Of a stretch of DNA of 56,589 nt, positions 1-56,589 are shown in pieces. Position numbers and translations under genes: made by a program. The notes under the pieces were generated by a model. It saw only the letters and a list, made by a program, of their open reading frames with translations. It was not told the origin of the DNA and ran no database searches. Every line of letters begins with the position of its first letter. Within the stretch, counting starts at the first letter, position 1. The stretch is taken from assembly GCA_005882135.1 (NCBI GenBank), contig VBDR01000032.1, positions 1-56,589 of the forward strand, read 5' to 3'. The DNA is from Chloroflexota bacterium (GTDB lineage: Bacteria > Chloroflexota > Dormibacteria > Dormibacterales > Dormibacteraceae).

Positions 1-809
1 GTGGTGCCGTTGGCCGAGCCCGCGCTGTTGGTCGAGCCGGTGCTCCCGACGCGGGTCGAGTTGCCGGTCGAGCCGTTGGCGCTGCCCGCGCTGCCGACGC
101 TACCCGTGCTCCCCAAGGCTTCTTCGCCCTGGTTCGCCTTGGTCCTGTCGTCGCCGTTGCCGCTCTTTCCCCCTGCGACGTCACCCCGGGAGTCGGAGTT
201 GCCTTCGCCGGCCTCCTTGTGCTGCCCGGTCGCCGTCAGGGAAGCACCCGCGCTGCCGTTTGCCTTGGCGCTGGTGCTGCCGCTGGCGCTCGTGCTGCCG
301 CTCGCCTTGGCACTGCTGTCGCCGCTGGCGTGCGTGCTGACGCTACCGTTCGCGCTGCCGCCGGCCTTGGCGCTACTGTCACCGGTGGCGTGCGCGCTGC
401 CGCTCGCCTGGGTGCTCGACTGCCCAGAGCTGGAAGCCCTGGTGCTGCCGCTTCCGCTGGACGATTGGCTGGTCTGACCGCTCCCGCTCGTGTGGCTGCT
501 GCTGCCTGCACTCGCATGGCTGCTGCTGCCCGTCCCGCCCCCGCCCTTGCCTTTCCCTCCGCTGCCGTCGCCGTCACCGCCGCCGATGTTGTGCTCGTTT
601 CTCGTCGTGGGGCTGTCCTGACGATGAGCAACTGCGGAAGCACTCGTGTGATCTTGTGCTTTGCCCTGGCCGTGGGAATTGTCCGCTGCCAGAGCCGGTG
701 ACGTGCGAGCAAGCATGAGGAGAAGTCCGGCCATAAGGACGAACGCCTTGACGACCAGGTGCCGTGCGAGCGCAGGGCGACTGGCTACGAATTCGCCGAA
801 TGCTTCCAA
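1..809 (-). CDS. Secreted Ser/Gly/Thr/Ala-rich low-complexity protein (C-terminus beyond window)
   Basis: The frame is open on the minus strand from 809 through the left edge, about 269 codons with no stop. I chose a TTG start at 807-809 because GGAGGT lies 5 bases upstream; ATG at 732-734 is an alternative. Residues 18-43 read LVVKAFVLMAGLLLML then ARTSPALAA, a classic signal peptide with cleavage expected after ALAA. After a short His/Asp/Gly-rich stretch the rest is almost only Ser, Gly, Ala, Thr, Asn and Lys, with imperfect repeats around GDSSAKA and GSANGS. The composition suggests a flexible, possibly O-glycosylated, wall or surface linker protein. The opposite strand also shows long open frames here, but they are Leu/Pro- or Arg/Ala-rich mirrors of the repeats without signal peptides. 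Function unknown. Confidence 0.72.
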   Translation of the reverse strand, partial: MEAFGEFVASRPALARHLVVKAFVLMAGLLLMLARTSPALAADNSHGQGKAQDHTSASAVAHRQDSPTTRNEHNIGGGDGDGSGGKGKGGGGTGSSSHASAGSSSHTSGSGQTSQSSSGSGSTRASSSGQSSTQASGSAHATGDSSAKAGGSANGSVSTHASGDSSAKASGSTSASGSTSAKANGSAGASLTATGQHKEAGEGNSDSRGDVAGGKSGNGDDRTKANQGEEALGSTGSVGSAGSANGSTGNSTRVGSTGSTNSAGSANGT

Positions 810-933
810 ATGCCCACCTCCACGTGGAAATGAGCGATTGCCTCGCCGCCATCCTGGACACGGACCCCTCAGCCCCGGGGATATGTCGCAGAACGCCCCG
901 CTCAGCGTTCCCTAGTAGGGCAATACGCTTGCA

Positions 934-2271
934 ATGGAAACGCAAACTGCATCGCGAGTAACCATGGACGCGGCAACGAGCCAGGAATCGGTAGCCGCTT
1001 TTGTGGAAGAAACGCTGGCCGGATCGGGATGGCAGCTCCACCGCGTCCGCCGCCGGGGGACCAGGCTCGAGCCACCCGACTGGTACTGGACGACTTTCGC
1101 TTTGGACATTAATAAGGACGGGGAAGAGCGCAGCCTGCGGCTGGTCGCCAAAGGCGCCCTCAATCCGGCAGCCTGGGAGAAGCTGAAGGCTCGCTTGTCG
1201 GACGCGAGCACCCACCCCTGCGATCCGATCGACGGCGTCGGCACTCCGCGCCTGTTCCCCGACACACAGCACGCGTACTGGTTCTACCCGTACGACCCCA
1301 GGATGCCCGACCTGCCCCTGGCCACCGATCCGGTTCGAGTCGCCTCCATCCTTTTCGGTTTCGACGAAGATGCGACCGCGGTGCTGGCGTTGGCGCGCCG
1401 GATCGCCATCGAGCGCGTCCGCTACACGCCGGAGATCGGCGCGATCCTCTGCTACACGATCGACCTGGGGGGTCAAGCCACCAAGATCTATGGCAAGGTC
1501 CAGCCTGGCCACCGGGGTCTGCGCACGTATCGCATCGTGCAAGGCCTGTGGCGAGCAGCTGCGCGGTACCCCGGTTACCTGAACTTGCCCCGACCGCTCG
1601 GCTACGTCGAGCAGATAGGCCTGCTGCTCGAGGAAGGCGTGCGCGGACGCCCGGTGAGCAGCAAGCGCACGAGTTCGGAGTTCGCTCTCATGTCGGGCGC
1701 CGCGGCCGAAGCGCTCGCGGTGATCCACGAGTCGGGGGTCGAGAACGACGAACGGATTGAGATCGAAAGGGAGATCGCGCGTCTGGACCGCGTGGTGGAG
1801 CAATTTGCCTATGTCCTCCCGCAGGGCCACTTCCTCCTGAAAGACCTGGTCACCCATATGCGTGAACGCGTTCGCCGGACGACCGAAGAGGAATGGCTGC
1901 CAACCCACGGCGACCTGAAGTACGACCAGTTCGTGTTCCACAACGACCAATACACGCTGCTCGACTTCGACTACTTCGCCACGGCGGAAACCAGCTACGA
2001 CCTGGGGAAGTTCTGCGCGTATCTCGTACCGTCGACGCCGAAGGACTGGGCGGAGTCAGCCGCAGCGGAGGAGATCCGCCTTCAATTTCTGCGCCGCTAC
2101 CGAGAGCTGCGTCCGCACGCGACGCTCCAGCGCTTCGGCGTCTACGAATCGCTGCAGCTGGCACTACGGGCGATGGCGTTCATGTGGTCGCAGACTCATG
2201 GATGGGAACGCATCGCCGAAACCTTCCTCGTCCTCGCGTACGAGCGCCTGAAGAGCCGCCTCCCCGATTAA
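934..2271 (+). CDS. Aminoglycoside phosphotransferase (APH)-like kinase
   Basis: A 445-aa soluble protein. The C-terminal half has the kinase signature of the APH/choline kinase family: HGDLKYDQ near residue 327 (catalytic-loop HGD) followed by LLDFDYF near 346 (DxD metal-binding site). In the catalytic loop Gln stands where Asn usually sits. The N-terminal ~190 residues would hold the nucleotide-binding lobe but show no clear motif. The substrate cannot be told; family members phosphorylate antibiotics, sugars, choline or other small molecules. No strong ribosome binding site precedes ATG 934; ATG 964 is an alternative. It stands alone, divergent from the secreted protein at 809. Resistance should not be assumed. 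Confidence 0.8.
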   Translation: METQTASRVTMDAATSQESVAAFVEETLAGSGWQLHRVRRRGTRLEPPDWYWTTFALDINKDGEERSLRLVAKGALNPAAWEKLKARLSDASTHPCDPIDGVGTPRLFPDTQHAYWFYPYDPRMPDLPLATDPVRVASILFGFDEDATAVLALARRIAIERVRYTPEIGAILCYTIDLGGQATKIYGKVQPGHRGLRTYRIVQGLWRAAARYPGYLNLPRPLGYVEQIGLLLEEGVRGRPVSSKRTSSEFALMSGAAAEALAVIHESGVENDERIEIEREIARLDRVVEQFAYVLPQGHFLLKDLVTHMRERVRRTTEEEWLPTHGDLKYDQFVFHNDQYTLLDFDYFATAETSYDLGKFCAYLVPSTPKDWAESAAAEEIRLQFLRRYRELRPHATLQRFGVYESLQLALRAMAFMWSQTHGWERIAETFLVLAYERLKSRLPD

Positions 2272-2380
2272 AACCGCGCTCCGTTCGGCCCCGAAGACAA
2301 GCGCACGATCTCTTTTACAAGCCTTAACCCAAACGAACGCAAGATAGGCATCCCCCCAACGTCAGAGTCTCCCGTCTGCT

Positions 2381-3040
2381 ATGCGGCTTGCTTCCTGGTT
2401 CGGGGGACTCCTCATCGCGGTTGCCGTCGCCACCAGCGTCGGCGCAATCAGCCTCGCCCGCCAGCACTCCGACAGCGCGCAGACGCTGACCGCGTCGAGG
2501 CAGCCGGCGGCCGGCGCTGCGATCACCACCTCCGATCGGGCGCAAGATCCAGCGCGCAAGCTCCAGCCCCCGCCGACCCCGAGCCCCAGCCCATCGCCTA
2601 CCGCGGCTCCCACCGCGCCTCCCGCCGCCCCGGCGGCCCCACCTCAAGTGACGACGCGGGCGCCGTCACGCCCGGCCCTGGTCATCAACTCGACACAACA
2701 GTCGCTCATCAACCAGGACCGTGCCGCGCGCGGCCTCGGTCCGCTGACGTGGAGCAGCTGCCTCTACAACGTCGCCGTGAGCAACGCCAAACGCATCGCC
2801 GCCCAGGGGTATCTGTCTCACACCAATGGACCGCAGGTGGATCTCGGTTGCGGCCTCGGCCACCAGGCAGGCGAGAACGTCGGTGACTGGTCGCTGGGCA
2901 TCAACGATCGCCAGCTCAACACCATGTTCATGAACAGCGCCGACCACCGCGCCAACATCCTCGGTCCGTACAACTATGTCGCCACCGCGTGGGTGGTCGC
3001 TTCGAACGGCTACGGCTTCATCGCGGTCGAGTTCAGCTAA
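2381..3040 (+). CDS. Secreted CAP (SCP/PR-1, YkwD-like) domain protein
   Basis: A 219-aa exported protein. The N-terminal hydrophobic segment (about residues 5-24) is a signal peptide or anchor. Residues 65-92 form a Pro/Ser/Ala-rich linker, and residues ~103-219 are a CAP domain. The CAP histidines and glutamate are present in YLSHTNG, GENVGD and ADHRANIL, and the domain ends in the usual aromatic beta-strand (GFIAVEFS). Two cysteines (SSC and LGC) may form a disulfide. Bacterial CAP proteins such as YkwD are surface or secreted proteins of poorly defined function. The gene sits just upstream of a peptidoglycan synthase, compatible with a wall role. Position 2272-2380 upstream holds nothing I recognise. 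Confidence 0.85.
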   Translation: MRLASWFGGLLIAVAVATSVGAISLARQHSDSAQTLTASRQPAAGAAITTSDRAQDPARKLQPPPTPSPSPSPTAAPTAPPAAPAAPPQVTTRAPSRPALVINSTQQSLINQDRAARGLGPLTWSSCLYNVAVSNAKRIAAQGYLSHTNGPQVDLGCGLGHQAGENVGDWSLGINDRQLNTMFMNSADHRANILGPYNYVATAWVVASNGYGFIAVEFS

Positions 3041-3157
3041 CCCGTTCGGCTGAACTCGTTCTCGGGTACGGTGAATTGAGCGAGCGTTGTCTCTGACGTA
3101 GCGCTCGAACGCGGCGCAGTACCGCCCAGATGAGCGCTCGGAGGAGGAGCGCGAAGG

Positions 3158-5260
3158 GTGGCTAGCGAACCGGTGGCTGGCCGCGGCCAGCGCGCGCTCT
3201 GGCTCCGCCCCATCGCCTGGTTGTGGGCCAGGAAGGTGTGGATCTCGGCGCTGGTCGGAGCCCTGCTGATCGCCATGACGGTCTACGTCCTGTGGGCGAT
3301 CAAGGACCTGCCCGATCCGAGCCAGAATGTGCTCGCCGCGGGCGACGTGATGGTGCTCGATCGCAACGGCAAGCTGATCGAAGATTGGAGCCCGGCCGGC
3401 CACTATCACGTCACCTTGACGCTCAAGGAGATGGGCTCCTACGCGCCGAAGGCGGTGCTTGCGGCCGAGGATCGCAACTTCTACAACCACGGCGCCGTCG
3501 ACCCACTGTCCACGGCCCGTGCCGCATGGGTCGACATCACCTCTGGCGGACTGCATCAGGGGGGCAGCACGATCACCCAGCAGCTGGTCAAGATCCAGCT
3601 CCTCACGCCTCAGAAATCGATAACCCGAAAGGTCCAGGAGATCGTGCTGGCGATCGCGCTCGAGCAGCGCTACTCCAAAGACCAGATCCTCGGCATGTAT
3701 CTGAACCGCGTCTATTTCGGCCACGGCGCCTACGGCGTCGGAGCCGCAGCCCGCACATATTTCAATAAAGACGCGAAGGATCTTTCTCCGGCGCAGGCGG
3801 CATTTCTCGCCGGCTTGATTCAGGCGCCCGCGGCATACGACCCGCTCGTTCACTACGAGCTGGCGCAGGAGCGCGAGACCTACGTGATTCAGGGCATGGT
3901 GGCGACGAGCGCCCTCAGCCCCGAGCAGGCCGACAAGGCGACCAAGGAGGATGTCAAATCCGAGCTCCACATCCAGTCGACGGCGCGCCAGAGCAAGGCG
4001 CCCCATTTCGTCGACCACGTGCTCGTCGACCTGGAGAACTTGTTCGGCTCGGCGGCGGTACAGCAAGGCAGCATCGTCGTGCGCACGACCCTCGACCTGG
4101 GTGTGCAGCAGGTCGCCCAGCAAGCAGTTGCCAACGGTGTGCACGACCTGGCGGGCTTCAACGTCAACAACTCAGCGCTGCTTGCGGCCGACCCCAAGAC
4201 CGGTGAGATCCGCGCTTGGGTGGGCTCCGCCGACTACGGCAACGACGCCATCGGCGGCCAGTTCGACGTCGTCTTGTCGCCCCGCCAGCCCGGGTCTTCG
4301 TTCAAGCCTTACGTGTACGAGGCCGCGCTTCGCGACCACAAGATCACGTGGTCGACCATCCTCCATGACAAGCTGACCAACTTCAACGGCTACATGCCGC
4401 GGGACTTCGACAACGGCGGCATGGGCGATATCAAAGCCAGCACGGCGATTCTCTACTCGCGCAACATCCCCGCGGTGCAGGTCGCGCAGATGGAAGGCAT
4501 TACCAAGGTGATCGACCTCGCCCATGCGATGGGAATCAAAAGCAAGCTGGCGCCGTATCTGTCGACCGCGATCGGCGCCAGTGATGTCTCCCTCTACGAG
4601 CACGTGCAGGGCTATCAGACTTTTGCCAACCAGGGCCAGCGGATCGACCTGCGCGTCATCAACGACGTCCAGGACTCGAGCGGCCACTCGGTTTTCAAGT
4701 ACGAGAACCCAACCAGCACGACCGTGCTCACGCAGAGCGAGGCGTTCTTGATGACCGACGTGCTGAAGAACTACCAGAACACCTGGCACTTCGGCTGGAA
4801 CCGTCAGATGGCGAGCAAGACCGGGACCAGCGACAACGGCAAGGGAGGCATCCCGGACTCGTGGATCATGGCCTACAACCCGGACATCGTCATCGGCGTG
4901 TGGGTCGGCAACACAGCGCCGAACGGAGGTGGTGGACTGATCCGCGCGTACGGCGAAAACGTCGGCCTCACCATCATGAAGCGCTTCGTAAACGGGCTCC
5001 CGACGAACATGCGGAACTGGTACTCGCGACCCGCTGGCGTTCTCCAGGGTTGTAGCGGCGACTCGCAGGATCCGTTCCTGCAGGGCGCTTGCACCCCGAC
5101 CCCGTCGCCTTCTTCATCGCCGAGCCCGTCGCCGTCGCCGAGCGGGCTGCCGTCCGCCCTGCCCTCGGTCCTGCCGTCGATACTTCCGACGGCATCGGCC
5201 CAGGCGTCGCCCTCGCCGTCCGCGCAACCGACGCCATCGCCCCAGCCCTCACCGAGCTGA
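3158..5260 (+). CDS. Class A penicillin-binding protein (PBP1a-like transglycosylase/transpeptidase)
   Basis: A 700-aa bifunctional peptidoglycan synthase. One membrane helix (about residues 28-47) is followed by a GT51 glycosyltransferase domain with EDRNFYNHGAVDP and GGSTITQQLVK. The transpeptidase has SSFK (Ser380, Lys383), the SRN box and KTGTS (Lys554), so both activities look intact. The last ~60 residues are a Pro/Ser-rich tail after a short Cys-containing segment, probably wall-spanning. The GTG start at 3158 follows GGAGGAGG at 3140-3147. The stop shares one base with the start of otsA (TGATG), so the two are translationally coupled. A second class A PBP lies at 11085. Confidence 0.95.
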   Translation: MASEPVAGRGQRALWLRPIAWLWARKVWISALVGALLIAMTVYVLWAIKDLPDPSQNVLAAGDVMVLDRNGKLIEDWSPAGHYHVTLTLKEMGSYAPKAVLAAEDRNFYNHGAVDPLSTARAAWVDITSGGLHQGGSTITQQLVKIQLLTPQKSITRKVQEIVLAIALEQRYSKDQILGMYLNRVYFGHGAYGVGAAARTYFNKDAKDLSPAQAAFLAGLIQAPAAYDPLVHYELAQERETYVIQGMVATSALSPEQADKATKEDVKSELHIQSTARQSKAPHFVDHVLVDLENLFGSAAVQQGSIVVRTTLDLGVQQVAQQAVANGVHDLAGFNVNNSALLAADPKTGEIRAWVGSADYGNDAIGGQFDVVLSPRQPGSSFKPYVYEAALRDHKITWSTILHDKLTNFNGYMPRDFDNGGMGDIKASTAILYSRNIPAVQVAQMEGITKVIDLAHAMGIKSKLAPYLSTAIGASDVSLYEHVQGYQTFANQGQRIDLRVINDVQDSSGHSVFKYENPTSTTVLTQSEAFLMTDVLKNYQNTWHFGWNRQMASKTGTSDNGKGGIPDSWIMAYNPDIVIGVWVGNTAPNGGGGLIRAYGENVGLTIMKRFVNGLPTNMRNWYSRPAGVLQGCSGDSQDPFLQGACTPTPSPSSSPSPSPSPSGLPSALPSVLPSILPTASAQASPSPSAQPTPSPQPSPS

Positions 5261-6816
5261 TGCTTGCCATGAACGATCCTGAGACTCCATTCCTGGACAG
5301 CGTTGAACGGCGGCGGCCGGGCACATCGCTGCGCGGCTACGTCACGCGCACGCTGCCGCACAGCTCCGCGATCGTGGTCGCCAACCGGGCTCCGCACGAG
5401 CCGCGTCCAGAGGGCGGTTTCACGCGTGGCGCGGGCGGGGTGATCACCGCGTTGCTGACGCTGGCTGAGGTGGCTGGCGCCGATTGGGTGGCATGCGCCC
5501 GCACCGAGGGCGAGCGGGCGCTCATCGAGGAGCACGGGACGACCTGGAAGGCACCCCTCATCCGCAGCGAGACGCGCCTTCACTACGTGACCCCGACGCC
5601 GGAGCAGTACGACCAGTACTACTCGGTGATCTCAAACCCGGTCTTGTGGTTCGTCCAGCACTACCTGTGGGACCTGGCCCATCAGCCCGTCATCAACGGC
5701 CGCATTCACCGGGCCTGGAAGAACGGATACGTCGAGGTCAACAAACAGATCGCGCGCAAGGTGGTCGATGTGGCGCGAGGCCTGCCCGGCCGCCCACTCG
5801 TGATGGTTCACGACTATCAGCTCTACCTCGTGCCCAAACTGGTCCGCGAGCAGCTGCACGGCGCGATCATCCAGCACTTCGTGCATATCCCCTGGCCAAC
5901 GCCTCAGTACTGGAAAGTGCTGCCGCGCGAGATGCGCGACGCGATCCTTTTCGGCTTGCTCGGCTGCGATATCGTCGGCTTCCAGACCAGCCTCGACGTC
6001 CGCAACTTCTTGATGACCTGCGAGGAGAACGCCGGCCTTGCGGTGGACGAGCGCGAGCGGGCGGTGCTGGTCGATGGCCGCATCGTTTATGCGCGGGCTT
6101 ATCCGATCTCGATCGACGTCGCGGGCACGACAAGGCTTTCGTACTCGCATGGCGTCATGGTCGAGGAGCGGAAGCTTCGCGACTGGCGCCCGCAACACCT
6201 CATCGTGCGCATCGATCGAACAGACCCGTCGAAGAACATCGTGCGCGGTTTCCTCGCCTACGAGAAGCTGCTTGCCCACCACCCAGAGCTCAAAGGCCGG
6301 GTGCAGTTCTGGGCCTTCCTGCAGCCATCGCGCCAGGACGTCGCCTTGTATCGGAACTACGTCCGCAAGGTTCGCCAGGCCGTGCAGCGCATCAACGCGC
6401 AATACGGCGCGCACGGGTGGCAGCCGATCCGGCTCGAGCTTGGCGAGAGCGTGCGCAAAGCGATGGCTGCGATGCGCAACTTCGACGTCCTCATCGTCAA
6501 CTCCGTGTACGACGGCCTGAACCTGGTCGCGAAAGAAGGCGCTCTGGTCAACCGGTCGGACGGCGTGATCGTCGTGTCAGAGAATGTCGGCGCCCACGAA
6601 GAGCTGCAGCCTCACGTCCTGTCGATCAACCCCTTCGACATCGAGGCGACCGCCAACGCGATGCATCAGGCGATCGTCATGGGTGTGGAGGAGAAGCGGC
6701 GCCGCAACGAGGGAGCGCGCGAGGTCGTGCGTACCAACGACATCGCGCGCTGGATCACCCGCCAGGTGCAGGACATCCGCGACCTGGCCGCGGAGCCGGG
6801 GTTGCGGGCGGGGTAA
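5260..6816 (+). CDS. otsA: Trehalose-6-phosphate synthase (GT20)
   Basis: Forms trehalose-6-phosphate from a nucleotide-glucose and glucose-6-phosphate in the cytoplasm; the product is a stress protectant and wall-sugar precursor. From ATG 5260 it is 518 aa. GT20 hallmarks are VVANRAP near the N-terminus, MVHDYQLYLVP, HIPWPTP, RIDRTDPSKNI (donor phosphate binding) and DGLNLVAKEG (nucleotide ribose binding). ATG 5260 overlaps the PBP stop by one base; ATG 5269 is an alternative. No trehalose-6-phosphate phosphatase (OtsB) lies nearby, so dephosphorylation must be encoded elsewhere. A 22-bp perfect palindrome follows at 6843. Confidence 0.93.
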   Translation: MLAMNDPETPFLDSVERRRPGTSLRGYVTRTLPHSSAIVVANRAPHEPRPEGGFTRGAGGVITALLTLAEVAGADWVACARTEGERALIEEHGTTWKAPLIRSETRLHYVTPTPEQYDQYYSVISNPVLWFVQHYLWDLAHQPVINGRIHRAWKNGYVEVNKQIARKVVDVARGLPGRPLVMVHDYQLYLVPKLVREQLHGAIIQHFVHIPWPTPQYWKVLPREMRDAILFGLLGCDIVGFQTSLDVRNFLMTCEENAGLAVDERERAVLVDGRIVYARAYPISIDVAGTTRLSYSHGVMVEERKLRDWRPQHLIVRIDRTDPSKNIVRGFLAYEKLLAHHPELKGRVQFWAFLQPSRQDVALYRNYVRKVRQAVQRINAQYGAHGWQPIRLELGESVRKAMAAMRNFDVLIVNSVYDGLNLVAKEGALVNRSDGVIVVSENVGAHEELQPHVLSINPFDIEATANAMHQAIVMGVEEKRRRNEGAREVVRTNDIARWITRQVQDIRDLAAEPGLRAG

Positions 6817-6842
6817 CTCTTTCCGCGCCCCTCTTGCCACAG

Positions 6843-6864
6843 CCCTCTCCCCTAGGGGAGAGGG
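6843..6864. terminator. Perfect 22-bp GC-rich palindrome between convergent genes
   Basis: CCCTCTCCCCT mirrored by AGGGGAGAGGG gives an uninterrupted 11-bp arm in each direction. It lies between the stop of otsA (plus) and the stop of the YggT-like gene (minus). Placement suggests a bidirectional terminator, although no T-run follows. It could also be a dispersed intergenic palindrome; no second copy was seen in this window. Confidence 0.5.
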
Positions 6865-6882
6865 CGCCCTTGGGCTGAGCGG

Positions 6883-7338
6883 CTAGAAACCCCTCGGGCG
6901 CAGTCCACCCGAGCGCCGCGCCACCGTCACGTTGCGATAGAAGATGATCGTGACCAGGCGCGCGATGGCCCATCCGAGCAGCGCGTAGACCAGGATCGCC
7001 AGCACGACCGACATCTCGAGTAACGACTGCTCATTGCCGATCGTCGGCAGGATGTTCTTGAACGGACCCAGGAAGACGTCGGTCACGTTGTAGACCCAGT
7101 TCGAGAAGCCCGCGTGTGGGTTGGCTCCCAGCAGCTTCAGCACCAGCCGGATCAGCATCAAACCCTCGATAACGCCGAACACCAGATAGACGAGCTGGAC
7201 GGCGCGCCAGCCCGGGTTGAAGGTGCTGACCACCTCGGATTCGGATGGTGCCTGGGGACCTTCGCTCACCACCCGCTCGCGCTCGTGCACCTGACCGCTC
7301 GCCGGATCGCGTTCGAATTCGGTGTCCCTACGCTCCAT
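6883..7338 (-). CDS. YggT-family-like integral membrane protein
   Basis: A 151-aa protein with a ~40-residue charged N-terminus, then hydrophobic segments at about 45-70 and 108-130 and an amphipathic region between them. The segment after VQLVYLVFGVIEGLMLIRLVL, with LLGANPHAGFSNWVY and FLGPFKNILP, resembles YggT-type proteins, which carry a short P-rich element after the first helix. YggT members are implicated in osmotic or cell-division physiology, but the biochemical role is undefined. ATG 7338 has GGGAG six bases upstream. The gene is convergent with otsA. Confidence 0.7.
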   Translation of the reverse strand: MERRDTEFERDPASGQVHERERVVSEGPQAPSESEVVSTFNPGWRAVQLVYLVFGVIEGLMLIRLVLKLLGANPHAGFSNWVYNVTDVFLGPFKNILPTIGNEQSLLEMSVVLAILVYALLGWAIARLVTIIFYRNVTVARRSGGLRPRGF

Positions 7339-7390
7339 TTCGTACTCCCTTCAGCCCTGGTGGTTAAAAGACGTGAATCGGGCTATGCAG

Positions 7391-7422
7391 GAAACGCCCG
7401 GGGCCACAGCGGCACCCGGGCG
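7391..7422 (-). terminator. Hairpin terminator downstream of the DUF1906 gene
   Basis: On the minus strand CGCCCGGG (7422-7415) pairs with CCCGGGCG (7402-7395) across a 12-base loop, then TTTC follows. It is 34 bases beyond the stop of the gene ending at 7456. A good rho-independent terminator shape with a short T-tract. Confidence 0.6.
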
Positions 7423-7455
7423 CCTGGGGGGAGGTTGGCGAGCTTCAGACGCCGA

Positions 7456-9543
7456 TCAGGATGGGTACCACAGGGGAAGGTCGGAGAGAGCCTCGTCGCC
7501 GTCGATGTCGGAGTTGGGGGCGTTGCCTCCGATCTGGTACTGCCAGGCGGCCACGTAGTCGGGACAGCCGGTCCGGTACGGCTGCCAGACGGGGGCGTTG
7601 GACTTGGACCACGCGCCGGCAACCAGGGACGGCTCGAACGACCAGATGAAGGCCGTCGTGGACAGGGCCGGGACCTCGCTCTGGGCCTGGCACCAGGCGG
7701 AACCGAACTCGCTGCCCCCGGTGCCGTTGCCGTAGAAGAGTGCGACATAGCCCGCGCCGCGCACGCCGTCGTACCAGCCCCGGATGAAGCCGGCATCGAC
7801 GGAGACGGCGCCGGGGCAGGCTTCACCAGGCGGCTCGATGTCGATCGCGATCACGCGGCCTTGAGGAACGCCGTCGTGAGCGGCGACCCCCGTCGCCACC
7901 TGCGCGTATCCCATACCGGTGTCGTAGCCGGACACCGAGGAGCAGTTGTAGTCGTTGTAGATCGGCAAGATGCCCATGTGCGCCTTGGCGGCCAGGTAGA
8001 TCTCTGGCCAGCTGAGGCCCGGGCATACGGTCGAGGTCAGGTAGCGGCCCCAGAAGTCAGGCTGGCCCAACGAGCCCGAGATGGAGGAGAACAGCTCCGA
8101 CCCGCTCGGATCGCCGGTGAACGCCTTGCACGAGTCGACTCCCCACAAGATCCTGGAGGGCTGCACCTCGGCCGAACGCACCTGGATGTCGACGAGGGAG
8201 GTGGGCCCGGTCACCTTCTGCAGGACCTGGCCCAGCTTGGTGAGGTTTCGGGTTGGCGGCACGGCGCCTATGGCGGCTGTGAAGCGGGGCGTCGCGGACG
8301 ACGTCACGCTGACGTTGGCGCTGCATGAGCTGCCAGTCTTGCAGGGCGTTCCCACCAGGTTTCCCTTGTCGTCAAAGATGCCGATGCTCCATGGCGTGTT
8401 GGTCAAATCCGCGTTGGCAGTCGCGTTGATATGGACGGCGCCCCCCACCTGGAAGGTCGAGCTGCCGCCGATGGCGATCGAAAGCCAGGTCAGCGCGAGG
8501 TGGTCGGACACCGCCCAGATGTCAGGGTTGGAAAACTTTGACGTGGGCCGGCCGACCGCGGCCACCAGGGAGCGCCCTCCGCTCGACGGCTGACTCAGGG
8601 AGACGCTGCAGTTGGTGCCATGGCTGCAATACGTGACGCGGTTCATGTTGCTCAGATCGAAGATCTCGATTGCGTAACCAAACTGGTCGGCTGGAATGGT
8701 CGACGCGGCCGTGACGAGCATGGCCTTGCCGGGTCCGGCCACAACGTTCACGGCCTTGAGCGTGAGGCCGATCCATCCCACGGCCACGGAGCTGGAGGTG
8801 AGCACCGAACCGGTCGGGACCGTGGAAGTGGGCCTGGTGATGTAGGCCGAGAAGTTGTGGACTCCCGTTTCAGCCGCGTACGCCACCGAGCACTGGGTTC
8901 CCTGCGAGCAGGCCGCGACCAGCGTGCCCGCGGTCGTGTCGAAGATCTCGATCGCGGTGCCGGTTGCGCTCACGCTGGCAGGTGCGGTCGCGGTCAGAAC
9001 GACGCCTTGGCCCGCCTGCATCGCTGACGCGCTGGCGCTGAGGCTGAGCTTTTGGTGTGCGGCGGCCGGCTGCAGGGATGCGATCGGGACGCTGGGGGAG
9101 ACGATTGGAGATTCGGCCGGCGTGCCGCTTTGGGAGGCAGCTAAGGGAGTGGTGTCGATGCAGGCCGCGGGCGTGCTCGAGGAGATGCTGGAGTCTGACG
9201 GACATGCGGTCAGGCCGTCGGGAGTAGAGGCGACGCCGGCCGCGACCTTGGGCGATCCGGCGCTGGTGACGCAAGCGGCGCCGTCGCCCGAGCCTGGACA
9301 TGGCTGAGCGCCGTCGGGCAGGCTCACCTGGAGGCCGTCGCTGAAGGCCGCCGGGCAATGCTCCTCCCTGATGGCCTGCGCGCACGCTGCAGCCGCCCGG
9401 TGGGGGGCTGAGCTCACGACGCCGGCCGGCGCCGCCGCCAGGGCGACGAAGCTCACATGGTTGGTGATGGCGAGGAAGGCCAGGGCGAGATGAGCCTTCC
9501 GGCGTGACCGGCAATTGGACAGAAGCTTTCGAAGCGAGTGCAC
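7456..9543 (-). CDS. Exported DUF1906 (Rv2525c-like, glycoside-hydrolase-fold) protein with Ig-like repeats
   Basis: A 695-aa exported protein. Residues 1-37 are a basic then hydrophobic signal peptide ending in ALAAAPA. About 120 low-complexity residues with several Cys follow. Residues ~175-450 hold three similar ~90-residue beta modules, each with an (I)xIFD strand and a C-x(4-5)-C pair, as in AIEIFDTT, AIEIFDLS and SIGIFDDK; these look like Ig-like repeats with one disulfide each. From ~470 to the end is a DUF1906 domain: ILWGVDSCKAF, FWGRYLT, ILPIYNDYN, IAIDIEPPG and GWYDGVRGAGY, the TIM-barrel type of Mycobacterium Rv2525c. That fold suggests glycan hydrolysis or binding at the wall. 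The GTG start at 9543 has a G-run within a hairpin immediately upstream. Confidence 0.85.
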   Translation of the reverse strand: MHSLRKLLSNCRSRRKAHLALAFLAITNHVSFVALAAAPAGVVSSAPHRAAAACAQAIREEHCPAAFSDGLQVSLPDGAQPCPGSGDGAACVTSAGSPKVAAGVASTPDGLTACPSDSSISSSTPAACIDTTPLAASQSGTPAESPIVSPSVPIASLQPAAAHQKLSLSASASAMQAGQGVVLTATAPASVSATGTAIEIFDTTAGTLVAACSQGTQCSVAYAAETGVHNFSAYITRPTSTVPTGSVLTSSSVAVGWIGLTLKAVNVVAGPGKAMLVTAASTIPADQFGYAIEIFDLSNMNRVTYCSHGTNCSVSLSQPSSGGRSLVAAVGRPTSKFSNPDIWAVSDHLALTWLSIAIGGSSTFQVGGAVHINATANADLTNTPWSIGIFDDKGNLVGTPCKTGSSCSANVSVTSSATPRFTAAIGAVPPTRNLTKLGQVLQKVTGPTSLVDIQVRSAEVQPSRILWGVDSCKAFTGDPSGSELFSSISGSLGQPDFWGRYLTSTVCPGLSWPEIYLAAKAHMGILPIYNDYNCSSVSGYDTGMGYAQVATGVAAHDGVPQGRVIAIDIEPPGEACPGAVSVDAGFIRGWYDGVRGAGYVALFYGNGTGGSEFGSAWCQAQSEVPALSTTAFIWSFEPSLVAGAWSKSNAPVWQPYRTGCPDYVAAWQYQIGGNAPNSDIDGDEALSDLPLWYPS

Positions 9544-9548
9544 TGATA

Positions 9549-9580
9549 CCCCCGTTTGCCGCGCACCCAGGCAAAGGGGG
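9549..9580 (-). promoter_or_regulatory. 5' hairpin that includes the ribosome-binding G-run
   Basis: On the minus strand CCCCCTTTGCC (9580-9570) can pair with GGCAAA-C-GGGGG (9560-9549): an 11-bp stem with one bulged C and a 9-base loop. The 3' arm contains GGGGG, the only ribosome binding site candidate for GTG 9543, and ends 5 bases before the start. When folded it would block ribosome access. This could be a thermosensor, a protein-binding site or simply stable leader structure. It does not match riboswitch classes I know. Confidence 0.4.
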
Positions 9581-9727
9581 CGCTAGATGACGGGGGCAAG
9601 CTACGGTCGGCCTGCCAGTGCACCCACGGCATGAGGGTTAAATAGGTTCAAGGCTTGTGAATTGGCCTGAAATTCGTCGATGCCGTGCCCTTTTGACGGC
9701 TCAGGCCGCCCGCTGGGCGGCAGAAAC

Positions 9728-9755
9728 GAAGCAGCCCGGGGCAGGGGGCTGCTTC
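9728..9755 (-). terminator. Hairpin terminator after the small membrane protein gene
   Basis: GAAGCAGCCC (9728-9737) and GGGCTGCTTC (9746-9755) form a perfect 10-bp stem with an 8-base loop. On the minus strand the stem is followed by GTTTC. It lies about 45 bases past the stop at 9801, which supports transcription of that small gene. Between here and the GTG at 9543 I see only the hairpin listed separately. Confidence 0.6.
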
Positions 9756-9800
9756 TGCAACTTAAAACGCCAGGTCAGGCGGCGGTAACCGGGCCTCGAA

Positions 9801-10025
9801 TCAGGGGCTGGCGTGGACGGCGCCGAGGACGTTTCCGTACATCACGCCCAGGGCCAGCAGGCCCAGCAGGGAGACCAGGACGAGGACGAAGGTACGGACG
9901 CAGGTGTCGACGAGCCACGAGTCTTCGGTGCTGTCGGCGTCCGCGATGTTCCACCTCTGCCGATAGAGGCCGGCCCTCACCGAGAGCCCGATCGTCGCGA
10001 TGAGAATGATCAGAAGTACTGCCAT
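9801..10025 (-). CDS. Small two-helix membrane protein
   Basis: A 74-aa protein from ATG 10025, chosen because GGTGA lies 5 bases upstream; in-frame GTG 10034 and TTG 10037 are alternatives. Two strongly hydrophobic segments are visible: MAVLLIILIATIGLSV at the N-terminus and TFVLVLVSLLGLLALGVMYG near the C-terminus, joined by a polar loop with WNIADADSTEDSW. No family recognised. A clean hairpin terminator lies just downstream on the same strand, which argues that it is a real gene. Confidence 0.55.
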   Translation of the reverse strand: MAVLLIILIATIGLSVRAGLYRQRWNIADADSTEDSWLVDTCVRTFVLVLVSLLGLLALGVMYGNVLGAVHASP

Positions 10026-10182
10026 CGCTATCACCAATCGAGGGCGTGGACGCCGAGCGGGTCAGCGTCCGCGCCATCCAGACAACGCGCTGGTACACGA
10101 ATGTGAACAACTCGTGCCGACTTTCTGAGCCGATGACGTCAGCCATCGTCGCCCATGCCACATTTCGTTGAGGTCGCGGGAA

Positions 10183-10211
10183 CCCCGGCGCCGCCAATAC
10201 TCCCGCCGGGG
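10183..10211 (+). promoter_or_regulatory. GC-rich leader hairpin upstream of the 10229 gene
   Basis: CCCCGGCG (10183-10190) pairs with CGCCGGGG (10204-10211) across a 13-base loop; GTTCTTTTAGG follows at 10218-10228, ending at the GTG start. The hairpin plus short T-run looks like an attenuator, or it may terminate readthrough from upstream. The rest of 10038-10182 shows no recognisable site. Confidence 0.35.
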
Positions 10212-10228
10212 GGCGCGTTCTTTTAGGC

Positions 10229-11125
10229 GTGGAAGTGCCGCTGCTCCTGCAGTTCTCGATCGCCCTTTTCACCGGAATGGTCGCGGCGACCTTCGTGCCG
10301 CAGGTCAGGAGGTCGATCCCCAGGGTAGTCGAGGTGTTCCTGTGGATCGCCCTCGTGACCGCGTGCATGCTGGGCGTTCTGAGCGTCACCGACCCCGAAG
10401 CGCGAGAGCTCAGCGCGTCCGCTGTCTGGGCGGTCGACCAGGTCCTCAACACTCTCGTCGGGCTCCTGCTTGGCGGCATCGGTGTCTGGATCGCCGATCA
10501 CCATTTTTCGATCGCGAGCTGGTTGTTCATCCTTGCGGGGGCGGACATCTTCGCGCTCATGCTGATCGGCTCGCTGCGCAGCGCCCGGCCATGGCAGCCG
10601 CGGGTCAGGCTCCGCGAGTGGATGGAGCTGCCCATCGCGGCCGTGGCGCCGGCGCGCCGCCCCGTCGTCGTCGCCGACCCGGTCATCAACCTGAACCGCA
10701 GGCTTGCGGCCGCCGGTGCGGTCGCCGGGACGGCGGCGCTGACCAGGGTCCTTGACGCCTCGATCTGGTTTCGCGACGTGATGCTGCCGCGCCAGGCGCA
10801 GCGGCTGACACAGGCTGCGAAGTCTGGCCGCGTCGAGTCGCGGGCTCGCCTGGAGTCGCTTCGCGAGGCGTCCGCTCACCTCCACTACGCCGCCCGAGCC
10901 TGGTACGTGGCGGCCGGCAAACCCGCCATCAACGGCCTCGTGGTCAAGGCTCAGCGCGAGCTGCGTCCGGTGACCTTGCGCCCGGACCAGGTCGTCGACA
11001 TCCAGGCGCTTTTGAGCGCGCAGTCGATCGGTTGGTACGGGCCCTTGAGCATCGTACCCACGTCAACTAACTCCGGAGATCACGATGTCGTTGAACCGCA
11101 ACAATCAGATCGTCTGGCCTCGTAG
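10229..11125 (+). CDS. Multi-pass membrane protein of unknown function
   Basis: A 298-aa protein I do not recognise. The first ~130 residues contain four likely membrane helices (about 5-24, 33-52, 68-87 and 94-113). The rest is a soluble, Arg/Ala-rich, mostly helical domain with SLREASAHLHYAARAWYVA. The GTG start at 10229 is preceded by TTTTAGGC. The 3' end overlaps the start of the second PBP by 41 bases in another frame, so the two are probably co-transcribed; a role linked to envelope synthesis is plausible but only by context. Confidence 0.7.
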   Translation: MEVPLLLQFSIALFTGMVAATFVPQVRRSIPRVVEVFLWIALVTACMLGVLSVTDPEARELSASAVWAVDQVLNTLVGLLLGGIGVWIADHHFSIASWLFILAGADIFALMLIGSLRSARPWQPRVRLREWMELPIAAVAPARRPVVVADPVINLNRRLAAAGAVAGTAALTRVLDASIWFRDVMLPRQAQRLTQAAKSGRVESRARLESLREASAHLHYAARAWYVAAGKPAINGLVVKAQRELRPVTLRPDQVVDIQALLSAQSIGWYGPLSIVPTSTNSGDHDVVEPQQSDRLAS

Positions 11126-13175
11126 GCCAAACGGCATTCGGCGGCGCGCAAGCGCGCCGAAGGTGTTGAGCAAGGGCAAGATCTCGCGGCCTGCGGGCTG
11201 GGTGGTCAGGCTCGTCGTGCTGCTGGTCGTGGCCATCCCGAGCCTGATCATCACGTCTCCGGGCTACGTCGCTTTCGCCGACAAGCTGCCTGACCCGAGC
11301 CAGGTCGCCACTTCCGTGCCGGAGGACACCCTGATCTACGCGGCGGATAACCAGACCCTGCTGGCAGACCTCCATCCGCCCGGTTACCAGAGCTACTTCG
11401 AACCCCTCTCCGAAATGGGCACCCTCCTTCCGGAGGCGGTGATCTCGATCGAGGACCGCAACTTCTACGACGAGCCGGGGATCGACCCTCAGGGCATCGT
11501 GCGCGCGTCGGTCGTCGACCTGCAGTCGCACAGCACCGCGCAGGGCGCCTCCACCATCACCCAGCAGCTCGTCAAGCTGCGGCTCGTCGGCAATGAGACG
11601 ACCCTCGACCGAAAGATGCGCGAGGCGCTGCTCGCCTTTGAGATCGAGCGCCGCTACACGAAGGCGCAGATCCTCGAGTGGTACCTGAACAGCGTCTTCT
11701 TTGCCAACACCGCGTGGGGTACGGCCGCCGGCTCCAAGGTCTACTTCCACACCCAGACCAAGGACCTTGACCTGGCGCAGGCCTCGATGCTCGCCGGCAT
11801 CATCCGAGGGCCGACCCTGTACAACCCGCTTGTCAACTGGACCTCCGCGAAGCAGCGCCAGAAGACAGTGCTGGACGCCATGATCCGCGACGGCAAGATC
11901 ACCGCTGCCGACGCCGCCAAGGCGTTCGCGGAGGACCTCTCACCGCCCAAGCACATGTTCATGCCGGAAAACCATGTGGTGGCTCCGTCGTTCGTGCGGT
12001 ACGTCACGGGCCTGCTCCTGACCAAGTACGGCTCGGATATCACATACACGGGTGGCTTGCGTGTGATCACCACGCTCAACCCGGCCCTCCAGACCCTCGG
12101 CCAGCGAGTGGTGACCGACAACATCACAGCCCTGCACTACCGCAACGTGACGCAAGGCGCCCTGGTCGCCATCGATCCCACCACGGGCGCGATCGTGACC
12201 ATGGTCGGGTCGGCGAACCCCAGCGCGTACGGCGGCCAGTACAACCTTGCCGTGTGGCCGCCGCGCAACCCGGGGTCGTCCATGAAGATCTACACCTACA
12301 CGGCCGCGATCGCGAGTGGCAAGTTCACGATGACCACGCCGGTCGTCGACAGCAAGTTCTCGTATCGAGACCCCGCCTCCGGCGAGGTGTACGCGCCCCA
12401 CAACTATGACGGCAAATATCACGGCACCTGCCAGCTGCAGGCTTGCATGGGCAACTCACTCAACATCCCCGCCGTCAAGGTCGAGCTCGGCATCGGCGTC
12501 TCGGCAGTCGTGCAGATGGCGCGCAGCATGGGGGCGCCGCCCTACCAGCTTCACGGTTACGACGCGAACGGAAATCCGAACTACACAACCGACGATCCCC
12601 TGAACACGTTTGGCCCTTCGCTGACGCTTGGCGGATACGGCGAGACTCCGCTGCAGATGGCAACGGGGGCATCTGTGCTCGCAACGCAGGGCTTGCTCCG
12701 TCAGCCGTACGGGATCAACCTCATCAGCCGCGGCGGCCAGCTCGTCTACATGCACGAGCAGAATCCGGGCACGCGAGTCCTCGACGCTCGGGTCGCCTTC
12801 ATCATGCAGGCGATCATGTCCAACGACAACAACCGGGCCATGATCTTCGGCCGGAACTCGCTGCTCACGCTGCGCGGCCGCCGCGTCGGCGTGAAGACCG
12901 GAACCTCCGACTCCTTCGCCGACGCGTGGACGGTCGGTTACACGCCGCATCTCGTGACCGCGGTCTGGGGCGGCAACGCCGACTGGCGCGTGAAGATGAC
13001 GAAGAACTCCGACAGCTACTACATCGCCGCGCCGATGTGGCACAGCTTCATGCAGCAGGCGCTCGACACGATGGGCCAGGGCGACGAGTGGTACACCGAA
13101 CCCGCAGGCCTGACCAACGCGACCTGCAAAGGGCAGCCCGTGTACTTCCTGCCGGGGACCTCAACCCGCTGCTGA
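11085..13175 (+). CDS. Class A penicillin-binding protein, second paralogue
   Basis: A 696-aa bifunctional peptidoglycan synthase. A basic N-terminus and one membrane helix (about residues 38-60) precede a GT51 domain with EDRNFYDEPGIDP and GASTITQQLVK. The transpeptidase has SSMK (Ser398, Lys401), SLN in GNSLNIPAVK, and KTGTSD (Lys604). It ends with a Cys pair (NATCKGQ and STRC) that may be a disulfide. ATG 11085 has CGGAG eight bases upstream. Unlike the PBP at 3158 it lacks a Pro/Ser tail, so the two probably act in different sites or conditions. Confidence 0.95.
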   Translation: MSLNRNNQIVWPRRPNGIRRRASAPKVLSKGKISRPAGWVVRLVVLLVVAIPSLIITSPGYVAFADKLPDPSQVATSVPEDTLIYAADNQTLLADLHPPGYQSYFEPLSEMGTLLPEAVISIEDRNFYDEPGIDPQGIVRASVVDLQSHSTAQGASTITQQLVKLRLVGNETTLDRKMREALLAFEIERRYTKAQILEWYLNSVFFANTAWGTAAGSKVYFHTQTKDLDLAQASMLAGIIRGPTLYNPLVNWTSAKQRQKTVLDAMIRDGKITAADAAKAFAEDLSPPKHMFMPENHVVAPSFVRYVTGLLLTKYGSDITYTGGLRVITTLNPALQTLGQRVVTDNITALHYRNVTQGALVAIDPTTGAIVTMVGSANPSAYGGQYNLAVWPPRNPGSSMKIYTYTAAIASGKFTMTTPVVDSKFSYRDPASGEVYAPHNYDGKYHGTCQLQACMGNSLNIPAVKVELGIGVSAVVQMARSMGAPPYQLHGYDANGNPNYTTDDPLNTFGPSLTLGGYGETPLQMATGASVLATQGLLRQPYGINLISRGGQLVYMHEQNPGTRVLDARVAFIMQAIMSNDNNRAMIFGRNSLLTLRGRRVGVKTGTSDSFADAWTVGYTPHLVTAVWGGNADWRVKMTKNSDSYYIAAPMWHSFMQQALDTMGQGDEWYTEPAGLTNATCKGQPVYFLPGTSTRC

Positions 13176-13214
13176 CCGAGGCGATCGCAACCATCATGGC
13201 GGCCGCTTAGCCAG

Positions 13215-13424
13215 ATGCAGGCAAGGTTCGACAAGCACGGAAAGCAGCTACCCGATAGCGGTCATGGTTGCGGATGCCAGCTCTGCGCCATCTCCAACGC
13301 CCCTCGATACGAACGGCGCGACGACGATTCGCAGAACCGGATGGGAGAGTGGAGCCCGATCCGCAGGGGCCTGATCCGTCTGGTCAGGAGGGTCCGGCCC
13401 TCCACCCGACCACAGCCGGCCTGA
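13215..13424 (+). CDS. Possible small Cys-motif protein
   Basis: A 69-codon ORF with HGCGCQLC near residues 20-26, a CxCxxC arrangement that might bind zinc or iron, then a basic C-terminus. There is no ribosome binding site of note and codon bias is weaker than in the neighbours. It begins 39 bases after the PBP stop. The rest of 13176-13491 shows no other feature. It may be spurious. Confidence 0.25.
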   Translation: MQARFDKHGKQLPDSGHGCGCQLCAISNAPRYERRDDDSQNRMGEWSPIRRGLIRLVRRVRPSTRPQPA

Positions 13425-13491
13425 GGCGGCCAGGTGATAGGGGCCCAGCTTTCTTAAGCCCGGCCCTTGAGGTCGCTATTTCCGCAGCGGT

Positions 13492-14100
13492 TCAGTCGGC
13501 TATGGCGTAGCCCCGCTCGGCCGTCTCCTCGAGCATCGCCTGCGGGCCGTACGAGTGCTTCAGCATGACTCGCAGCCGCTCCTTCGCGACCGCCAGCCTC
13601 GACGCCACCGTCCGCTCGGGTATCCCGAGCGCCTGGGCGATGGCGCGGTTGGTGTAACCGTGGTAGTGCCGGAGCACGATGGCGGCCGCCTGCTTCGGCG
13701 GCAGCTTGCCGAGCGCGGTGGCCAGGTCGCGGTGCTCGACGACCTCTTGGGGGTCGGGAGCCAGGCCGGGCCGGCCCAGGCGGCGGATCACCTCACCGAC
13801 CTCACGCAGCCGCATCTTGCGCTGGTACGAGACCGCAGCGTTGATCGCGATCCGGTGCACCCACGCCTCGGCGGGTGCGATCGGCTGCCAGGTTGCCCAC
13901 TTTTTGTAAGCGCGTTCGAACGCATCCTGCGCGCAATCCTCGGCGGCGGCCCGATCGCCGAGCATCGCCGTCAAAGTGCCGAGAATTTTTCCGTACGAGG
14001 CTTGATAAAGGCGCTCGAAGTCCGCCTCGTTCCCGGCTTGGTACGTGTTCGTCGCCTCACGCCCTTCTCGACCTGTCGCCGCAGAGATCGGCTCTGCCAT
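13492..14100 (-). CDS. ECF-type RNA polymerase sigma factor
   Basis: A 202-aa sigma-70 family protein with only regions 2 and 4. Region 2 spans about residues 28-90 (DFERLYQASY, AEDCAQDAFERAY). Region 4 spans about 128-185 (LPPKQAAAIVLRHYHGYT and the helix-turn-helix IAQALGIPERTVASRLAVAK). No anti-sigma factor gene is adjacent, which is unusual for the group, so control may act through transcription or an unlinked partner. It is divergent from the diguanylate cyclase at 14224; both promoters must lie in the 123-bp gap. Confidence 0.92.
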   Translation of the reverse strand: MAEPISAATGREGREATNTYQAGNEADFERLYQASYGKILGTLTAMLGDRAAAEDCAQDAFERAYKKWATWQPIAPAEAWVHRIAINAAVSYQRKMRLREVGEVIRRLGRPGLAPDPQEVVEHRDLATALGKLPPKQAAAIVLRHYHGYTNRAIAQALGIPERTVASRLAVAKERLRVMLKHSYGPQAMLEETAERGYAIAD

Positions 14101-14125
14101 AGTCAGTAATTCACCCCCGTGAGTT

Positions 14126-14142
14126 GGTGAGGCCCTCTCACC
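14126..14142. promoter_or_regulatory. Inverted repeat in the sigma factor/diguanylate cyclase intergenic region
   Basis: GGTGAG-N5-CTCACC is a perfect 6-bp inverted repeat in the short gap between divergent genes, placed 26 bases from the sigma factor start. It could be an operator for a dimeric regulator or a hairpin in the sigma factor leader. No confident -35/-10 pair was found. Confidence 0.35.
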
Positions 14143-14223
14143 TGGCCCTAACTCTCCACCACGAGGGGGCGCCCGGTCGCCGTACGGATGCGCGGATTTT
14201 GCCTAACTCAGTTGCAGTAGCAG

Positions 14224-15759
14224 GTGTCAGCCTTCCCCCCAACGTTTCTAAGAAGGATGAATCCAGGCTCAGAGTCGGGCGGGAGCTACGCGATCGACGT
14301 GCTTGGCACGCTCGCCAGCGGGCTCGAAGTCGACTCGAGAGACAGCGGACGGAAGGCGCTCGCGGTCGTCCGCGAACGTTCCCCTGAGCTGATCGTGCTC
14401 GGCGAGAAGACCGGTGAGGATCTCGTCACCACGTCGGCAGGCTTCATCGAGATGATGCTGGCATCGCTTCGCAGCGACGTTGCCCTTCCGTGGCCTGACT
14501 TCGAACAGCGCTCACACGAATATGGGCGCTTGAGGGCGGCGCAGGGGATGCCCCTCGAGTCCCTCATCGACGTGCTCGCCGTTTACCGGCGCGCCACGAT
14601 CGAGCTGGTCTCGCGCCCGATCCAGGGCAAGCCTCACTACGACGAGATCCTCGCGCTGGCGCAGAGCCGGCTCGAGGACGTGACCGAACGGCTGACGGCC
14701 GCGATCGCGCGCGGTTATCTCGACCACATCGATGAGGAGCACCGCGCCCGCGAGAGCGAGATGTACGGCCTGGCGGCCATCGTCACCGCGATGGGACGAT
14801 CGCTCGACCTTCAGGAGACTGCCGAGGTCGCCCTGGTCGAGGCGCTCGCTGCGCTCCGCCTGAGCACGGGCGCCGTGTGGTTGCGCGAGCGATCGTCATA
14901 CAAGCTGGTCCACACCGTGGGTCTCGACCAGGACCAGGTCGACTATTTCGCGCGCCAGGTCGGTCCCCACGTGAAAGCCTCGGCCTCGGCCATCGGCAGG
15001 TCTGAATCACAGGTGGACCGCATCTCGAGCCAGGAGTGGAACGCGTTGCGTGCGCAGCTGCGCGTGCGAGGAAGGACCGTCGGCATGATGAGCGTCGGCA
15101 CCATGGTCGACCGGCTGTTCAGCGCGGCCGACCTGCTCTTCATGGCGGCGGTTGCCGACCAGGTCGCGATTGCGATCGACCGCGCGCGCCAGTTCGCGAG
15201 CGAGGCGCGCACCGACCACCTGAGCGGCCTGGCGAACCGCCGCGAGTTTGAGCGTGTGATGGAGCGCGAGGTTGCGCTGGCTGAACGCCACAACCGGCGG
15301 CTGTCGCTGATGATGATCGACCTCGACAACCTGAAGCGAATCAACGACCGCCTCGGGCACAGCGCGGGAGACGGAGCGCTGAAGCTCGTCGCGCAGCAGC
15401 TGCAGCGCGTCGTCCGGGCTTCGGATGTCTGCGCGCGCGTGGGCGGCGACGAGTTTGCGGTCGCCATGCCGGAGACGGACCTCGATCGCGCTCGCGATGT
15501 CGCCCTGCGCCTGCGCCGCGCCGTCGAACAGGCGGCCCTCGGGATGCGGGCCCCAGAGCACGTCGAGGTCAGCGTAGGCATCGCCGCCTGGCGGCCCGGG
15601 CAGGACTGGCAGGGCGTCTATCAGGCAGCAGACACAGACCTGTACGAGGACAAAAAGCGGCGCAAGACGGTTCGGCGATGGCAGCAGGAGGAGCAGCAAC
15701 CGCCGGCGATCCGGATCCTGGGTCGATCGGGCAGCCGCCGACGGATCTCGGGAGCGTGA
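14224..15759 (+). CDS. Diguanylate cyclase with GAF-like sensor (GGDEF)
   Basis: A 511-aa cytoplasmic enzyme predicted to make cyclic di-GMP from two GTP. Residues ~20-170 form a helical N-terminal domain of the kind seen in RsbR-type or PucR-like sensors. Residues ~185-325 look like a GAF domain (ALRLSTGAVWLRERS ... VADQVAIAIDRAR). Residues ~335-490 are the GGDEF domain, with GGDEF at 15442-15456 and the product-inhibition I-site RASD exactly five residues before it, so both catalysis and feedback look intact. The start is uncertain: GTG 14224 is taken; ATG 14257 has AAGAAGG but with no spacer. No EIL (EAL) domain is attached. The neighbouring sigma factor and two-component genes make this a signalling cluster. 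Confidence 0.92.
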   Translation: MSAFPPTFLRRMNPGSESGGSYAIDVLGTLASGLEVDSRDSGRKALAVVRERSPELIVLGEKTGEDLVTTSAGFIEMMLASLRSDVALPWPDFEQRSHEYGRLRAAQGMPLESLIDVLAVYRRATIELVSRPIQGKPHYDEILALAQSRLEDVTERLTAAIARGYLDHIDEEHRARESEMYGLAAIVTAMGRSLDLQETAEVALVEALAALRLSTGAVWLRERSSYKLVHTVGLDQDQVDYFARQVGPHVKASASAIGRSESQVDRISSQEWNALRAQLRVRGRTVGMMSVGTMVDRLFSAADLLFMAAVADQVAIAIDRARQFASEARTDHLSGLANRREFERVMEREVALAERHNRRLSLMMIDLDNLKRINDRLGHSAGDGALKLVAQQLQRVVRASDVCARVGGDEFAVAMPETDLDRARDVALRLRRAVEQAALGMRAPEHVEVSVGIAAWRPGQDWQGVYQAADTDLYEDKKRRKTVRRWQQEEQQPPAIRILGRSGSRRRISGA

Positions 15760-15782
15760 AGTATGAGAGGGAACCCAGAGGT

Positions 15783-15888
15783 GGTATACGGTTGGGACTT
15801 TTCTAAATGGCTGCTCGTAGCGACGTTTGGCAGACGTTAGAAACAAAGTCGCGGCCGGGGTGAACCCGGCCGCCAATTCGACGTCGGT
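15783..15888. repeat. 106-bp direct repeat, copy 1; candidate structured RNA
   Basis: Identical over all 106 bases to 15959-16064. Two stacked hairpins are predicted. The first is a long stem (GACTTT 15796-15801 with AAAGTC 15845-15850, TCTAA 15802-15806 with TTAGA 15837-15841, CTGC with GCAG, and an apical CGT-AGCG-ACG hairpin). Directly after it comes a perfect 9-bp GC stem (GCGGCCGGG / CCCGGCCGC, 15851-15873) with loop GTGAA. TATACG at 15785-15790, preceded by TG one base away, resembles an extended -10 box placing a start at the base of the first stem. AGGGAACCCAGA occurs both just before this copy (15768-15779) and just after it (15889-15900). Confidence 0.9.
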
Positions 15889-15922
15889 AGGGAACCCAGA
15901 TGGTGACACTCACCCTCTCATC

Positions 15923-15945
15923 GGCCGGTCGCTTCGCGACGGGCC
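15923..15945 (+). terminator. Hairpin with pyrimidine tract between the two repeat copies
   Basis: GGCC-G-GTCGC-TTC-GCGAC-G-GGCC forms a stem of nine pairs interrupted by one G-G mismatch, followed by TGCTCTTCTTTCC. It could end transcription from the diguanylate cyclase gene or from repeat copy 1. A second small hairpin, GGTGA-CAC-TCACC, sits at 15902-15914. Confidence 0.45.
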
Positions 15946-15958
15946 TGCTCTTCTTTCC

Positions 15959-16064
15959 GGTATACGGTTGGGACTTTTCTAAATGGCTGCTCGTAGCGAC
16001 GTTTGGCAGACGTTAGAAACAAAGTCGCGGCCGGGGTGAACCCGGCCGCCAATTCGACGTCGGT
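15959..16064. repeat. 106-bp direct repeat, copy 2; candidate structured RNA
   Basis: A perfect copy of 15783-15888, offset by 176 bases. The hairpins fall at 15972-16026 and 16027-16049. The TATACG box is at 15961-15966, but the preceding bases differ from copy 1 (CCGG rather than GTGG). It ends 17 bases before the stop codon of the response regulator on the other strand. Perfect identity in non-coding DNA implies a recent duplication or gene conversion. Confidence 0.9.
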
Positions 16065-16081
16065 GAAGAAGAGGGTTCTTG

Positions 16082-16720
16082 CTATTCGACGAGAGCCAGC
16101 TCGCGCGCTTTGACGATCGCCTCCAGCTTGGAGTGGACCCCGAGCTTGCTGCCCAGGCTCCGGATGTGAGTCCGCACCGTGGTGTAGCTGATACCGAGCT
16201 GGCTGGCGATCACCCGGCTTGACGTTCCTTCCGCCATCAGGCGCAGCACCTCTTTCTCGCGCGCCGTCAGCCGCTCGAGCTGCGCCTCCACCTCGCGGCG
16301 GCTGTTCAGCAGCTGGGCGATGCTGCGCGGCGTGAACAGGGTCCCGCCTGCGGCGACCTTGCGGATCGCGTCGACGACGTCCTGGGCGGCTCGTGACTTG
16401 TGGATGAAAGCGCTCGCGCCCACCTCGAGCGCGGCGAAGCGCGCGGCGTCGCTGTCCTCTCGGGTCAGGAAGATGAGCTTGGCGTCCGGCCGCAGCTGCC
16501 TGATGGCGGCGGCCGCATCCGCCCCCGTTCCGTCCGTCAGCCGGAAATCGACGAGCACGAGGTCGGGCTCGAGCTCGGAGGCGCGAACGATCGATTCCGC
16601 GACCGAGCCCGCGTGCCCGATCACCTTCATGTCCTCCTGGTCGTTGATGAGCGCGGCCAGACCTTCGGCCACGACCTGGTGGTCCTCCACCACCAACACG
16701 CGGGTTGGTTCGCCCTTCAC
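16082..16720 (-). CDS. NarL/LuxR-family response regulator
   Basis: A 212-aa two-component regulator. The receiver domain (residues 6-122) has the acidic pair Glu12/Asp13, phospho-acceptor Asp58 (LVLVDFRL), Thr86 and Lys108. The C-terminal LuxR helix-turn-helix (about 147-205) reads LTAREKEVLRLMAEG then GISYTTVRTHI. GTG 16720 starts three bases after the histidine kinase stop, so kinase and regulator are co-translated. It should bind DNA when phosphorylated by its partner; targets are unknown. Confidence 0.94.
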   Translation of the reverse strand: MKGEPTRVLVVEDHQVVAEGLAALINDQEDMKVIGHAGSVAESIVRASELEPDLVLVDFRLTDGTGADAAAAIRQLRPDAKLIFLTREDSDAARFAALEVGASAFIHKSRAAQDVVDAIRKVAAGGTLFTPRSIAQLLNSRREVEAQLERLTAREKEVLRLMAEGTSSRVIASQLGISYTTVRTHIRSLGSKLGVHSKLEAIVKARELALVE

Positions 16721-16723
16721 GGA

Positions 16724-18598
16724 CTAAACCTTAGAGTCTGCGAGCGGGATCCAGAACTCCACAGTCGTGCCCAGGCCTGGCTCGCTTTGAATCTTGTTCC
16801 ACCCGCCGGCGAGCAGGGCCCGCTCGTTGAGCGCGAGCAGTCCGAGATGCCCAGGCAGCCGATCGCGTTCGGCGACCACGAACCCACGGCCGTTGTCCTC
16901 GATGAGGCCGTGGATCCCGTCCTCGCGCACCTGCAGCGAAACGCGTATCCGCGTCGCCGCCGCGTGCTTCTCGATGTTGGCGATCGCCTCCGCCATCTGG
17001 CGGAACAGCAGCGACCGGAACTCATAGGAGAGTTCCTCGGGCAGGTCCAGATCGACCTCCACCTCCGCGCCGGTCAGCGACCTCAGCATCCGGATGCGCT
17101 CGCGGATGGTCTCGGCGAACCCCCCCGGCACCTCCAGCGCGGGTGGGCGGACCTCGAACAGGAGGCGTCGAAGCGCCTCCTCTGTCTGCGCCAGCAGGAA
17201 CTGCGCCTCGGTCAGCACCTCGGTGCTGTCGCCGTTGGGGTCGTGCAGGCGCTGCAGCTGGAGCTCGGCGGCGGTCAGCTTCTGGAGGGCGTCGTCGTGC
17301 AGGTCGCCGGCGAATCGTTTGTTTGCTTTGTCGACGGCCGTGGACACGTTCTTCAACAGCATCTGCCGCGCGGCATCCACCTTCTGCAGTCGGTCGGAGG
17401 TCTTCTTCAGGTCCGCCTCCGCGTATTTGAGGTGCCAGACCAGGCCTGCTGCGAGGCCGGCCTTCTGGAGGACCCACGTGTCCTCGCGCGAGAAACCCTC
17501 AGAGCGGCGCGAGTCGTAAGCGGCGACGAGCCCTAGTCGCTGATCGCCCGCGCGCCACGGCACGGCGATCGCGTTCGCCACGTTGAGAGCTTCCAGCACG
17601 TGCTGGAAGTCACTCGCCTCATCTGACCGCGCCGCCTTGAACATCAGGTCGTGAAAGACGACACGGCTGGCGACGTCGTCACGGTCCGGCGCGCACGGCG
17701 CCGGATACAGGCGCGAAAAAGACTCCGGGTCGATGCCGTGTGCGCCGGGGATCGGCGCCAGCGTCCCGTCCTCGTTCAGCCGCCAGAACAGGACTTTATG
17801 CGCCGCCACGAGCCCGGCGATGCTGCGGGTCAGCCGGCTGTAGAAGTCCACGAGGTTGTGCCCGCTTCGGGCGTGGCGCGAGACCGCAAGCAAGGCCTCC
17901 ACGGCGGCCTCGTGAGCGCGCTCCACCCGTTCCGCGCTCCTGGCGCGTTCGTCATTGATCAGCCTATGCCGCTCGCTGCGATCCAGCTCGGCGCGCAGGT
18001 TGACGAGGGTGTTGACCATCTCCTGGCGGCGCTCCGCGTCCTGGGCCAGGGCGATCGCGGCGGCGACGTGGTTGGCCAGGATGGCAAACGTCCGCTCCTG
18101 CAGGGCGGTGTATCCGCTCGGGCTTGCGACGCCGAACATACCGAGCGATCGGCCAGCCGCCTGCAAGGTCTTGCTACACGTTGACCTGATAGCGGGACCC
18201 GCGGTTTCATCCATGCCGCTCCAGGTGCTGCCGGCAATCGCCTCCGAGAGCGCGGGCTCGGCCGCGAACATCTTCTCGATCTCGTCCCGCGGCATGCTGT
18301 CGGCCGGGTCGGCCGCCATCGAGAACACCCGCTTGTCGTCGCCGTTTTCATCGACCAGGGCGAGAAAAGCGACAGAGGACCTGGTCAGCCTGAGGGCCAG
18401 CCTGAGCGCCGAGTCGGCGACCTCGGATACCGTCCTGAAGCGGGCCAGCTCCACGGACGCTGACTCGATCGCCTCCAAGACGTGTCCATAACCGGCGTCG
18501 AGGCCGACTGTTTCCAGGTGGCTCCCCCCTTGTGCGACTTGACGCACTGAACAGGATTTTACTTGCGTCGTCCGCCGGCAAGCGAAATATCGTCGCAC
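16724..18598 (-). CDS. GAF-domain sensor histidine kinase (HisKA_3/NarX type)
   Basis: A 624-aa soluble kinase without membrane helices. Two GAF-like domains (about residues 40-190 and 230-390) are followed by a HisKA_3 dimerisation helix with RFAGDLHDDALQKL (phospho-His in DLHDD) and an HATPase domain (EAIANIEKHAAAT N-box, EDNGRGF, GHLGLLALNERA). It should sense a cytosolic ligand or redox state and phosphorylate the LuxR regulator next door. The start is uncertain: GTG 18598 is the longest option, but a strong AAGGGGGGAG precedes an in-frame CTG about 80 bases further in, just before ETVGLDAGYG. Confidence 0.92.
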   Translation of the reverse strand: MRRYFACRRTTQVKSCSVRQVAQGGSHLETVGLDAGYGHVLEAIESASVELARFRTVSEVADSALRLALRLTRSSVAFLALVDENGDDKRVFSMAADPADSMPRDEIEKMFAAEPALSEAIAGSTWSGMDETAGPAIRSTCSKTLQAAGRSLGMFGVASPSGYTALQERTFAILANHVAAAIALAQDAERRQEMVNTLVNLRAELDRSERHRLINDERARSAERVERAHEAAVEALLAVSRHARSGHNLVDFYSRLTRSIAGLVAAHKVLFWRLNEDGTLAPIPGAHGIDPESFSRLYPAPCAPDRDDVASRVVFHDLMFKAARSDEASDFQHVLEALNVANAIAVPWRAGDQRLGLVAAYDSRRSEGFSREDTWVLQKAGLAAGLVWHLKYAEADLKKTSDRLQKVDAARQMLLKNVSTAVDKANKRFAGDLHDDALQKLTAAELQLQRLHDPNGDSTEVLTEAQFLLAQTEEALRRLLFEVRPPALEVPGGFAETIRERIRMLRSLTGAEVEVDLDLPEELSYEFRSLLFRQMAEAIANIEKHAAATRIRVSLQVREDGIHGLIEDNGRGFVVAERDRLPGHLGLLALNERALLAGGWNKIQSEPGLGTTVEFWIPLADSKV

Positions 18599-19102
18599 GT
18601 ACGCGCGAGTACTGATCCTCCCAACCGCGTTGATCAGGCGAGGGCCTGCACTGGTTGCTTCAAGGGGGCTCCTCAGAAGGATGGGAGTGGCGGTACCGGT
18701 GGATGTGATCGACGAGACCTCGGTTCGGCGGTACTCGGCGACGCGGCGGCGTTCTCTAATCGCGATGGTTACGCGCCGAGCCCTTCACAGAGTGAATGGT
18801 TCGGCGAGCATGGCCCTGGTCAAGCCCTTCGTGGTCATGGCGGCCAGGGTTCTCGGACCTGGTCCGACGCGACTCAGGCTCGTCAAACTGGCCCACAACC
18901 TCGGCCAGAACGGCGTGGTCGCGGCAGCCGACCAGGATGTTTACCATGAAGATGAGAGGCCGGCTGTTCAGCCCACCAGGCGCGCGGCGTAGGCTGGTCT
19001 TCGGAGCTTACGGGGGCGCCTTTCCCCCTCCGTCGCACGGTCCAGTACGGGAAGTTGCGGGGGTCGTAGGTACTCCTGTTGAGGGAGGCGTTTCTGCTAC
19101 AG
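18599..19102 (+). other. Region without a convincing gene
   Basis: About 500 bases between the histidine kinase start and the small ORF at 19103. The best candidate is a plus-strand frame from ATG 18681 to 18992 (103 codons, Arg-rich, ending ERPAVQPTRRAA) with poor codon bias and no spaced ribosome binding site. It may be a decayed gene or non-coding leader DNA. I saw no RNA gene. Confidence 0.4.
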
Positions 19103-19318
19103 ATGAACGATTTCGATCTGATCCTGGAACTGAACCTTCGGCAGATGCTCGACCCGGTCGTCGCACGCAAGCCGCCCGTACGAGGCGGCCGGCTCGCCAG
19201 GCCGCAGGCGCCGATCCTGGCCCTTGAACCGGCCGGGCTCGAGCTTGCGCCGCAACCGATCGCGGTGCTCGACTCGGTGGCGGTGACCATTCCGGTTTCC
19301 CCCGCCGGCCCGCATTAG
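19103..19318 (+). CDS. Small hypothetical protein with its own terminator
   Basis: A 71-aa protein beginning MNDFDLILELNLRQML, then a basic and Pro-rich middle and a hydrophobic Val/Pro-rich end. Third codon positions are strongly GC, like the real genes around it. GGGAGG lies 15 bases before ATG 19103, farther than usual; an in-frame TTG at 19079 is an alternative. A GAGGCCG/CGGCCTC hairpin with TTTGT follows 26 bases after the stop, which supports a transcript. No family recognised. Confidence 0.45.
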   Translation: MNDFDLILELNLRQMLDPVVARKPPVRGGRLARPQAPILALEPAGLELAPQPIAVLDSVAVTIPVSPAGPH

Positions 19319-19343
19319 CCAGGAACCCCTTCCTTCCTCTCGC

Positions 19344-19374
19344 GAGGCCGGGTCGCAAGGCTCGGCCTCTTTGT
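19344..19374 (+). terminator. Rho-independent terminator
   Basis: GAGGCCG (19344-19350) and CGGCCTC (19363-19369) form a 7-bp stem with a 12-base loop, followed by TTTGT. It separates the small ORF at 19103 from ilvE. Confidence 0.6.
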
Positions 19375-19410
19375 ACCCGATAAACTTGCCGGCGCCGGCC
19401 AAGGATACAG

Positions 19411-20544
19411 TTGGCGCAGGTGAGCTCCGGTACCTCCGCCACGAAGTTCCAGGTCAGCCGCGTGCCTCGCCGCGTGCCCGCCGCGGAACGGGAACGCCGC
19501 CTGGCCAACCCCGGGTTCGGCCGCATCTTCACGGAGCACATGGTGCGGATGCGCTGGGACGCCGGCCGCGGATGGCACGATGCCCAGCTGACCGCCTACG
19601 CACCGCTGTCGCTCGACCCGGGCACATCGGTCCTCCACTACGCGCAGGCCGTGTTCGAAGGCCTGAAGGCGTTCCGCCAGGCGGATGGCGGGGTCGCAGC
19701 CTTCCGGCCGGACGCACACGCCGCCCGTTTCCGGCGGTCGGCGCGGCGGCTGGCCTTACCTGAGCTTCCCGAAGAGACGTTCCTCGACGCGATCGACCTC
19801 CTCCTCGAAGCCGACCATGAGTGGGTTCCGTCCGCGCCAGAGCACAGCCTGTACCTCCGCCCGATGATGTTCGCGAGCGAGGTCACGCTTGCCGTCCACC
19901 CGGCCGACGATGTCACCTTCCTTTTGATCGCCTCGCCTTCCGGTCCGTACTTCCCGAGCGGCGTCAAGCCCGTGACGGTCTGGCTGTCCGAAGATTTCAG
20001 CCGCGCCGCGCCTGGCGGCACCGGCGCCGCCAAGACGGGCGGCAACTACGCGGGTGGCCTGCTCGCCCAGGCGCAGGCGGCCGAGCACGGATGTGACCAG
20101 GTGGTGTGGCTCGACTCCAACGAGCACCGCTGGGTGGAGGAGATGGGCGGCATGAACCTGTGCTTCGTCTTCGGCCGGGGCGGCGACGCGCGCGTGATGA
20201 CGCCGGCCCTGACCGGAACGCTGCTTGGGGGGATCACCCGAGATTCACTGCTGACCCTCGGGCGTGACCTTGGTTACGAAACCGAGGAAGGGCGCATCAG
20301 CGTCGACGAGTGGCGCGCGGGATGCGGGGACGGTTCCCTGACCGAGGTCTTCGCGTGCGGCACCGCCGCCGTGATCACTCCGGTGGCGGCCGTCAGATCG
20401 GAGCGCTCGTCCTGGACGGTAGCGGACGGCGGCCCGGGCGAGGTCAGCATGCGATTGCGGAAGGCCCTCGTCGACATCCAGCGTGGAGCGGCGCCGGATA
20501 CGCACGGCTGGCTGCACCCCGCCCACGTGTCGTCGGCAAGGTAG
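19411..20544 (+). CDS. ilvE: Branched-chain amino acid aminotransferase
   Basis: A PLP enzyme that interconverts Val, Leu and Ile with their 2-oxo acids using 2-oxoglutarate/glutamate; the last step of branched-chain amino acid synthesis. 377 aa, the size of the long (type II) IlvE group. Signatures: HYAQAVFEGLKAFR, Lys208 in GGTGAAKTGGNYA (Schiff base), LDSNEHRWVEEMGGMN, TGTLLGGITRDSLL and EVFACGTAAVITPV. The start is TTG 19411 with AAGG upstream at 19401-19404. Its stop abuts the ATG of the next gene with no gap, so the two form an operon. Confidence 0.94.
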   Translation: MAQVSSGTSATKFQVSRVPRRVPAAERERRLANPGFGRIFTEHMVRMRWDAGRGWHDAQLTAYAPLSLDPGTSVLHYAQAVFEGLKAFRQADGGVAAFRPDAHAARFRRSARRLALPELPEETFLDAIDLLLEADHEWVPSAPEHSLYLRPMMFASEVTLAVHPADDVTFLLIASPSGPYFPSGVKPVTVWLSEDFSRAAPGGTGAAKTGGNYAGGLLAQAQAAEHGCDQVVWLDSNEHRWVEEMGGMNLCFVFGRGGDARVMTPALTGTLLGGITRDSLLTLGRDLGYETEEGRISVDEWRAGCGDGSLTEVFACGTAAVITPVAAVRSERSSWTVADGGPGEVSMRLRKALVDIQRGAAPDTHGWLHPAHVSSAR

Positions 20545-21768
20545 ATGGCGCGCGCGGTCATCGTCGGCGGTGGAGGCACGGGTGACGCGGCGGCGTTCGC
20601 GCTGCGCAAGCGTGGCTTCGAGGGCGACATCGTCATCGTCAGCGCCGACTCCGACCGGCCTTACGACCGTCCATACCTTTCCAAAGAGTTTTTGCGCGGC
20701 GAGATCGAGAGGCCGAAGGTGTTCCTTCACGACGAAAGGGACTACACGAAAGAACGCATCGAATTACGGCTCGGCGAGCGCGTCACGGGCGGTTCGCTGC
20801 AAGAACGCAAGCTCTTCGTGGAGGATGGGGCCGACCTCGCTTTCGACGTGCTGGTGCTCGGCCTGGGCGGCACGCCGCGGCGCCTGCCCGAGATTCCCAC
20901 TGCCGAGAACGTGCTCACGCTTCGGTCCTTGCACGACAGCCAGGCGATCCGCGAGTCGCTCGGTCGGAGCTCACGCCTGCTGCTCATCGGAGCGGGCTTC
21001 ATCGGGGCTGAGGTCGCGGCCTCGGCTCGCCGGCTCGGCAAGGAGGTGCTTGTCGTCGAGGCGCTCCCTGTGCCGCTGCAGCGGGCGCTCGGGCGTGAGG
21101 TCGGAGAGATCTACGCCCGCATCCACCGCGACCACGGCGTCGAGGTGCGCACCGGCGCCAAGGTGGAGCATTGGCACGCCGAAGGTGACCGCGTCGTCGG
21201 CATCTCGCTTTCCGACGGGAAGCGTGAGGATGCCGACCTGGTGCTCGTCGCGGTCGGCATCGAGCCCAACCTGGACCTGCCGCGGGCGTTGGGCCTGCCC
21301 ATCGAAGGCGGGGGAGTTCGAGTCGACGAAGGATTGCGCGCCGCGGACGGCGTCTATGTCGGCGGTGACATCGCGCTTCACCAGCATCCTGTGCTGGGCC
21401 GGTCGATCCGCGTCGAGCACTGGGAGGTGGCCAAAGGGCACGGGCGGGGAATCGCAGCCGCGATCGCCGGCGGGCACGCGCCGTACACCAAGCTTCCCTA
21501 TTTCTGGTCCGACCAGTACGACGTCAACCTCGAATACCGCGGTCATGCGTCAGGCGATGACACCGCTGTGTGGCGGGGCAACCGAGAAGGGCTCTCGTTT
21601 TCCGTTTTCTACCTTCGCAACGGCCGTGTCGAAGGCGTGCTGTCGATGAACGACTCCGGGACCAATGAGATGGGCGGCAAGCTGATCGAGAGCAGGCGCG
21701 TATTCGACGCCGCAGCGCTTGAGAGCGCGGACTTGGCCGAGCTGGTCGAGAGTCCCTCCGCCGGCTAG
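20545..21768 (+). CDS. FAD-dependent NAD(P)H:ferredoxin/rubredoxin reductase-like oxidoreductase
   Basis: A 407-aa two-dinucleotide-binding flavoprotein. The FAD Rossmann motif is VIVGGGGTGDAAA at the N-terminus; the NAD(P) motif is LLIGAGFIGAEVA near residue 150; the second FAD motif is VYVGGDIAL near 270. The arrangement and the RPYDRPYLSKEFL motif match the BphA4/ferredoxin reductase group, which passes electrons from NAD(P)H to ferredoxin, rubredoxin or an oxygenase. No partner ferredoxin is adjacent. It follows ilvE directly with no gap. Confidence 0.9.
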   Translation: MARAVIVGGGGTGDAAAFALRKRGFEGDIVIVSADSDRPYDRPYLSKEFLRGEIERPKVFLHDERDYTKERIELRLGERVTGGSLQERKLFVEDGADLAFDVLVLGLGGTPRRLPEIPTAENVLTLRSLHDSQAIRESLGRSSRLLLIGAGFIGAEVAASARRLGKEVLVVEALPVPLQRALGREVGEIYARIHRDHGVEVRTGAKVEHWHAEGDRVVGISLSDGKREDADLVLVAVGIEPNLDLPRALGLPIEGGGVRVDEGLRAADGVYVGGDIALHQHPVLGRSIRVEHWEVAKGHGRGIAAAIAGGHAPYTKLPYFWSDQYDVNLEYRGHASGDDTAVWRGNREGLSFSVFYLRNGRVEGVLSMNDSGTNEMGGKLIESRRVFDAAALESADLAELVESPSAG

Positions 21769-21804
21769 CTTTAGTTCCGGCCCGGCCCTTCGGCGGTGCA
21801 CGCC

Positions 21805-21823
21805 CCTCCCATGAAAAGGGAGG
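21805..21823. terminator. Hairpin between convergent genes
   Basis: CCTCCC-ATGAAAA-GGGAGG, a 6-bp stem with a 7-base loop, lies between the reductase stop (21768, plus) and the stop of the minus-strand hypothetical (21835). ATTTTGT follows on the plus side. Probably a shared terminator. Confidence 0.5.
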
Positions 21824-21834
21824 ACGCGATTTTG

Positions 21835-22278
21835 TCAGGCGACCGGCTGGTTTTCCTCGGGCAGGAGCCAGGGCAGCGCTTCCGACAGGGGGCGTAACAG
21901 CGTCTTGGCCTGCTCCTGGCTGATCAGGTTGCCCGCGACCAGGCCCAGCGCGGCCATGAAGGCGGCATCCTCCGCTTTGTGGCCGATCTCGCCGTGTTCC
22001 GCCTTCCAGCTGACCAGCGCTCCGCCCGACTCGGTGAGACCGAACAGGTTGCGGCGAACCTCGTCCCAGGCCGGCCCGCGGTCGGCCTTCTCGATCCCGT
22101 GGAGCGCAGCCTTCTCGGCGTCATGGATGACCTGCAGTCCCTGGAGTCGGGCGTAGCGGTCCCAGCCCTGCGCGGCGCGCTCGACGCCGGCCGGGGACAG
22201 GATCCGGATATCGTCCATCAGGCGAGCGAGTGTCCGCTGATGTTCAGGGAACCCGTAGCCCTCGGCGTCGATGCCCAC
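21835..22278 (-). CDS. Hypothetical soluble protein, last gene of the glycosyltransferase operon
   Basis: A 147-aa acidic, mainly helical protein from GTG 22278, starting MGIDAEGYGFPEHQRTLARL and with WDRYARLQGLQVIHDAEKAAL and WDEVRRNLFGL. No membrane helix, no cysteine cluster, no family I can name. It starts 18 bases after the DoxX stop on the same strand, so it belongs to that operon. Confidence 0.65.
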   Translation of the reverse strand: MGIDAEGYGFPEHQRTLARLMDDIRILSPAGVERAAQGWDRYARLQGLQVIHDAEKAALHGIEKADRGPAWDEVRRNLFGLTESGGALVSWKAEHGEIGHKAEDAAFMAALGLVAGNLISQEQAKTLLRPLSEALPWLLPEENQPVA

Positions 22279-22296
22279 GGAAGGAAGCGTATCGGG

Positions 22297-22734
22297 TCAG
22301 CGAAGCCAGGCGGGAACCCAGCCGAAGCGACCGAGGGCGAGGGGACCGGCCCCCGACACGATGATCTGCGCGTTGGCGAGCACCGCCAGGTAGTAGAGCC
22401 AGCGAAATCCATCGTCGTTGACGCTGAACGCCACCGTCAGCGCGAGGTTTGATGCCAGGAGGAAGCCAAGCACTCCGGCCCACCTGGTAGCGAAACCGAG
22501 GATGAGCAGGACCGCGACCACGGTCTCGCCGACCGCCTGCGCGAGGGCAAAGGGCAGCCAGTCGGGCACCACCACCGCAACGAGGAATTCATGGAGGCCC
22601 GGGATGGGGTTGACGCGTGAGGTCGATTCGATCAGCGGCTTCATCCAGCCGACGCCCTGCCACTTCTGGCTGGCGAAGTAGAGCCAGTACAGCCCGACGA
22701 CGATGCGAAAAAGGCTGGGCCAGACCTCCTGCAC
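22297..22734 (-). CDS. DoxX-family membrane protein
   Basis: A 145-aa protein with four predicted helices. SLFRIVVGLYWLYFASQKW at the N-terminus and PLIESTSRVNPIPGLHEFL are typical of the DoxX/SURF4-like group, whose members associate with membrane redox enzymes. GTG 22734 is the first canonical start; the frame also remains open to an ATA that overlaps the TAA of the radical SAM gene. The gene order places it after that gene with a 14-base gap from the GTG. Confidence 0.8.
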   Translation of the reverse strand: MQEVWPSLFRIVVGLYWLYFASQKWQGVGWMKPLIESTSRVNPIPGLHEFLVAVVVPDWLPFALAQAVGETVVAVLLILGFATRWAGVLGFLLASNLALTVAFSVNDDGFRWLYYLAVLANAQIIVSGAGPLALGRFGWVPAWLR

Positions 22735-22748
22735 GCTGCCGATGGTAG

Positions 22749-24080
22749 TTATTTCATGGCTCGCAGCACGGGGTCGGTCGCGAGTTGGAACGCGCGCGCC
22801 GCCGGCCGCATGTGCATCTGGTTGAGCCGGTGCTGGATCGCCCCCTTCAGGATCGCCGCGCGCAGCTTGTGCTCCGAGAAGTCGGTGTTGAAGAGCAGGC
22901 GGTTGTGCCGCACCTTGTGCCACTCGCCGTGCAGCCGCCGCTCGCGGACGCGCTCGTAAAAGCCTGTCCCCGGCAGTGGATACGCGATCGTGTAGCTCAC
23001 GTAATCGAGCGGAAGGCTGCTCGAGAAGTTGATGCTCCGGATCAGGGAGTCGGTCGTCTCGCCGATGTAGCCCACCATGAAAAAGCCGGCGGCCTTGATG
23101 CCGGCGGCGACGCACGCCTCGACCGCGGAGCGAGCCCCCTCCGGAGTGATGCCTTTCTTCATCTCCTTGAGCACGCGCTCGTCGCCGGATTCGATACCGA
23201 AGAAGATCCGCTTGCAGCCCGCACGGCGCATCTGCTCGAAGAGCGCCCGGTCGACATGGGTGACCCTGCTGAGGCACTCCCAGGTCAGCGGAAGGTGCGC
23301 AGCCTCGATCGCGCTTGCGAGCTCGAACGTCCTCTTGTAGTTGAGCGTGAAGAGGTCGTCCGACATCCAGATGTGGTCATAGCCGAGCTTGGCGATCTCG
23401 CGCATCTCGGCCACGACGGATTCGACGGAGCGCGCGCTGAACAGGTCGCCGAAGACCGACTTGTGGCAGAAGTCACAGCGAAAAGGACATCCCCGCGTCG
23501 ACATCAATGGCGTCGTCGCGTCCTTCCAGTGCTTTCGCCAGTAACGGATGTAATCGTCATTGGGGACGTCACCGCGGTAGGGCAGAGGCAGGTTCGACAT
23601 GTCCTTGCTGCGCTGCCGGGCGACGCTCTTGACCACCGAGCCGTCTCGCTTGAAGACAACGCCAGGGATCTCTTCGAAGCGCCGGTCATCGAGGTGCTCC
23701 ATGATCGACACGATCGTCTCCTCGCCCTCACCCACAGCGACCAGGTCGAAGAAGTCCACAAAGGTCTCGGGTTCACCGGACGGGTAGGGCCCGCCGACCA
23801 CGGTCAGCGCCTTGCCCCGCACCTGCTCGGCGAGGGACAGCGCCTCGTCCTGCATCGTGATCATGCAGTAGATGCCGATCACCGACGGCTGCAGGCGTTC
23901 GATCTCCTCGAGGACCTCACTGCGCTCGAGGAACGTGTGGTCTATGTGGCGGACCGAATAGCCGGCCTGGCGCAGCGATGCGCTCAGATACATCAGGCCC
24001 AGGGACGGCATGATCCAGTGGCGTCCCTGCCTCGGCGCGCGCTGCGGGTAGACCAGCACGACGTCGGCTCGTTGAGTCAT
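22749..24080 (-). CDS. B12-binding-domain radical SAM protein
   Basis: A 443-aa enzyme. Residues ~5-130 form a cobalamin-binding-like Rossmann domain (SLGLMYLSASLRQAGY, VVGGPYPSG, AVGEGEET). The radical SAM core starts at STRGCPFRCDFC with Cys198, Cys202 and Cys205, a canonical CxxxCxxC that holds a 4Fe-4S cluster; GIESGDERVLKEM follows. Members of this class methylate or rearrange unactivated carbons in lipids, tetrapyrroles and natural products. ATG 24080 overlaps the glycosyltransferase stop (ATGA). The substrate is probably the glycan or lipid made by the fused glycosyltransferase upstream, by context only. Confidence 0.9.
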   Translation of the reverse strand: MTQRADVVLVYPQRAPRQGRHWIMPSLGLMYLSASLRQAGYSVRHIDHTFLERSEVLEEIERLQPSVIGIYCMITMQDEALSLAEQVRGKALTVVGGPYPSGEPETFVDFFDLVAVGEGEETIVSIMEHLDDRRFEEIPGVVFKRDGSVVKSVARQRSKDMSNLPLPYRGDVPNDDYIRYWRKHWKDATTPLMSTRGCPFRCDFCHKSVFGDLFSARSVESVVAEMREIAKLGYDHIWMSDDLFTLNYKRTFELASAIEAAHLPLTWECLSRVTHVDRALFEQMRRAGCKRIFFGIESGDERVLKEMKKGITPEGARSAVEACVAAGIKAAGFFMVGYIGETTDSLIRSINFSSSLPLDYVSYTIAYPLPGTGFYERVRERRLHGEWHKVRHNRLLFNTDFSEHKLRAAILKGAIQHRLNQMHMRPAARAFQLATDPVLRAMK

Positions 24081-27000
24081 CTCGCCTCCTGCACGTTGAT
24101 GTGATAGGTCGTGCCGGCAAAGGACGCCGGGAAGACGTAGTCGAGGCCGGACCAGTCGAAATCAGGCGGGACCAGCTCGCGGCCGCCATGAAGTGAGGCC
24201 CCCGAAACAGCGGGCACCGACCACTCGACCCCGAGCGACGCCGAACGAAGCCGAGCCCAACCGCCGGTCACCGGCACCCAATTGGCGAAGGCGGCGTCTC
24301 TGAGCGTCGCCTGGTTTTCCGCGGCGAAGTCGCTGAACGTCGCCGACTGCTCGTTCAGGATGCCGACCTCCGAGTAGCCGGCAGCCAGTGAGATGACCTT
24401 CACGTTGACGGAGATCCCCGTGCTGTCGACCGTGTAGGTGACCTGGATCGCACCTCGGGAGGGGATGGCGACGAATCGGTATCCATGCGCGGCATCACCG
24501 CCGATCTGGTCGAGCTGGAATGTGCGCTGCCAGATCGCGGTGGTCGGCGTCGAGCGGTCGACGTCGAGCGTTGCGTGGGAGTAGACCCAGCCGTCCGTGT
24601 AGTGGACGATCGGCACGCCAAATCCCAGCCCTTCGCCCGCCACCTGCGTCGCTCCGGCACGCAAGACGACACCCTTGGCCAGCGGCGCCGTCTTGCCCCT
24701 GGGCGGCGCCGGCGAGATGTCGGCGTCGAGACCTGGGTAGATCGACTCGAGCGTTCGCGCGTTGCCCAGCCGGTAGGCGTGGACGGTCTTGCCGCCGCTG
24801 ACCTGGTAGGTGCTCTGCCGGCCGAGCCAGGCGAACGGCGGTGATGCCGATCCACGGGCCAGGTCTGGAAAGACGGCGGTCGAGCGGTAATAGCTGATGT
24901 CTTCGACGACAACCGTGCTGACGGCGCGGGAGCGCATCCACTCGAGCGCGCGGGCGCGGTCGAGCGGCAGCGCCTGCGAGCCGGTGATATCTACCGGCCG
25001 CTTGCCGCTGTAGTAGGCGACGACGGGTGAGTCGGTGAGCAGCACGTCAGGACTCCCCGCCGCCGTGCGCCCAGCCGCCACCAGGCCGGCGTTGTGGTCG
25101 GCAAAGCTTGCGAAGACCGGCAGGAACGCGACGGCGAGCAGCGCGGTCGCGCCGACCGCCAGCAGCCGTACGGCGCCCTGCGCGTGCCGGTCGAGGGCGG
25201 CGGCCGAGAGAAGCGCCAGTGCCGGCAACGCTGGATACAGATAGCGGTGGCTGCCGCTGTAAACCCCGATCGCGACGAGGCCGAAAATCACCGCCAGGTA
25301 GGCCAGCGCCGGCACGTGCACAAAGCGCGTGTGCAAAGCAGCCGGGCGCCGGAGAGCTATGCCGGCGCCCACCGCCCCCAACGCGAAGAGGGGAAGCGCG
25401 GCGAGGCCGAACGTGGTGAAAAGCTCTCCAATCCGGCCGAGGGCGCCTTCCGGAACGCTGCCCCGAGCGGTTGCCGACACCACCTCCACGGTGCCTCGAG
25501 CGATCGAGTGGCTTGCCGGCGCGAATCCGAGTTGCAGGAAGACGAGAGCGCCCAGGGCCGGGACCGCCCAGCCCAGGGCGGTGGCGCGGCGGCGCAGGCC
25601 GGCCCTCGATCGGATCGCTGCGATCAGGGCGAGCGCGGCCGCGGCGGTAACCCAGATCCAGGCTTTGGTCGACGTCACGCACGCCATGGCCGCAAGCAGG
25701 GCTGCGAGCTTCATGCGTCCTTTGACCGCGGCGAGGGCTGCGCCGGAGACCAGGGCGGTCATCAGCGGTTCGACCACCGCCGAGCCGGACGTGAACAGAA
25801 ACACTGGGTTGAGCACCAGGAGGACGACGGCAAAGCGCGCCTGCCTGACGTTTGGCGCAAGGAGGTAGACGCAGGCCGCGGTGGCCAGGCCAAGCAGCGC
25901 GCTCAATGCCTTCAGCAAGCCGAGCTGCCACAGGCCGAAGAGCTGCAGCACCGCGGCCGCCAGCACGTGGTAGCCCGGCAGCCATGTGTCTTCCATCCCG
26001 AACAACGGGTCGTGGAGCTGTCCCGTCGAGGCCAGGTTCGCGGCGATGAGCCAGTGCCCATAACCGTCCTCGAACGGCTCGGGCAGCTGAGCCGCGAGCA
26101 GCAACAGGATGGCCGCGACGCCCATCAGCCCGACCGCTGGGGCTGCGACCCGCATCCTCGCGAGCGCTCGGCTGCCGAGGCGGCGCAGCGCCATCACCTC
26201 GACCAAGTCGACCAGGCTGAGGGCCGCCACGAGGAGAAAACCGAGACCGAACATGCCCGCGTAGATCGCGATCAGGAACTGGTGCATCGCGAGAGCGATG
26301 GGCGGGATCGAGAATGCTGCCACCGCCGCCACGCCCTCCACCAGCGCGCGCGGATCGCCCACCCGAACGTAATCCTGGTCTCGCCATTCCTGGCCCGCCT
26401 CCACGATGCGGTGCTTGGGTGTGCGCACGAAGACGCCGCCGGCTCGGGTGGAGCGGACCAGCGCGAGCATCGTGTTCAGCGACATCCCCGCGCCCACGAC
26501 CTGGCAAAGCAGCGCTGGGACGCCTGACCACCACGGACGCCCACGCCTGGTCTGAGCCGCCATGAATCCGATCCATGGCGCAACGCCGACCAGGATGGCG
26601 ATCGCTGAGGAGTCGGCGAGGAACCAGGGCAGCCTGAGTCCCGGCCGTCCAAACGTGAGCAGCAGCACCGGGTAGCAGGCAAGCTGGACCAGCATCACCG
26701 GGCCGACCCCATAGGCGAGGAGATGCATCGCCGCCTGAAACTTGACCGCAACGCGTGCGTGCATGCGCAAGACCGGGCCGAGAAGCCTGAAGGCGGACTG
26801 AAAGCTCCCGGTGGCCCAGCGGGATTGCTGCCGCCGGTAGGCGTCGATCGAGACCGGCAGCTCCTCAGGGACGACCAGGTCTTCGATGTAGGTGGCCCTC
26901 CAGCCGCGCAGCTGCGCGCGGTAGCTGAGGTCCAGGTCCTCGGTCAGCGTCCGCGCGCTCCAGCCGCCCGCGTCCAAGATCGCGGTCCGGCGCCACACCC

Positions 27001-27640
27001 CGGCCGTGCCGGTGAAGTTGGTGAAATAGCCGTGCTCCGACCGCACCGCCTGCTCGACCAGGAAGTGAAAGTCGATCGCCATCGCCTGCAGCCGAGTGAA
27101 CAGCGAGTAGCCCTCGTCGAGATGACCCCAACGCGCTTGCGCGAATGCGATCGAGGGGTCGTCGAATGCGCCGATCGTCCGCCGCAGAAAATCCGGAGGC
27201 GGGACGAAGTCGGCGTCGAAGATGGCGATGAAGGGCGCATCCGTCTCGTCCAGGCCGTAGGCGAGAGCGCCGGCCTTGAATCCGGCGCGCGTGGTCCGGC
27301 GCAGCTGCGTCACGCCGATTCCCTTGCGGCGCCAGTGCGCCACCCGTCTGGCGAGGATCTGGACCGTCTCGTCGTCAGAGTCGTCGAGAACCTGGACCTC
27401 AAACCGATCGTGCGGCCAGTCGATCGCGCAGACCGCATCGAGGACCCGCTCGACAACGTAGCGCTCGTTGTAGATGGGGATCTGCACGCAGACGCGCGGT
27501 TCGCCGGCGGTGGCAAGGCGCCGCGCCGCGGGCGGCCCCAGCCGCATCGCGCGCACGGTGAGGTACAGGAGGTTGAGTCCAAAGGCGAACAGGAGCAGGC
27601 TCGTCGCCGCCACCACCGCCACGGCGATCACGGCGATCAA
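24077..27640 (-). CDS. Giant fusion: GT2 family glycosyltransferase plus GT39/ArnT-like GT-C membrane domain
   Basis: 1187 aa from TTG 27640, whose TTGA overlaps the nucleotidyltransferase stop; an ATG at 27727 is in frame but would overlap that gene by 91 bases. After one helix (about 1-25) comes a cytosolic GT2 domain with DDSDD (~86), DAD (~142), TED (~233) and QQSRW (~271), the full set for a processive cellulose-synthase-like enzyme. Further membrane helices follow. From about residue 490 there is a second, GT-C type module: PEPFEDGYGHWL in the first loop (the acidic pair used by polyprenyl-phosphate-sugar transferases) and ~9 helices. The last ~300 residues are a beta-rich soluble domain. 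One chain could thus make a lipid-linked sugar inside and transfer it outside. Confidence 0.87.
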   Translation of the reverse strand: MIAVIAVAVVAATSLLLFAFGLNLLYLTVRAMRLGPPAARRLATAGEPRVCVQIPIYNERYVVERVLDAVCAIDWPHDRFEVQVLDDSDDETVQILARRVAHWRRKGIGVTQLRRTTRAGFKAGALAYGLDETDAPFIAIFDADFVPPPDFLRRTIGAFDDPSIAFAQARWGHLDEGYSLFTRLQAMAIDFHFLVEQAVRSEHGYFTNFTGTAGVWRRTAILDAGGWSARTLTEDLDLSYRAQLRGWRATYIEDLVVPEELPVSIDAYRRQQSRWATGSFQSAFRLLGPVLRMHARVAVKFQAAMHLLAYGVGPVMLVQLACYPVLLLTFGRPGLRLPWFLADSSAIAILVGVAPWIGFMAAQTRRGRPWWSGVPALLCQVVGAGMSLNTMLALVRSTRAGGVFVRTPKHRIVEAGQEWRDQDYVRVGDPRALVEGVAAVAAFSIPPIALAMHQFLIAIYAGMFGLGFLLVAALSLVDLVEVMALRRLGSRALARMRVAAPAVGLMGVAAILLLLAAQLPEPFEDGYGHWLIAANLASTGQLHDPLFGMEDTWLPGYHVLAAAVLQLFGLWQLGLLKALSALLGLATAACVYLLAPNVRQARFAVVLLVLNPVFLFTSGSAVVEPLMTALVSGAALAAVKGRMKLAALLAAMACVTSTKAWIWVTAAAALALIAAIRSRAGLRRRATALGWAVPALGALVFLQLGFAPASHSIARGTVEVVSATARGSVPEGALGRIGELFTTFGLAALPLFALGAVGAGIALRRPAALHTRFVHVPALAYLAVIFGLVAIGVYSGSHRYLYPALPALALLSAAALDRHAQGAVRLLAVGATALLAVAFLPVFASFADHNAGLVAAGRTAAGSPDVLLTDSPVVAYYSGKRPVDITGSQALPLDRARALEWMRSRAVSTVVVEDISYYRSTAVFPDLARGSASPPFAWLGRQSTYQVSGGKTVHAYRLGNARTLESIYPGLDADISPAPPRGKTAPLAKGVVLRAGATQVAGEGLGFGVPIVHYTDGWVYSHATLDVDRSTPTTAIWQRTFQLDQIGGDAAHGYRFVAIPSRGAIQVTYTVDSTGISVNVKVISLAAGYSEVGILNEQSATFSDFAAENQATLRDAAFANWVPVTGGWARLRSASLGVEWSVPAVSGASLHGGRELVPPDFDWSGLDYVFPASFAGTTYHINVQEAR

Positions 27641-28545
27641 CCGGCGTCGAAGAGCGTATAGGGACGCATGGTCGAGCGCACGTAGGCCACCCGTGCCAGG
27701 GCGTCGGGGCGATAGCGCCGCGTCCACTGCATGTAGCGCCAGGCCGCCTCGCCTAGATATCGAGCCGGCGTGTCAAGGAGAGCCGGGTAGAGGAGCTTCG
27801 GCGCTCGGCGCATCGGGCCATCGAGCAGCAGCGGCGCGGCCCTGTCAGCAAGCTGCGGAAAGTGCCCGAGCAGTGCCTGGTTTTCGTCCACCACCTCTCT
27901 GATCGCGTCCAATCCAAAGACCGGCTCAGCGACGAGCAGCTCGAACGCCATGTCCTCGTCCTGCCTTCGTAGGGGACGGCATTGCGAGCGCTCGAGAATG
28001 AGGTTCGCGGTCATGAGCCGCGGGGCGACGGGCCGCCGCGTGAGGTCGTCGACAGGTTTACCTCGGTGTCGAACCGCATGCACCAGACCGAGAACGTTCA
28101 CGGCCACATAGGCCAGGTGCCGGCGGCCGTCGTCGACGATTAGGTTGAGGTCGACATCGTCCGAGGCGCGGAACCCACCACTTGCCAGCGAACCCGCGAT
28201 GGAGACGCCGCGGATGAAGGGGGCGATCGCGACCAGACGGCGGACGAACGCGATCGTCATCTCGACGTAACGGCTGGCCTCCGTCCTGTGCGTGAGTGCG
28301 CGGCTGCAGATATCGACCGCGCGGTTGATCGCCTCCTGCTCGACAACCAGGTCCTCCGCGATCGCAAGGCCCGGATTGGCCGCGACCGCCCAGCGGACGT
28401 CGGCCTCGGTGACGGGCCCGCCCAGGCACAGCTCCGCGAGGCGCGATGGAGCCACCGCGTAACCGCGGCGGCGAAGGAGGGCGACCGTCCGCCGGACTCG
28501 GTCGGAGAGCGCGGTCGAGCTCTCGCCCAGATACCCGACAGCCAT
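27637..28545 (-). CDS. Nucleotidyltransferase-fold protein
   Basis: A 302-aa protein with the polymerase-beta-like nucleotidyltransferase signature: Gly118-Ser119 in SIAGSLASGGF and Asp130-x-Asp132 in SDDVDLNLIV. A helical N-terminal ~100 residues precede it. The third acidic residue is not obvious. Members add nucleotides to proteins, sugars or antibiotics; the short GS-x-D-x-D core without other domains gives no substrate. It is the first gene of the GT/radical SAM operon and is divergent from the ALDH gene, 92 bases away. Confidence 0.75.
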   Translation of the reverse strand: MAVGYLGESSTALSDRVRRTVALLRRRGYAVAPSRLAELCLGGPVTEADVRWAVAANPGLAIAEDLVVEQEAINRAVDICSRALTHRTEASRYVEMTIAFVRRLVAIAPFIRGVSIAGSLASGGFRASDDVDLNLIVDDGRRHLAYVAVNVLGLVHAVRHRGKPVDDLTRRPVAPRLMTANLILERSQCRPLRRQDEDMAFELLVAEPVFGLDAIREVVDENQALLGHFPQLADRAAPLLLDGPMRRAPKLLYPALLDTPARYLGEAAWRYMQWTRRYRPDALARVAYVRSTMRPYTLFDAG

Positions 28546-28637
28546 CTGCTGGAATACGGCCGGGGGTTACGTCAAATCAGTGTTTGGCGCATCATCGAAC
28601 CTGGCCCAGCCAGACATACGCGGATGGGAGGAGCACG

Positions 28638-30290
28638 ATGACCGCCGACGGCCATTTCCAGGTCCCGCAACCCGCCAACGAGCCGGTTCGCTCCTACTCG
28701 CCCACCGACACGCACCGCAAGAGCCTGAAGTCACGCCTGGCCGAGCTTACCGATGCCCGGACCGAGGTCCCGATGCAGATCGGCGGCGAGCGACGGTGGG
28801 GCGCTTCGCGCGCCGACATTCGCTCGCCCCATCGCCACGAGCTGGCGATCGCCGAATACGCGGTCGGAGGCGCCAAAGACATCGATGACGCCATCAACGC
28901 GGCGCTGGCGGCGCGGAAGATGTGGGCCGCCACCTCATACCACGAGCGGGCGGCCGTCTTGCTGCGAGCTGCATCACTTCTCGCAGGCCCATGGCGCGAC
29001 ACGATCAACGCCGCGACCATGCTCGGCCAATCCAAGACGGTGCACCAGGCCGAGATCGACGCCGCATGCGAAACGATCGACTTCTGGCGCTTCAACGCCT
29101 TCTTCGGCGACGAGCTGCTCCGCAACCAGCCGTACAACGACGGCACCGCCTGGAACCGTCTGGAGTACCGGCCGCTAGAAGGCTTTGTCTTCGCGGTCAG
29201 CCCTTTCAACTTCACCTCGATCGCCGGCAACCTGCCCACCGCGCCGATGCTCATGGGCAACACAGTGGTGTTCAAGCCGGCCACACAGACGCTGCTCGTG
29301 AGCCACTTCCTGATCGAGCTGCTACTCGAGGCCGGGATGCCGCCAGGCGTCATCAACATGGTGAGCGGGAGCGCGTCCGAGATCTCCGACAAGGTGCTGA
29401 GCCACCGCGAGCTGGCCGGCATTCACTTCACCGGCTCGACGGAGGTGTTCCAGAACATGTGGCGTGAGGTGGGGCAGAATATCGGCCGCTACCGCACGTA
29501 TCCGCGGCTTGTCGGCGAGACCGGCGGCAAGGACTTCGTGATGGTTCATGAGTCCGCGGACACGGACGCGTTGCGGACCGCCCTGGTCCGCGGCGCCTTC
29601 GAATACCAGGGCCAGAAATGCTCGGCCGCGTCACGCGCGTACATCCCGCAGACGATGTGGAACAGCATCAAGTCGGAGCTGGTGGACCTGGTTGACGCCA
29701 TCCCGCAGGGCGATGTCGCCGACTTCCGCAACTTCATGGGTGCGGTGATCGACGGCCGCGCATACGCGAATCACATGAACGCGATCGAGTACGCACGCAA
29801 GCAGGAGAGCGCGAAAGTCATCGCGGGAGGCAAAGGCGATGACAAGGTCGGATGGTTCATTCGGCCCACCGTCATCGAAACGACCGACCCCGATTTCAAG
29901 CTGCTGCGCGAGGAGCTTTTCGGCCCCGTCCTCACCGTCTATCCGTACGCAGACGGCAAGTTTGACGAGACGCTCGACCTGTGCGACCGGACAAGCCCCT
30001 ACGGGCTCACCGGGGCGGTCTTCGCCCGCGACCGCCAGGCGATCCGCAAGGCGTCCGAGAAGCTGGTCAACGCGGCCGGCAACTTCTACATCAATGACAA
30101 GCCGACCGGTGCCGTGGTCGGGCTGCAGCCATTCGGCGGCGCGCGCGCTTCTGGAACCAATGACAAGGCGGGGTCGTTTCTGAACCTGATCCGCTGGGTG
30201 AGTCCGCGCGTCATCAAAGAGACTTACGCAGCGCCGACGGACCACCGCTATCCGTTCATGGAAGACGACCACGAGCGAGGGGCGCTCTAG
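28638..30290 (+). CDS. pruA: L-glutamate gamma-semialdehyde (P5C) dehydrogenase
   Basis: Oxidises glutamate semialdehyde, in equilibrium with pyrroline-5-carboxylate, to glutamate with NAD+; the second step of proline catabolism. 550 aa from ATG 28638, preceded by GGGAGGAG. The ALDH signatures are intact: VSPFNFTSIAGNLP, FTGSTEVF, LVGETGGKD with general base Glu294, and GQKCSAASR with nucleophile Cys328. The length and the YRTYPRLVGETGGKD motif match the stand-alone P5CDH group. No proline dehydrogenase gene is adjacent. The crotonase frame begins directly after the stop. Confidence 0.93.
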   Translation: MTADGHFQVPQPANEPVRSYSPTDTHRKSLKSRLAELTDARTEVPMQIGGERRWGASRADIRSPHRHELAIAEYAVGGAKDIDDAINAALAARKMWAATSYHERAAVLLRAASLLAGPWRDTINAATMLGQSKTVHQAEIDAACETIDFWRFNAFFGDELLRNQPYNDGTAWNRLEYRPLEGFVFAVSPFNFTSIAGNLPTAPMLMGNTVVFKPATQTLLVSHFLIELLLEAGMPPGVINMVSGSASEISDKVLSHRELAGIHFTGSTEVFQNMWREVGQNIGRYRTYPRLVGETGGKDFVMVHESADTDALRTALVRGAFEYQGQKCSAASRAYIPQTMWNSIKSELVDLVDAIPQGDVADFRNFMGAVIDGRAYANHMNAIEYARKQESAKVIAGGKGDDKVGWFIRPTVIETTDPDFKLLREELFGPVLTVYPYADGKFDETLDLCDRTSPYGLTGAVFARDRQAIRKASEKLVNAAGNFYINDKPTGAVVGLQPFGGARASGTNDKAGSFLNLIRWVSPRVIKETYAAPTDHRYPFMEDDHERGAL

Positions 30291-30294
30291 ACCC

Positions 30295-31059
30295 GTCAGA
30301 TCCGAGGTCGATGGGGCGGTCCTCACCGTCACCATCGACCGTCCCGACCTCCGGAACGCGGTCGACTCCGAGACTGCCGCAGCGCTGACTGACAGTTTCG
30401 CCCGCTTCGAGGCGGACGATGGTCTCGCGGTCGCGGTGCTCACGGGCGCGGGAGGGACGTTCTGCGCGGGCTTCGACCTGAAGGCCCTTGCCGCCGGCTC
30501 TGGCAACCGGCTGAGCGAGGCCGGCCAGGGTCCGATGGGGCCGACGCGCATGGCTTTGACGAAGCCGGTCATCGCGGCCGTCGAGGGCTACGCCGTGGCG
30601 GGCGGCCTCGAGCTGGCGTTGTGGTGCGACCTCCGGGTCGCGGCCCGCGACGCGACGCTTGGCGTCTTCAACCGCCGGTTTGGAGTTCCGCTGATCGACC
30701 TTGGCACCGTGCGGCTGCCGCGAATGGTCGGGCAGGGGCGCGCGCTCGACCTGATCCTGACCGGACGCCCAGTGGCGGCTGAGGAGGCGCTGCGTATCGG
30801 TTTGGTGGAGAGGTTGGTCGAGCCAGGCGCGGCGCTGGCCGAAGCTCAGAGCATCGCTCGCCAGATCGCCGCCTTTCCGCAGGCGGCACTGCGCGGCGAC
30901 CGGCGGAGCGCACTCGACCAGTGGTCGCTGGGCCTGGAGGAGGCGATGCGCGCCGAATATCGCGGCGGCGTCGACGTCATCGCGTCCGGTGAGGCGCAGG
31001 AAGGAGCGAGGAAGTTCGTGGACGGCATGGGCAGGCACGGCGCCCCTTCCGACCGGTAG
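30295..31059 (+). CDS. Enoyl-CoA hydratase/isomerase family protein (crotonase), start codon unclear
   Basis: About 254 aa with crotonase features: VLTVTIDRPDLRNAVD at the N-terminus, GTFCAGFDL and GYAVAGGLELALWCD (oxyanion hole), and RFGVPLIDLGTVRLPR. In the last motif Leu replaces the Gly common in relatives, and there is no obvious catalytic Glu, as in several crotonases not acting as hydratases. The coding frame is open from 30202, but no ATG, GTG or TTG occurs before GTG 30436, which would remove the first ~47 residues including conserved strands. I placed the start near GTC 30295, just after the P5CDH stop. A rare start codon, or a base error in this assembly, must be considered. Confidence 0.8.
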   Translation, partial: VRSEVDGAVLTVTIDRPDLRNAVDSETAAALTDSFARFEADDGLAVAVLTGAGGTFCAGFDLKALAAGSGNRLSEAGQGPMGPTRMALTKPVIAAVEGYAVAGGLELALWCDLRVAARDATLGVFNRRFGVPLIDLGTVRLPRMVGQGRALDLILTGRPVAAEEALRIGLVERLVEPGAALAEAQSIARQIAAFPQAALRGDRRSALDQWSLGLEEAMRAEYRGGVDVIASGEAQEGARKFVDGMGRHGAPSDR

Positions 31060-31085
31060 CCGGGGCCGAGGAGAAATAGCCTGTC

Positions 31086-31101
31086 TTGACAACTACTGTC
31101 T
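31086..31101. promoter_or_regulatory. Short inverted repeat upstream of the ABC exporter
   Basis: TTGACA at 31086-31091 lies within GACA-ACTAC-TGTC (31088-31100), a small imperfect operator-like palindrome 14 bases before the TTG start. TTGACA could be a -35 element, but I see no -10 at the right distance. CTGTCTT also occurs twice here (31081-31087 and 31096-31102). Confidence 0.3.
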
Positions 31102-31114
31102 TAAGGTGGGGAAG

Positions 31115-32101
31115 TTGGAACAAGCCGTGATCGAGGCCAAAGGCCTCGTCAAGAAGTACGGCGACCTCGAGGCTGTCGCGGGCATCGACCTCGAGGTCTA
31201 TGGCGGCGAGATCTTCGGCTTCCTGGGCCCCAACGGCGCCGGTAAGTCGACGACGATCTCGATGCTGTGCACGCTGCTCACGCCGACGGCCGGCATCGCG
31301 CGCGTGGCGGGCATCGACGTCGTCCGGGACCCGGCCGCAGTCCGGCAGCGAATCGGGCTTGTCTTCCAGGACCCGTCGCTCGACGACCAGCTGACTGCTC
31401 GAGAGAACCTCGAGTTTCACGCGTTCGTGTACAGCGTGCCCGCGCCCGACCGGCGGCGCCGGATCGACGAGATGCTGAATCTCCTGCAGCTCGCCGACCG
31501 CGCGAGCTCGGCGGTGAAGACGTTCTCGGGCGGCATGAAGCGGCGGCTCGAGATTGCGCGAGGCATGCTCCACCAACCTCAGGTCCTTTTCCTCGACGAG
31601 CCCACGATCGGCCTCGACCCGCAGACGAGAAAGAGCATCTGGACGCACCTCAACGAGCTCCGTGACACCAAGGGCGTGACCATCTTCATGACGACGCACT
31701 ACATGGACGAGGCCGAATACTGCGACCGCATCGCCATCATCGACCGGGGCAAGATCGTCGCCCTCGGTACGCCTGACGAGCTCAAGGCCATGGTAGGAGG
31801 CGACGTCGTGACCATCACGTCGACCGCGCCTGGCGCCGCGGCGAAGGAGATCGAAGACATGCTTGGCGTGAAGCCCGCTCGGGACAACGGGACTCTCAGG
31901 ATGGAGGTTCCCGACGGCAAGGCGTTCGTGCCGCGCCTCGTGCGCGAGCTGAGCGCGCCGGTGGACACTGTCACCCTGAGAAGGCCCAGCCTCGACGACG
32001 TGTTCTTGAAGCTGACGGGGCGCGCCATCCGCGATGAGGAGGTCAGCGCGAGGGATCGCAACCGCGCCATGGCGAGCCGCTGGATGGGACGCCGCAGATG
32101 A
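31115..32101 (+). CDS. ABC exporter ATP-binding protein (DrrA-like)
   Basis: 328 aa from TTG 31115, chosen because AGGTGG lies five bases upstream; GTG 31106 is an alternative. Walker A GPNGAGKSTT, Q-loop VFQDPSLD, signature FSGGMKRRLEIARG, Walker B VLFLDEPTIGLDP and the H-loop TTHYMDEAE are all present. The C-terminal PSLDDVFLKLTGR is characteristic of the DrrA (daunorubicin resistance) type importer-like ATPases that pair with an ABC-2 permease. It overlaps the permease by ATGA. It likely exports a hydrophobic compound or lipid; the substrate is unknown. Confidence 0.93.
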   Translation: MEQAVIEAKGLVKKYGDLEAVAGIDLEVYGGEIFGFLGPNGAGKSTTISMLCTLLTPTAGIARVAGIDVVRDPAAVRQRIGLVFQDPSLDDQLTARENLEFHAFVYSVPAPDRRRRIDEMLNLLQLADRASSAVKTFSGGMKRRLEIARGMLHQPQVLFLDEPTIGLDPQTRKSIWTHLNELRDTKGVTIFMTTHYMDEAEYCDRIAIIDRGKIVALGTPDELKAMVGGDVVTITSTAPGAAAKEIEDMLGVKPARDNGTLRMEVPDGKAFVPRLVRELSAPVDTVTLRRPSLDDVFLKLTGRAIRDEEVSARDRNRAMASRWMGRRR

Positions 32102-32967
32102 CCGTCGAGACGGCGATCGGGCCGGTCGCCGCGGCGCAGCCCGCGCCGGTTGACACGCGCGCCGCCAGCTTGAGGGCGATCTACATCATCTGGTACCGAG
32201 ACATCCTTCGCTACTGGCGCGACCGCTGGCGCCTCGTCGCCTCCCTGGCGCAGCCACTCCTGTTCCTGGTCGTCTTCGGGTCCGGACTGAGCTCCTCGCT
32301 GGGCGGCGCCTTCGGGCGCGGCACCGGGATCTCCTACATCCAGTTCATGTACCCGGGCATCATCGGGATGTCGATCCTGTTCAGCGCCATCTTCGGCGCG
32401 ATGTCGATCGTCTGGGACCGTGAATTCGGCTTCTTGAAGGAAGTCCTGGTGGCGCCGATCGACCGTTGGGCCGTCGCCATCGGCAAAGCGCTCGGAGGCA
32501 CGACCCAGGCCATGATCCAGGGCTTGATCCTGCTGGTTCTGGCACCCTTCGTCGGCGTGAATCTGAACCTGCTCACCGTCCTCGAGCTGATACCGCTGGC
32601 GGCGATTCTCGCCTTCGGACTGGCTTCGTTCGGAGTCGCCATCGCGTCGATGATGAAATCGCTCCAGGGCTTCCAGGTGGTGATGAACTTCCTGATGATG
32701 CCGATGTTCTTTCTGTCCGGCGCCCTCTTCCCGCTCACCAACCTGCCGGGCTGGATGACCTTGTTGACCAGGCTCGATCCCGCCTCCTACGGAATCGACC
32801 CGATCCGGCGGGTCGTGCTGTCGAATTCAGGCGTGCGGAATGTCGACAGCCTTGGGCTGACGATCAATGGACACGTGCTCCCCGTCTCGCTGGAGGCTGG
32901 GATCATGCTCGCGTTCGGCGCCGTGCTCCTCGGTATCGCGGTCGTCATGTTTCAGCGCCGCGACTGA
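32098..32967 (+). CDS. ABC-2 type permease (DrrB-like)
   Basis: A 289-aa membrane protein with about six helices and the ABC-2 signature around SLAQPLLFLVVFGSGL and FFLSGALFPLTNLPGWM. It partners the ATPase encoded just upstream, overlapping it by four bases. Its last 141 bases are also covered by the open frame of the GT87-like gene on the other strand. Confidence 0.92.
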   Translation: MTVETAIGPVAAAQPAPVDTRAASLRAIYIIWYRDILRYWRDRWRLVASLAQPLLFLVVFGSGLSSSLGGAFGRGTGISYIQFMYPGIIGMSILFSAIFGAMSIVWDREFGFLKEVLVAPIDRWAVAIGKALGGTTQAMIQGLILLVLAPFVGVNLNLLTVLELIPLAAILAFGLASFGVAIASMMKSLQGFQVVMNFLMMPMFFLSGALFPLTNLPGWMTLLTRLDPASYGIDPIRRVVLSNSGVRNVDSLGLTINGHVLPVSLEAGIMLAFGAVLLGIAVVMFQRRD

Positions 32968-34062
32968 AAGCAGAGCAAGGGCGCCCAGCTCACCCGCGAT
33001 GACAGGCACCGGGCCCCAGATCGGAACGCCTTCCACCGCGACGGCCACCGCCAGCATGTAAGCCCACGTCCAGGCGCGCGGGTGCGCGCGAAGGCACAGC
33101 CATGCCGCCAGACCAAGCATCACCAGGTCGTCGAGGTGGACGTAGGGAGTGGCGAGCATGCCGCCGACGAGGGCGCACACAAACACCCATTCCGGACCGC
33201 GGCGACGCATTCGATAGGCAAGCACCAGCGACCAGGCGGCGATCAAGGCCTGGACCGCCCGTGTGAGGGTCACGTCCCCGATGAGGTAGGCGAGCGTGAG
33301 CTCGCGATTGACGGGTACGCCTGCGGCGAAGCTGAGGCGCGCCTCATACGCGCCGATGCCGCCGGGTCCAAGCGCGACGGCGGAGGCGGCGGCCAGCATC
33401 CCGAGCGCCAGCAGGCTGCCGGCGAAGGCGCGATCCCGCCGGGCTGCGAGCAGCGCGAGGGGCACGAGGAAGGCCAACTGCGGCTTGAGGGCAAGCGCGC
33501 CCAGCGCGATGCCGGCCAGAATCGGCCGGTTGGCGCGCAGCAGGGCATAGGCGCCCGCCACGCCGAGGGCGACCAGGATCCCGGGCTGGCCGAGCTGCAA
33601 TGCGTAGATCACGGGCAGCCATCCGACCGCCGCCACGAGGTGGATGACGCGCGCGCGACCCGCGCCGGGCGCAGCGAGATACCACGTGAGCCCGAGCGTG
33701 ACCAGCAGCAGCCCGCTCCAGGTCCAGTACGCGACCGGGTACGGCAACGCGGTCAGCGGCAGCGCGGACCAGGCCACCGGCGGCGGGCTGATGTAGCGGG
33801 CGAGCTCGGCGATCTTGATGCCGGACCCGAGCGCGTCCAGCTCAGCCTGCTGCAGGTTGAGGTCATAGATTGCCGGCCAGCCGTGCGCGAGCCCGATCCG
33901 GGCCGCGGCGAAGTAGAAGGTGAAGTCGTTGTGGAACCGGTCCGCGGCGTACGCGGACGCCCACTGGTAGAGGTCGAAGATCGCGAACAGGCCGGCGGTG
34001 GCCGCGCCGGCGGCCGCGCCGAGGTTGCGCCATCGGCTGTTGGGGTTCGAACTGGTCACCAC
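32827..34062 (-). CDS. GT87-like (DUF2029) membrane glycosyltransferase
   Basis: A 411-aa membrane protein with ~10 helices. The N-terminal HNDFTFYFAAARIGLAHGWPAIYDL fits the GT87 pattern, where an Asp in the first extracytoplasmic loop is needed for transfer from polyprenyl-phosphate mannose or a similar donor. LALKPQLAFLVPLALLAAR in the middle is also typical. The last ~45 residues are polar, charged and fully antisense to the ABC permease end, so the biologically relevant protein may end near residue 365. The GTG 34062 start is 21 bases from the divergent GNAT gene. Confidence 0.82.
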   Translation of the reverse strand: MVTSSNPNSRWRNLGAAAGAATAGLFAIFDLYQWASAYAADRFHNDFTFYFAAARIGLAHGWPAIYDLNLQQAELDALGSGIKIAELARYISPPPVAWSALPLTALPYPVAYWTWSGLLLVTLGLTWYLAAPGAGRARVIHLVAAVGWLPVIYALQLGQPGILVALGVAGAYALLRANRPILAGIALGALALKPQLAFLVPLALLAARRDRAFAGSLLALGMLAAASAVALGPGGIGAYEARLSFAAGVPVNRELTLAYLIGDVTLTRAVQALIAAWSLVLAYRMRRRGPEWVFVCALVGGMLATPYVHLDDLVMLGLAAWLCLRAHPRAWTWAYMLAVAVAVEGVPIWGPVPVIAGELGALALLSVAALKHDDRDTEEHGAEREHDPSLQRDGEHVSIDRQPKAVDIPHA

Positions 34063-34083
34063 GCGCGGAGGTTACCTTTTGTG

Positions 34084-34623
34084 ATGGTGCCTACGACCGC
34101 CTTTGAGGCTCGAACGATCGAGCTGCGCGATGGAACCAAGTTGCGTTTGCGCCCGATCGTGCCCGAGGACGAGCTGCTGCTCCACGAGGCGGTGGCGGCG
34201 ATGTCCGAACGCACCGTCTACTTCAGGTTCTTCTCACCCATCAAGCGGATGTCGGACGCGCTGGCGCACCGGCTGGCGGTTGTCGACTACAACGACCGCT
34301 TTGCGATCGTGGCCACGACTCACCGGCCGAACGGCAAGGAACGCATCGTCGGTGTGGCGCGGTACGACCGCGCCCGCGGCACCGACGTCGCCGAGGTGGC
34401 TGTGGCCGTGATCGATGAGTTCCAGCGTCGCGGCCTCGGCGGTGCTTTGCTCGCCGAGCTCGCGCGCGTGGCGCGCCCGCACGGTATCAAGACGTTCTCG
34501 CTCATCGTGCTGCCGGAGAACCGCGAGATGCTTGGCCTGCTGCGCAAGATGGGCTGGATACACCAGGCCAGGCTGTCCGGGGGGGTGTACGAGATATCGT
34601 TCGAGCTCCCCGACCTCGCATGA
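34084..34623 (+). CDS. GNAT-family N-acetyltransferase
   Basis: 179 aa from ATG 34084 (GTG 34081 adjacent). The acetyl-CoA binding motif is VAVIDEFQRRGLGGALLAELARVA, and the N-terminal LRDGTKLRLRPIVPEDELLL with MSERTVYFRFF resembles the acetyltransferase module of Pat-type lysine acetyltransferases, here without the acyl-CoA synthetase or cNMP domains. A protein-lysine acetyltransferase role is possible. It overlaps the LysE gene by ATGA. The frame is open upstream but that part is an antisense mirror of the GT87 gene. Confidence 0.85.
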   Translation: MVPTTAFEARTIELRDGTKLRLRPIVPEDELLLHEAVAAMSERTVYFRFFSPIKRMSDALAHRLAVVDYNDRFAIVATTHRPNGKERIVGVARYDRARGTDVAEVAVAVIDEFQRRGLGGALLAELARVARPHGIKTFSLIVLPENREMLGLLRKMGWIHQARLSGGVYEISFELPDLA

Positions 34624-35243
34624 TGGACACCCAGCTCATCGCCTTCGCAGGCGTCTCTTTGTTGCTTGCAGTGACGCCCGGACCGGACATGGCGGTGGTG
34701 ACGAGGAACGCGCTCGTGCACGGTCGCCGGGGTGTGTTCCTGACGACAAGCGGAATCGCGCTGGCGCTCGTGCTCTGGGTCGCCGCGACCGCGATCGGGT
34801 TGTCCGCGCTCCTGCGCGGCTCGAGTGAGATCCTCTTTGCCCTCAAGGTGGTGGGCGCTTGCTACCTGGCCTACCTCGGGGCGCGGACGCTGATTGATTC
34901 GCGCCGGCGCCCCGCCGACCTCGTGGCCGGAACACCCGCGGCTCCGGCGCACGCGGTTTTCAGACAGGGATTTCTTTCCGCGATCAGCAACCCGAAGCTC
35001 GGCGTCTTTTTCGTCACCTTCCTACCGCAGTTTGTACTGCCAGGCCAGGACGTGCTGCCGCGCCTGATCGAGCTCGGCGTCACCTTCGCGGTGATCGGGT
35101 GGCTGTGGATGAACGTGTACGGGCTTTTCGTGACCAGGCTCCGCGAGGTGATCACGGCCCCGCGCGTGAGGCAATGGATGCAGCGAGTGACTGGCGTCGT
35201 GCTCCTAGGCTTCGGCGCCCGCCTGGCCCTAGAGCGCGTTTAG
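34620..35243 (+). CDS. LysE/RhtB-family amino acid exporter
   Basis: A 207-aa membrane protein with about six helices and the LysE-type N-terminus AFAGVSLLLAVTPGPDMAVV, plus ISNPKLGVFFVTFLPQF. The family exports lysine, homoserine, threonine or related metabolites. Translation is coupled to the GNAT gene by a 4-base overlap. Its stop overlaps the stop of the convergent zinc-ribbon gene by four bases (35240-35243). Confidence 0.9.
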   Translation: MMDTQLIAFAGVSLLLAVTPGPDMAVVTRNALVHGRRGVFLTTSGIALALVLWVAATAIGLSALLRGSSEILFALKVVGACYLAYLGARTLIDSRRRPADLVAGTPAAPAHAVFRQGFLSAISNPKLGVFFVTFLPQFVLPGQDVLPRLIELGVTFAVIGWLWMNVYGLFVTRLREVITAPRVRQWMQRVTGVVLLGFGARLALERV

Positions 35244-36013
35244 CCCCAGATGAACTCGGTGCAGAGGTAGTCGAAGGCCTGGCCTTCGGGGATACCGTTC
35301 GGCGAATTCTTGGCGTCGGCGGGATCGACCGCGAAGACCACGACCGTCACCCCACCGCGACTCGCCGCGATGACCGCGAACCGGACCTTGGTTGCGGTCT
35401 GGGTCGAGCCCACCAGGCTCGCGGAATAGATGGCTCCGACACCATCCTGGTCACCGAGGTGCGCGCCTTTCAAGCTCGTGACGAGCGACACATCCTGCCA
35501 TTTGGTCGATGGCAGGTTCGAGACGGCTGACTCGAGAACCTTGTCCGGTCGACCTCCATTCGAGCCTGTCACCACCACGGATCCGAGCTTTGTTCCCAAC
35601 GTGACTCCGTATGCATCGTGGTCGCGAACCGTCCAGTCGGACGAGTAATTGACCTGGAACTTGTAAGCCGTGCTGCGAAACGAAGCCTCTTCGGGCAGTG
35701 GTGTGACGAACTTCGGTGAGCAGTTGACGGTGCAGGGCACGTGTGTGCCGGCGGCAAACTGCGCCGCGGCGAACGCACCGACCACAACCGCTGTGACGAT
35801 CAGGATCAGGACGAGGCCGCCCGCGATCATCGCCGGCGCGAGCTTGTACTGGGGCGGGGTGGGGTAAGGCGGCGGCGGCGCGTAGGTGTACGCCCGCTGC
35901 GGAGCAGCCGCGGCCGTCATCACGGGCGTGCCGCAGCGGCCGCAATAGGTGGCGCCGGGCGCGAGCGGCGCCCCGCACCTTCCGCAGTAACGCGCCGGAG
36001 CAGCGGTCGCCAT
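35240..36013 (-). CDS. Zinc-ribbon membrane protein with extracytoplasmic domain
   Basis: 257 aa from ATG 36013, whose A is also the last base of the upstream TGA (TGATG). A double-CxxC zinc ribbon (YCGRCGAPL, YCGRCGTPV) occupies residues 9-31, then a Pro/Tyr linker, one membrane helix (about 60-85) and a ~170-residue outer domain. In the outer domain a Cys pair (PCTVNCSP) is followed by a PsbP/LpqN-like mix of strands (FQVNYSSDWTV). Function unknown. It is the last gene of the operon starting with the CDF transporter at 41088. Confidence 0.8.
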   Translation of the reverse strand: MATAAPARYCGRCGAPLAPGATYCGRCGTPVMTAAAAPQRAYTYAPPPPYPTPPQYKLAPAMIAGGLVLILIVTAVVVGAFAAAQFAAGTHVPCTVNCSPKFVTPLPEEASFRSTAYKFQVNYSSDWTVRDHDAYGVTLGTKLGSVVVTGSNGGRPDKVLESAVSNLPSTKWQDVSLVTSLKGAHLGDQDGVGAIYSASLVGSTQTATKVRFAVIAASRGGVTVVVFAVDPADAKNSPNGIPEGQAFDYLCTEFIWG

Positions 36014-37200
36014 CAGGATCCCCGCGCGAGTCTTGGCCGGCCCTGCTTCGAGCTCGCCGACCGCGCCGCTCCACACGAGGGACAGAAAGCCATGGTCGGC
36101 ACAACCCGATGGCATTCCGGACAGGGGGAATCTGGGCCGATCTCATGCGCCGCCCCCTCCACCAGCAACGCGTCGTGGATGACGAGCCTGACAAACAGAA
36201 GAAGCGCAGCCGCGACGAACGCGAGGATCAACACGTCCAGGATCAGGTCCTGGACGGCGAAGGCGATCAGGCCGAGCGCGATCTGAACGCCGAATCCAAC
36301 CACCAGGGCGGCAGGGATGCTCGACGGCCATGGACGATTGGAGCGCCGGCGGTCATACCTGCGGAGCCACGCTGAGGCGGCAACCAGCGCGGTGGTGGAC
36401 GCGTTCACCAGCGAGACAAGAAGACCCGCGCGCGCCAGGCGCACCGCCCATTCGAGGGGCGAGCCGCCGGCCACGAGCGGCCCCCCGAGCAGAGGCCAGA
36501 AGGCCGTCAGGGAGCTGGCGAGCGAGAATCCGAGCGCCGATGCGGCGCCAAACGCCAGGCCGTCGAGAGGCTCGCGAAAACGGCTGCGGAACAGATAAAG
36601 GAAGAGCGGGCCCGCCAGCATCAAGACCTGTGCGACGACCGGAATCACGGCGCCGGCCAGCACGAATGCGGTCGTGCGGTCTCCGGTCAGCACCAGCCGC
36701 GACAGCAAACCCCCGGTGATGGTCGTGAACGCGGCGCCCAGCAGCGCCCCAATCCCCATCGTGGTGCCAACCACCAGCCAGGGCTCGCTCTCGTAGACCT
36801 CGACCTCGTACAGGTACATCAGGTAAACAACCGGCAGCGCCAGCAGTGCGGCCACCGTCGCGGGAGCGAACAGATGCAACGCGGCCAGGGCTAGGACGAG
36901 GGCGCCTCCGGCGATCAGCGCCACGCGAAAGGGCCCGCCGCGGCGATGAGGCAGATGTGGGAACAGGGTGATGATCGAGAGGTGGACGGCGTGCTCTGCG
37001 GGCACGGCCGTGTAAGCGTGCCTCCGGCGCCGGCTGCCGCTGGCGAGGTGCGCTCCGCAGTGGCCGCAGAAGTCTCCGGCTGGGACCGTCGACCCGCAGT
37101 GCGGGCATGTCACCAGTGGTGCGCCTTCAAAAGGCCTTCCGCCAGCCTCCACTGCGCGACGTCCTGCACCGGACCTGCGATCCGGACCGCGGTCTTTCAT
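36013..37200 (-). CDS. PrsW-like membrane protein flanked by two zinc ribbons; catalytic motif apparently lost
   Basis: 395 aa from ATG 37200, overlapping the S53 peptidase stop by ATGA. A zinc ribbon CPHCG-x10-CGHCG lies near residues 32-50, then ~9 helices, then a second ribbon CPECH-x9-CPSCG near the C-terminus. The first conserved PrsW feature is present as YEVEVYESEPWLV, and the next, FREPLDGLAFGAASALGF, matches the EPxDG...GF block. Active PrsW proteases follow this with a Glu-Asn pair, but here the residues are SLASSLTAFW, and the later His position reads VNASTTALV. This suggests a non-peptidase membrane scaffold or sensor. The assignment rests on motif memory only. Confidence 0.75.
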   Translation of the reverse strand: MKDRGPDRRSGAGRRAVEAGGRPFEGAPLVTCPHCGSTVPAGDFCGHCGAHLASGSRRRRHAYTAVPAEHAVHLSIITLFPHLPHRRGGPFRVALIAGGALVLALAALHLFAPATVAALLALPVVYLMYLYEVEVYESEPWLVVGTTMGIGALLGAAFTTITGGLLSRLVLTGDRTTAFVLAGAVIPVVAQVLMLAGPLFLYLFRSRFREPLDGLAFGAASALGFSLASSLTAFWPLLGGPLVAGGSPLEWAVRLARAGLLVSLVNASTTALVAASAWLRRYDRRRSNRPWPSSIPAALVVGFGVQIALGLIAFAVQDLILDVLILAFVAAALLLFVRLVIHDALLVEGAAHEIGPDSPCPECHRVVPTMAFCPSCGAARSASSKQGRPRLARGS

Positions 37201-38840
37201 CCGCCGCCCTTGATGTAGCGAATCCACGCGGCGTCCAGCGCGGCCGCGTCCATGCTTCCCCAGCCGGTGGCGAAATCCCAACCTGATGCCGCGTCAAAGC
37301 CGAGGTTGTTGCCGGCCGTCACGTCGTGGAACGGCTTTGGGCTGAGCTTGGATGTGTTCTCTCCCATCCAGTACAGCGCGGGGTTGGCAAAACCAGCCTC
37401 CCGCAGACCTTTTTGCTTCAGATCTTGATTGATCAGGGCGACTGTTCCAGCCCACAGCGGGGTTGCGGCCGAGGTGCCGCCGGCCTGGCCGTCATGGCCG
37501 CCGAAGATGATGTGAAAGCCGGTCGACGGATCTCCGTCTGCGGCAACGTCCGGCACCTGCCGGAGGCCGCGACCTGTGGACTGCGCCTCGCTTCGCTGAT
37601 AACCAGGTATCGCGTAGACCTGGCTCGCACCGCCGCCACCGCCGCTCTCATCGATGGGACTGCTCCATGCGTATTCCTTGTAGTACACGCCCTGCTTCGA
37701 TTCGAAAACCGTGGTGCCGCCGACGGCGGTGACGGTGGGCAGGGTGGAGGGAAAGCTCGCGGCGGCGTCCTGGTCGACACCACACGTGTAGGCGCCGTTG
37801 TCACCGCTCGCGACGAAATGCGACATGCCCAGCGCGACGGCCCGATCCTCGATCGCCGAGTAAACGTTCCGCGCGCCGCTCGGCGTGTCGGGTTCGCACG
37901 ACCCCAGGCTCTCGGAGATGATGGAGCCGAGGTGGTCGGTCACCATCTGGTCGAAGGCGCGGTCGCCGTGGCCGAAGTCCGGAGCCGACAGATAGACGAC
38001 AAGCTTCGCCTTCGGCGCCACCTCGTGGACGATCTCCAGGTCGAGGGCGGTCTCACCCTGCGCTTTCTCCGGGGTGCCCCAGCTTGGGTCGCGTTTGACC
38101 GTCAGCACCGACGCGAAAGGCGGTAACCCGTATTTGGCCGCAAACCTCTCGAGGTCGTTCAGGTTGGGGAGGTCGTCGATCTCGGGAAGCAGGATGGTTT
38201 GACCGCTGCCATCAAGACCTGCATCGCGAAGTGGCTTGATGTTGTAGTAGCTGATGACGTCGGTGGCGATGAGCCCGCCGGGGCGGACCGCGTATCCGTG
38301 AGTCCGCCGGTAATTGTCAAGCCCGCTGACATTGCCGACCACAGCCGCCAGCGCGGGCGGCAGCTGCGGTTGCTCGCGAGTCGCGTAAAAGGTCGCGCCG
38401 TCGGGGAGCCGGTAGCTCTCGATGTTGACCCTGAGCACCGAGGAGGCGGCCGGCGCCGGGCCGTCGGCGGCGATGAGGCTCGAGGGAGGTTGCCAGGACG
38501 CGTTCAGCCCCCCGTTCCGAAGCGCTGACACTGCGCGTTCGACCAGCGCTGGCTCAGGAGCGAAATCCGCCGCATAAGCGGAGGGCGTGATGGTCTTGCC
38601 GGAAGCGAGCAGACCCGCGAGCGCTTCCTGGTTACGACCCTTCAAACCAAAGCTCAGGTAAACCATCGTGGACAGGTTTGCAGGCCCGAGATCAACGGCC
38701 CTGCCGATTGCCTGTTCCAGCGTCGGCGACGGCTTGGGTATCGCCCTCCCCATTTGCCGGGGAGAGTCAGGTTGGGAGCTCTGACAAGCCGATAAGCCCA
38801 GAGCACAAACGCCGAGGAGGGCAACGAGCCGGATGGTCAC
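37197..38840 (-). CDS. S53 (sedolisin) family peptidase, lipoprotein
   Basis: 547 aa from GTG 38840, in a GTGA overlap with the upstream gene. The signal peptide ends LGLSAC, a lipobox, so it is probably membrane-anchored outside. A pro-domain of about 180 residues precedes the peptidase. Catalytic Glu/Asp are in GETALDLEIVHEVAP, oxyanion Asp region in SGDNGAYTCG, and the nucleophile in GGTSAATPLWAG (S53 motif SGTSxxxP, here with Gly for the first Ser). The C-terminal calcium site is FHDVTAGNN with GWDFATGWGS. Sedolisins are acid-active endopeptidases with autocatalytic maturation. Confidence 0.92.
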   Translation of the reverse strand: MTIRLVALLGVCALGLSACQSSQPDSPRQMGRAIPKPSPTLEQAIGRAVDLGPANLSTMVYLSFGLKGRNQEALAGLLASGKTITPSAYAADFAPEPALVERAVSALRNGGLNASWQPPSSLIAADGPAPAASSVLRVNIESYRLPDGATFYATREQPQLPPALAAVVGNVSGLDNYRRTHGYAVRPGGLIATDVISYYNIKPLRDAGLDGSGQTILLPEIDDLPNLNDLERFAAKYGLPPFASVLTVKRDPSWGTPEKAQGETALDLEIVHEVAPKAKLVVYLSAPDFGHGDRAFDQMVTDHLGSIISESLGSCEPDTPSGARNVYSAIEDRAVALGMSHFVASGDNGAYTCGVDQDAAASFPSTLPTVTAVGGTTVFESKQGVYYKEYAWSSPIDESGGGGGASQVYAIPGYQRSEAQSTGRGLRQVPDVAADGDPSTGFHIIFGGHDGQAGGTSAATPLWAGTVALINQDLKQKGLREAGFANPALYWMGENTSKLSPKPFHDVTAGNNLGFDAASGWDFATGWGSMDAAALDAAWIRYIKGGG

Positions 38841-39718
38841 GGCAAGGTAGCTTCCCAAACCTCGGCTTCAAACGTGACCTCAAAACCAAGCTTCCGGTAG
38901 GCGTCGTGCGCGCGCATCGGGTTCTCGCCATCCACATAGAGCGAAGCGTGGCGAGCGCCGGCATTCCGCAGGCGGCGCAGCACCTCGGCCACGAGCCAAC
39001 CGGCCAGGCCCCGACGCCTGTGGCCGGGCAGGGTGCCGACCGAGCTGATCAGACCCACCGGCTGCGGCCGCGGGTCGCCGGCGTACTCCTCGATCTCGCC
39101 AATCGTGATCGCTGCGGGCGACCGCTGCCCCGAGGTCACGGCCATCAAGCAAAGGTCAGGCGCCTTGTCGGCCGTGATCTCCTCTTCGCCGCGCGGCGCA
39201 AATCGCCAATGGTCGGCGAAGGTGAGGTTGAACATCTCCGACCAGCTGCCCTTCGGCGCGGTGGTCCCATCGATCACCTCGTAGCCCGGCACTGGCTTTG
39301 GATCCGGCAGCGCATCCTGGAGGCTGCGGTCCATGCGCCACCACGGCCTGACCGCTCTCATCCCGGCCGCGCTCAACGCTTCCCCGCGCCCTCGGGCCAT
39401 GAACGTCTGCACGACGCCGGCTCCGGCCGCGTGCGAGAGCTGCAGCGCCCAGCGAACCAGGCCGGACGCGACCTCGGGTGGACCGACCACGTTCAGGTTG
39501 GCCTGCGTCCCGTCCGGTGACGGCCGGCCGGTCACCAGCACCGATCCGGCGATGCGACCGTCCTGCTCGACGACACGCGACCTCGCCTCCCAATCAAACC
39601 GGCCCAGCATCCGCCGCATGCGGACTTCATTGGGGACGATGTCCTGCCGGCCCTCGGTCACCTCGCGCCGCCAGAGCTCGATGAGCTGCGCCATGTCTTC
39701 GGCGCGTCCGGGCCTCAT
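38837..39718 (-). CDS. Tandem GNAT-domain acetyltransferase
   Basis: A 293-aa protein with two GNAT-like halves, similar in layout to mycothiol synthase-type enzymes. The C-terminal half has the acetyl-CoA motif SSVGTLPGHRRRGLAGWL and LYVDGENPMRAHDAYRKLGF. The N-terminal half is degenerate. ATG 39718 overlaps the CDF stop (ATGA) and its stop overlaps the peptidase start. The substrate is unknown. Confidence 0.85.
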   Translation of the reverse strand: MRPGRAEDMAQLIELWRREVTEGRQDIVPNEVRMRRMLGRFDWEARSRVVEQDGRIAGSVLVTGRPSPDGTQANLNVVGPPEVASGLVRWALQLSHAAGAGVVQTFMARGRGEALSAAGMRAVRPWWRMDRSLQDALPDPKPVPGYEVIDGTTAPKGSWSEMFNLTFADHWRFAPRGEEEITADKAPDLCLMAVTSGQRSPAAITIGEIEEYAGDPRPQPVGLISSVGTLPGHRRRGLAGWLVAEVLRRLRNAGARHASLYVDGENPMRAHDAYRKLGFEVTFEAEVWEATLP

Positions 39719-41088
39719 GCCGTTACGCGCGTGACGACCTCATGCACGTCGGGAATCTCGCGCCGGATCATCTCTTCGAGCTCGCTCTCGATCTCGTGCG
39801 CGTGCTCCAGGCTGATCTCGCCCGCCACCTCGGCGACGACATGGGCGTACAGCCGGTGTTCGCGGTCGCTGAGCTCGACATCGACCATCCGCTGCACCTC
39901 GGGATGCGACTCCACCACCTCCCGCATACGCGTGGCGAGCTGCTCGTTGCGGGCGGTCACGTCCTGACCGGGAACGACATCCGGTTCCATCGGCTCGAGG
40001 TGGATATCGATGCGCGTCGCCTCCGGCAGCTCGGAGCGAATCGACCGCTCCAGGGCGCGGCTCGTGCGTGAGGCCTGCGCCAGCGTCTGGTCTACAGGGA
40101 GCTTGGCGTGCATGGTGAGATGAAGCGAGCCGTCAGCCTCGCGTTCGACGGTTACGTTGTGCAGGTCGCGGACGCCGCCGTTTCGCGCCGCCGCCGCGTG
40201 GATCCTTTCGACCAGGTCAGCGCCCTGCTTCTGGCCCTCGACGGCAACCGCCAGATCGAGACCTGGAAGCACCGAGCCGGCGCGCCCTTTCACGTCCTCG
40301 ACGAGCGCGCTCGCGGCCTCGACCGAGAGCATCCGCCCGGTGGCGATGCTCGCGTCCCCGATGAGGTTTGGTCCTGACCTCCGGACACGCACCGACCGTA
40401 CTTCGCGCACGCCGTCCACCTTCTGGATCGCGTCCCGCAGCTGCTCTTCCGCTCCGGCCGGGGCGCGGTCGATCAGGATGTCGCCAGATCGCCACGCGAG
40501 CAGCCCGGCCGCCCGCGCGATTATCCCGGCGACGAGCAGGGCCGCCACCGAGTCCGCCCAGCTGAGGCCCAAGCGGACGCCGATCAAACCGGCGATCACG
40601 CCCAGGGTCGCGAGCACGTCGGCCAGACGGTTGGTCGCGTCGGCGAGCATCGCCTCGCTCGATGCCAGGCGACCCACCCGCCTCAGGACCGCGGCGCGTC
40701 CCGCTTCGATCGCAACCGTTGCTACGAGGAGGGCGAAGGCGTAGCCGGCAGGGTTGACGACGGACCCGCCCGCGGCCAGGCGGCGGATCGCCTCGAAAGC
40801 AATGAAGGCGGCGGTCATCAGGAGCAGCAAGCCTTCGGCAAAGGCCGCCAGGTTTTCGGTCCGGCCGTGGCCGTAGGGGTGTTCGGAGTCGGCGGGCTTG
40901 CGCGATGTCCGCACCGCGACGAGCGTGAAGCCGCTTGCCGCGAGGTCGAGGAACGAGTGCGCGGCCTCGCTGAGGATGCCCAGGCTCCCGGTCAGCACCC
41001 CGACGACCAGCTTGGCCAGGACGAGGACGATCCCGATCGCCACCGACCCGAGCGCGACCAGCTCCGGCCGGCGTTCGAGCCTCTTCAC
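39715..41088 (-). CDS. Cation diffusion facilitator transporter with an extended cytoplasmic domain
   Basis: 457 aa; CDF exporters are usually ~300. Six helices occupy residues ~10-200. The transport site is His44 and Asp48 (EAAHSFLDL) in helix 2 with Asn153 and Asp157 (ADATNRLADVLA) in helix 5; Asn is found where His is standard, which should change metal preference. After the usual dimerisation domain (about 205-285) there are two more segments of similar alternating pattern, around 290-375 (LVERIHAAAARNGGVRDLHNV) and 385-457 (MREVVESHPEVQRMVDVEL, then EISLEHAHEIESELEEMI), suggesting three tandem ferredoxin-like domains. First gene of a five-gene overlapping operon. Confidence 0.88.
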   Translation of the reverse strand: MKRLERRPELVALGSVAIGIVLVLAKLVVGVLTGSLGILSEAAHSFLDLAASGFTLVAVRTSRKPADSEHPYGHGRTENLAAFAEGLLLLMTAAFIAFEAIRRLAAGGSVVNPAGYAFALLVATVAIEAGRAAVLRRVGRLASSEAMLADATNRLADVLATLGVIAGLIGVRLGLSWADSVAALLVAGIIARAAGLLAWRSGDILIDRAPAGAEEQLRDAIQKVDGVREVRSVRVRRSGPNLIGDASIATGRMLSVEAASALVEDVKGRAGSVLPGLDLAVAVEGQKQGADLVERIHAAAARNGGVRDLHNVTVEREADGSLHLTMHAKLPVDQTLAQASRTSRALERSIRSELPEATRIDIHLEPMEPDVVPGQDVTARNEQLATRMREVVESHPEVQRMVDVELSDREHRLYAHVVAEVAGEISLEHAHEIESELEEMIRREIPDVHEVVTRVTA

Positions 41089-41130
41089 GGCTTCACTTTA
41101 AGCGCCGTTTTGGAAGGGCCCGAGCAGTAC

Positions 41131-42132
41131 CTATCTCAGCACTGAAGCCGATACAAAGAGCTGCTCCTCTGTTCCGAGGGCGATCACCAGGTCGCCTTCC
41201 TCCAGACGCAGGCTGCCGCTCGGATTGACATGGAGGTTTCCGTCGCGCCGGCGCAGAGCCAGGACGCGCGCCGCGTCGCCCGCCAGCAGGCCGCTCGCGT
41301 CGAGGGTCTTGCCGATGGCGGCGGTCGCAGGCGACACGACCAGCTCCTCGACGCCGATGCCCGCCTCGGCGTGATGCAGAGTGTCGAGCACGTCGACCAT
41401 CGCCGGGCGGATCGCAAGCTCGGCCATCCGGTGCCCGGCCATCAGGTAGGGCGATATGGTGCGCGTAGCTCCCGCCAGCTCGAGACGGCGGATCGACTCC
41501 CGGCGACCGGCGCGCGCGACGATGTAAAGGCTGGGATTGAACGCGCGAGCCGCGAGGACGATGTAAACCGCGCGCTCGTCCGAGTCGACGGCGGAAATCA
41601 ATCCCTTGGCTCGTTCGATCCCCGCCTGCTTGAGGATCTCTTCCTTGGAGGCGTCGCCCTCGATGTGAAGGCGCCCCTCGGCGCGGATGCGCTCCACGGC
41701 CTCCTCTGTCTGGTCGATGACAACGTAGGGGACCTTGTGGTCCTCAAACTCGGCAACGATCTGGGTGCCGATGCGCCCGTAGCCGCAGATGATGTAGTGG
41801 TCGCGTAAATGATCGAGGTCTCGCTGCAACCGTCGCTCCCTCCGATACCTGCCGAATGCATTGTCCGCCAGCGTCTCTGCAAAAACACCGAAGCCGTAGA
41901 GCATCGTCGCCACGCCGACGACGATCAAGCCGGAGGTGAACAGCCTTCCGGCCTGGCTCTGGGGATGGACCTCGGTGTAGCCGACCGTGCTGATCGTGAT
42001 GATCACCATGTAGAAGGAGTCGAGGAGGTTCCACCTGTTGATCAATGTGTAGCCGGTGACTCCGACGGCGATCACGATCACGAGCAGGATGGCGGCGAGG
42101 CGAAACCGGAGGAGCGGATGCTCCATATGCAT
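41131..42132 (-). CDS. Two-helix potassium channel with RCK (TrkA) domains
   Basis: 333 aa. Two transmembrane helices flank the pore loop with the selectivity filter TISTVGYTE. A RCK N domain follows (YIICGYGRIGTQIVAEF, GDASKEEILKQAGI) and a C-terminal RCK C domain (about 250-333). This is the MthK/Kch-type layout, gated by a cytosolic ligand such as Ca2+, nucleotide or pH. The gene follows fumC by 11 bases on the same strand. Confidence 0.92.
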   Translation of the reverse strand: MHMEHPLLRFRLAAILLVIVIAVGVTGYTLINRWNLLDSFYMVIITISTVGYTEVHPQSQAGRLFTSGLIVVGVATMLYGFGVFAETLADNAFGRYRRERRLQRDLDHLRDHYIICGYGRIGTQIVAEFEDHKVPYVVIDQTEEAVERIRAEGRLHIEGDASKEEILKQAGIERAKGLISAVDSDERAVYIVLAARAFNPSLYIVARAGRRESIRRLELAGATRTISPYLMAGHRMAELAIRPAMVDVLDTLHHAEAGIGVEELVVSPATAAIGKTLDASGLLAGDAARVLALRRRDGNLHVNPSGSLRLEEGDLVIALGTEEQLFVSASVLR

Positions 42133-42143
42133 CGACCGAAACG

Positions 42144-43556
42144 CTATCCGCCCCCGCCCGGACCTTCAAGACCTGGTTTTGTCATCTTGCCCAGGTCAAG
42201 CACCTTGTTGAGCTGCTTCTCGGCGACGCCGTGTGTCCGCGCCAGCTGGCGGATCGAGCGACCGGTGCGCATCGACTCCTTGGCGAGCTTGGCCGCCTCG
42301 TCGTAGCCGATCACCGGGGTGAGCGCCGTCGCCAGCATCGGGCTGCGCTCGACGAGCTCTGGCCCGCGGTCGGTCGCCTGGAGGCCTTCGACACATCGCT
42401 CGGTGAAGTTCCGCGCTGCGGCTGCCAGGAGCGTGATCGACTCGAGGATGGCCGCGCCGGCGACCGGCATCATCACGTTGAGCTCGAAGAGGCTGCCGGC
42501 CTGGCCCGCGACGACAACCGTCGTGTCGTTGCCGTAGACGCGGGCGACCACCATCAGCATCGACTCGATGATCACGGGGTTGACCTTGCCCGGCATGATG
42601 CTCGAGCCCGGCTGCGTTTCCGGAATGCGGAGCTCGCCGAGGCCGGCGATCGGACCGGTGCCCATGAGCCTGATGTCGGAGCCGATCTTCCAGAGGCTCG
42701 TGCCGATCGTGCGCAGGGCGCCGTGGGCGGCGACGAGCACGTCGAGCGTGGCCTGGGCGTGGAAGTGGTTGGGCGACTCCCTGAGCGGGATCCGGCTTGC
42801 CTTTGCCAACCGGGCGGCCACGATGCGCGCGTACTGCGGGTGCGAGTTGAGGCCGGTGCCGACGGCGGTTCCGCCGAGCGGCACCCGAGCCAGCTCGTCG
42901 ATCGCGCCCCGCGCCCGGCGGACCGACTCCTCCATCTGTCCCGCGTAACCCTTGAACTCCTGGCCCAACCTGATCGGCGTGGCGTCCTGGAGATGGGTGC
43001 GCCCAGTCTTGACCACCGGCCAGAACTCCTTGCTCTTGGCTTCCAGCCCGCGTTCCAGCCGTTCGAGCGCGGGGATCAGCTCATCCTTGATGGCCATGGC
43101 GGCGGCGAGCTGGATGGAGGTCGGGATGACATCATTCGAGGACTGCCCGAGGTTGACATGGTCGTTCGGGTGGACGAGCCTCGAGCCCCGTTCGCCGCCG
43201 AGGATCTCGGTCGCGCGGTTGGCGATGACCTCGTTCGCGTTCGTGTTGGTCGACGTGCCGGATCCGGTCTGGTAGACGTCGATCGGGAACTGGTCGTCGA
43301 GCTTGCCGTCGATGACCTCCTGCGCGGCAGCGGCGATCGCGCGCGCGCGGCGGCGCGGAAGAAGGCCGAGCTCGCGGTTGGTCTGCGCGGCGGCGCGCTT
43401 CACCATGCCGAGAGCGCGGATGAAGCGGCGCGGCATGGGATCGCCGGAGATCGGGAAGTTGAGGACCGCGCGCTGGGTCGAAGCGCCGTAGTAGGCGTCG
43501 GCCGGGACCTGCATCTCACCCATGGAGTCGCGTTCAACGCGGGTCCTCTTGGCCAC
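42144..43556 (-). CDS. fumC: Fumarate hydratase, class II
   Basis: Hydrates fumarate to L-malate in the TCA cycle; iron-free homotetramer. 470 aa with VYQTGSGTSTNTNANEV, HPNDHVNLGQSSND, TGRTHLQDATP and the superfamily signature GSSIMPGKVNPV. The start is GTG 43556; the usual DSMGEMQVPADAYYG lies at residues 10-24. Divergent from the Ppx/GppA gene with only 25 bases between. Confidence 0.96.
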   Translation of the reverse strand: MAKRTRVERDSMGEMQVPADAYYGASTQRAVLNFPISGDPMPRRFIRALGMVKRAAAQTNRELGLLPRRRARAIAAAAQEVIDGKLDDQFPIDVYQTGSGTSTNTNANEVIANRATEILGGERGSRLVHPNDHVNLGQSSNDVIPTSIQLAAAMAIKDELIPALERLERGLEAKSKEFWPVVKTGRTHLQDATPIRLGQEFKGYAGQMEESVRRARGAIDELARVPLGGTAVGTGLNSHPQYARIVAARLAKASRIPLRESPNHFHAQATLDVLVAAHGALRTIGTSLWKIGSDIRLMGTGPIAGLGELRIPETQPGSSIMPGKVNPVIIESMLMVVARVYGNDTTVVVAGQAGSLFELNVMMPVAGAAILESITLLAAAARNFTERCVEGLQATDRGPELVERSPMLATALTPVIGYDEAAKLAKESMRTGRSIRQLARTHGVAEKQLNKVLDLGKMTKPGLEGPGGGG

Positions 43557-43581
43557 GCCGTGATTCTAGAGTTCCCCTGGA

Positions 43582-44481
43582 ATGCGTCTGGCTGCGCTCG
43601 ACATCGGCTCCAACACGGTCCACGTGCTGGTCGCCGACGTCGTCCGTGGACGGCTCGAGGACGTTGCCCACTACGTCGAGATGCCCGAGCTCGGGCCCCG
43701 AGTCGCCCGGACCGGGGTCATCGGCACTCGGGCAGGCATCGCGATGCGCGCGGTCCGCAAGGTCCTCGGGCAAGCCCGCGCGCACGGGTACGACGAGCTG
43801 ATCGCCTGCGCGACACAGGCGGTGCGGCAGGCCTCTGACGGCGTCGCCTTCGTCCGCGAGGCGAGCGCGGTGATCGGCGTCCCCGTCCGGATCATCTCGG
43901 CCAGGCGCGAGGGCGAGCTGAGCTTCCTGGGCGCTGCCAGCCGCCACGCGGTCCGCCGCGAATGGGCCCTGGTCGACCTGGGTGGTGGTTCGACGGAGAT
44001 CGTGATCGCGCGCGGGCGCGTGATGCTCCGCTCGGCTACGTTGCCGATCGGGTCCGGCGTCCTGGCCGACACCTACCTGTCCGATCCCCCCCAACCCGAG
44101 GAGCGCGCGCGGCTGCGCCGGGCGGCCTTGCGGGAGCTACCTCAGGCCCCTGAGGGGGAGGTCGAGCGCCTTGTCGCCACCGGCGGCACGGCGTCCAACC
44201 TACCCGCCGTGGTGGCGAGGCGCAGGCCGCCACCCGTCCTCACGACCGCCGACCTGCTCACCTGCGAGACGCGGCTCGACGGCCGCCCGGCCCGCCACGT
44301 CGCGGCCAAGGTCGGCCTGCCGGCCAACCGCGTCAAGGCGATGCGCGCCGGAGTCGAGGCCCTTCTCCTGCTGCTCGACTGGTACGGCCTGGCGATTCTC
44401 CACGTCAGCCATGAGGGCCTGCGGCACGGAATGCTGCTGGCGTACCTCGAACGGGGAGCCGATTGGTGGCGCGATGGGTAA
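43582..44481 (+). CDS. Ppx/GppA phosphatase family protein
   Basis: 299 aa with the ASKHA-fold motifs LAALDIGSNTVHVLVADV (phosphate 1 loop), ACATQAVRQA, VDLGGGSTEIVI (phosphate 2 loop) and ATGGTASNL. This is the short form, N-terminal domain only, typical of Ppx-like exopolyphosphatase/guanosine pentaphosphatase in Actinobacteria and Chloroflexi. It should act on polyphosphate or pppGpp, both stress signals. Ends 9 bases before the CDF start, so probably an operon. Confidence 0.9.
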   Translation: MRLAALDIGSNTVHVLVADVVRGRLEDVAHYVEMPELGPRVARTGVIGTRAGIAMRAVRKVLGQARAHGYDELIACATQAVRQASDGVAFVREASAVIGVPVRIISARREGELSFLGAASRHAVRREWALVDLGGGSTEIVIARGRVMLRSATLPIGSGVLADTYLSDPPQPEERARLRRAALRELPQAPEGEVERLVATGGTASNLPAVVARRRPPPVLTTADLLTCETRLDGRPARHVAAKVGLPANRVKAMRAGVEALLLLLDWYGLAILHVSHEGLRHGMLLAYLERGADWWRDG

Positions 44482-44490
44482 ATTAGATCT

Positions 44491-45459
44491 ATGGAAGGCG
44501 TGAGCCGCAGCGGGACCAGGCTGAGGCTGGCGCTCGGGCTGACCCTTGCGATTCTGGTGATCGAGCTGGCCGGCGGGCTGCTGGCGCACTCCCTGGCCCT
44601 GCTCTCTGACGCCGGCCACGTCCTGACCGACGTTTTCGCCCTTGGGTTGGCATGGTTTGCGATCGAGCAATCGAAACGGCCCGCCGACCACCGCCGAAGC
44701 TACGGATATCAGCGGGTCGGCATCCTGGCTGCGTTCCTGAACGCGGTGACGCTGATCGTCATCGTGCTGGCGATCGGATTCGAAGCCGTGCGCCGCTTGA
44801 TGTCGCCCGAGCCGGTGCAGGGCGGCGCCGTCATCGCCACGGCGTTGGTGGCGATCGCCATCAACGTTTTTGTCCTCCTCACGCTCCGCGCAGAGGGCCG
44901 GACGCTCAACCTTCGGGCTGCTTGGCTCCACGTAACCGGAGACGTCGCCGCGTCTGCGGGCGTGCTCGTCGCGGGCGCAGTGATCCTGTTGACCGGCTGG
45001 CTCTATATCGATCCGTTGCTGTCGCTCGCGATCGCCGGTCTCATCGCCTACGGCGCGTGGGGGATCGTGCGCGAGACGATCAACCTGCTGATGGAAGGCA
45101 CGCCGCCGGAAATCAACATGGCCGCGGTCACCTCTGAGATCAGTGGCACCAGCCTGGTGACTGGCGTCCACGACCTGCACGTGTGGGCGCTGTCGTCAGA
45201 GGACGTCGCCCTCAGCTGCCACGTCGTGATCGCCGACACTTCTCTCGGCGACGCCGAGCATGTGGTCCGCGATCTCGAGACCCGCCTGTGCAATCGCTTT
45301 GCGATCGGGCACACAACGATCCAGGTCGAGAGCTGCCATCCCTGCGGCGAGATCCATCACGGCGCCGGAGTGCACAACCACCCGCACGAGCACGTGACGT
45401 TTACCTCTGCGAGACCAGCGCCTCCTCGCGCTGCAGGATCCTCCGCGCCACCGCGATAG
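44491..45459 (+). CDS. CzcD-like cation diffusion facilitator
   Basis: 322 aa, six helices. The metal site is complete: His and Asp in LLSDAGHVLTDVF (helix 2) and in LHVTGDVAASAG (helix 5). A cytosolic domain follows (about 205-290) and a His/Cys-rich tail (CHPCGEIHHGAGVHNHPHEH) that should bind zinc or a similar ion. This contrasts with the His-poor site in the CDF at 39715. The last 59 bases overlap the convergent gene ending at 45401; the final ~15 residues are Ala/Pro-rich. Confidence 0.92.
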   Translation: MEGVSRSGTRLRLALGLTLAILVIELAGGLLAHSLALLSDAGHVLTDVFALGLAWFAIEQSKRPADHRRSYGYQRVGILAAFLNAVTLIVIVLAIGFEAVRRLMSPEPVQGGAVIATALVAIAINVFVLLTLRAEGRTLNLRAAWLHVTGDVAASAGVLVAGAVILLTGWLYIDPLLSLAIAGLIAYGAWGIVRETINLLMEGTPPEINMAAVTSEISGTSLVTGVHDLHVWALSSEDVALSCHVVIADTSLGDAEHVVRDLETRLCNRFAIGHTTIQVESCHPCGEIHHGAGVHNHPHEHVTFTSARPAPPRAAGSSAPPR

Positions 45460-47089
45460 CGGAGGCGTAGGTCGAGTCCATCCCTCGATAGCTCAGCCCG
45501 CGCGCGCCGAGGGTGCGCGCCTGCGTGTACGGTGTGTCAGAGGCGTAGTGGACAATGCCGAGGTCGAAGTGGGCCTGCGCCATGTTGACGCTCTCGCCGA
45601 CCGGATAACGGTCGGGCTGGCCGATCTCGTAGCAGGCGTCGAGGTAGGGACCCGCCTCCATCTCCACCACCGTGTAGCGGCCCTGGTAGTAGAAGTCGAG
45701 GTAGTCGCGATTCTGCAGGAATGTGCCGCGCACGGTGACCGCGCGCTGGTTGTCGAGGGCTGAGCCGTAAACCAGGTTGGGCTGGACGTCGCCGACGGTA
45801 AAACAGTTGTCCAGCCAGTAGGTGTTGCCCGAGTGCTCGTTGTAGACGGCGTTGGGAATCATCACGTCGCCGACGTCGGCGTTGAGAGTGGCGGCTTTGC
45901 CGAGGACATAAACCCCTGCCACCCAGGCGGCTTGCTCAGCCACCTGGCGGAGGATGTGGTACGCAGCCTCACCCAGCGGGTAGTCGACGTTGATGATGCA
46001 GGCGTCCGAGTCGTGCAGCTTGCGCTCGTCGACCGCGCCGACACGGGGATCGATCGTGGACGCGTCGAGCTTGGAGAGCTTGAAGACCTGCGCCGCGGAG
46101 TCTACCCCGGTGCCGATCGCGGGTATATGACGGACGCCGTTTGCCGCCTCGAGCTCCGCCCGCCACTTGCGCAGCCGCTCCCGCTCCGGGTGGACGTCGA
46201 AGACCTGTCGCGCGCCGTAATACAGCCAGTTCTGGCGCGACGCGCGGCTGTGTCCGGCCTCGAGCTTGCGTCGCTCGGTGTCCAGGTCGCGGTCCGAGCG
46301 CCCGATCCAGTCCACGATCTCGCCCTCGATCCGGCGCGCCACCCCGGTCAGTACGTTGACAAGGCTGTGCGCGTTCGAAGACACGAAGTAGATCGGCGCG
46401 TCGCGGGCGCCCAGATCGTCCATCGCCGCCGCGACGGGCAACCACCACCTGCTGGCGTTGCGTGCGTAGCCGAGGTGGCTGCCGCCGATGAGACGCAGAA
46501 CGAGCCGGCACTCGTCGTTCTTGATCGCGGCGAGGTTGGCGTCGAACTGCTCGCCCCACGCCTCGCGAAGGCGGCGCCAGTCATCTGGCGTGGCGCCGGC
46601 GGCCTGCCGCGCTTCCTCGTCCGAAAGTCCGACGTCCTGAAGCGAGCGATGCAGCTTGTTCCACTCGATCTGAAACGCGACCAGCGTCGGCACGAGGTCG
46701 TCGATGTCCGATGTCGACGCGATCAGGACGGCCAGCGTGTTCTTGCCGTCGTGGTACCAGCGCCGGCGACGCGCCGGGGCCTTGACCGCCTCCCAGCCCA
46801 TGATCTCCGCGCCCAGGACGGCCTTGAATCCCTGCGGGCTCTGGCCCATGACAACGCGGCGGCAGCGGCTGATCGCGGCCGGCAGCCGCCTCACGGCGTA
46901 GAGCAGCGCACCCATATCGGACTGTGGCTGCGCGGCGAGCGGGTGGAGGACCGATCCCATCCCGAGATGGGCCTGGACCAGAGACTCGATCTTGATGTCA
47001 CCCGAGCTCTGCAACATGGTCGTGTACGTGCGCACGTACAGCTCGACTGCATGCTTTCCGCTCCAACCGGAAGTGGGCGGGGCCTCCAT
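45401..47089 (-). CDS. Two-part protein: novel N-terminal half plus nucleoside-phosphorylase-like half
   Basis: A 562-aa soluble protein. Residues ~310-562 resemble the purine/uridine phosphorylase and MTA/SAH-nucleosidase fold: GTGVDSAAQVFKL, YVLGKAATLNADVGDVMIP, VYNEHSGNTYWLD, and VVEMEAGPYLDACYE, the place of the conserved Met-Glu that holds the ribose. Residues 1-300 are Arg/Trp-rich and helical (LVQAHLGMGSVLHPLAAQ, GYARNASRWWLP) and match no family I know. ATG 47089 is six bases from a TATAGT box on the same strand. It may act on a nucleoside or modified base. Confidence 0.75.
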   Translation of the reverse strand: MEAPPTSGWSGKHAVELYVRTYTTMLQSSGDIKIESLVQAHLGMGSVLHPLAAQPQSDMGALLYAVRRLPAAISRCRRVVMGQSPQGFKAVLGAEIMGWEAVKAPARRRRWYHDGKNTLAVLIASTSDIDDLVPTLVAFQIEWNKLHRSLQDVGLSDEEARQAAGATPDDWRRLREAWGEQFDANLAAIKNDECRLVLRLIGGSHLGYARNASRWWLPVAAAMDDLGARDAPIYFVSSNAHSLVNVLTGVARRIEGEIVDWIGRSDRDLDTERRKLEAGHSRASRQNWLYYGARQVFDVHPERERLRKWRAELEAANGVRHIPAIGTGVDSAAQVFKLSKLDASTIDPRVGAVDERKLHDSDACIINVDYPLGEAAYHILRQVAEQAAWVAGVYVLGKAATLNADVGDVMIPNAVYNEHSGNTYWLDNCFTVGDVQPNLVYGSALDNQRAVTVRGTFLQNRDYLDFYYQGRYTVVEMEAGPYLDACYEIGQPDRYPVGESVNMAQAHFDLGIVHYASDTPYTQARTLGARGLSYRGMDSTYASAIAVARRILQREEALVSQR

Positions 47090-47095
47090 GAGGCG

Positions 47096-47101
47096 ACTAT
47101 A
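47096..47101 (-). promoter_or_regulatory. -10-like TATAGT placed for leaderless transcription
   Basis: TATAGT on the minus strand lies six bases before ATG 47089, a spacing that would put the transcript start at or next to the A of the start codon. No matching -35 hexamer is visible. Leaderless mRNAs are common in high-GC Terrabacteria. Confidence 0.35.
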
Positions 47102-47171
47102 GAACCCCGCCCCGGGAGGGACTTACAAAACCATGAGGATGGCCGGAGGCGCTTGGTGTGAGAGTTAGAAC

Positions 47172-47903
47172 ATGATCAAACGACTCGCAAAACTGCGCTA
47201 TCTTCGCGTCGCCGGCCTGGCCGCGGGAGCGGTGGCCGTGGCTGGCGCCGCGGTCATCGTCACCGCCTCGGCCGCGGGCATGAATTTCGGGTTGCGGCCG
47301 GCCGGTTCGTCGCCGGACAACAACGCCGGCTTGACCGCCGTCGACGCCAACGCATCGTCTGCCGCCTGCAGCAATTTCATGCGGCACTTCGCGGTCGACA
47401 TCAGCAAGAGCCAGGCCGAGATCAACGCCGCGTTCCAGAAGGCCATCGCCGAGACGTTGGCCGATGAGGTGAAGAGCAACCAGATCACCCAGACGCAGGC
47501 GGACGCGATCAAGAAAAAGCTCGCCGGCCAGACTCCCTGCACGCTGCCGGCTGCGGTCGGCCATGGGGGCGGCAGCAAGGCCGCAATCGCGGCTTACATG
47601 CAGCAGTACCTGGCCGCCTCGGCGTCAGCGCTCGGCATCAGCGTGACGGAGCTGAAGGCCGATATCGCCAACGGCCAGTCGCTGTCCCAGGTCGCGGCTG
47701 CGAAGAAGGTGTCGGAGGCGGATTTCCGCACCAAGTTGATCGCCAACTTGAAGCCGGTCCTCGACAAGGCGGTCACGGACAAAAAGCTGACGACGGCCCA
47801 GGAGCAGATGCTTTTGAACCGGCTGCAGACGGCGCCTCTTCCTCTCTGGGCGACGGCGCCAAGGCACAAAGCGCCGACTGCGGCGAGCCCGGCGACACCC
47901 TGA
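47172..47903 (+). CDS. Exported protein with paired helical repeats
   Basis: 243 aa. A signal peptide (about residues 1-35: basic, then AGLAAGAVAVAGAAVIVTASAAG) is followed by two similar helical units, each ending in a short turn motif: EVKSNQITQTQADAIKKKL (near 100) and AVTDKKLTTAQEQMLLNRL (near 207). LGISVTELKADIANGQSLSQVA lies between. Two cysteines (AACSN, TPCTL) flank the first unit. Pro/Ala-rich C-terminus. Similar secreted helical-repeat proteins are common in soil Terrabacteria; function unknown. Confidence 0.75.
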   Translation: MIKRLAKLRYLRVAGLAAGAVAVAGAAVIVTASAAGMNFGLRPAGSSPDNNAGLTAVDANASSAACSNFMRHFAVDISKSQAEINAAFQKAIAETLADEVKSNQITQTQADAIKKKLAGQTPCTLPAAVGHGGGSKAAIAAYMQQYLAASASALGISVTELKADIANGQSLSQVAAAKKVSEADFRTKLIANLKPVLDKAVTDKKLTTAQEQMLLNRLQTAPLPLWATAPRHKAPTAASPATP

Positions 47904-47910
47904 CTTCGGA

Positions 47911-48279
47911 CTAGTTCAGCTCTTCGGGAGGGGGAGCTCCGCCGAGGCGGCGCATCAGCTCCTCGAGCAGCTGACGCGTTTCCGGGTCGGCCATCAGGCG
48001 TTCCTGCATCTGCTCGGCGGAGTGGCGGATCTCAGGGTCTGACATCAGGCGCTCCGACATCGCCTGGAAACGCGACGCCATGTCCTGCATGGCGGATTCC
48101 TGGGCCACCTGGATCAAGATCGGCTGGCTCGCCGCTGCGGCGACGGCTTCCACCTGCGCGCGGACCATCTCGATCCCCTTGCAGCCGAGACACTCGCCCT
48201 TCAGGCCGCAGTGGCAAAGCTGCGGGCGGAGCCGGTCGAGGGCCGCGTGAACCTCGGACAGATCGATCGGATTGGCCAC
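47911..48279 (-). CDS. Small Cys-motif protein with tandem helical repeats
   Basis: 122 aa. The N-terminus holds LCHCGLKGECLGCKG (about residues 21-35), four cysteines in a CxC-x5-CxxC pattern that may bind zinc or an Fe-S cluster. Then an Ala-rich helix and two repeats, SERLMSDPEIRHSAEQM and QERLMADPETRQLLEEL, that look like STI1/DP-type DPE helices. Function unknown. It lies 9 bases past the acyl-CoA synthetase stop on the same strand. Confidence 0.72.
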   Translation of the reverse strand: MANPIDLSEVHAALDRLRPQLCHCGLKGECLGCKGIEMVRAQVEAVAAAASQPILIQVAQESAMQDMASRFQAMSERLMSDPEIRHSAEQMQERLMADPETRQLLEELMRRLGGAPPPEELN

Positions 48280-48288
48280 GCAGCAAAT

Positions 48289-50055
48289 CTACGAGTCTTT
48301 GGGTTTCCTCGTGTACATGGCTTCGATCTGGTCCTGGAAGCGCTCGTTGATCACCCTGCGTCTCACGTCCTGCTTCAACGAGAGCTCACCGTTGGCTTCG
48401 GTGAAGTCCCGGGGAAGAAGCGTGAAGTATTTGATCGTCTCCCACTGGCCGAGATGCGCGTTGACGCCGTCGACGGTCTTTTGAATGCGGGCCTTCACAG
48501 CAGCCTCGTCCAGATGTTGCTTCTTCGCCGAGTCCCAGTCGGGGACGATCAACGCGGTCACGTACGGACGCCCCTCGCCCACGATGACCGAGCGGACGAC
48601 CAGGGGATCGCTAAGCAGCGCGTGCTCTAGCTGCTGGGGAGCTATGTACTTGCCGCCGGCGGTTTTGAAAAGCGACTTCTTGCGGTCGGTGATCCTAAGG
48701 AATCCGTCACCATCGATCGCACCGATGTCGCCCGTGAAAAACCAGCCGTCCTTCAGGACCTCGGCGGTCGCTTCCGGCTTGTTGTGGTAGCCGCGCATGT
48801 TGCCAGGGCCCTTGACAAGGATTTCGCCGTCCTCGGCGATCTTCAGCTCGACGCCGGGAAATGGTTTGCCGACAGTGAGGAAACGGTGCTGGTGGAGCGT
48901 GTTCGAGCACACCCCTGAGGACGTCTCGGTCAAGCCCCAGCCGTTCAGGATGGGCACGCCGATCGCCCAGAAGAACTCCTCGATCTCACGGGCCAGCCCG
49001 GCCCCGCCGCTGATGAAGAAGCGCAGGCGCCCGCCGGTCAGCCTCTTCCGCAAGGCGCCGAGCACCAGGCGCTCGGCCAGGCCACGCTGCGCGCGGAGGA
49101 TCGGATCGGGACTGGCCGTGCGTGAGAAGCTTGCCCCGGTCCGCACTGCCCAGTTGAAAAGCGCGCGCCGCAAGGGACTGGCCTCGCTTACGCGGGCCAT
49201 GACCGCGGCGTAGATCTTTTCGTACACGCGGGGGACGCTGCACATGACCGTCGGTTGGACTTCCTGGAGCTCTTCGGCGAGGTGGTCGGGACCGCGCGAG
49301 ATCCACGTCTGCCCGCCGTAGGCGACGCCGGCGAAGATCTCGTTGATGCGGCCGAACACGTGCGCGTAAGGCAGCCACGAAAGCGAGGAGTCGCGGTCGC
49401 TGATGGGATGCACCTTGATGGCCGCCCGGGTGATGTCGACCAGGTTGCGGTGGGCGAGCTCGACGCCCTTCGGGACCCCCGTCGTCCCGGCCGTGTAGAC
49501 GATGGTGCAGAGGTCGTCCGGGCTGATCTTGCTCAACCTCGAGCCGACCTCAGCCAGCTGCCGTGGCGCGTCACGGAGCCAGCCGGCGATGTCGGATTCC
49601 ATCAACGCCACCTTGCGCAGGGATCCCTCGAGCTTGAGCTTGGCCGCCAGCGTCGCGTTGGAAGCGATGCCGAAGGTGGCGGCGGAGTCGACCGCGATCG
49701 TCTGCACCATCTCCGGTGGGCTGTTGGGGTAGATCGGCACAGTCACCGCACCCACGGATTGGATCGCCCAGTCGCAGCAAATCCACTCCACACGGTTCTC
49801 GGAGATGAGGAGCACCGAATCGCCCGGTTTGACCCCTGCCTCGATCAAGCCTGACGCGACCGCCAGCACGTCGCGCACGGCTTGATTCCAGGAGTGGGTC
49901 CTCCACTGGTCGCCGCCCCGGAAATGGAAGAGGTCCCGATCGCGGTAGCGAGCCGCTTGCCGGAAGAAGACGCCGACCGTCGTTCGGTCGGCGATGGATT
50001 CGGGGTCGATGAGGGGCGCAGCCGCCGCGGCGGCGACTGGGGCTTTGGTGTCTAT
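48289..50055 (-). CDS. Long-chain acyl-CoA synthetase (AMP-forming); ATA start proposed
   Basis: About 588 aa. Activates fatty acids to acyl-CoA. Signatures: TIVYTAGTTGVPKGVELAHRN (P-loop), FFISGGAGL, NGWGLTETS, GYHNKPEATAEVLKDGWFFTGDIG and KSLFKTAGGKYIAPQQLE. The conserved N-terminal ADRTTVGVFFRQAARYRDRDLFHFR is encoded by 49900-49989, but the first ATG/GTG/TTG in frame is GTG 49878, which is downstream of it. ATA 50053-50055 overlaps the greA stop (ATAG) and has AAGGCGG upstream, so I take it as the start. GreA-coupled reinitiation is likely. If wrong, the start is an undetected rare codon or a base error. Confidence 0.85.
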   Translation of the reverse strand: MDTKAPVAAAAAAPLIDPESIADRTTVGVFFRQAARYRDRDLFHFRGGDQWRTHSWNQAVRDVLAVASGLIEAGVKPGDSVLLISENRVEWICCDWAIQSVGAVTVPIYPNSPPEMVQTIAVDSAATFGIASNATLAAKLKLEGSLRKVALMESDIAGWLRDAPRQLAEVGSRLSKISPDDLCTIVYTAGTTGVPKGVELAHRNLVDITRAAIKVHPISDRDSSLSWLPYAHVFGRINEIFAGVAYGGQTWISRGPDHLAEELQEVQPTVMCSVPRVYEKIYAAVMARVSEASPLRRALFNWAVRTGASFSRTASPDPILRAQRGLAERLVLGALRKRLTGGRLRFFISGGAGLAREIEEFFWAIGVPILNGWGLTETSSGVCSNTLHQHRFLTVGKPFPGVELKIAEDGEILVKGPGNMRGYHNKPEATAEVLKDGWFFTGDIGAIDGDGFLRITDRKKSLFKTAGGKYIAPQQLEHALLSDPLVVRSVIVGEGRPYVTALIVPDWDSAKKQHLDEAAVKARIQKTVDGVNAHLGQWETIKYFTLLPRDFTEANGELSLKQDVRRRVINERFQDQIEAMYTRKPKDS

Positions 50056-50516
50056 TTGACCGCCTTGATGGTGAGCGTCAAGGTCCCCGAGGGGACGCTC
50101 ACCGTGACCTTGTCGCCCTTTTTGCGGCCAATGAGCGCGCGCCCTACCGGGGAGTCGACGGAGATCCGCCCCGCCGAGGGATCGCTCTCCACGGCGCCGA
50201 CGAGGTGGTAGGTCTCGCTCGCGCCCTCGTTGTCGACGACCTCGATCGTCGAGCCAGGCCCGGCGACGCTGGAGTGCGTGTCCCGGATGATCTGGGCGCG
50301 ACCGATCATCTCCTGGAGCTCATAGATCCGGCCGTCGAGAAGTCCGACCTCCTCTTTCGCCTGTTCGTACTCAGGGTTGTCCTCGATGTCGCCAGGCTGA
50401 AACGCCTCCTTCAAGCGCTCACCGGCTTCGGCGCGGCGGCGCAAGGCGACCTCGAGATCTCGCTTGAGCTTCTCGAGTCCCTCCGGGGTCAGCAAAACAG
50501 GTTCGGTTAGATCCAT
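50052..50516 (-). CDS. greA: Transcription elongation factor GreA
   Basis: 154 aa. Stimulates RNA polymerase to cleave backtracked transcripts. The N-terminal coiled coil (residues ~5-75) carries the catalytic acidic tip in PGDIEDNPEYEQAKEE, and the FKBP-like C-terminal domain contains GSTIEVVDNE and SPVGRALIGRKKGD. ATG 50516 has AAGG seven bases upstream; the longer frame start would be unusual. It is translated just before the acyl-CoA synthetase with an ATAG overlap. Confidence 0.95.
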   Translation of the reverse strand: MDLTEPVLLTPEGLEKLKRDLEVALRRRAEAGERLKEAFQPGDIEDNPEYEQAKEEVGLLDGRIYELQEMIGRAQIIRDTHSSVAGPGSTIEVVDNEGASETYHLVGAVESDPSAGRISVDSPVGRALIGRKKGDKVTVSVPSGTLTLTIKAVK

Positions 50517-50533
50517 ACCCAAGCCTTCACTGA

Positions 50534-50539
50534 ATAATA
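50534..50539 (-). promoter_or_regulatory. -10 box (TATTAT) of greA
   Basis: TATTAT on the minus strand lies 17 bases before ATG 50516, giving a short leader with AAGG. A -35 element is not clear. The same A/T-rich patch may serve the divergent gene at 50549. Confidence 0.4.
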
Positions 50540-50548
50540 GCCCGGCGT

Positions 50549-50851
50549 ATGGACCCCACCGATCTGAGGGCGGAGCTCGCCGAACGGTTGGCGCATGGTA
50601 GGCCACTCGACGCCGAGGCGTTCAACGCGGCCTGCTTCATGCTCTCTCGCTCGCTCGAGGAGCTCGAGTTCAGCGTGCCCGAGGCGGCGCCCTTGGTGCG
50701 GCGTCTGCTGCGCGTCGCCGGGCGGGTGATCATCGACACCGCGGCGGCGGAATCATCGCCGGAGACGTGGCCCAACACCAGGGAGATAGCGCTCGAGTGG
50801 ATCGACGAAGCGCTACGCGCGCTCGGCTACCAGACCCGGCCCGCTAGTTAA
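50549..50851 (+). CDS. Small hypothetical helical protein
   Basis: 100 aa, acidic and helical, with FNAACFMLSRSLEELEF and RVAGRVIIDTAAAESSPETW. No domain recognised. Strong GC3 bias and a 32-base gap to divergent greA support a real gene. Its 3' end overlaps the TadG-like gene (stop 50844) by eight bases in convergent orientation. Confidence 0.65.
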   Translation: MDPTDLRAELAERLAHGRPLDAEAFNAACFMLSRSLEELEFSVPEAAPLVRRLLRVAGRVIIDTAAAESSPETWPNTREIALEWIDEALRALGYQTRPAS

Positions 50852-53081
50852 TGAGGCGGGCGGCGGGGGGTACCGGCGAGTAGTTCGGGTTGAAGTCGAT
50901 GCCGGCCTGGCCGCCTCCGGCCACCTTCGCCGTGAAGCAGATCACCTGGCCCGCCAGCGGCGAGCGGTCGCCTCCGTTGATCGTCCAGTTGGCCCCCGGA
51001 GTGTAGATGGTGCCGATGTACTGCGTGGAGGCGCCACCGTTCATCGTCTCGTCGCATGTGTTGCTAGCTGGCGCGTAGATGACGATCCAGTTGTACTGGA
51101 CGCCGGAGAACACATATGTGGCGCCTTGCGAGTTCTGGCTGAAGCATGAGCCGTTCGGGAAGTAGAACTGCACTCCACCCGGAGTCACCTGGGAGCCGAT
51201 GCACGGTGCGTTGATGTTGCCGGGGTTGGGTGACAGCTGGCAGTAGTTCTCATTCGCGACGTCTCCCGCCGTGTAGGGCGGGTACTCGAGCGACATGAGG
51301 GCGTTCTCCTGCGACAGCAGGTTGGCCGGCGGAGGACAGTTGCTAAAGCACTGGGGCTGGCTCTCGGCGTCAGGGGGGATGCAGTTGATTGTCCTGACCT
51401 GTGCGTAGCATGTGACGGCAGGGTTCGAGATCATCGTGTCGTTGATGTCGTACACGGATGCTCCAGCGGCGGGGGGTATGGCGGGAGCCGCGGCGCCCAG
51501 CGCCCACGCCGTCCCGCTCGGATAGAGGCCGCCAGGAACGCCGTTGGTGAAGCCGGGAGCGTCATAGCGCCCGACCCAGCCGAAGTGGTCCTGGACTCCA
51601 TCGCAGCCGTAGGGGTTCAGGTACACGTTGTAGTACTGCGCGCCGGGCGCGTTGCGCGTGATGTTGACGGTGATCCCGATGTTCGATGGCGAGTGCAGGT
51701 TTCCTACCACGGCGTTTGGGGTCAGCTGACACTCCGATGGAGCGCTTTCGCGCTTGCAGCTCGACGGCGGATAGCACGTAGGCGGCGAGACGCTTGGGTC
51801 GAGGAACTGGTCGAATCGGACCGAAGTCAGCTCAACGCCCCACTTGTTGTTGCGGCTCTGAGTGTCGGTAATACCGGAGTGGCAACCGGCTGGTGACACT
51901 GGCGACAGGTTGGTGCACGTCGGGAGGAGCGTGACGGTCTGCGGGGCGCCGTTGGCGACCGTGAAGTGCCCTGCACAGCTGACTCCATTCTGGTCCCAGA
52001 ACTGCGGATTGGCGACGCTGTTGGGGTTCGACCATAGCGCTTCATCGGGTGCTCTCAGCTCGTTCGACAGCATGCTGCCGTTGGCGTCAGACGAGTAGCC
52101 ATTAGTCCATTGATAGACGCCGGGATCCAGGAAAGCGCAGCTGGCCGACCCACCGGTCAGATGGAACGAACCGTACGCCCCCGGGTACATCTCTGTCCAC
52201 GTTCCGCGGTTCCACTGGCTGTAGGCCCGAGCGGTCGAGTAGTAGCCGACCGAGGTAGCCAGAAAGCCGGGGTCTGGGAGTGTTGGGGCAGGCACAATCG
52301 CTGTGCCTTGAATGTCAGGCGCGACGCATGGAGGCGGTTTAGGCACATACCCAGGGTCAGAGTTGTAGCAGTAGTACTGCGCGACGTTGCAGTTGGACCC
52401 CGCTCCGCCGTAGCAGTTGCCGGCCTCGTGCAGGTTGGAGTCGAGGCACGCGGTTCCGTTCGTGTAGACGTCGCCGAGGACGGTCAGCTGAGCGGAGCCG
52501 GTGAGGTTCGTCGCGCACGCGCTCGTGCTCAGGGTCAGAAGGGCGGGTGTCTGGCGCTGGTTGCCCACAATCGAGGTCGCTGTGGCACTGATCGGTACCG
52601 TCCGCGATCCACCGAAGATCTGGATGAATGCCAAAGGCAAGTCGTGAGATGTCGTGTACTGGAACTGGTAACCGTTGAACTGCGTGTCAGTGGCGACCAC
52701 CGTGAGCGCGTAGCTGCCGGCGAACGTGTACGTATACGTGTCCTGCCGCAGCGCTCCGGTCGCGCCCACGAATGCGAAGGTGTGGTTGGAAGTCTGGATG
52801 CCGGAGTAGATCCGAAGGTCGCGCTGGTAAAGCGCCACCGATTGGTTGATCGAGAGAGTGAGGTCGCTGTAGTTCTCGTACCAGTCGCCTGCAGAGAGGG
52901 CTGCGGCGTCGACCGCCGTCTGCTGGTCGCGGCGGTCGACGTATCCGCGGCCGGAGTCGATGGCGAGGCCGAGCATGCCGAACAGGACGAGGATAAGCAG
53001 CGCGATCAGAACGATCGCCTGGCCCTCTTGCAAGCTGCGCTTGCGAGGTCTAGTTGGAGTACTCGGCTCGATAAACCGCAT
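50844..53081 (-). CDS. TadG-like (putative Flp pilus-assembly) exported protein
   Basis: 745 aa from ATG 53081. The N-terminus GQAIVLIALLILVLFGMLGLAIDSGRGYVDRRDQQTAVDAAAL is the TadG/TadE pseudopilin-like anchor. The rest, a very Cys- and Asn/Gly-rich extracellular region, has at least 20 cysteines and Ser/Thr/Pro patches, probably a disulfide-stabilised beta structure. It overlaps the upstream TadE-like gene by 32 bases. ATG 53108 and TTG 53033 are alternative starts. The usual partner genes (tadABC, cpaE, flp) are not in this window. Confidence 0.82.
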   Translation of the reverse strand: MRFIEPSTPTRPRKRSLQEGQAIVLIALLILVLFGMLGLAIDSGRGYVDRRDQQTAVDAAALSAGDWYENYSDLTLSINQSVALYQRDLRIYSGIQTSNHTFAFVGATGALRQDTYTYTFAGSYALTVVATDTQFNGYQFQYTTSHDLPLAFIQIFGGSRTVPISATATSIVGNQRQTPALLTLSTSACATNLTGSAQLTVLGDVYTNGTACLDSNLHEAGNCYGGAGSNCNVAQYYCYNSDPGYVPKPPPCVAPDIQGTAIVPAPTLPDPGFLATSVGYYSTARAYSQWNRGTWTEMYPGAYGSFHLTGGSASCAFLDPGVYQWTNGYSSDANGSMLSNELRAPDEALWSNPNSVANPQFWDQNGVSCAGHFTVANGAPQTVTLLPTCTNLSPVSPAGCHSGITDTQSRNNKWGVELTSVRFDQFLDPSVSPPTCYPPSSCKRESAPSECQLTPNAVVGNLHSPSNIGITVNITRNAPGAQYYNVYLNPYGCDGVQDHFGWVGRYDAPGFTNGVPGGLYPSGTAWALGAAAPAIPPAAGASVYDINDTMISNPAVTCYAQVRTINCIPPDAESQPQCFSNCPPPANLLSQENALMSLEYPPYTAGDVANENYCQLSPNPGNINAPCIGSQVTPGGVQFYFPNGSCFSQNSQGATYVFSGVQYNWIVIYAPASNTCDETMNGGASTQYIGTIYTPGANWTINGGDRSPLAGQVICFTAKVAGGGQAGIDFNPNYSPVPPAARLIN

Positions 53082-53652
53082 ATGCAGTGATGACGATGTT
53101 GTTGCCAATGACTTGCTGGATGATTGGAGTGATGGGCTGGAACGTGTACCAAAGGGTCACCTTGAGCGGTTGGTTTCCATCGGCCGCCACTGCATCGTTG
53201 CAGCCGGCGGGCGGGGGATTGTAGGGAAGCTGCCCGCGCGGGGCATTGGGTATGCCGTTGCCCGCCGCGGTTGGGTCGGTGATGAAAACCCAGCCCGAGT
53301 TGGCCGGAGGCTTCTGCGGGGATCCTTGCGGATTGCCCCCGTTGGGGATCGGACCGTTGGGGCATGGGTTGGCCAGAAGCACGGCAACGGCGTGACCCTG
53401 GGTGGCCGCCTGTACATCGGCATTCTTCGGCCAGTTGTGAGAGGCGCCGTTGGGATCGATGAAATAGGACGCGCGGACGGCGACGCGCGCGCCTTCGTTG
53501 GCCGCCTGTTGCAGCGTGATATAGAGGTAGAGGGCGCGCCCGAAGTCGATGATGCCGAAGGTCAGGAGCAGGATGACCGGGGCGATGATGGCGAACTCTG
53601 TTAGGCCTTGCGAGCGCTGGCTGCGGAAATACTTCTTCAAGAGTTTCCTCAT
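53050..53652 (-). CDS. TadE-like pseudopilin protein
   Basis: 200 aa with RSQGLTEFAIIAPVILLLTFGIIDFGRALYLYITLQQAANEGARVAVRA split across the usual TadE anchor and following helix; the Gly-Leu-Thr-Glu-Phe motif is the prepilin-like cleavage region. The extracytoplasmic part has two Cys (NPCPNG, AGCNDA) and many Asn/Pro. Overlaps the previous gene by ATGA. TadE-type proteins are pseudopilins of the tight-adherence secretion system. Confidence 0.88.
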   Translation of the reverse strand: MRKLLKKYFRSQRSQGLTEFAIIAPVILLLTFGIIDFGRALYLYITLQQAANEGARVAVRASYFIDPNGASHNWPKNADVQAATQGHAVAVLLANPCPNGPIPNGGNPQGSPQKPPANSGWVFITDPTAAGNGIPNAPRGQLPYNPPPAGCNDAVAADGNQPLKVTLWYTFQPITPIIQQVIGNNIVITAYAVYRAEYSN

Positions 53653-54257
53653 GGCTTGCCCTGGATCGTGAAATGCTCGTTGTAGGCAAGGTCGAGGCCG
53701 TTACCAAAGAGGCCTTGGATGAGCGGCGTTATGAGCTGGAAATTCATCAAGAGTGAGACATTGATATCGCCCAACCAGAAAGAGTTGTCCGTAGGGTGGC
53801 TCGCGATCGAGCCATAGCTGGTTCCGTTAGGTGCCGTGTAGCAGATGTACACGTTTACGTTCTGCGACGCGGCTGGATAGGCAGCGGTTGGATAGGGCTT
53901 GTTATTGGCGCCGTTGCCGTCGGTCGGGCCGAGGCAGCCGCCGGCGTTGATGAAGTGAATCTGGGGATCCGTGAACCCGGCGCCGTACAGCGCCTCCCTC
54001 ACGGCGGTCACCACGTCCGAGTCATCCAGGAAGTTGTTCTCGCGGGCCGCGGTGTTGAACCATGCGCCGTGACGGGCGCCTTCCCGGGCGGCACCCTGGA
54101 GGCTGACCGAGTAGTAGAACGCCCGGGAGAGGTCGATCAGACCCATGGCCAGCAGCAGCAGGACGGTCGAAGAGATGGCGAATTCCACCAACGACTGGCC
54201 ACGCTGCCGCCTGCGATGAACGCGCGTTCGACTCAGGGCAGGCATTGTCAGCGACAT
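53649..54257 (-). CDS. TadE-like pseudopilin protein, first of the cassette
   Basis: 202 aa. RQRGQSLVEFAISSTVLLLLAMGLIDLSRAFYYSV is the TadE anchor, with the GQSLVEF cleavage-site motif. Two cysteines (GGCLGP, YICYTA) lie in the outer domain, which also contains NGANNKPYPTAAYPA. Paralogous to the gene at 53050. ATG 54257 has no clear ribosome binding site; transcription probably starts in the A/T-rich 54260-54330 region. Confidence 0.88.
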   Translation of the reverse strand: MSLTMPALSRTRVHRRRQRGQSLVEFAISSTVLLLLAMGLIDLSRAFYYSVSLQGAAREGARHGAWFNTAARENNFLDDSDVVTAVREALYGAGFTDPQIHFINAGGCLGPTDGNGANNKPYPTAAYPAASQNVNVYICYTAPNGTSYGSIASHPTDNSFWLGDINVSLLMNFQLITPLIQGLFGNGLDLAYNEHFTIQGKP

Positions 54258-54556
54258 TTAAGCAACCGGGAAAGCATTCTGTTCGGCGATAACGTGGAAA
54301 AAGGGGGTTTCGTTCGCTAAAAAAGCAAGGAATGTGTAACGCGGTCCCCACTGACCCGATGCGGAGGCCCGGGGATCGCCCGGCTAGCCGGTTAGGAGGT
54401 GAGCCGGGTTGCCATAGAGCCCGACGGCGAAGTCAGGGTGTAGGTGGCAGTGACGTTGGTCGTCCCCTCCGACAGCAACGGCAATGGCAACAAGCCTTAC
54501 CCGGTCGCCGCGCAGAACTTCCGGTTTTGAGTCCTTAACGGGCGGCCGATGCCTTC
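54258..54556. other. Intergenic stretch with possible coding remnants
   Basis: About 300 bases between the TadE cassette and MrfB. On the minus strand 54392-54490 reads SEGTTNVTATYTLTSPSGS with a stop at 54392, preceded by an in-frame stop; on the plus strand 54444-54530 reads LVVPSDSNGNGNKPYPVA, also behind a stop. Either could be the tail of a degraded exported protein; the second resembles NGANNKPYPTAA of the TadE at 53649. The A/T-rich 54285-54330 may hold the tad promoter. Confidence 0.4.
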
Positions 54557-55735
54557 TCAGGGGCTCCAAGGAGCCTCGAGCTGAACCTGCCCGACATCGC
54601 GATGCCGGCGGTCGCGGCGCCGCCGGAACCCATCGGCGCCTCGTAGCTCGACTTTTCGGCGCAGTCGCGCCCGGCGGTGCTCGAGCTCGCCGGCATCGTC
54701 GGGCATTCGCCGCTGGGCCTCCTCGACCACGGTCAGCGCTTTTTCGGGATCGCGCCGCCGCCACTCAAGGAGGCGCGCGCGTGCGACGGAGACGCGGAGA
54801 TCATCTCTCGCGCTCGCCTCGAGCCAATCCAGGAGCCGGTCGGCGGCTGCGATCGATCCGCGCCGGACCAGCCGCCGCGTGATCAGCAACCCGGCCGTCG
54901 CCGCTGCCTCTCCCGTCGCAAATGCGGTGGCGTTTCGCAGTGCTCGCCATCCATCGGCACGCGAGCCGCGTCGCCATCGATGGCGTCCCAGCGCGAGCCA
55001 GTCATCAGCGTCCATGTCGACATCCGCTCCCTGCAGCCGGCGCAGGAGACGAGAGTGGAGGTGCACCAGGCTGATCACATCGAGCCGGTTGTGCTCGAGC
55101 GCCGCTTCGAGGAAGTCGCCCGAACCCATGCGCAGGTAATCGAAATAGGCATCAGGCACGAGCGCGCTTGGGAGTGGATCGTCGCGCTCGTAACCGAGCA
55201 CCCGCTGCTCGACAAAACGCAAGTTGCACATCTCGAGGCGATGGCGGTAGAGCGCGCGCACGAGCGTCAGGAGGTCGACGTGCGCCGCATGCGAAAACTC
55301 CCCTGGCATGCGCGCCATGACCCACCGCGTACGCAACACGGGGAGATCGAACGATCCACCGTTGAACGTGGCGAGGCCGGCGGCCGGCCCGATCTCTTCG
55401 CGCAACGCGTGCAGAAACGCAGATTCCATCCCCGGTTCAGGCAGGAAGAGCTGGGCGACGCGCAGGCCGCAGTCGATCGGCCGGGCGACGGCGGCCGCGA
55501 AAACGTACGTGCCGGCGCCCCCTGCAAGCCCGGTGGTTTCCGTGTCGACGTACGCGACCGAGCCCGGGTCGGGGTCGAGCGGCGGCAGCGGGATCACTTC
55601 CTGCCGGAAAGCAGCCACCCCGTAGGGAGTCGGCATCTCTTCGAAGCCGGTCGGCAGCTCGTGACTCCGCTGCGGTCGCGGTCGCGGAGGCGCGCCTAGA
55701 CGGGTAAGGCGCTCGCGGAGAGAAGCCTCAGGCAT
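54557..55735 (-). CDS. mrfB: MrfB/YprB-type ribonuclease H-like exonuclease
   Basis: 392 aa from ATG 55735. The DEDD-type exonuclease fold has AYVDTETTGLAGG (first D-x-E), TFNGGSFDLPVLRTR (second Asp) and EHNRLDVISL (last Asp). This matches Bacillus YprB (MrfB), a metal-dependent 3'-5' exonuclease. The C-terminal ~130 residues are an Arg-rich helical tail. It overlaps the MrfA helicase gene by 40 bases on the same strand. Together they excise mitomycin C-type crosslinks in Bacillus independently of UvrABC. Confidence 0.88.
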   Translation of the reverse strand: MPEASLRERLTRLGAPPRPRPQRSHELPTGFEEMPTPYGVAAFRQEVIPLPPLDPDPGSVAYVDTETTGLAGGAGTYVFAAAVARPIDCGLRVAQLFLPEPGMESAFLHALREEIGPAAGLATFNGGSFDLPVLRTRWVMARMPGEFSHAAHVDLLTLVRALYRHRLEMCNLRFVEQRVLGYERDDPLPSALVPDAYFDYLRMGSGDFLEAALEHNRLDVISLVHLHSRLLRRLQGADVDMDADDWLALGRHRWRRGSRADGWRALRNATAFATGEAAATAGLLITRRLVRRGSIAAADRLLDWLEASARDDLRVSVARARLLEWRRRDPEKALTVVEEAQRRMPDDAGELEHRRARLRRKVELRGADGFRRRRDRRHRDVGQVQLEAPWSP

Positions 55736-56589
55736 GCCTCTTTCGCTCCTTCCACCAGATGAAGCGGACCGACGCACGAGGGACAGCCGGCCGCGCATGG
55801 ACAGTCGCGGACCAGCTCGGCTGCATCCTCGAGGAGCTCCCCGTGCAGCTCATAAAGACGAGCCGAAAATCCGACGCCCCCTGGATAGACCTCGAATACG
55901 GTCACGGTCGGCAGCTGCGTGGTCACGGAACGGACCTCGGCGACGGAGCCGAGGTCACGCGGGTCGCACATCAGCCGGAGGCTGGCGACGTGCCGCAGCG
56001 AATGGGCCATGCCCTGGAGGCCCGCCTCCAAAGTCTCGCGCCCGAGCGAGCGCCACAAACCCTCGTCGACCGTGATCCAGTAGCCGGTCGTATGCAGCGT
56101 CTGCTCAGGCAGGTGGATCGGACCCGCGCCGATGTTCTCGTGGGTGTGAAATCGAATCTTCTTGAACATCGATGCGAGGCTGGTGATTTTCACTTCACCG
56201 TGGCTGCGCGAGATGGCTTCTTGATCCGGTCCGGCGAATGTGTCGAGGACTCGCACGGTGACTGACGCCAGCGCGTCCGTGTAGTAGTCGACGTCGACCG
56301 GTCGCACGTACGCCTTCTTCTCATCCCAGTCAAGACGGTCGACGTGGTACTGCGCGCCCTCGTGGAGGTAGACGGCCTCCTCGTGCAGCAGGACAGGCGC
56401 GGTGAACTGGTCCATCTCGCCGATCACCTGCGGCCGCGGCTGCGAGGTGTCGATGATCACGACGTTGTCGGCCAGGATCCGGCGGAGGTGCACCTCCTCG
56501 GCGGGAAAAGCCTGCCGGCTCCAGAACCACCGGCCGGCGGAGCGTGTCGCCGACCCGTCCTCTTCGAAAAGCTTCAGCAGCTCCTGCAC
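55696..56589 (-). CDS. mrfA: MrfA/YprA-type DEAD/DEAH helicase, C-terminal part (continues beyond right edge)
   Basis: The last 297 residues of a helicase whose motor domains lie beyond the window. The DUF1998 domain is seen at about 230-297 with the four-cysteine motif CPCAAGCPSC, which holds a zinc ion in MrfA, and YPGGVGFSARLYEL. The region upstream carries the HTHENIGAGPIHLPEQ and DYYTDALASVTV strands found in MrfA. Its stop lies 40 bases inside mrfB, so the pair is tightly coupled as in Bacillus yprA-yprB. Role: 3'-5' helicase partner for the exonuclease. Confidence 0.85.
   Translation of the reverse strand: MQELLKLFEEDGSATRSAGRWFWSRQAFPAEEVHLRRILADNVVIIDTSQPRPQVIGEMDQFTAPVLLHEEAVYLHEGAQYHVDRLDWDEKKAYVRPVDVDYYTDALASVTVRVLDTFAGPDQEAISRSHGEVKITSLASMFKKIRFHTHENIGAGPIHLPEQTLHTTGYWITVDEGLWRSLGRETLEAGLQGMAHSLRHVASLRLMCDPRDLGSVAEVRSVTTQLPTVTVFEVYPGGVGFSARLYELHGELLEDAAELVRDCPCAAGCPSCVGPLHLVEGAKEACLRLLSASALPV

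Follow-up and report, generated by a model that had tools for sequence, protein, structure and literature searches.

Three-strand covariation in a dispersed repeat of the Dormibacteraceae that often follows stop codons: a candidate intrastrand triplex

The window analyzed here, the whole 56,589-nt stretch of the Dormibacteraceae contig VBDR01000032.1, carries one sequence twice between two convergent genes, which raises the question of whether the pair is an RNA gene, a mobile repeat or a structure of another kind. An earlier note had described it as a perfect 106-bp duplication and a candidate new structured RNA or non-autonomous element. On sequence comparison the two 106-bp copies (15783–15888 and 15959–16064) were indeed 100% identical, with 70 bases between them. 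The convergent neighbors were a GGDEF gene on the plus strand and a LuxR-type response regulator gene on the minus strand, and Pfam (PF00990 and PF00072/PF00196) agreed with the diguanylate cyclase and the two-component system that had been read from the letters.

The window pair and the complete element

The 9-bp GC stem with the loop GTGAA was found exactly as described, at 15851–15873 and 16027–16049, and a single window copy was predicted to fold at −41.2 kcal/mol (z −2.45; 2 of 200 shuffles were equally low). TATACG had been proposed as a −10 box, but a search of 15600–16200 for promoters of the sigma-70-like type returned none. Rfam gave no match to the window element, in line with the note's remark that no known RNA family fits; three sub-threshold matches in related loci did not lie over the element. 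Nor do the 106-bp copies stand alone as the repeat unit: each forms the 3′ portion of a longer element, which begins at 15763. The full unit is a dispersed repeat of 160–190 bp, comprising a 13-bp hairpin (hp1), a GC hairpin (hp2), a pyrimidine linker and a core that ends in the hairpin P3. The features of the locus are as follows.

14224..15759, plus strand: GAF-GGDEF diguanylate cyclase gene (open reading frame; Pfam PF00990, E 6e-43)
15763..15775, plus strand: 5′ (purine) arm of hp1, unit 1 (by-eye comparison with intact copies)
15783..15888, plus strand: core of unit 1, the first copy of the earlier note (100% identical to 15959–16064)
15851..15873, plus strand: P3 hairpin of unit 1, 9 bp, loop GTGAA (some pairs kept via double changes in related copies)
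15889..15921, plus strand: degenerate hp1 of unit 2 (sequence, by eye)
15923..15945, plus strand: hp2 of unit 2, GC hairpin in the second loop of the putative triplex module (sequence; the stem covaries in relatives)
15946..15958, plus strand: pyrimidine linker of unit 2, the proposed third strand (sequence; parallel covariation with hp1 in relatives)
15959..16064, plus strand: core of unit 2, the second copy of the earlier note (sequence identity)
16027..16049, plus strand: P3 hairpin of unit 2 (sequence)
16082..16720, minus strand: convergent LuxR-type response regulator gene (open reading frame; Pfam PF00072/PF00196)

The stop codon of the diguanylate cyclase gene (TGA, 15757–15759) lies 3 nt upstream of the element. 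Compared with other copies, unit 1 lacks the 3′ arm of hp1, hp2 and the linker, and hp1 of unit 2 is degenerate and without ATGAG; therefore, the window pair is a rearranged tandem duplication. By eye, the 3′ arm of hp1 in unit 2, CCCTCTCAT (15913–15921), could pair with ATGAGAGGG at 15763–15771, and the linker of unit 2 has one base more than its relatives. The sequence AGGGAACCCAGA borders copy 1 on both sides, yet it belongs to hp1. Judged from its sequence, the triplex module of the window itself is broken, and the key structure falls outside the stretch that had been described earlier.

In aligned copies, hp1 reads ATGAG NNNN AACC, a loop and GGTT NNNN CTCAT; the linker has ~10 nt, mostly TGCTC NNNN T.CC; and the core (~110 bp) runs from GGTATACGG through P3 to GCRACG. 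Examples of arm and linker types of the intact 5′ module are GAGAGGAA with CTCTCCTT and GAGCGGAA with CTCACCTT. The second loop, which holds hp2, measures 19–30 nt. When 41 elements were aligned with plain MAFFT, RNAalifold returned hp1, the base of hp2 and P3 only, with double changes at 9 of the 26 predicted pairs in these stems, the kind of compensatory change that the note had proposed to look for. These alignments support selection on the structure of hp1, hp2 and P3.

The long bipartite stem of the note fared differently: it folds in the window copy, but it had no conserved-helix support across 83 related cores. The lower P2 stem was rejected as conserved, with −4.60 kcal/mol for own partners versus −4.68 for swapped ones (z 0.5), as was the closing stem P1, with own partners slightly worse than swapped (z 2.5); the upper part of the long stem gave a weak signal (z −3.0). 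Coding from the ATG of hp1 was also rejected, as the linker occurs in all three phases (36, 33, and 16 of 85 elements) and loop lengths vary. A GC hairpin followed by a sense-strand T run, as in an intrinsic terminator of the upstream gene, was found at P3 in none of the 85 elements. The motif GCRACGYYGG was seen by eye twice per element, in the upper P2 loop and behind P3 (e.g., in 15959–16064).

A linker that changes with the first hairpin

The first pass of the search gave 136 rows, false readings included. Removing the 51 rows that had no P3 match behind them, some of which were probably real elements with an altered P3, left 85 elements. In these, changes in the linker went along with changes in the hp1 stem, in parallel register: an A-T pair faced T/A, a G-C pair faced C/T and a C-G pair faced mostly A. 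At column 6, the triples were A-T with T (44), G-C with C (23), C-G with A (7) and others (11). C-G pairs at this column faced A in all seven cases of the 85-element set and in all six of a held-out set; at column 7 they did so in 1/4 (0/2 in the 85-element set and 1/2 in the held-out set).

A mutual-information scan of the 85 elements was led by five Watson-Crick pairs of hp1, hp2 and P3; the hp1–linker pair 6-63 came sixth, 8-65 was near the top and 7-64 was much lower. Off-register couplings (6-65 and 8-63) scored too, because subtypes link neighboring columns, and therefore the register rests on base matches. Among seven parallel shifts, an excess of matches was observed at register 0 only (z 8.3). 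Antiparallel pairing of the linker with hp1 was rejected, since 7-64 and 8-65 fit the parallel register alone; one antiparallel offset reached z 8.9, and by its indexing it includes the same 6-63 pair.

Nearest-neighbor pairs were then compared, with distances measured without hp1 and the linker. Among the 66 pairs for column 6, the linker had changed in 18 of 23 pairs with an arm change and in 6 of 43 without (p 3e-7). Columns 7 and 8 gave p values of 2e-4 and 4e-6, and column 9 showed no covariation in the 85-element set (p 0.75). In permutations, which ignore relatedness, the 136 first-pass rows had 338 matching cells versus 276.4 (sd 7.6), a value reached in 0 of 10000 permutations; their 52 distinct combinations, from this set with false readings, had 105 matches versus 82.7 (0/10000). 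The 57 held-out elements from a further search had 149 matching cells of 228 versus 113.4 (sd 5.4; 0/5000), and their 27 distinct combinations had 66 of 108 versus 47.3 (0/5000).

On a tree built without hp1 and the linker, supported independent pairs numbered 6, 6, 2, and 8 for column 6 (two tests), column 7 and column 8, respectively. The linker moved in the expected way in 3.4, 4.8, 2.0, and 5.4 of these pairs and in the opposite way in 0.0 (averages), with median p values of 0.25, 0.06, 0.5, and 0.06. Two control columns displayed no direction, and a Watson-Crick partner scored 6/6. A third strand that matches the purine arm of the hairpin, i.e., a mirror repeat, is present and imperfect in many copies; the commonest combination, GAGAGGGA with CTCTCTTT (21/85), matches at two of the four variable positions only. 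The three-strand covariation repeats in the held-out elements, as an intrastrand triplex would predict, and from this pattern we infer that such a triplex may form.

Distribution, place behind stop codons and inheritance

The half of the earlier proposal that concerned a dispersed element was borne out when copies were counted in the own genome and in relatives; the half that concerned an RNA gene was not, given the promoter and Rfam results above and the G.U counts below. BLAST with one copy gave 12 matches in its own genome, and 32 of the 42 family genomes had matches (E ≤ 0.001). The hp1 pattern occurred in 30 of the 42, with 1–36 matches each and at least five in 22 of them; control matches numbered 0. 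In a sample of the phylum, 6/251 genomes contained hp1, the spacer and CTGCTC, and all six belonged to the same family. The exact P3 pattern was found in 70 stretches of named genomes, many of which were true relatives and some not. Carriers of the full element were MAGs titled Chloroflexi or Candidatus Dormiibacterota, plus one labeled Acidobacteria (CRAIB_MAG57), which is perhaps mislabeled or mis-binned (locus L107). To judge from these matches, the element is confined to one family of Dormibacterota/Chloroflexota in the genomes searched. Plasmids gave no match, and viral contigs gave none to two exact patterns; by these absent matches, plasmid or viral carriage was rejected. The contigs are MAG fragments, and ORFs were called by open frame.

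Variant arrangements were also observed. At one locus (L014:250–545), the core alone, without hp1, hp2 and the linker, was repeated in a tandem array with a 94-nt period, and this array sits behind a gene for a small Lys-rich protein and its intrinsic terminator. Two loci (L230 and L164) had three tandem hp1 hairpins behind one gene, and in L164 a gene-start-like fragment recurred between the hairpins.

For the elements with enough upstream sequence (77) and ORFs of at least 100 codons, the start of hp1 followed a same-strand stop codon at ≤5 nt in 39/77 and at ≤12 nt in 44/77; the other 33 had no same-strand stop within 12 nt. The mirrored test on the 3′ side gave 8/80 and 15/80 for the same distances, measured from an arbitrary 3′ boundary (12 nt past P3) that by itself spreads the 3′-side distances. 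T directly preceded hp1 in 74/84, and some elements followed an intrinsic terminator (by eye). The seven upstream proteins scanned with Pfam were P-II, ribosome recycling factor, MerR, solute-binding protein family 5, alpha/beta hydrolase, PCRF and zinc ribbon. Dispersal and three-strand covariation are accompanied by sense orientation and, in about half of the elements, by a position just behind a stop codon.

Orthologs of the window gene had the element at 2 of the 24 sites listed (the window and genome G008). The frr gene was present in 40/42 family genomes, and 6 of the 30 frr loci listed carried the hp1 pattern, with four more recognized by eye (L224, L232, L234, and L238). In L224 and L232 (genomes G021 and G020, respectively), the frr stop codon is the TGA within the ATGA of hp1, so that the element and the gene overlap. 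Elements behind the same gene were near relatives on the tree: 29 elements at 11 shared sites required 12 changes, versus a mean of 21.1 and a minimum of 18 in 200 shuffles. Together with the absence of the element from orthologous sites, this kinship indicated that some sites received their insertion long ago and others have none.

Competing explanations and known triplex repeats

Whether the fold would form in DNA or in RNA was addressed with the pairs themselves. G.U pairs made up 2/1105 in hp1, 5/802 in hp2 and 2/739 in P3 of the 85-element set, where parts of hp1 and P3 were fixed by the search patterns and hp2 was free, compared with 14/165 in seven tRNAs of the fetched loci. This scarcity, together with the missing promoter and sense terminator above, leans toward a DNA-level fold. 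At columns 6–9, the purine code of the antisense strand explained 258 of 334 cells and the pyrimidine code of the sense strand 230; over all ten positions the sense code was ahead (730/844 versus 676/844), because the invariant U-A pair faces G in 83/85, and G is an accepted third base facing U-A in the pyrimidine motif. Some arm-linker cells fit neither code. Since the proposed third strand runs parallel to the purine arm and comes from the foot of the hairpin, as class III requires, the hp1-hp2-linker module on the sense strand would be a class III (pyrimidine-motif) intrastrand triplex by published definitions; by our own derivation, the same letters on the antisense strand would form a class I purine-motif triplex. 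In the sections of Holder et al. (2015, PMC4666352) drawn on here, classes I/II on one strand go with classes III/IV on the other.

The alternative at the RNA level, which we regard as unlikely, is a 3′-UTR element: the mRNA of hp1, hp2 and the linker would be a pyrimidine-motif triple helix just behind the stop codon, which would block 3′ exonucleases or reopen with each terminating ribosome and would thereby tie mRNA stability to translation. The sense orientation and the short distance to the stop codon are more natural for such a role, the invariant U-A pair facing G agrees with it, and the sense strand folded lower than the antisense strand in 60/85 elements. According to the same sections of PMC4666352, RNA can form pyrimidine-motif triplexes and not purine-motif ones. 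However, G.U pairs are nearly absent, and in 28 cells of columns 6 and 8 A faces A-U, which is odd for an RNA code, whereas the same cells are normal as T facing A-T in an antisense purine motif. Relative to shuffles, moreover, the two strands were equal (z −5.49 sense and −5.59 antisense). Purine-type repeats of a similar build, which are plentiful in these genomes (below), also point to DNA. On these counts we lean toward a fold in single-stranded DNA rather than in mRNA.

Three further readings concern the element as a whole. It could be mobile and non-autonomous, like a MITE, its hairpins being of use to a transposase only, with the post-stop position due to target choice and purifying selection; the many copies, some of them tandem, the presence or absence at orthologous sites and the T before hp1 fit this, and we consider it possible but on the doubtful side. 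Y1 transposases (REP/RAYT, IS200/IS605; PF01797), the family searched for, occurred in only 1 of the 42 genomes, and that one was element-free, which also led us to reject a REP/RAYT- or IS200/IS605-derived repeat. No target-site duplication, which the earlier note had named as a sign of a MITE, or terminal inverted repeat was established, plasmids and viral contigs gave no match in the searches above, the sites are inherited, and a transposase alone would leave the mirror-type covariation unexplained. In that one genome (G018) there were 11 Y1 matches and neither core matches nor the hp1 pattern. Quite improbable is an arm-linker match without any triplex, arising from shared ancestry of a few subtypes or from a protein that recognizes each strand separately. 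Three arm types do account for 66/85 elements, the tree-based independent pairs are few, and there are misfits at columns 7 and 9 and in the commonest combination. Against it, there are eleven arm types among the 85 and more in the held-out set, distinct combinations alone kept the signal in both sets, the two control columns lacked such a direction, and a mirror repeat is the product of neither direct nor inverted duplication. Still less credence goes to the idea that antisense or convergent transcription is ended by the core as an intrinsic terminator, with P3 and then GACTTTGT on the antisense strand. Both window copies fit the minus-strand pattern (2 found, 0.7 expected, sd 0.9), and at least 5 T in 8 positions occurred on the antisense side in 31/85 elements and on the sense side in 0/85; but 54/85 have no T tail, and the element also lies between frr and a gene of the same direction (by eye).

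The closest known kind is the PIT elements/BoxC/TM-ECO, which are bacterial intrastrand-triplex repeats (Holder et al., 2015, PMC4666352, and the earlier Hoyne and Maher papers cited there), and by analogy the present element would work likewise. The sections of that paper drawn on describe PIT-type repeats as mostly purine motif, with an ITxF search that used stems of 6–15 nt and loops of 1–6 nt, and TM-ECO as class II, of the GGGNGAGGG type and 37 nt long. In E. coli, TM is described there as neither favoring a strand nor keeping a fixed distance from genes, and no association of TM-ECO with transposons, phages or plasmids was found. The triplexes form in vitro and are linked to genome instability, with no sign of a general regulatory role in the same sections. 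Set against these descriptions, the likeness lies in a hairpin and a mirror-symmetric third strand on one strand, in the intergenic location and in the many copies per genome. In contrast, the sense strand of the Dormibacteraceae element would fold as class III and its antisense strand as class I; a ~110-bp core is attached, the second loop holds the hairpin hp2 and at 19–30 nt is beyond the ITxF limit, and, unlike TM, the element is sense-oriented, often 2–5 nt behind a stop codon, with three covarying strands. A search of the whole window for the TM pattern CCCTCNCCC..GGGNGAGGG..GGGNGAGGG gave no match.

REP/BIME elements with RAYT transposases are likewise dispersed intergenic hairpins near gene 3′ ends; in contrast to them, 41 of the 42 family genomes have no Y1 transposase, and the element is longer and has the third-strand feature. 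RNA triple helices of the ENE/MALAT1 type are eukaryotic, with U-rich loops and an A-rich tail; the likeness is that of a triple helix proposed at a transcript 3′ end, and no relation is claimed. Another set of repeats in genomes of the same bacterial family, of a purine type (CTCCCC..GGGGAG..GAGGGG), was detected in 37/42 genomes, with up to 127 matches (both strands, one genome) and control matches ≤2. By eye many of these have a like layout, with a hairpin, often a small GC hairpin and a mirror third strand. They also occur behind frr and the orthologs of the window gene, where in some sister genomes they take the same places after the stop codon. They differ from the element in the purine motif on the listed strand and in that no core was seen, and they occur in both orientations relative to the gene (L254 and L249). 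By eye they resemble class II intrastrand triplexes with a hairpin second loop. One lies in the window (6828–6860, minus strand).

The explanation to which we give somewhat better than an even chance is that two units of a dispersed, non-coding repeat, with a three-strand 5′ module and a role at gene-end boundaries, stand here as a rearranged tandem pair. One strand of the 5′ module would fold on itself three times: hp1 would form, hp2 would fill the second loop, and the linker would return from the foot of hp1 to lie as a third strand against the purine arm of this hairpin. The 3′ module is the conserved core that ends in P3. Folding may take place while the stretch of DNA after the last codon is in single strands, either in the wake of the terminating ribosome and polymerase or as the region is replicated, and the folded boundary element may then impede polymerases or strand invasion at gene ends, a barrier function we infer from sequence and position. 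The repeat would spread by rare duplication or insertion and then be inherited at its site.

Only tentatively do we go further, to a gene-boundary element in which selection acts on the three-stranded fold itself, and which would act on polymerases or nucleases, as a switch or a barrier, at the point where ribosomes come off the message. Neither a Dormibacterota repeat of this kind nor third-strand covariation was the subject of any paper in our literature search, with most subscription papers out of reach and the absence thus unproven; as a part of this tentative reading, the element might be, within the literature searched, the first bacterial repeat family in which base triples covary. Change of the third strand along with the stem would be evolutionary evidence for selection on the triple-stranded state. 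The natural variants, including the rare-pair code (C-G facing A at column 6), are directly testable, and through its stop-codon spacing the element can be tested for a connection with the ends of translated regions. Bacteria have triplex-capable repeats in abundance, and the importance of their third strand in cells is the question that the Dormibacteraceae element may help to address.
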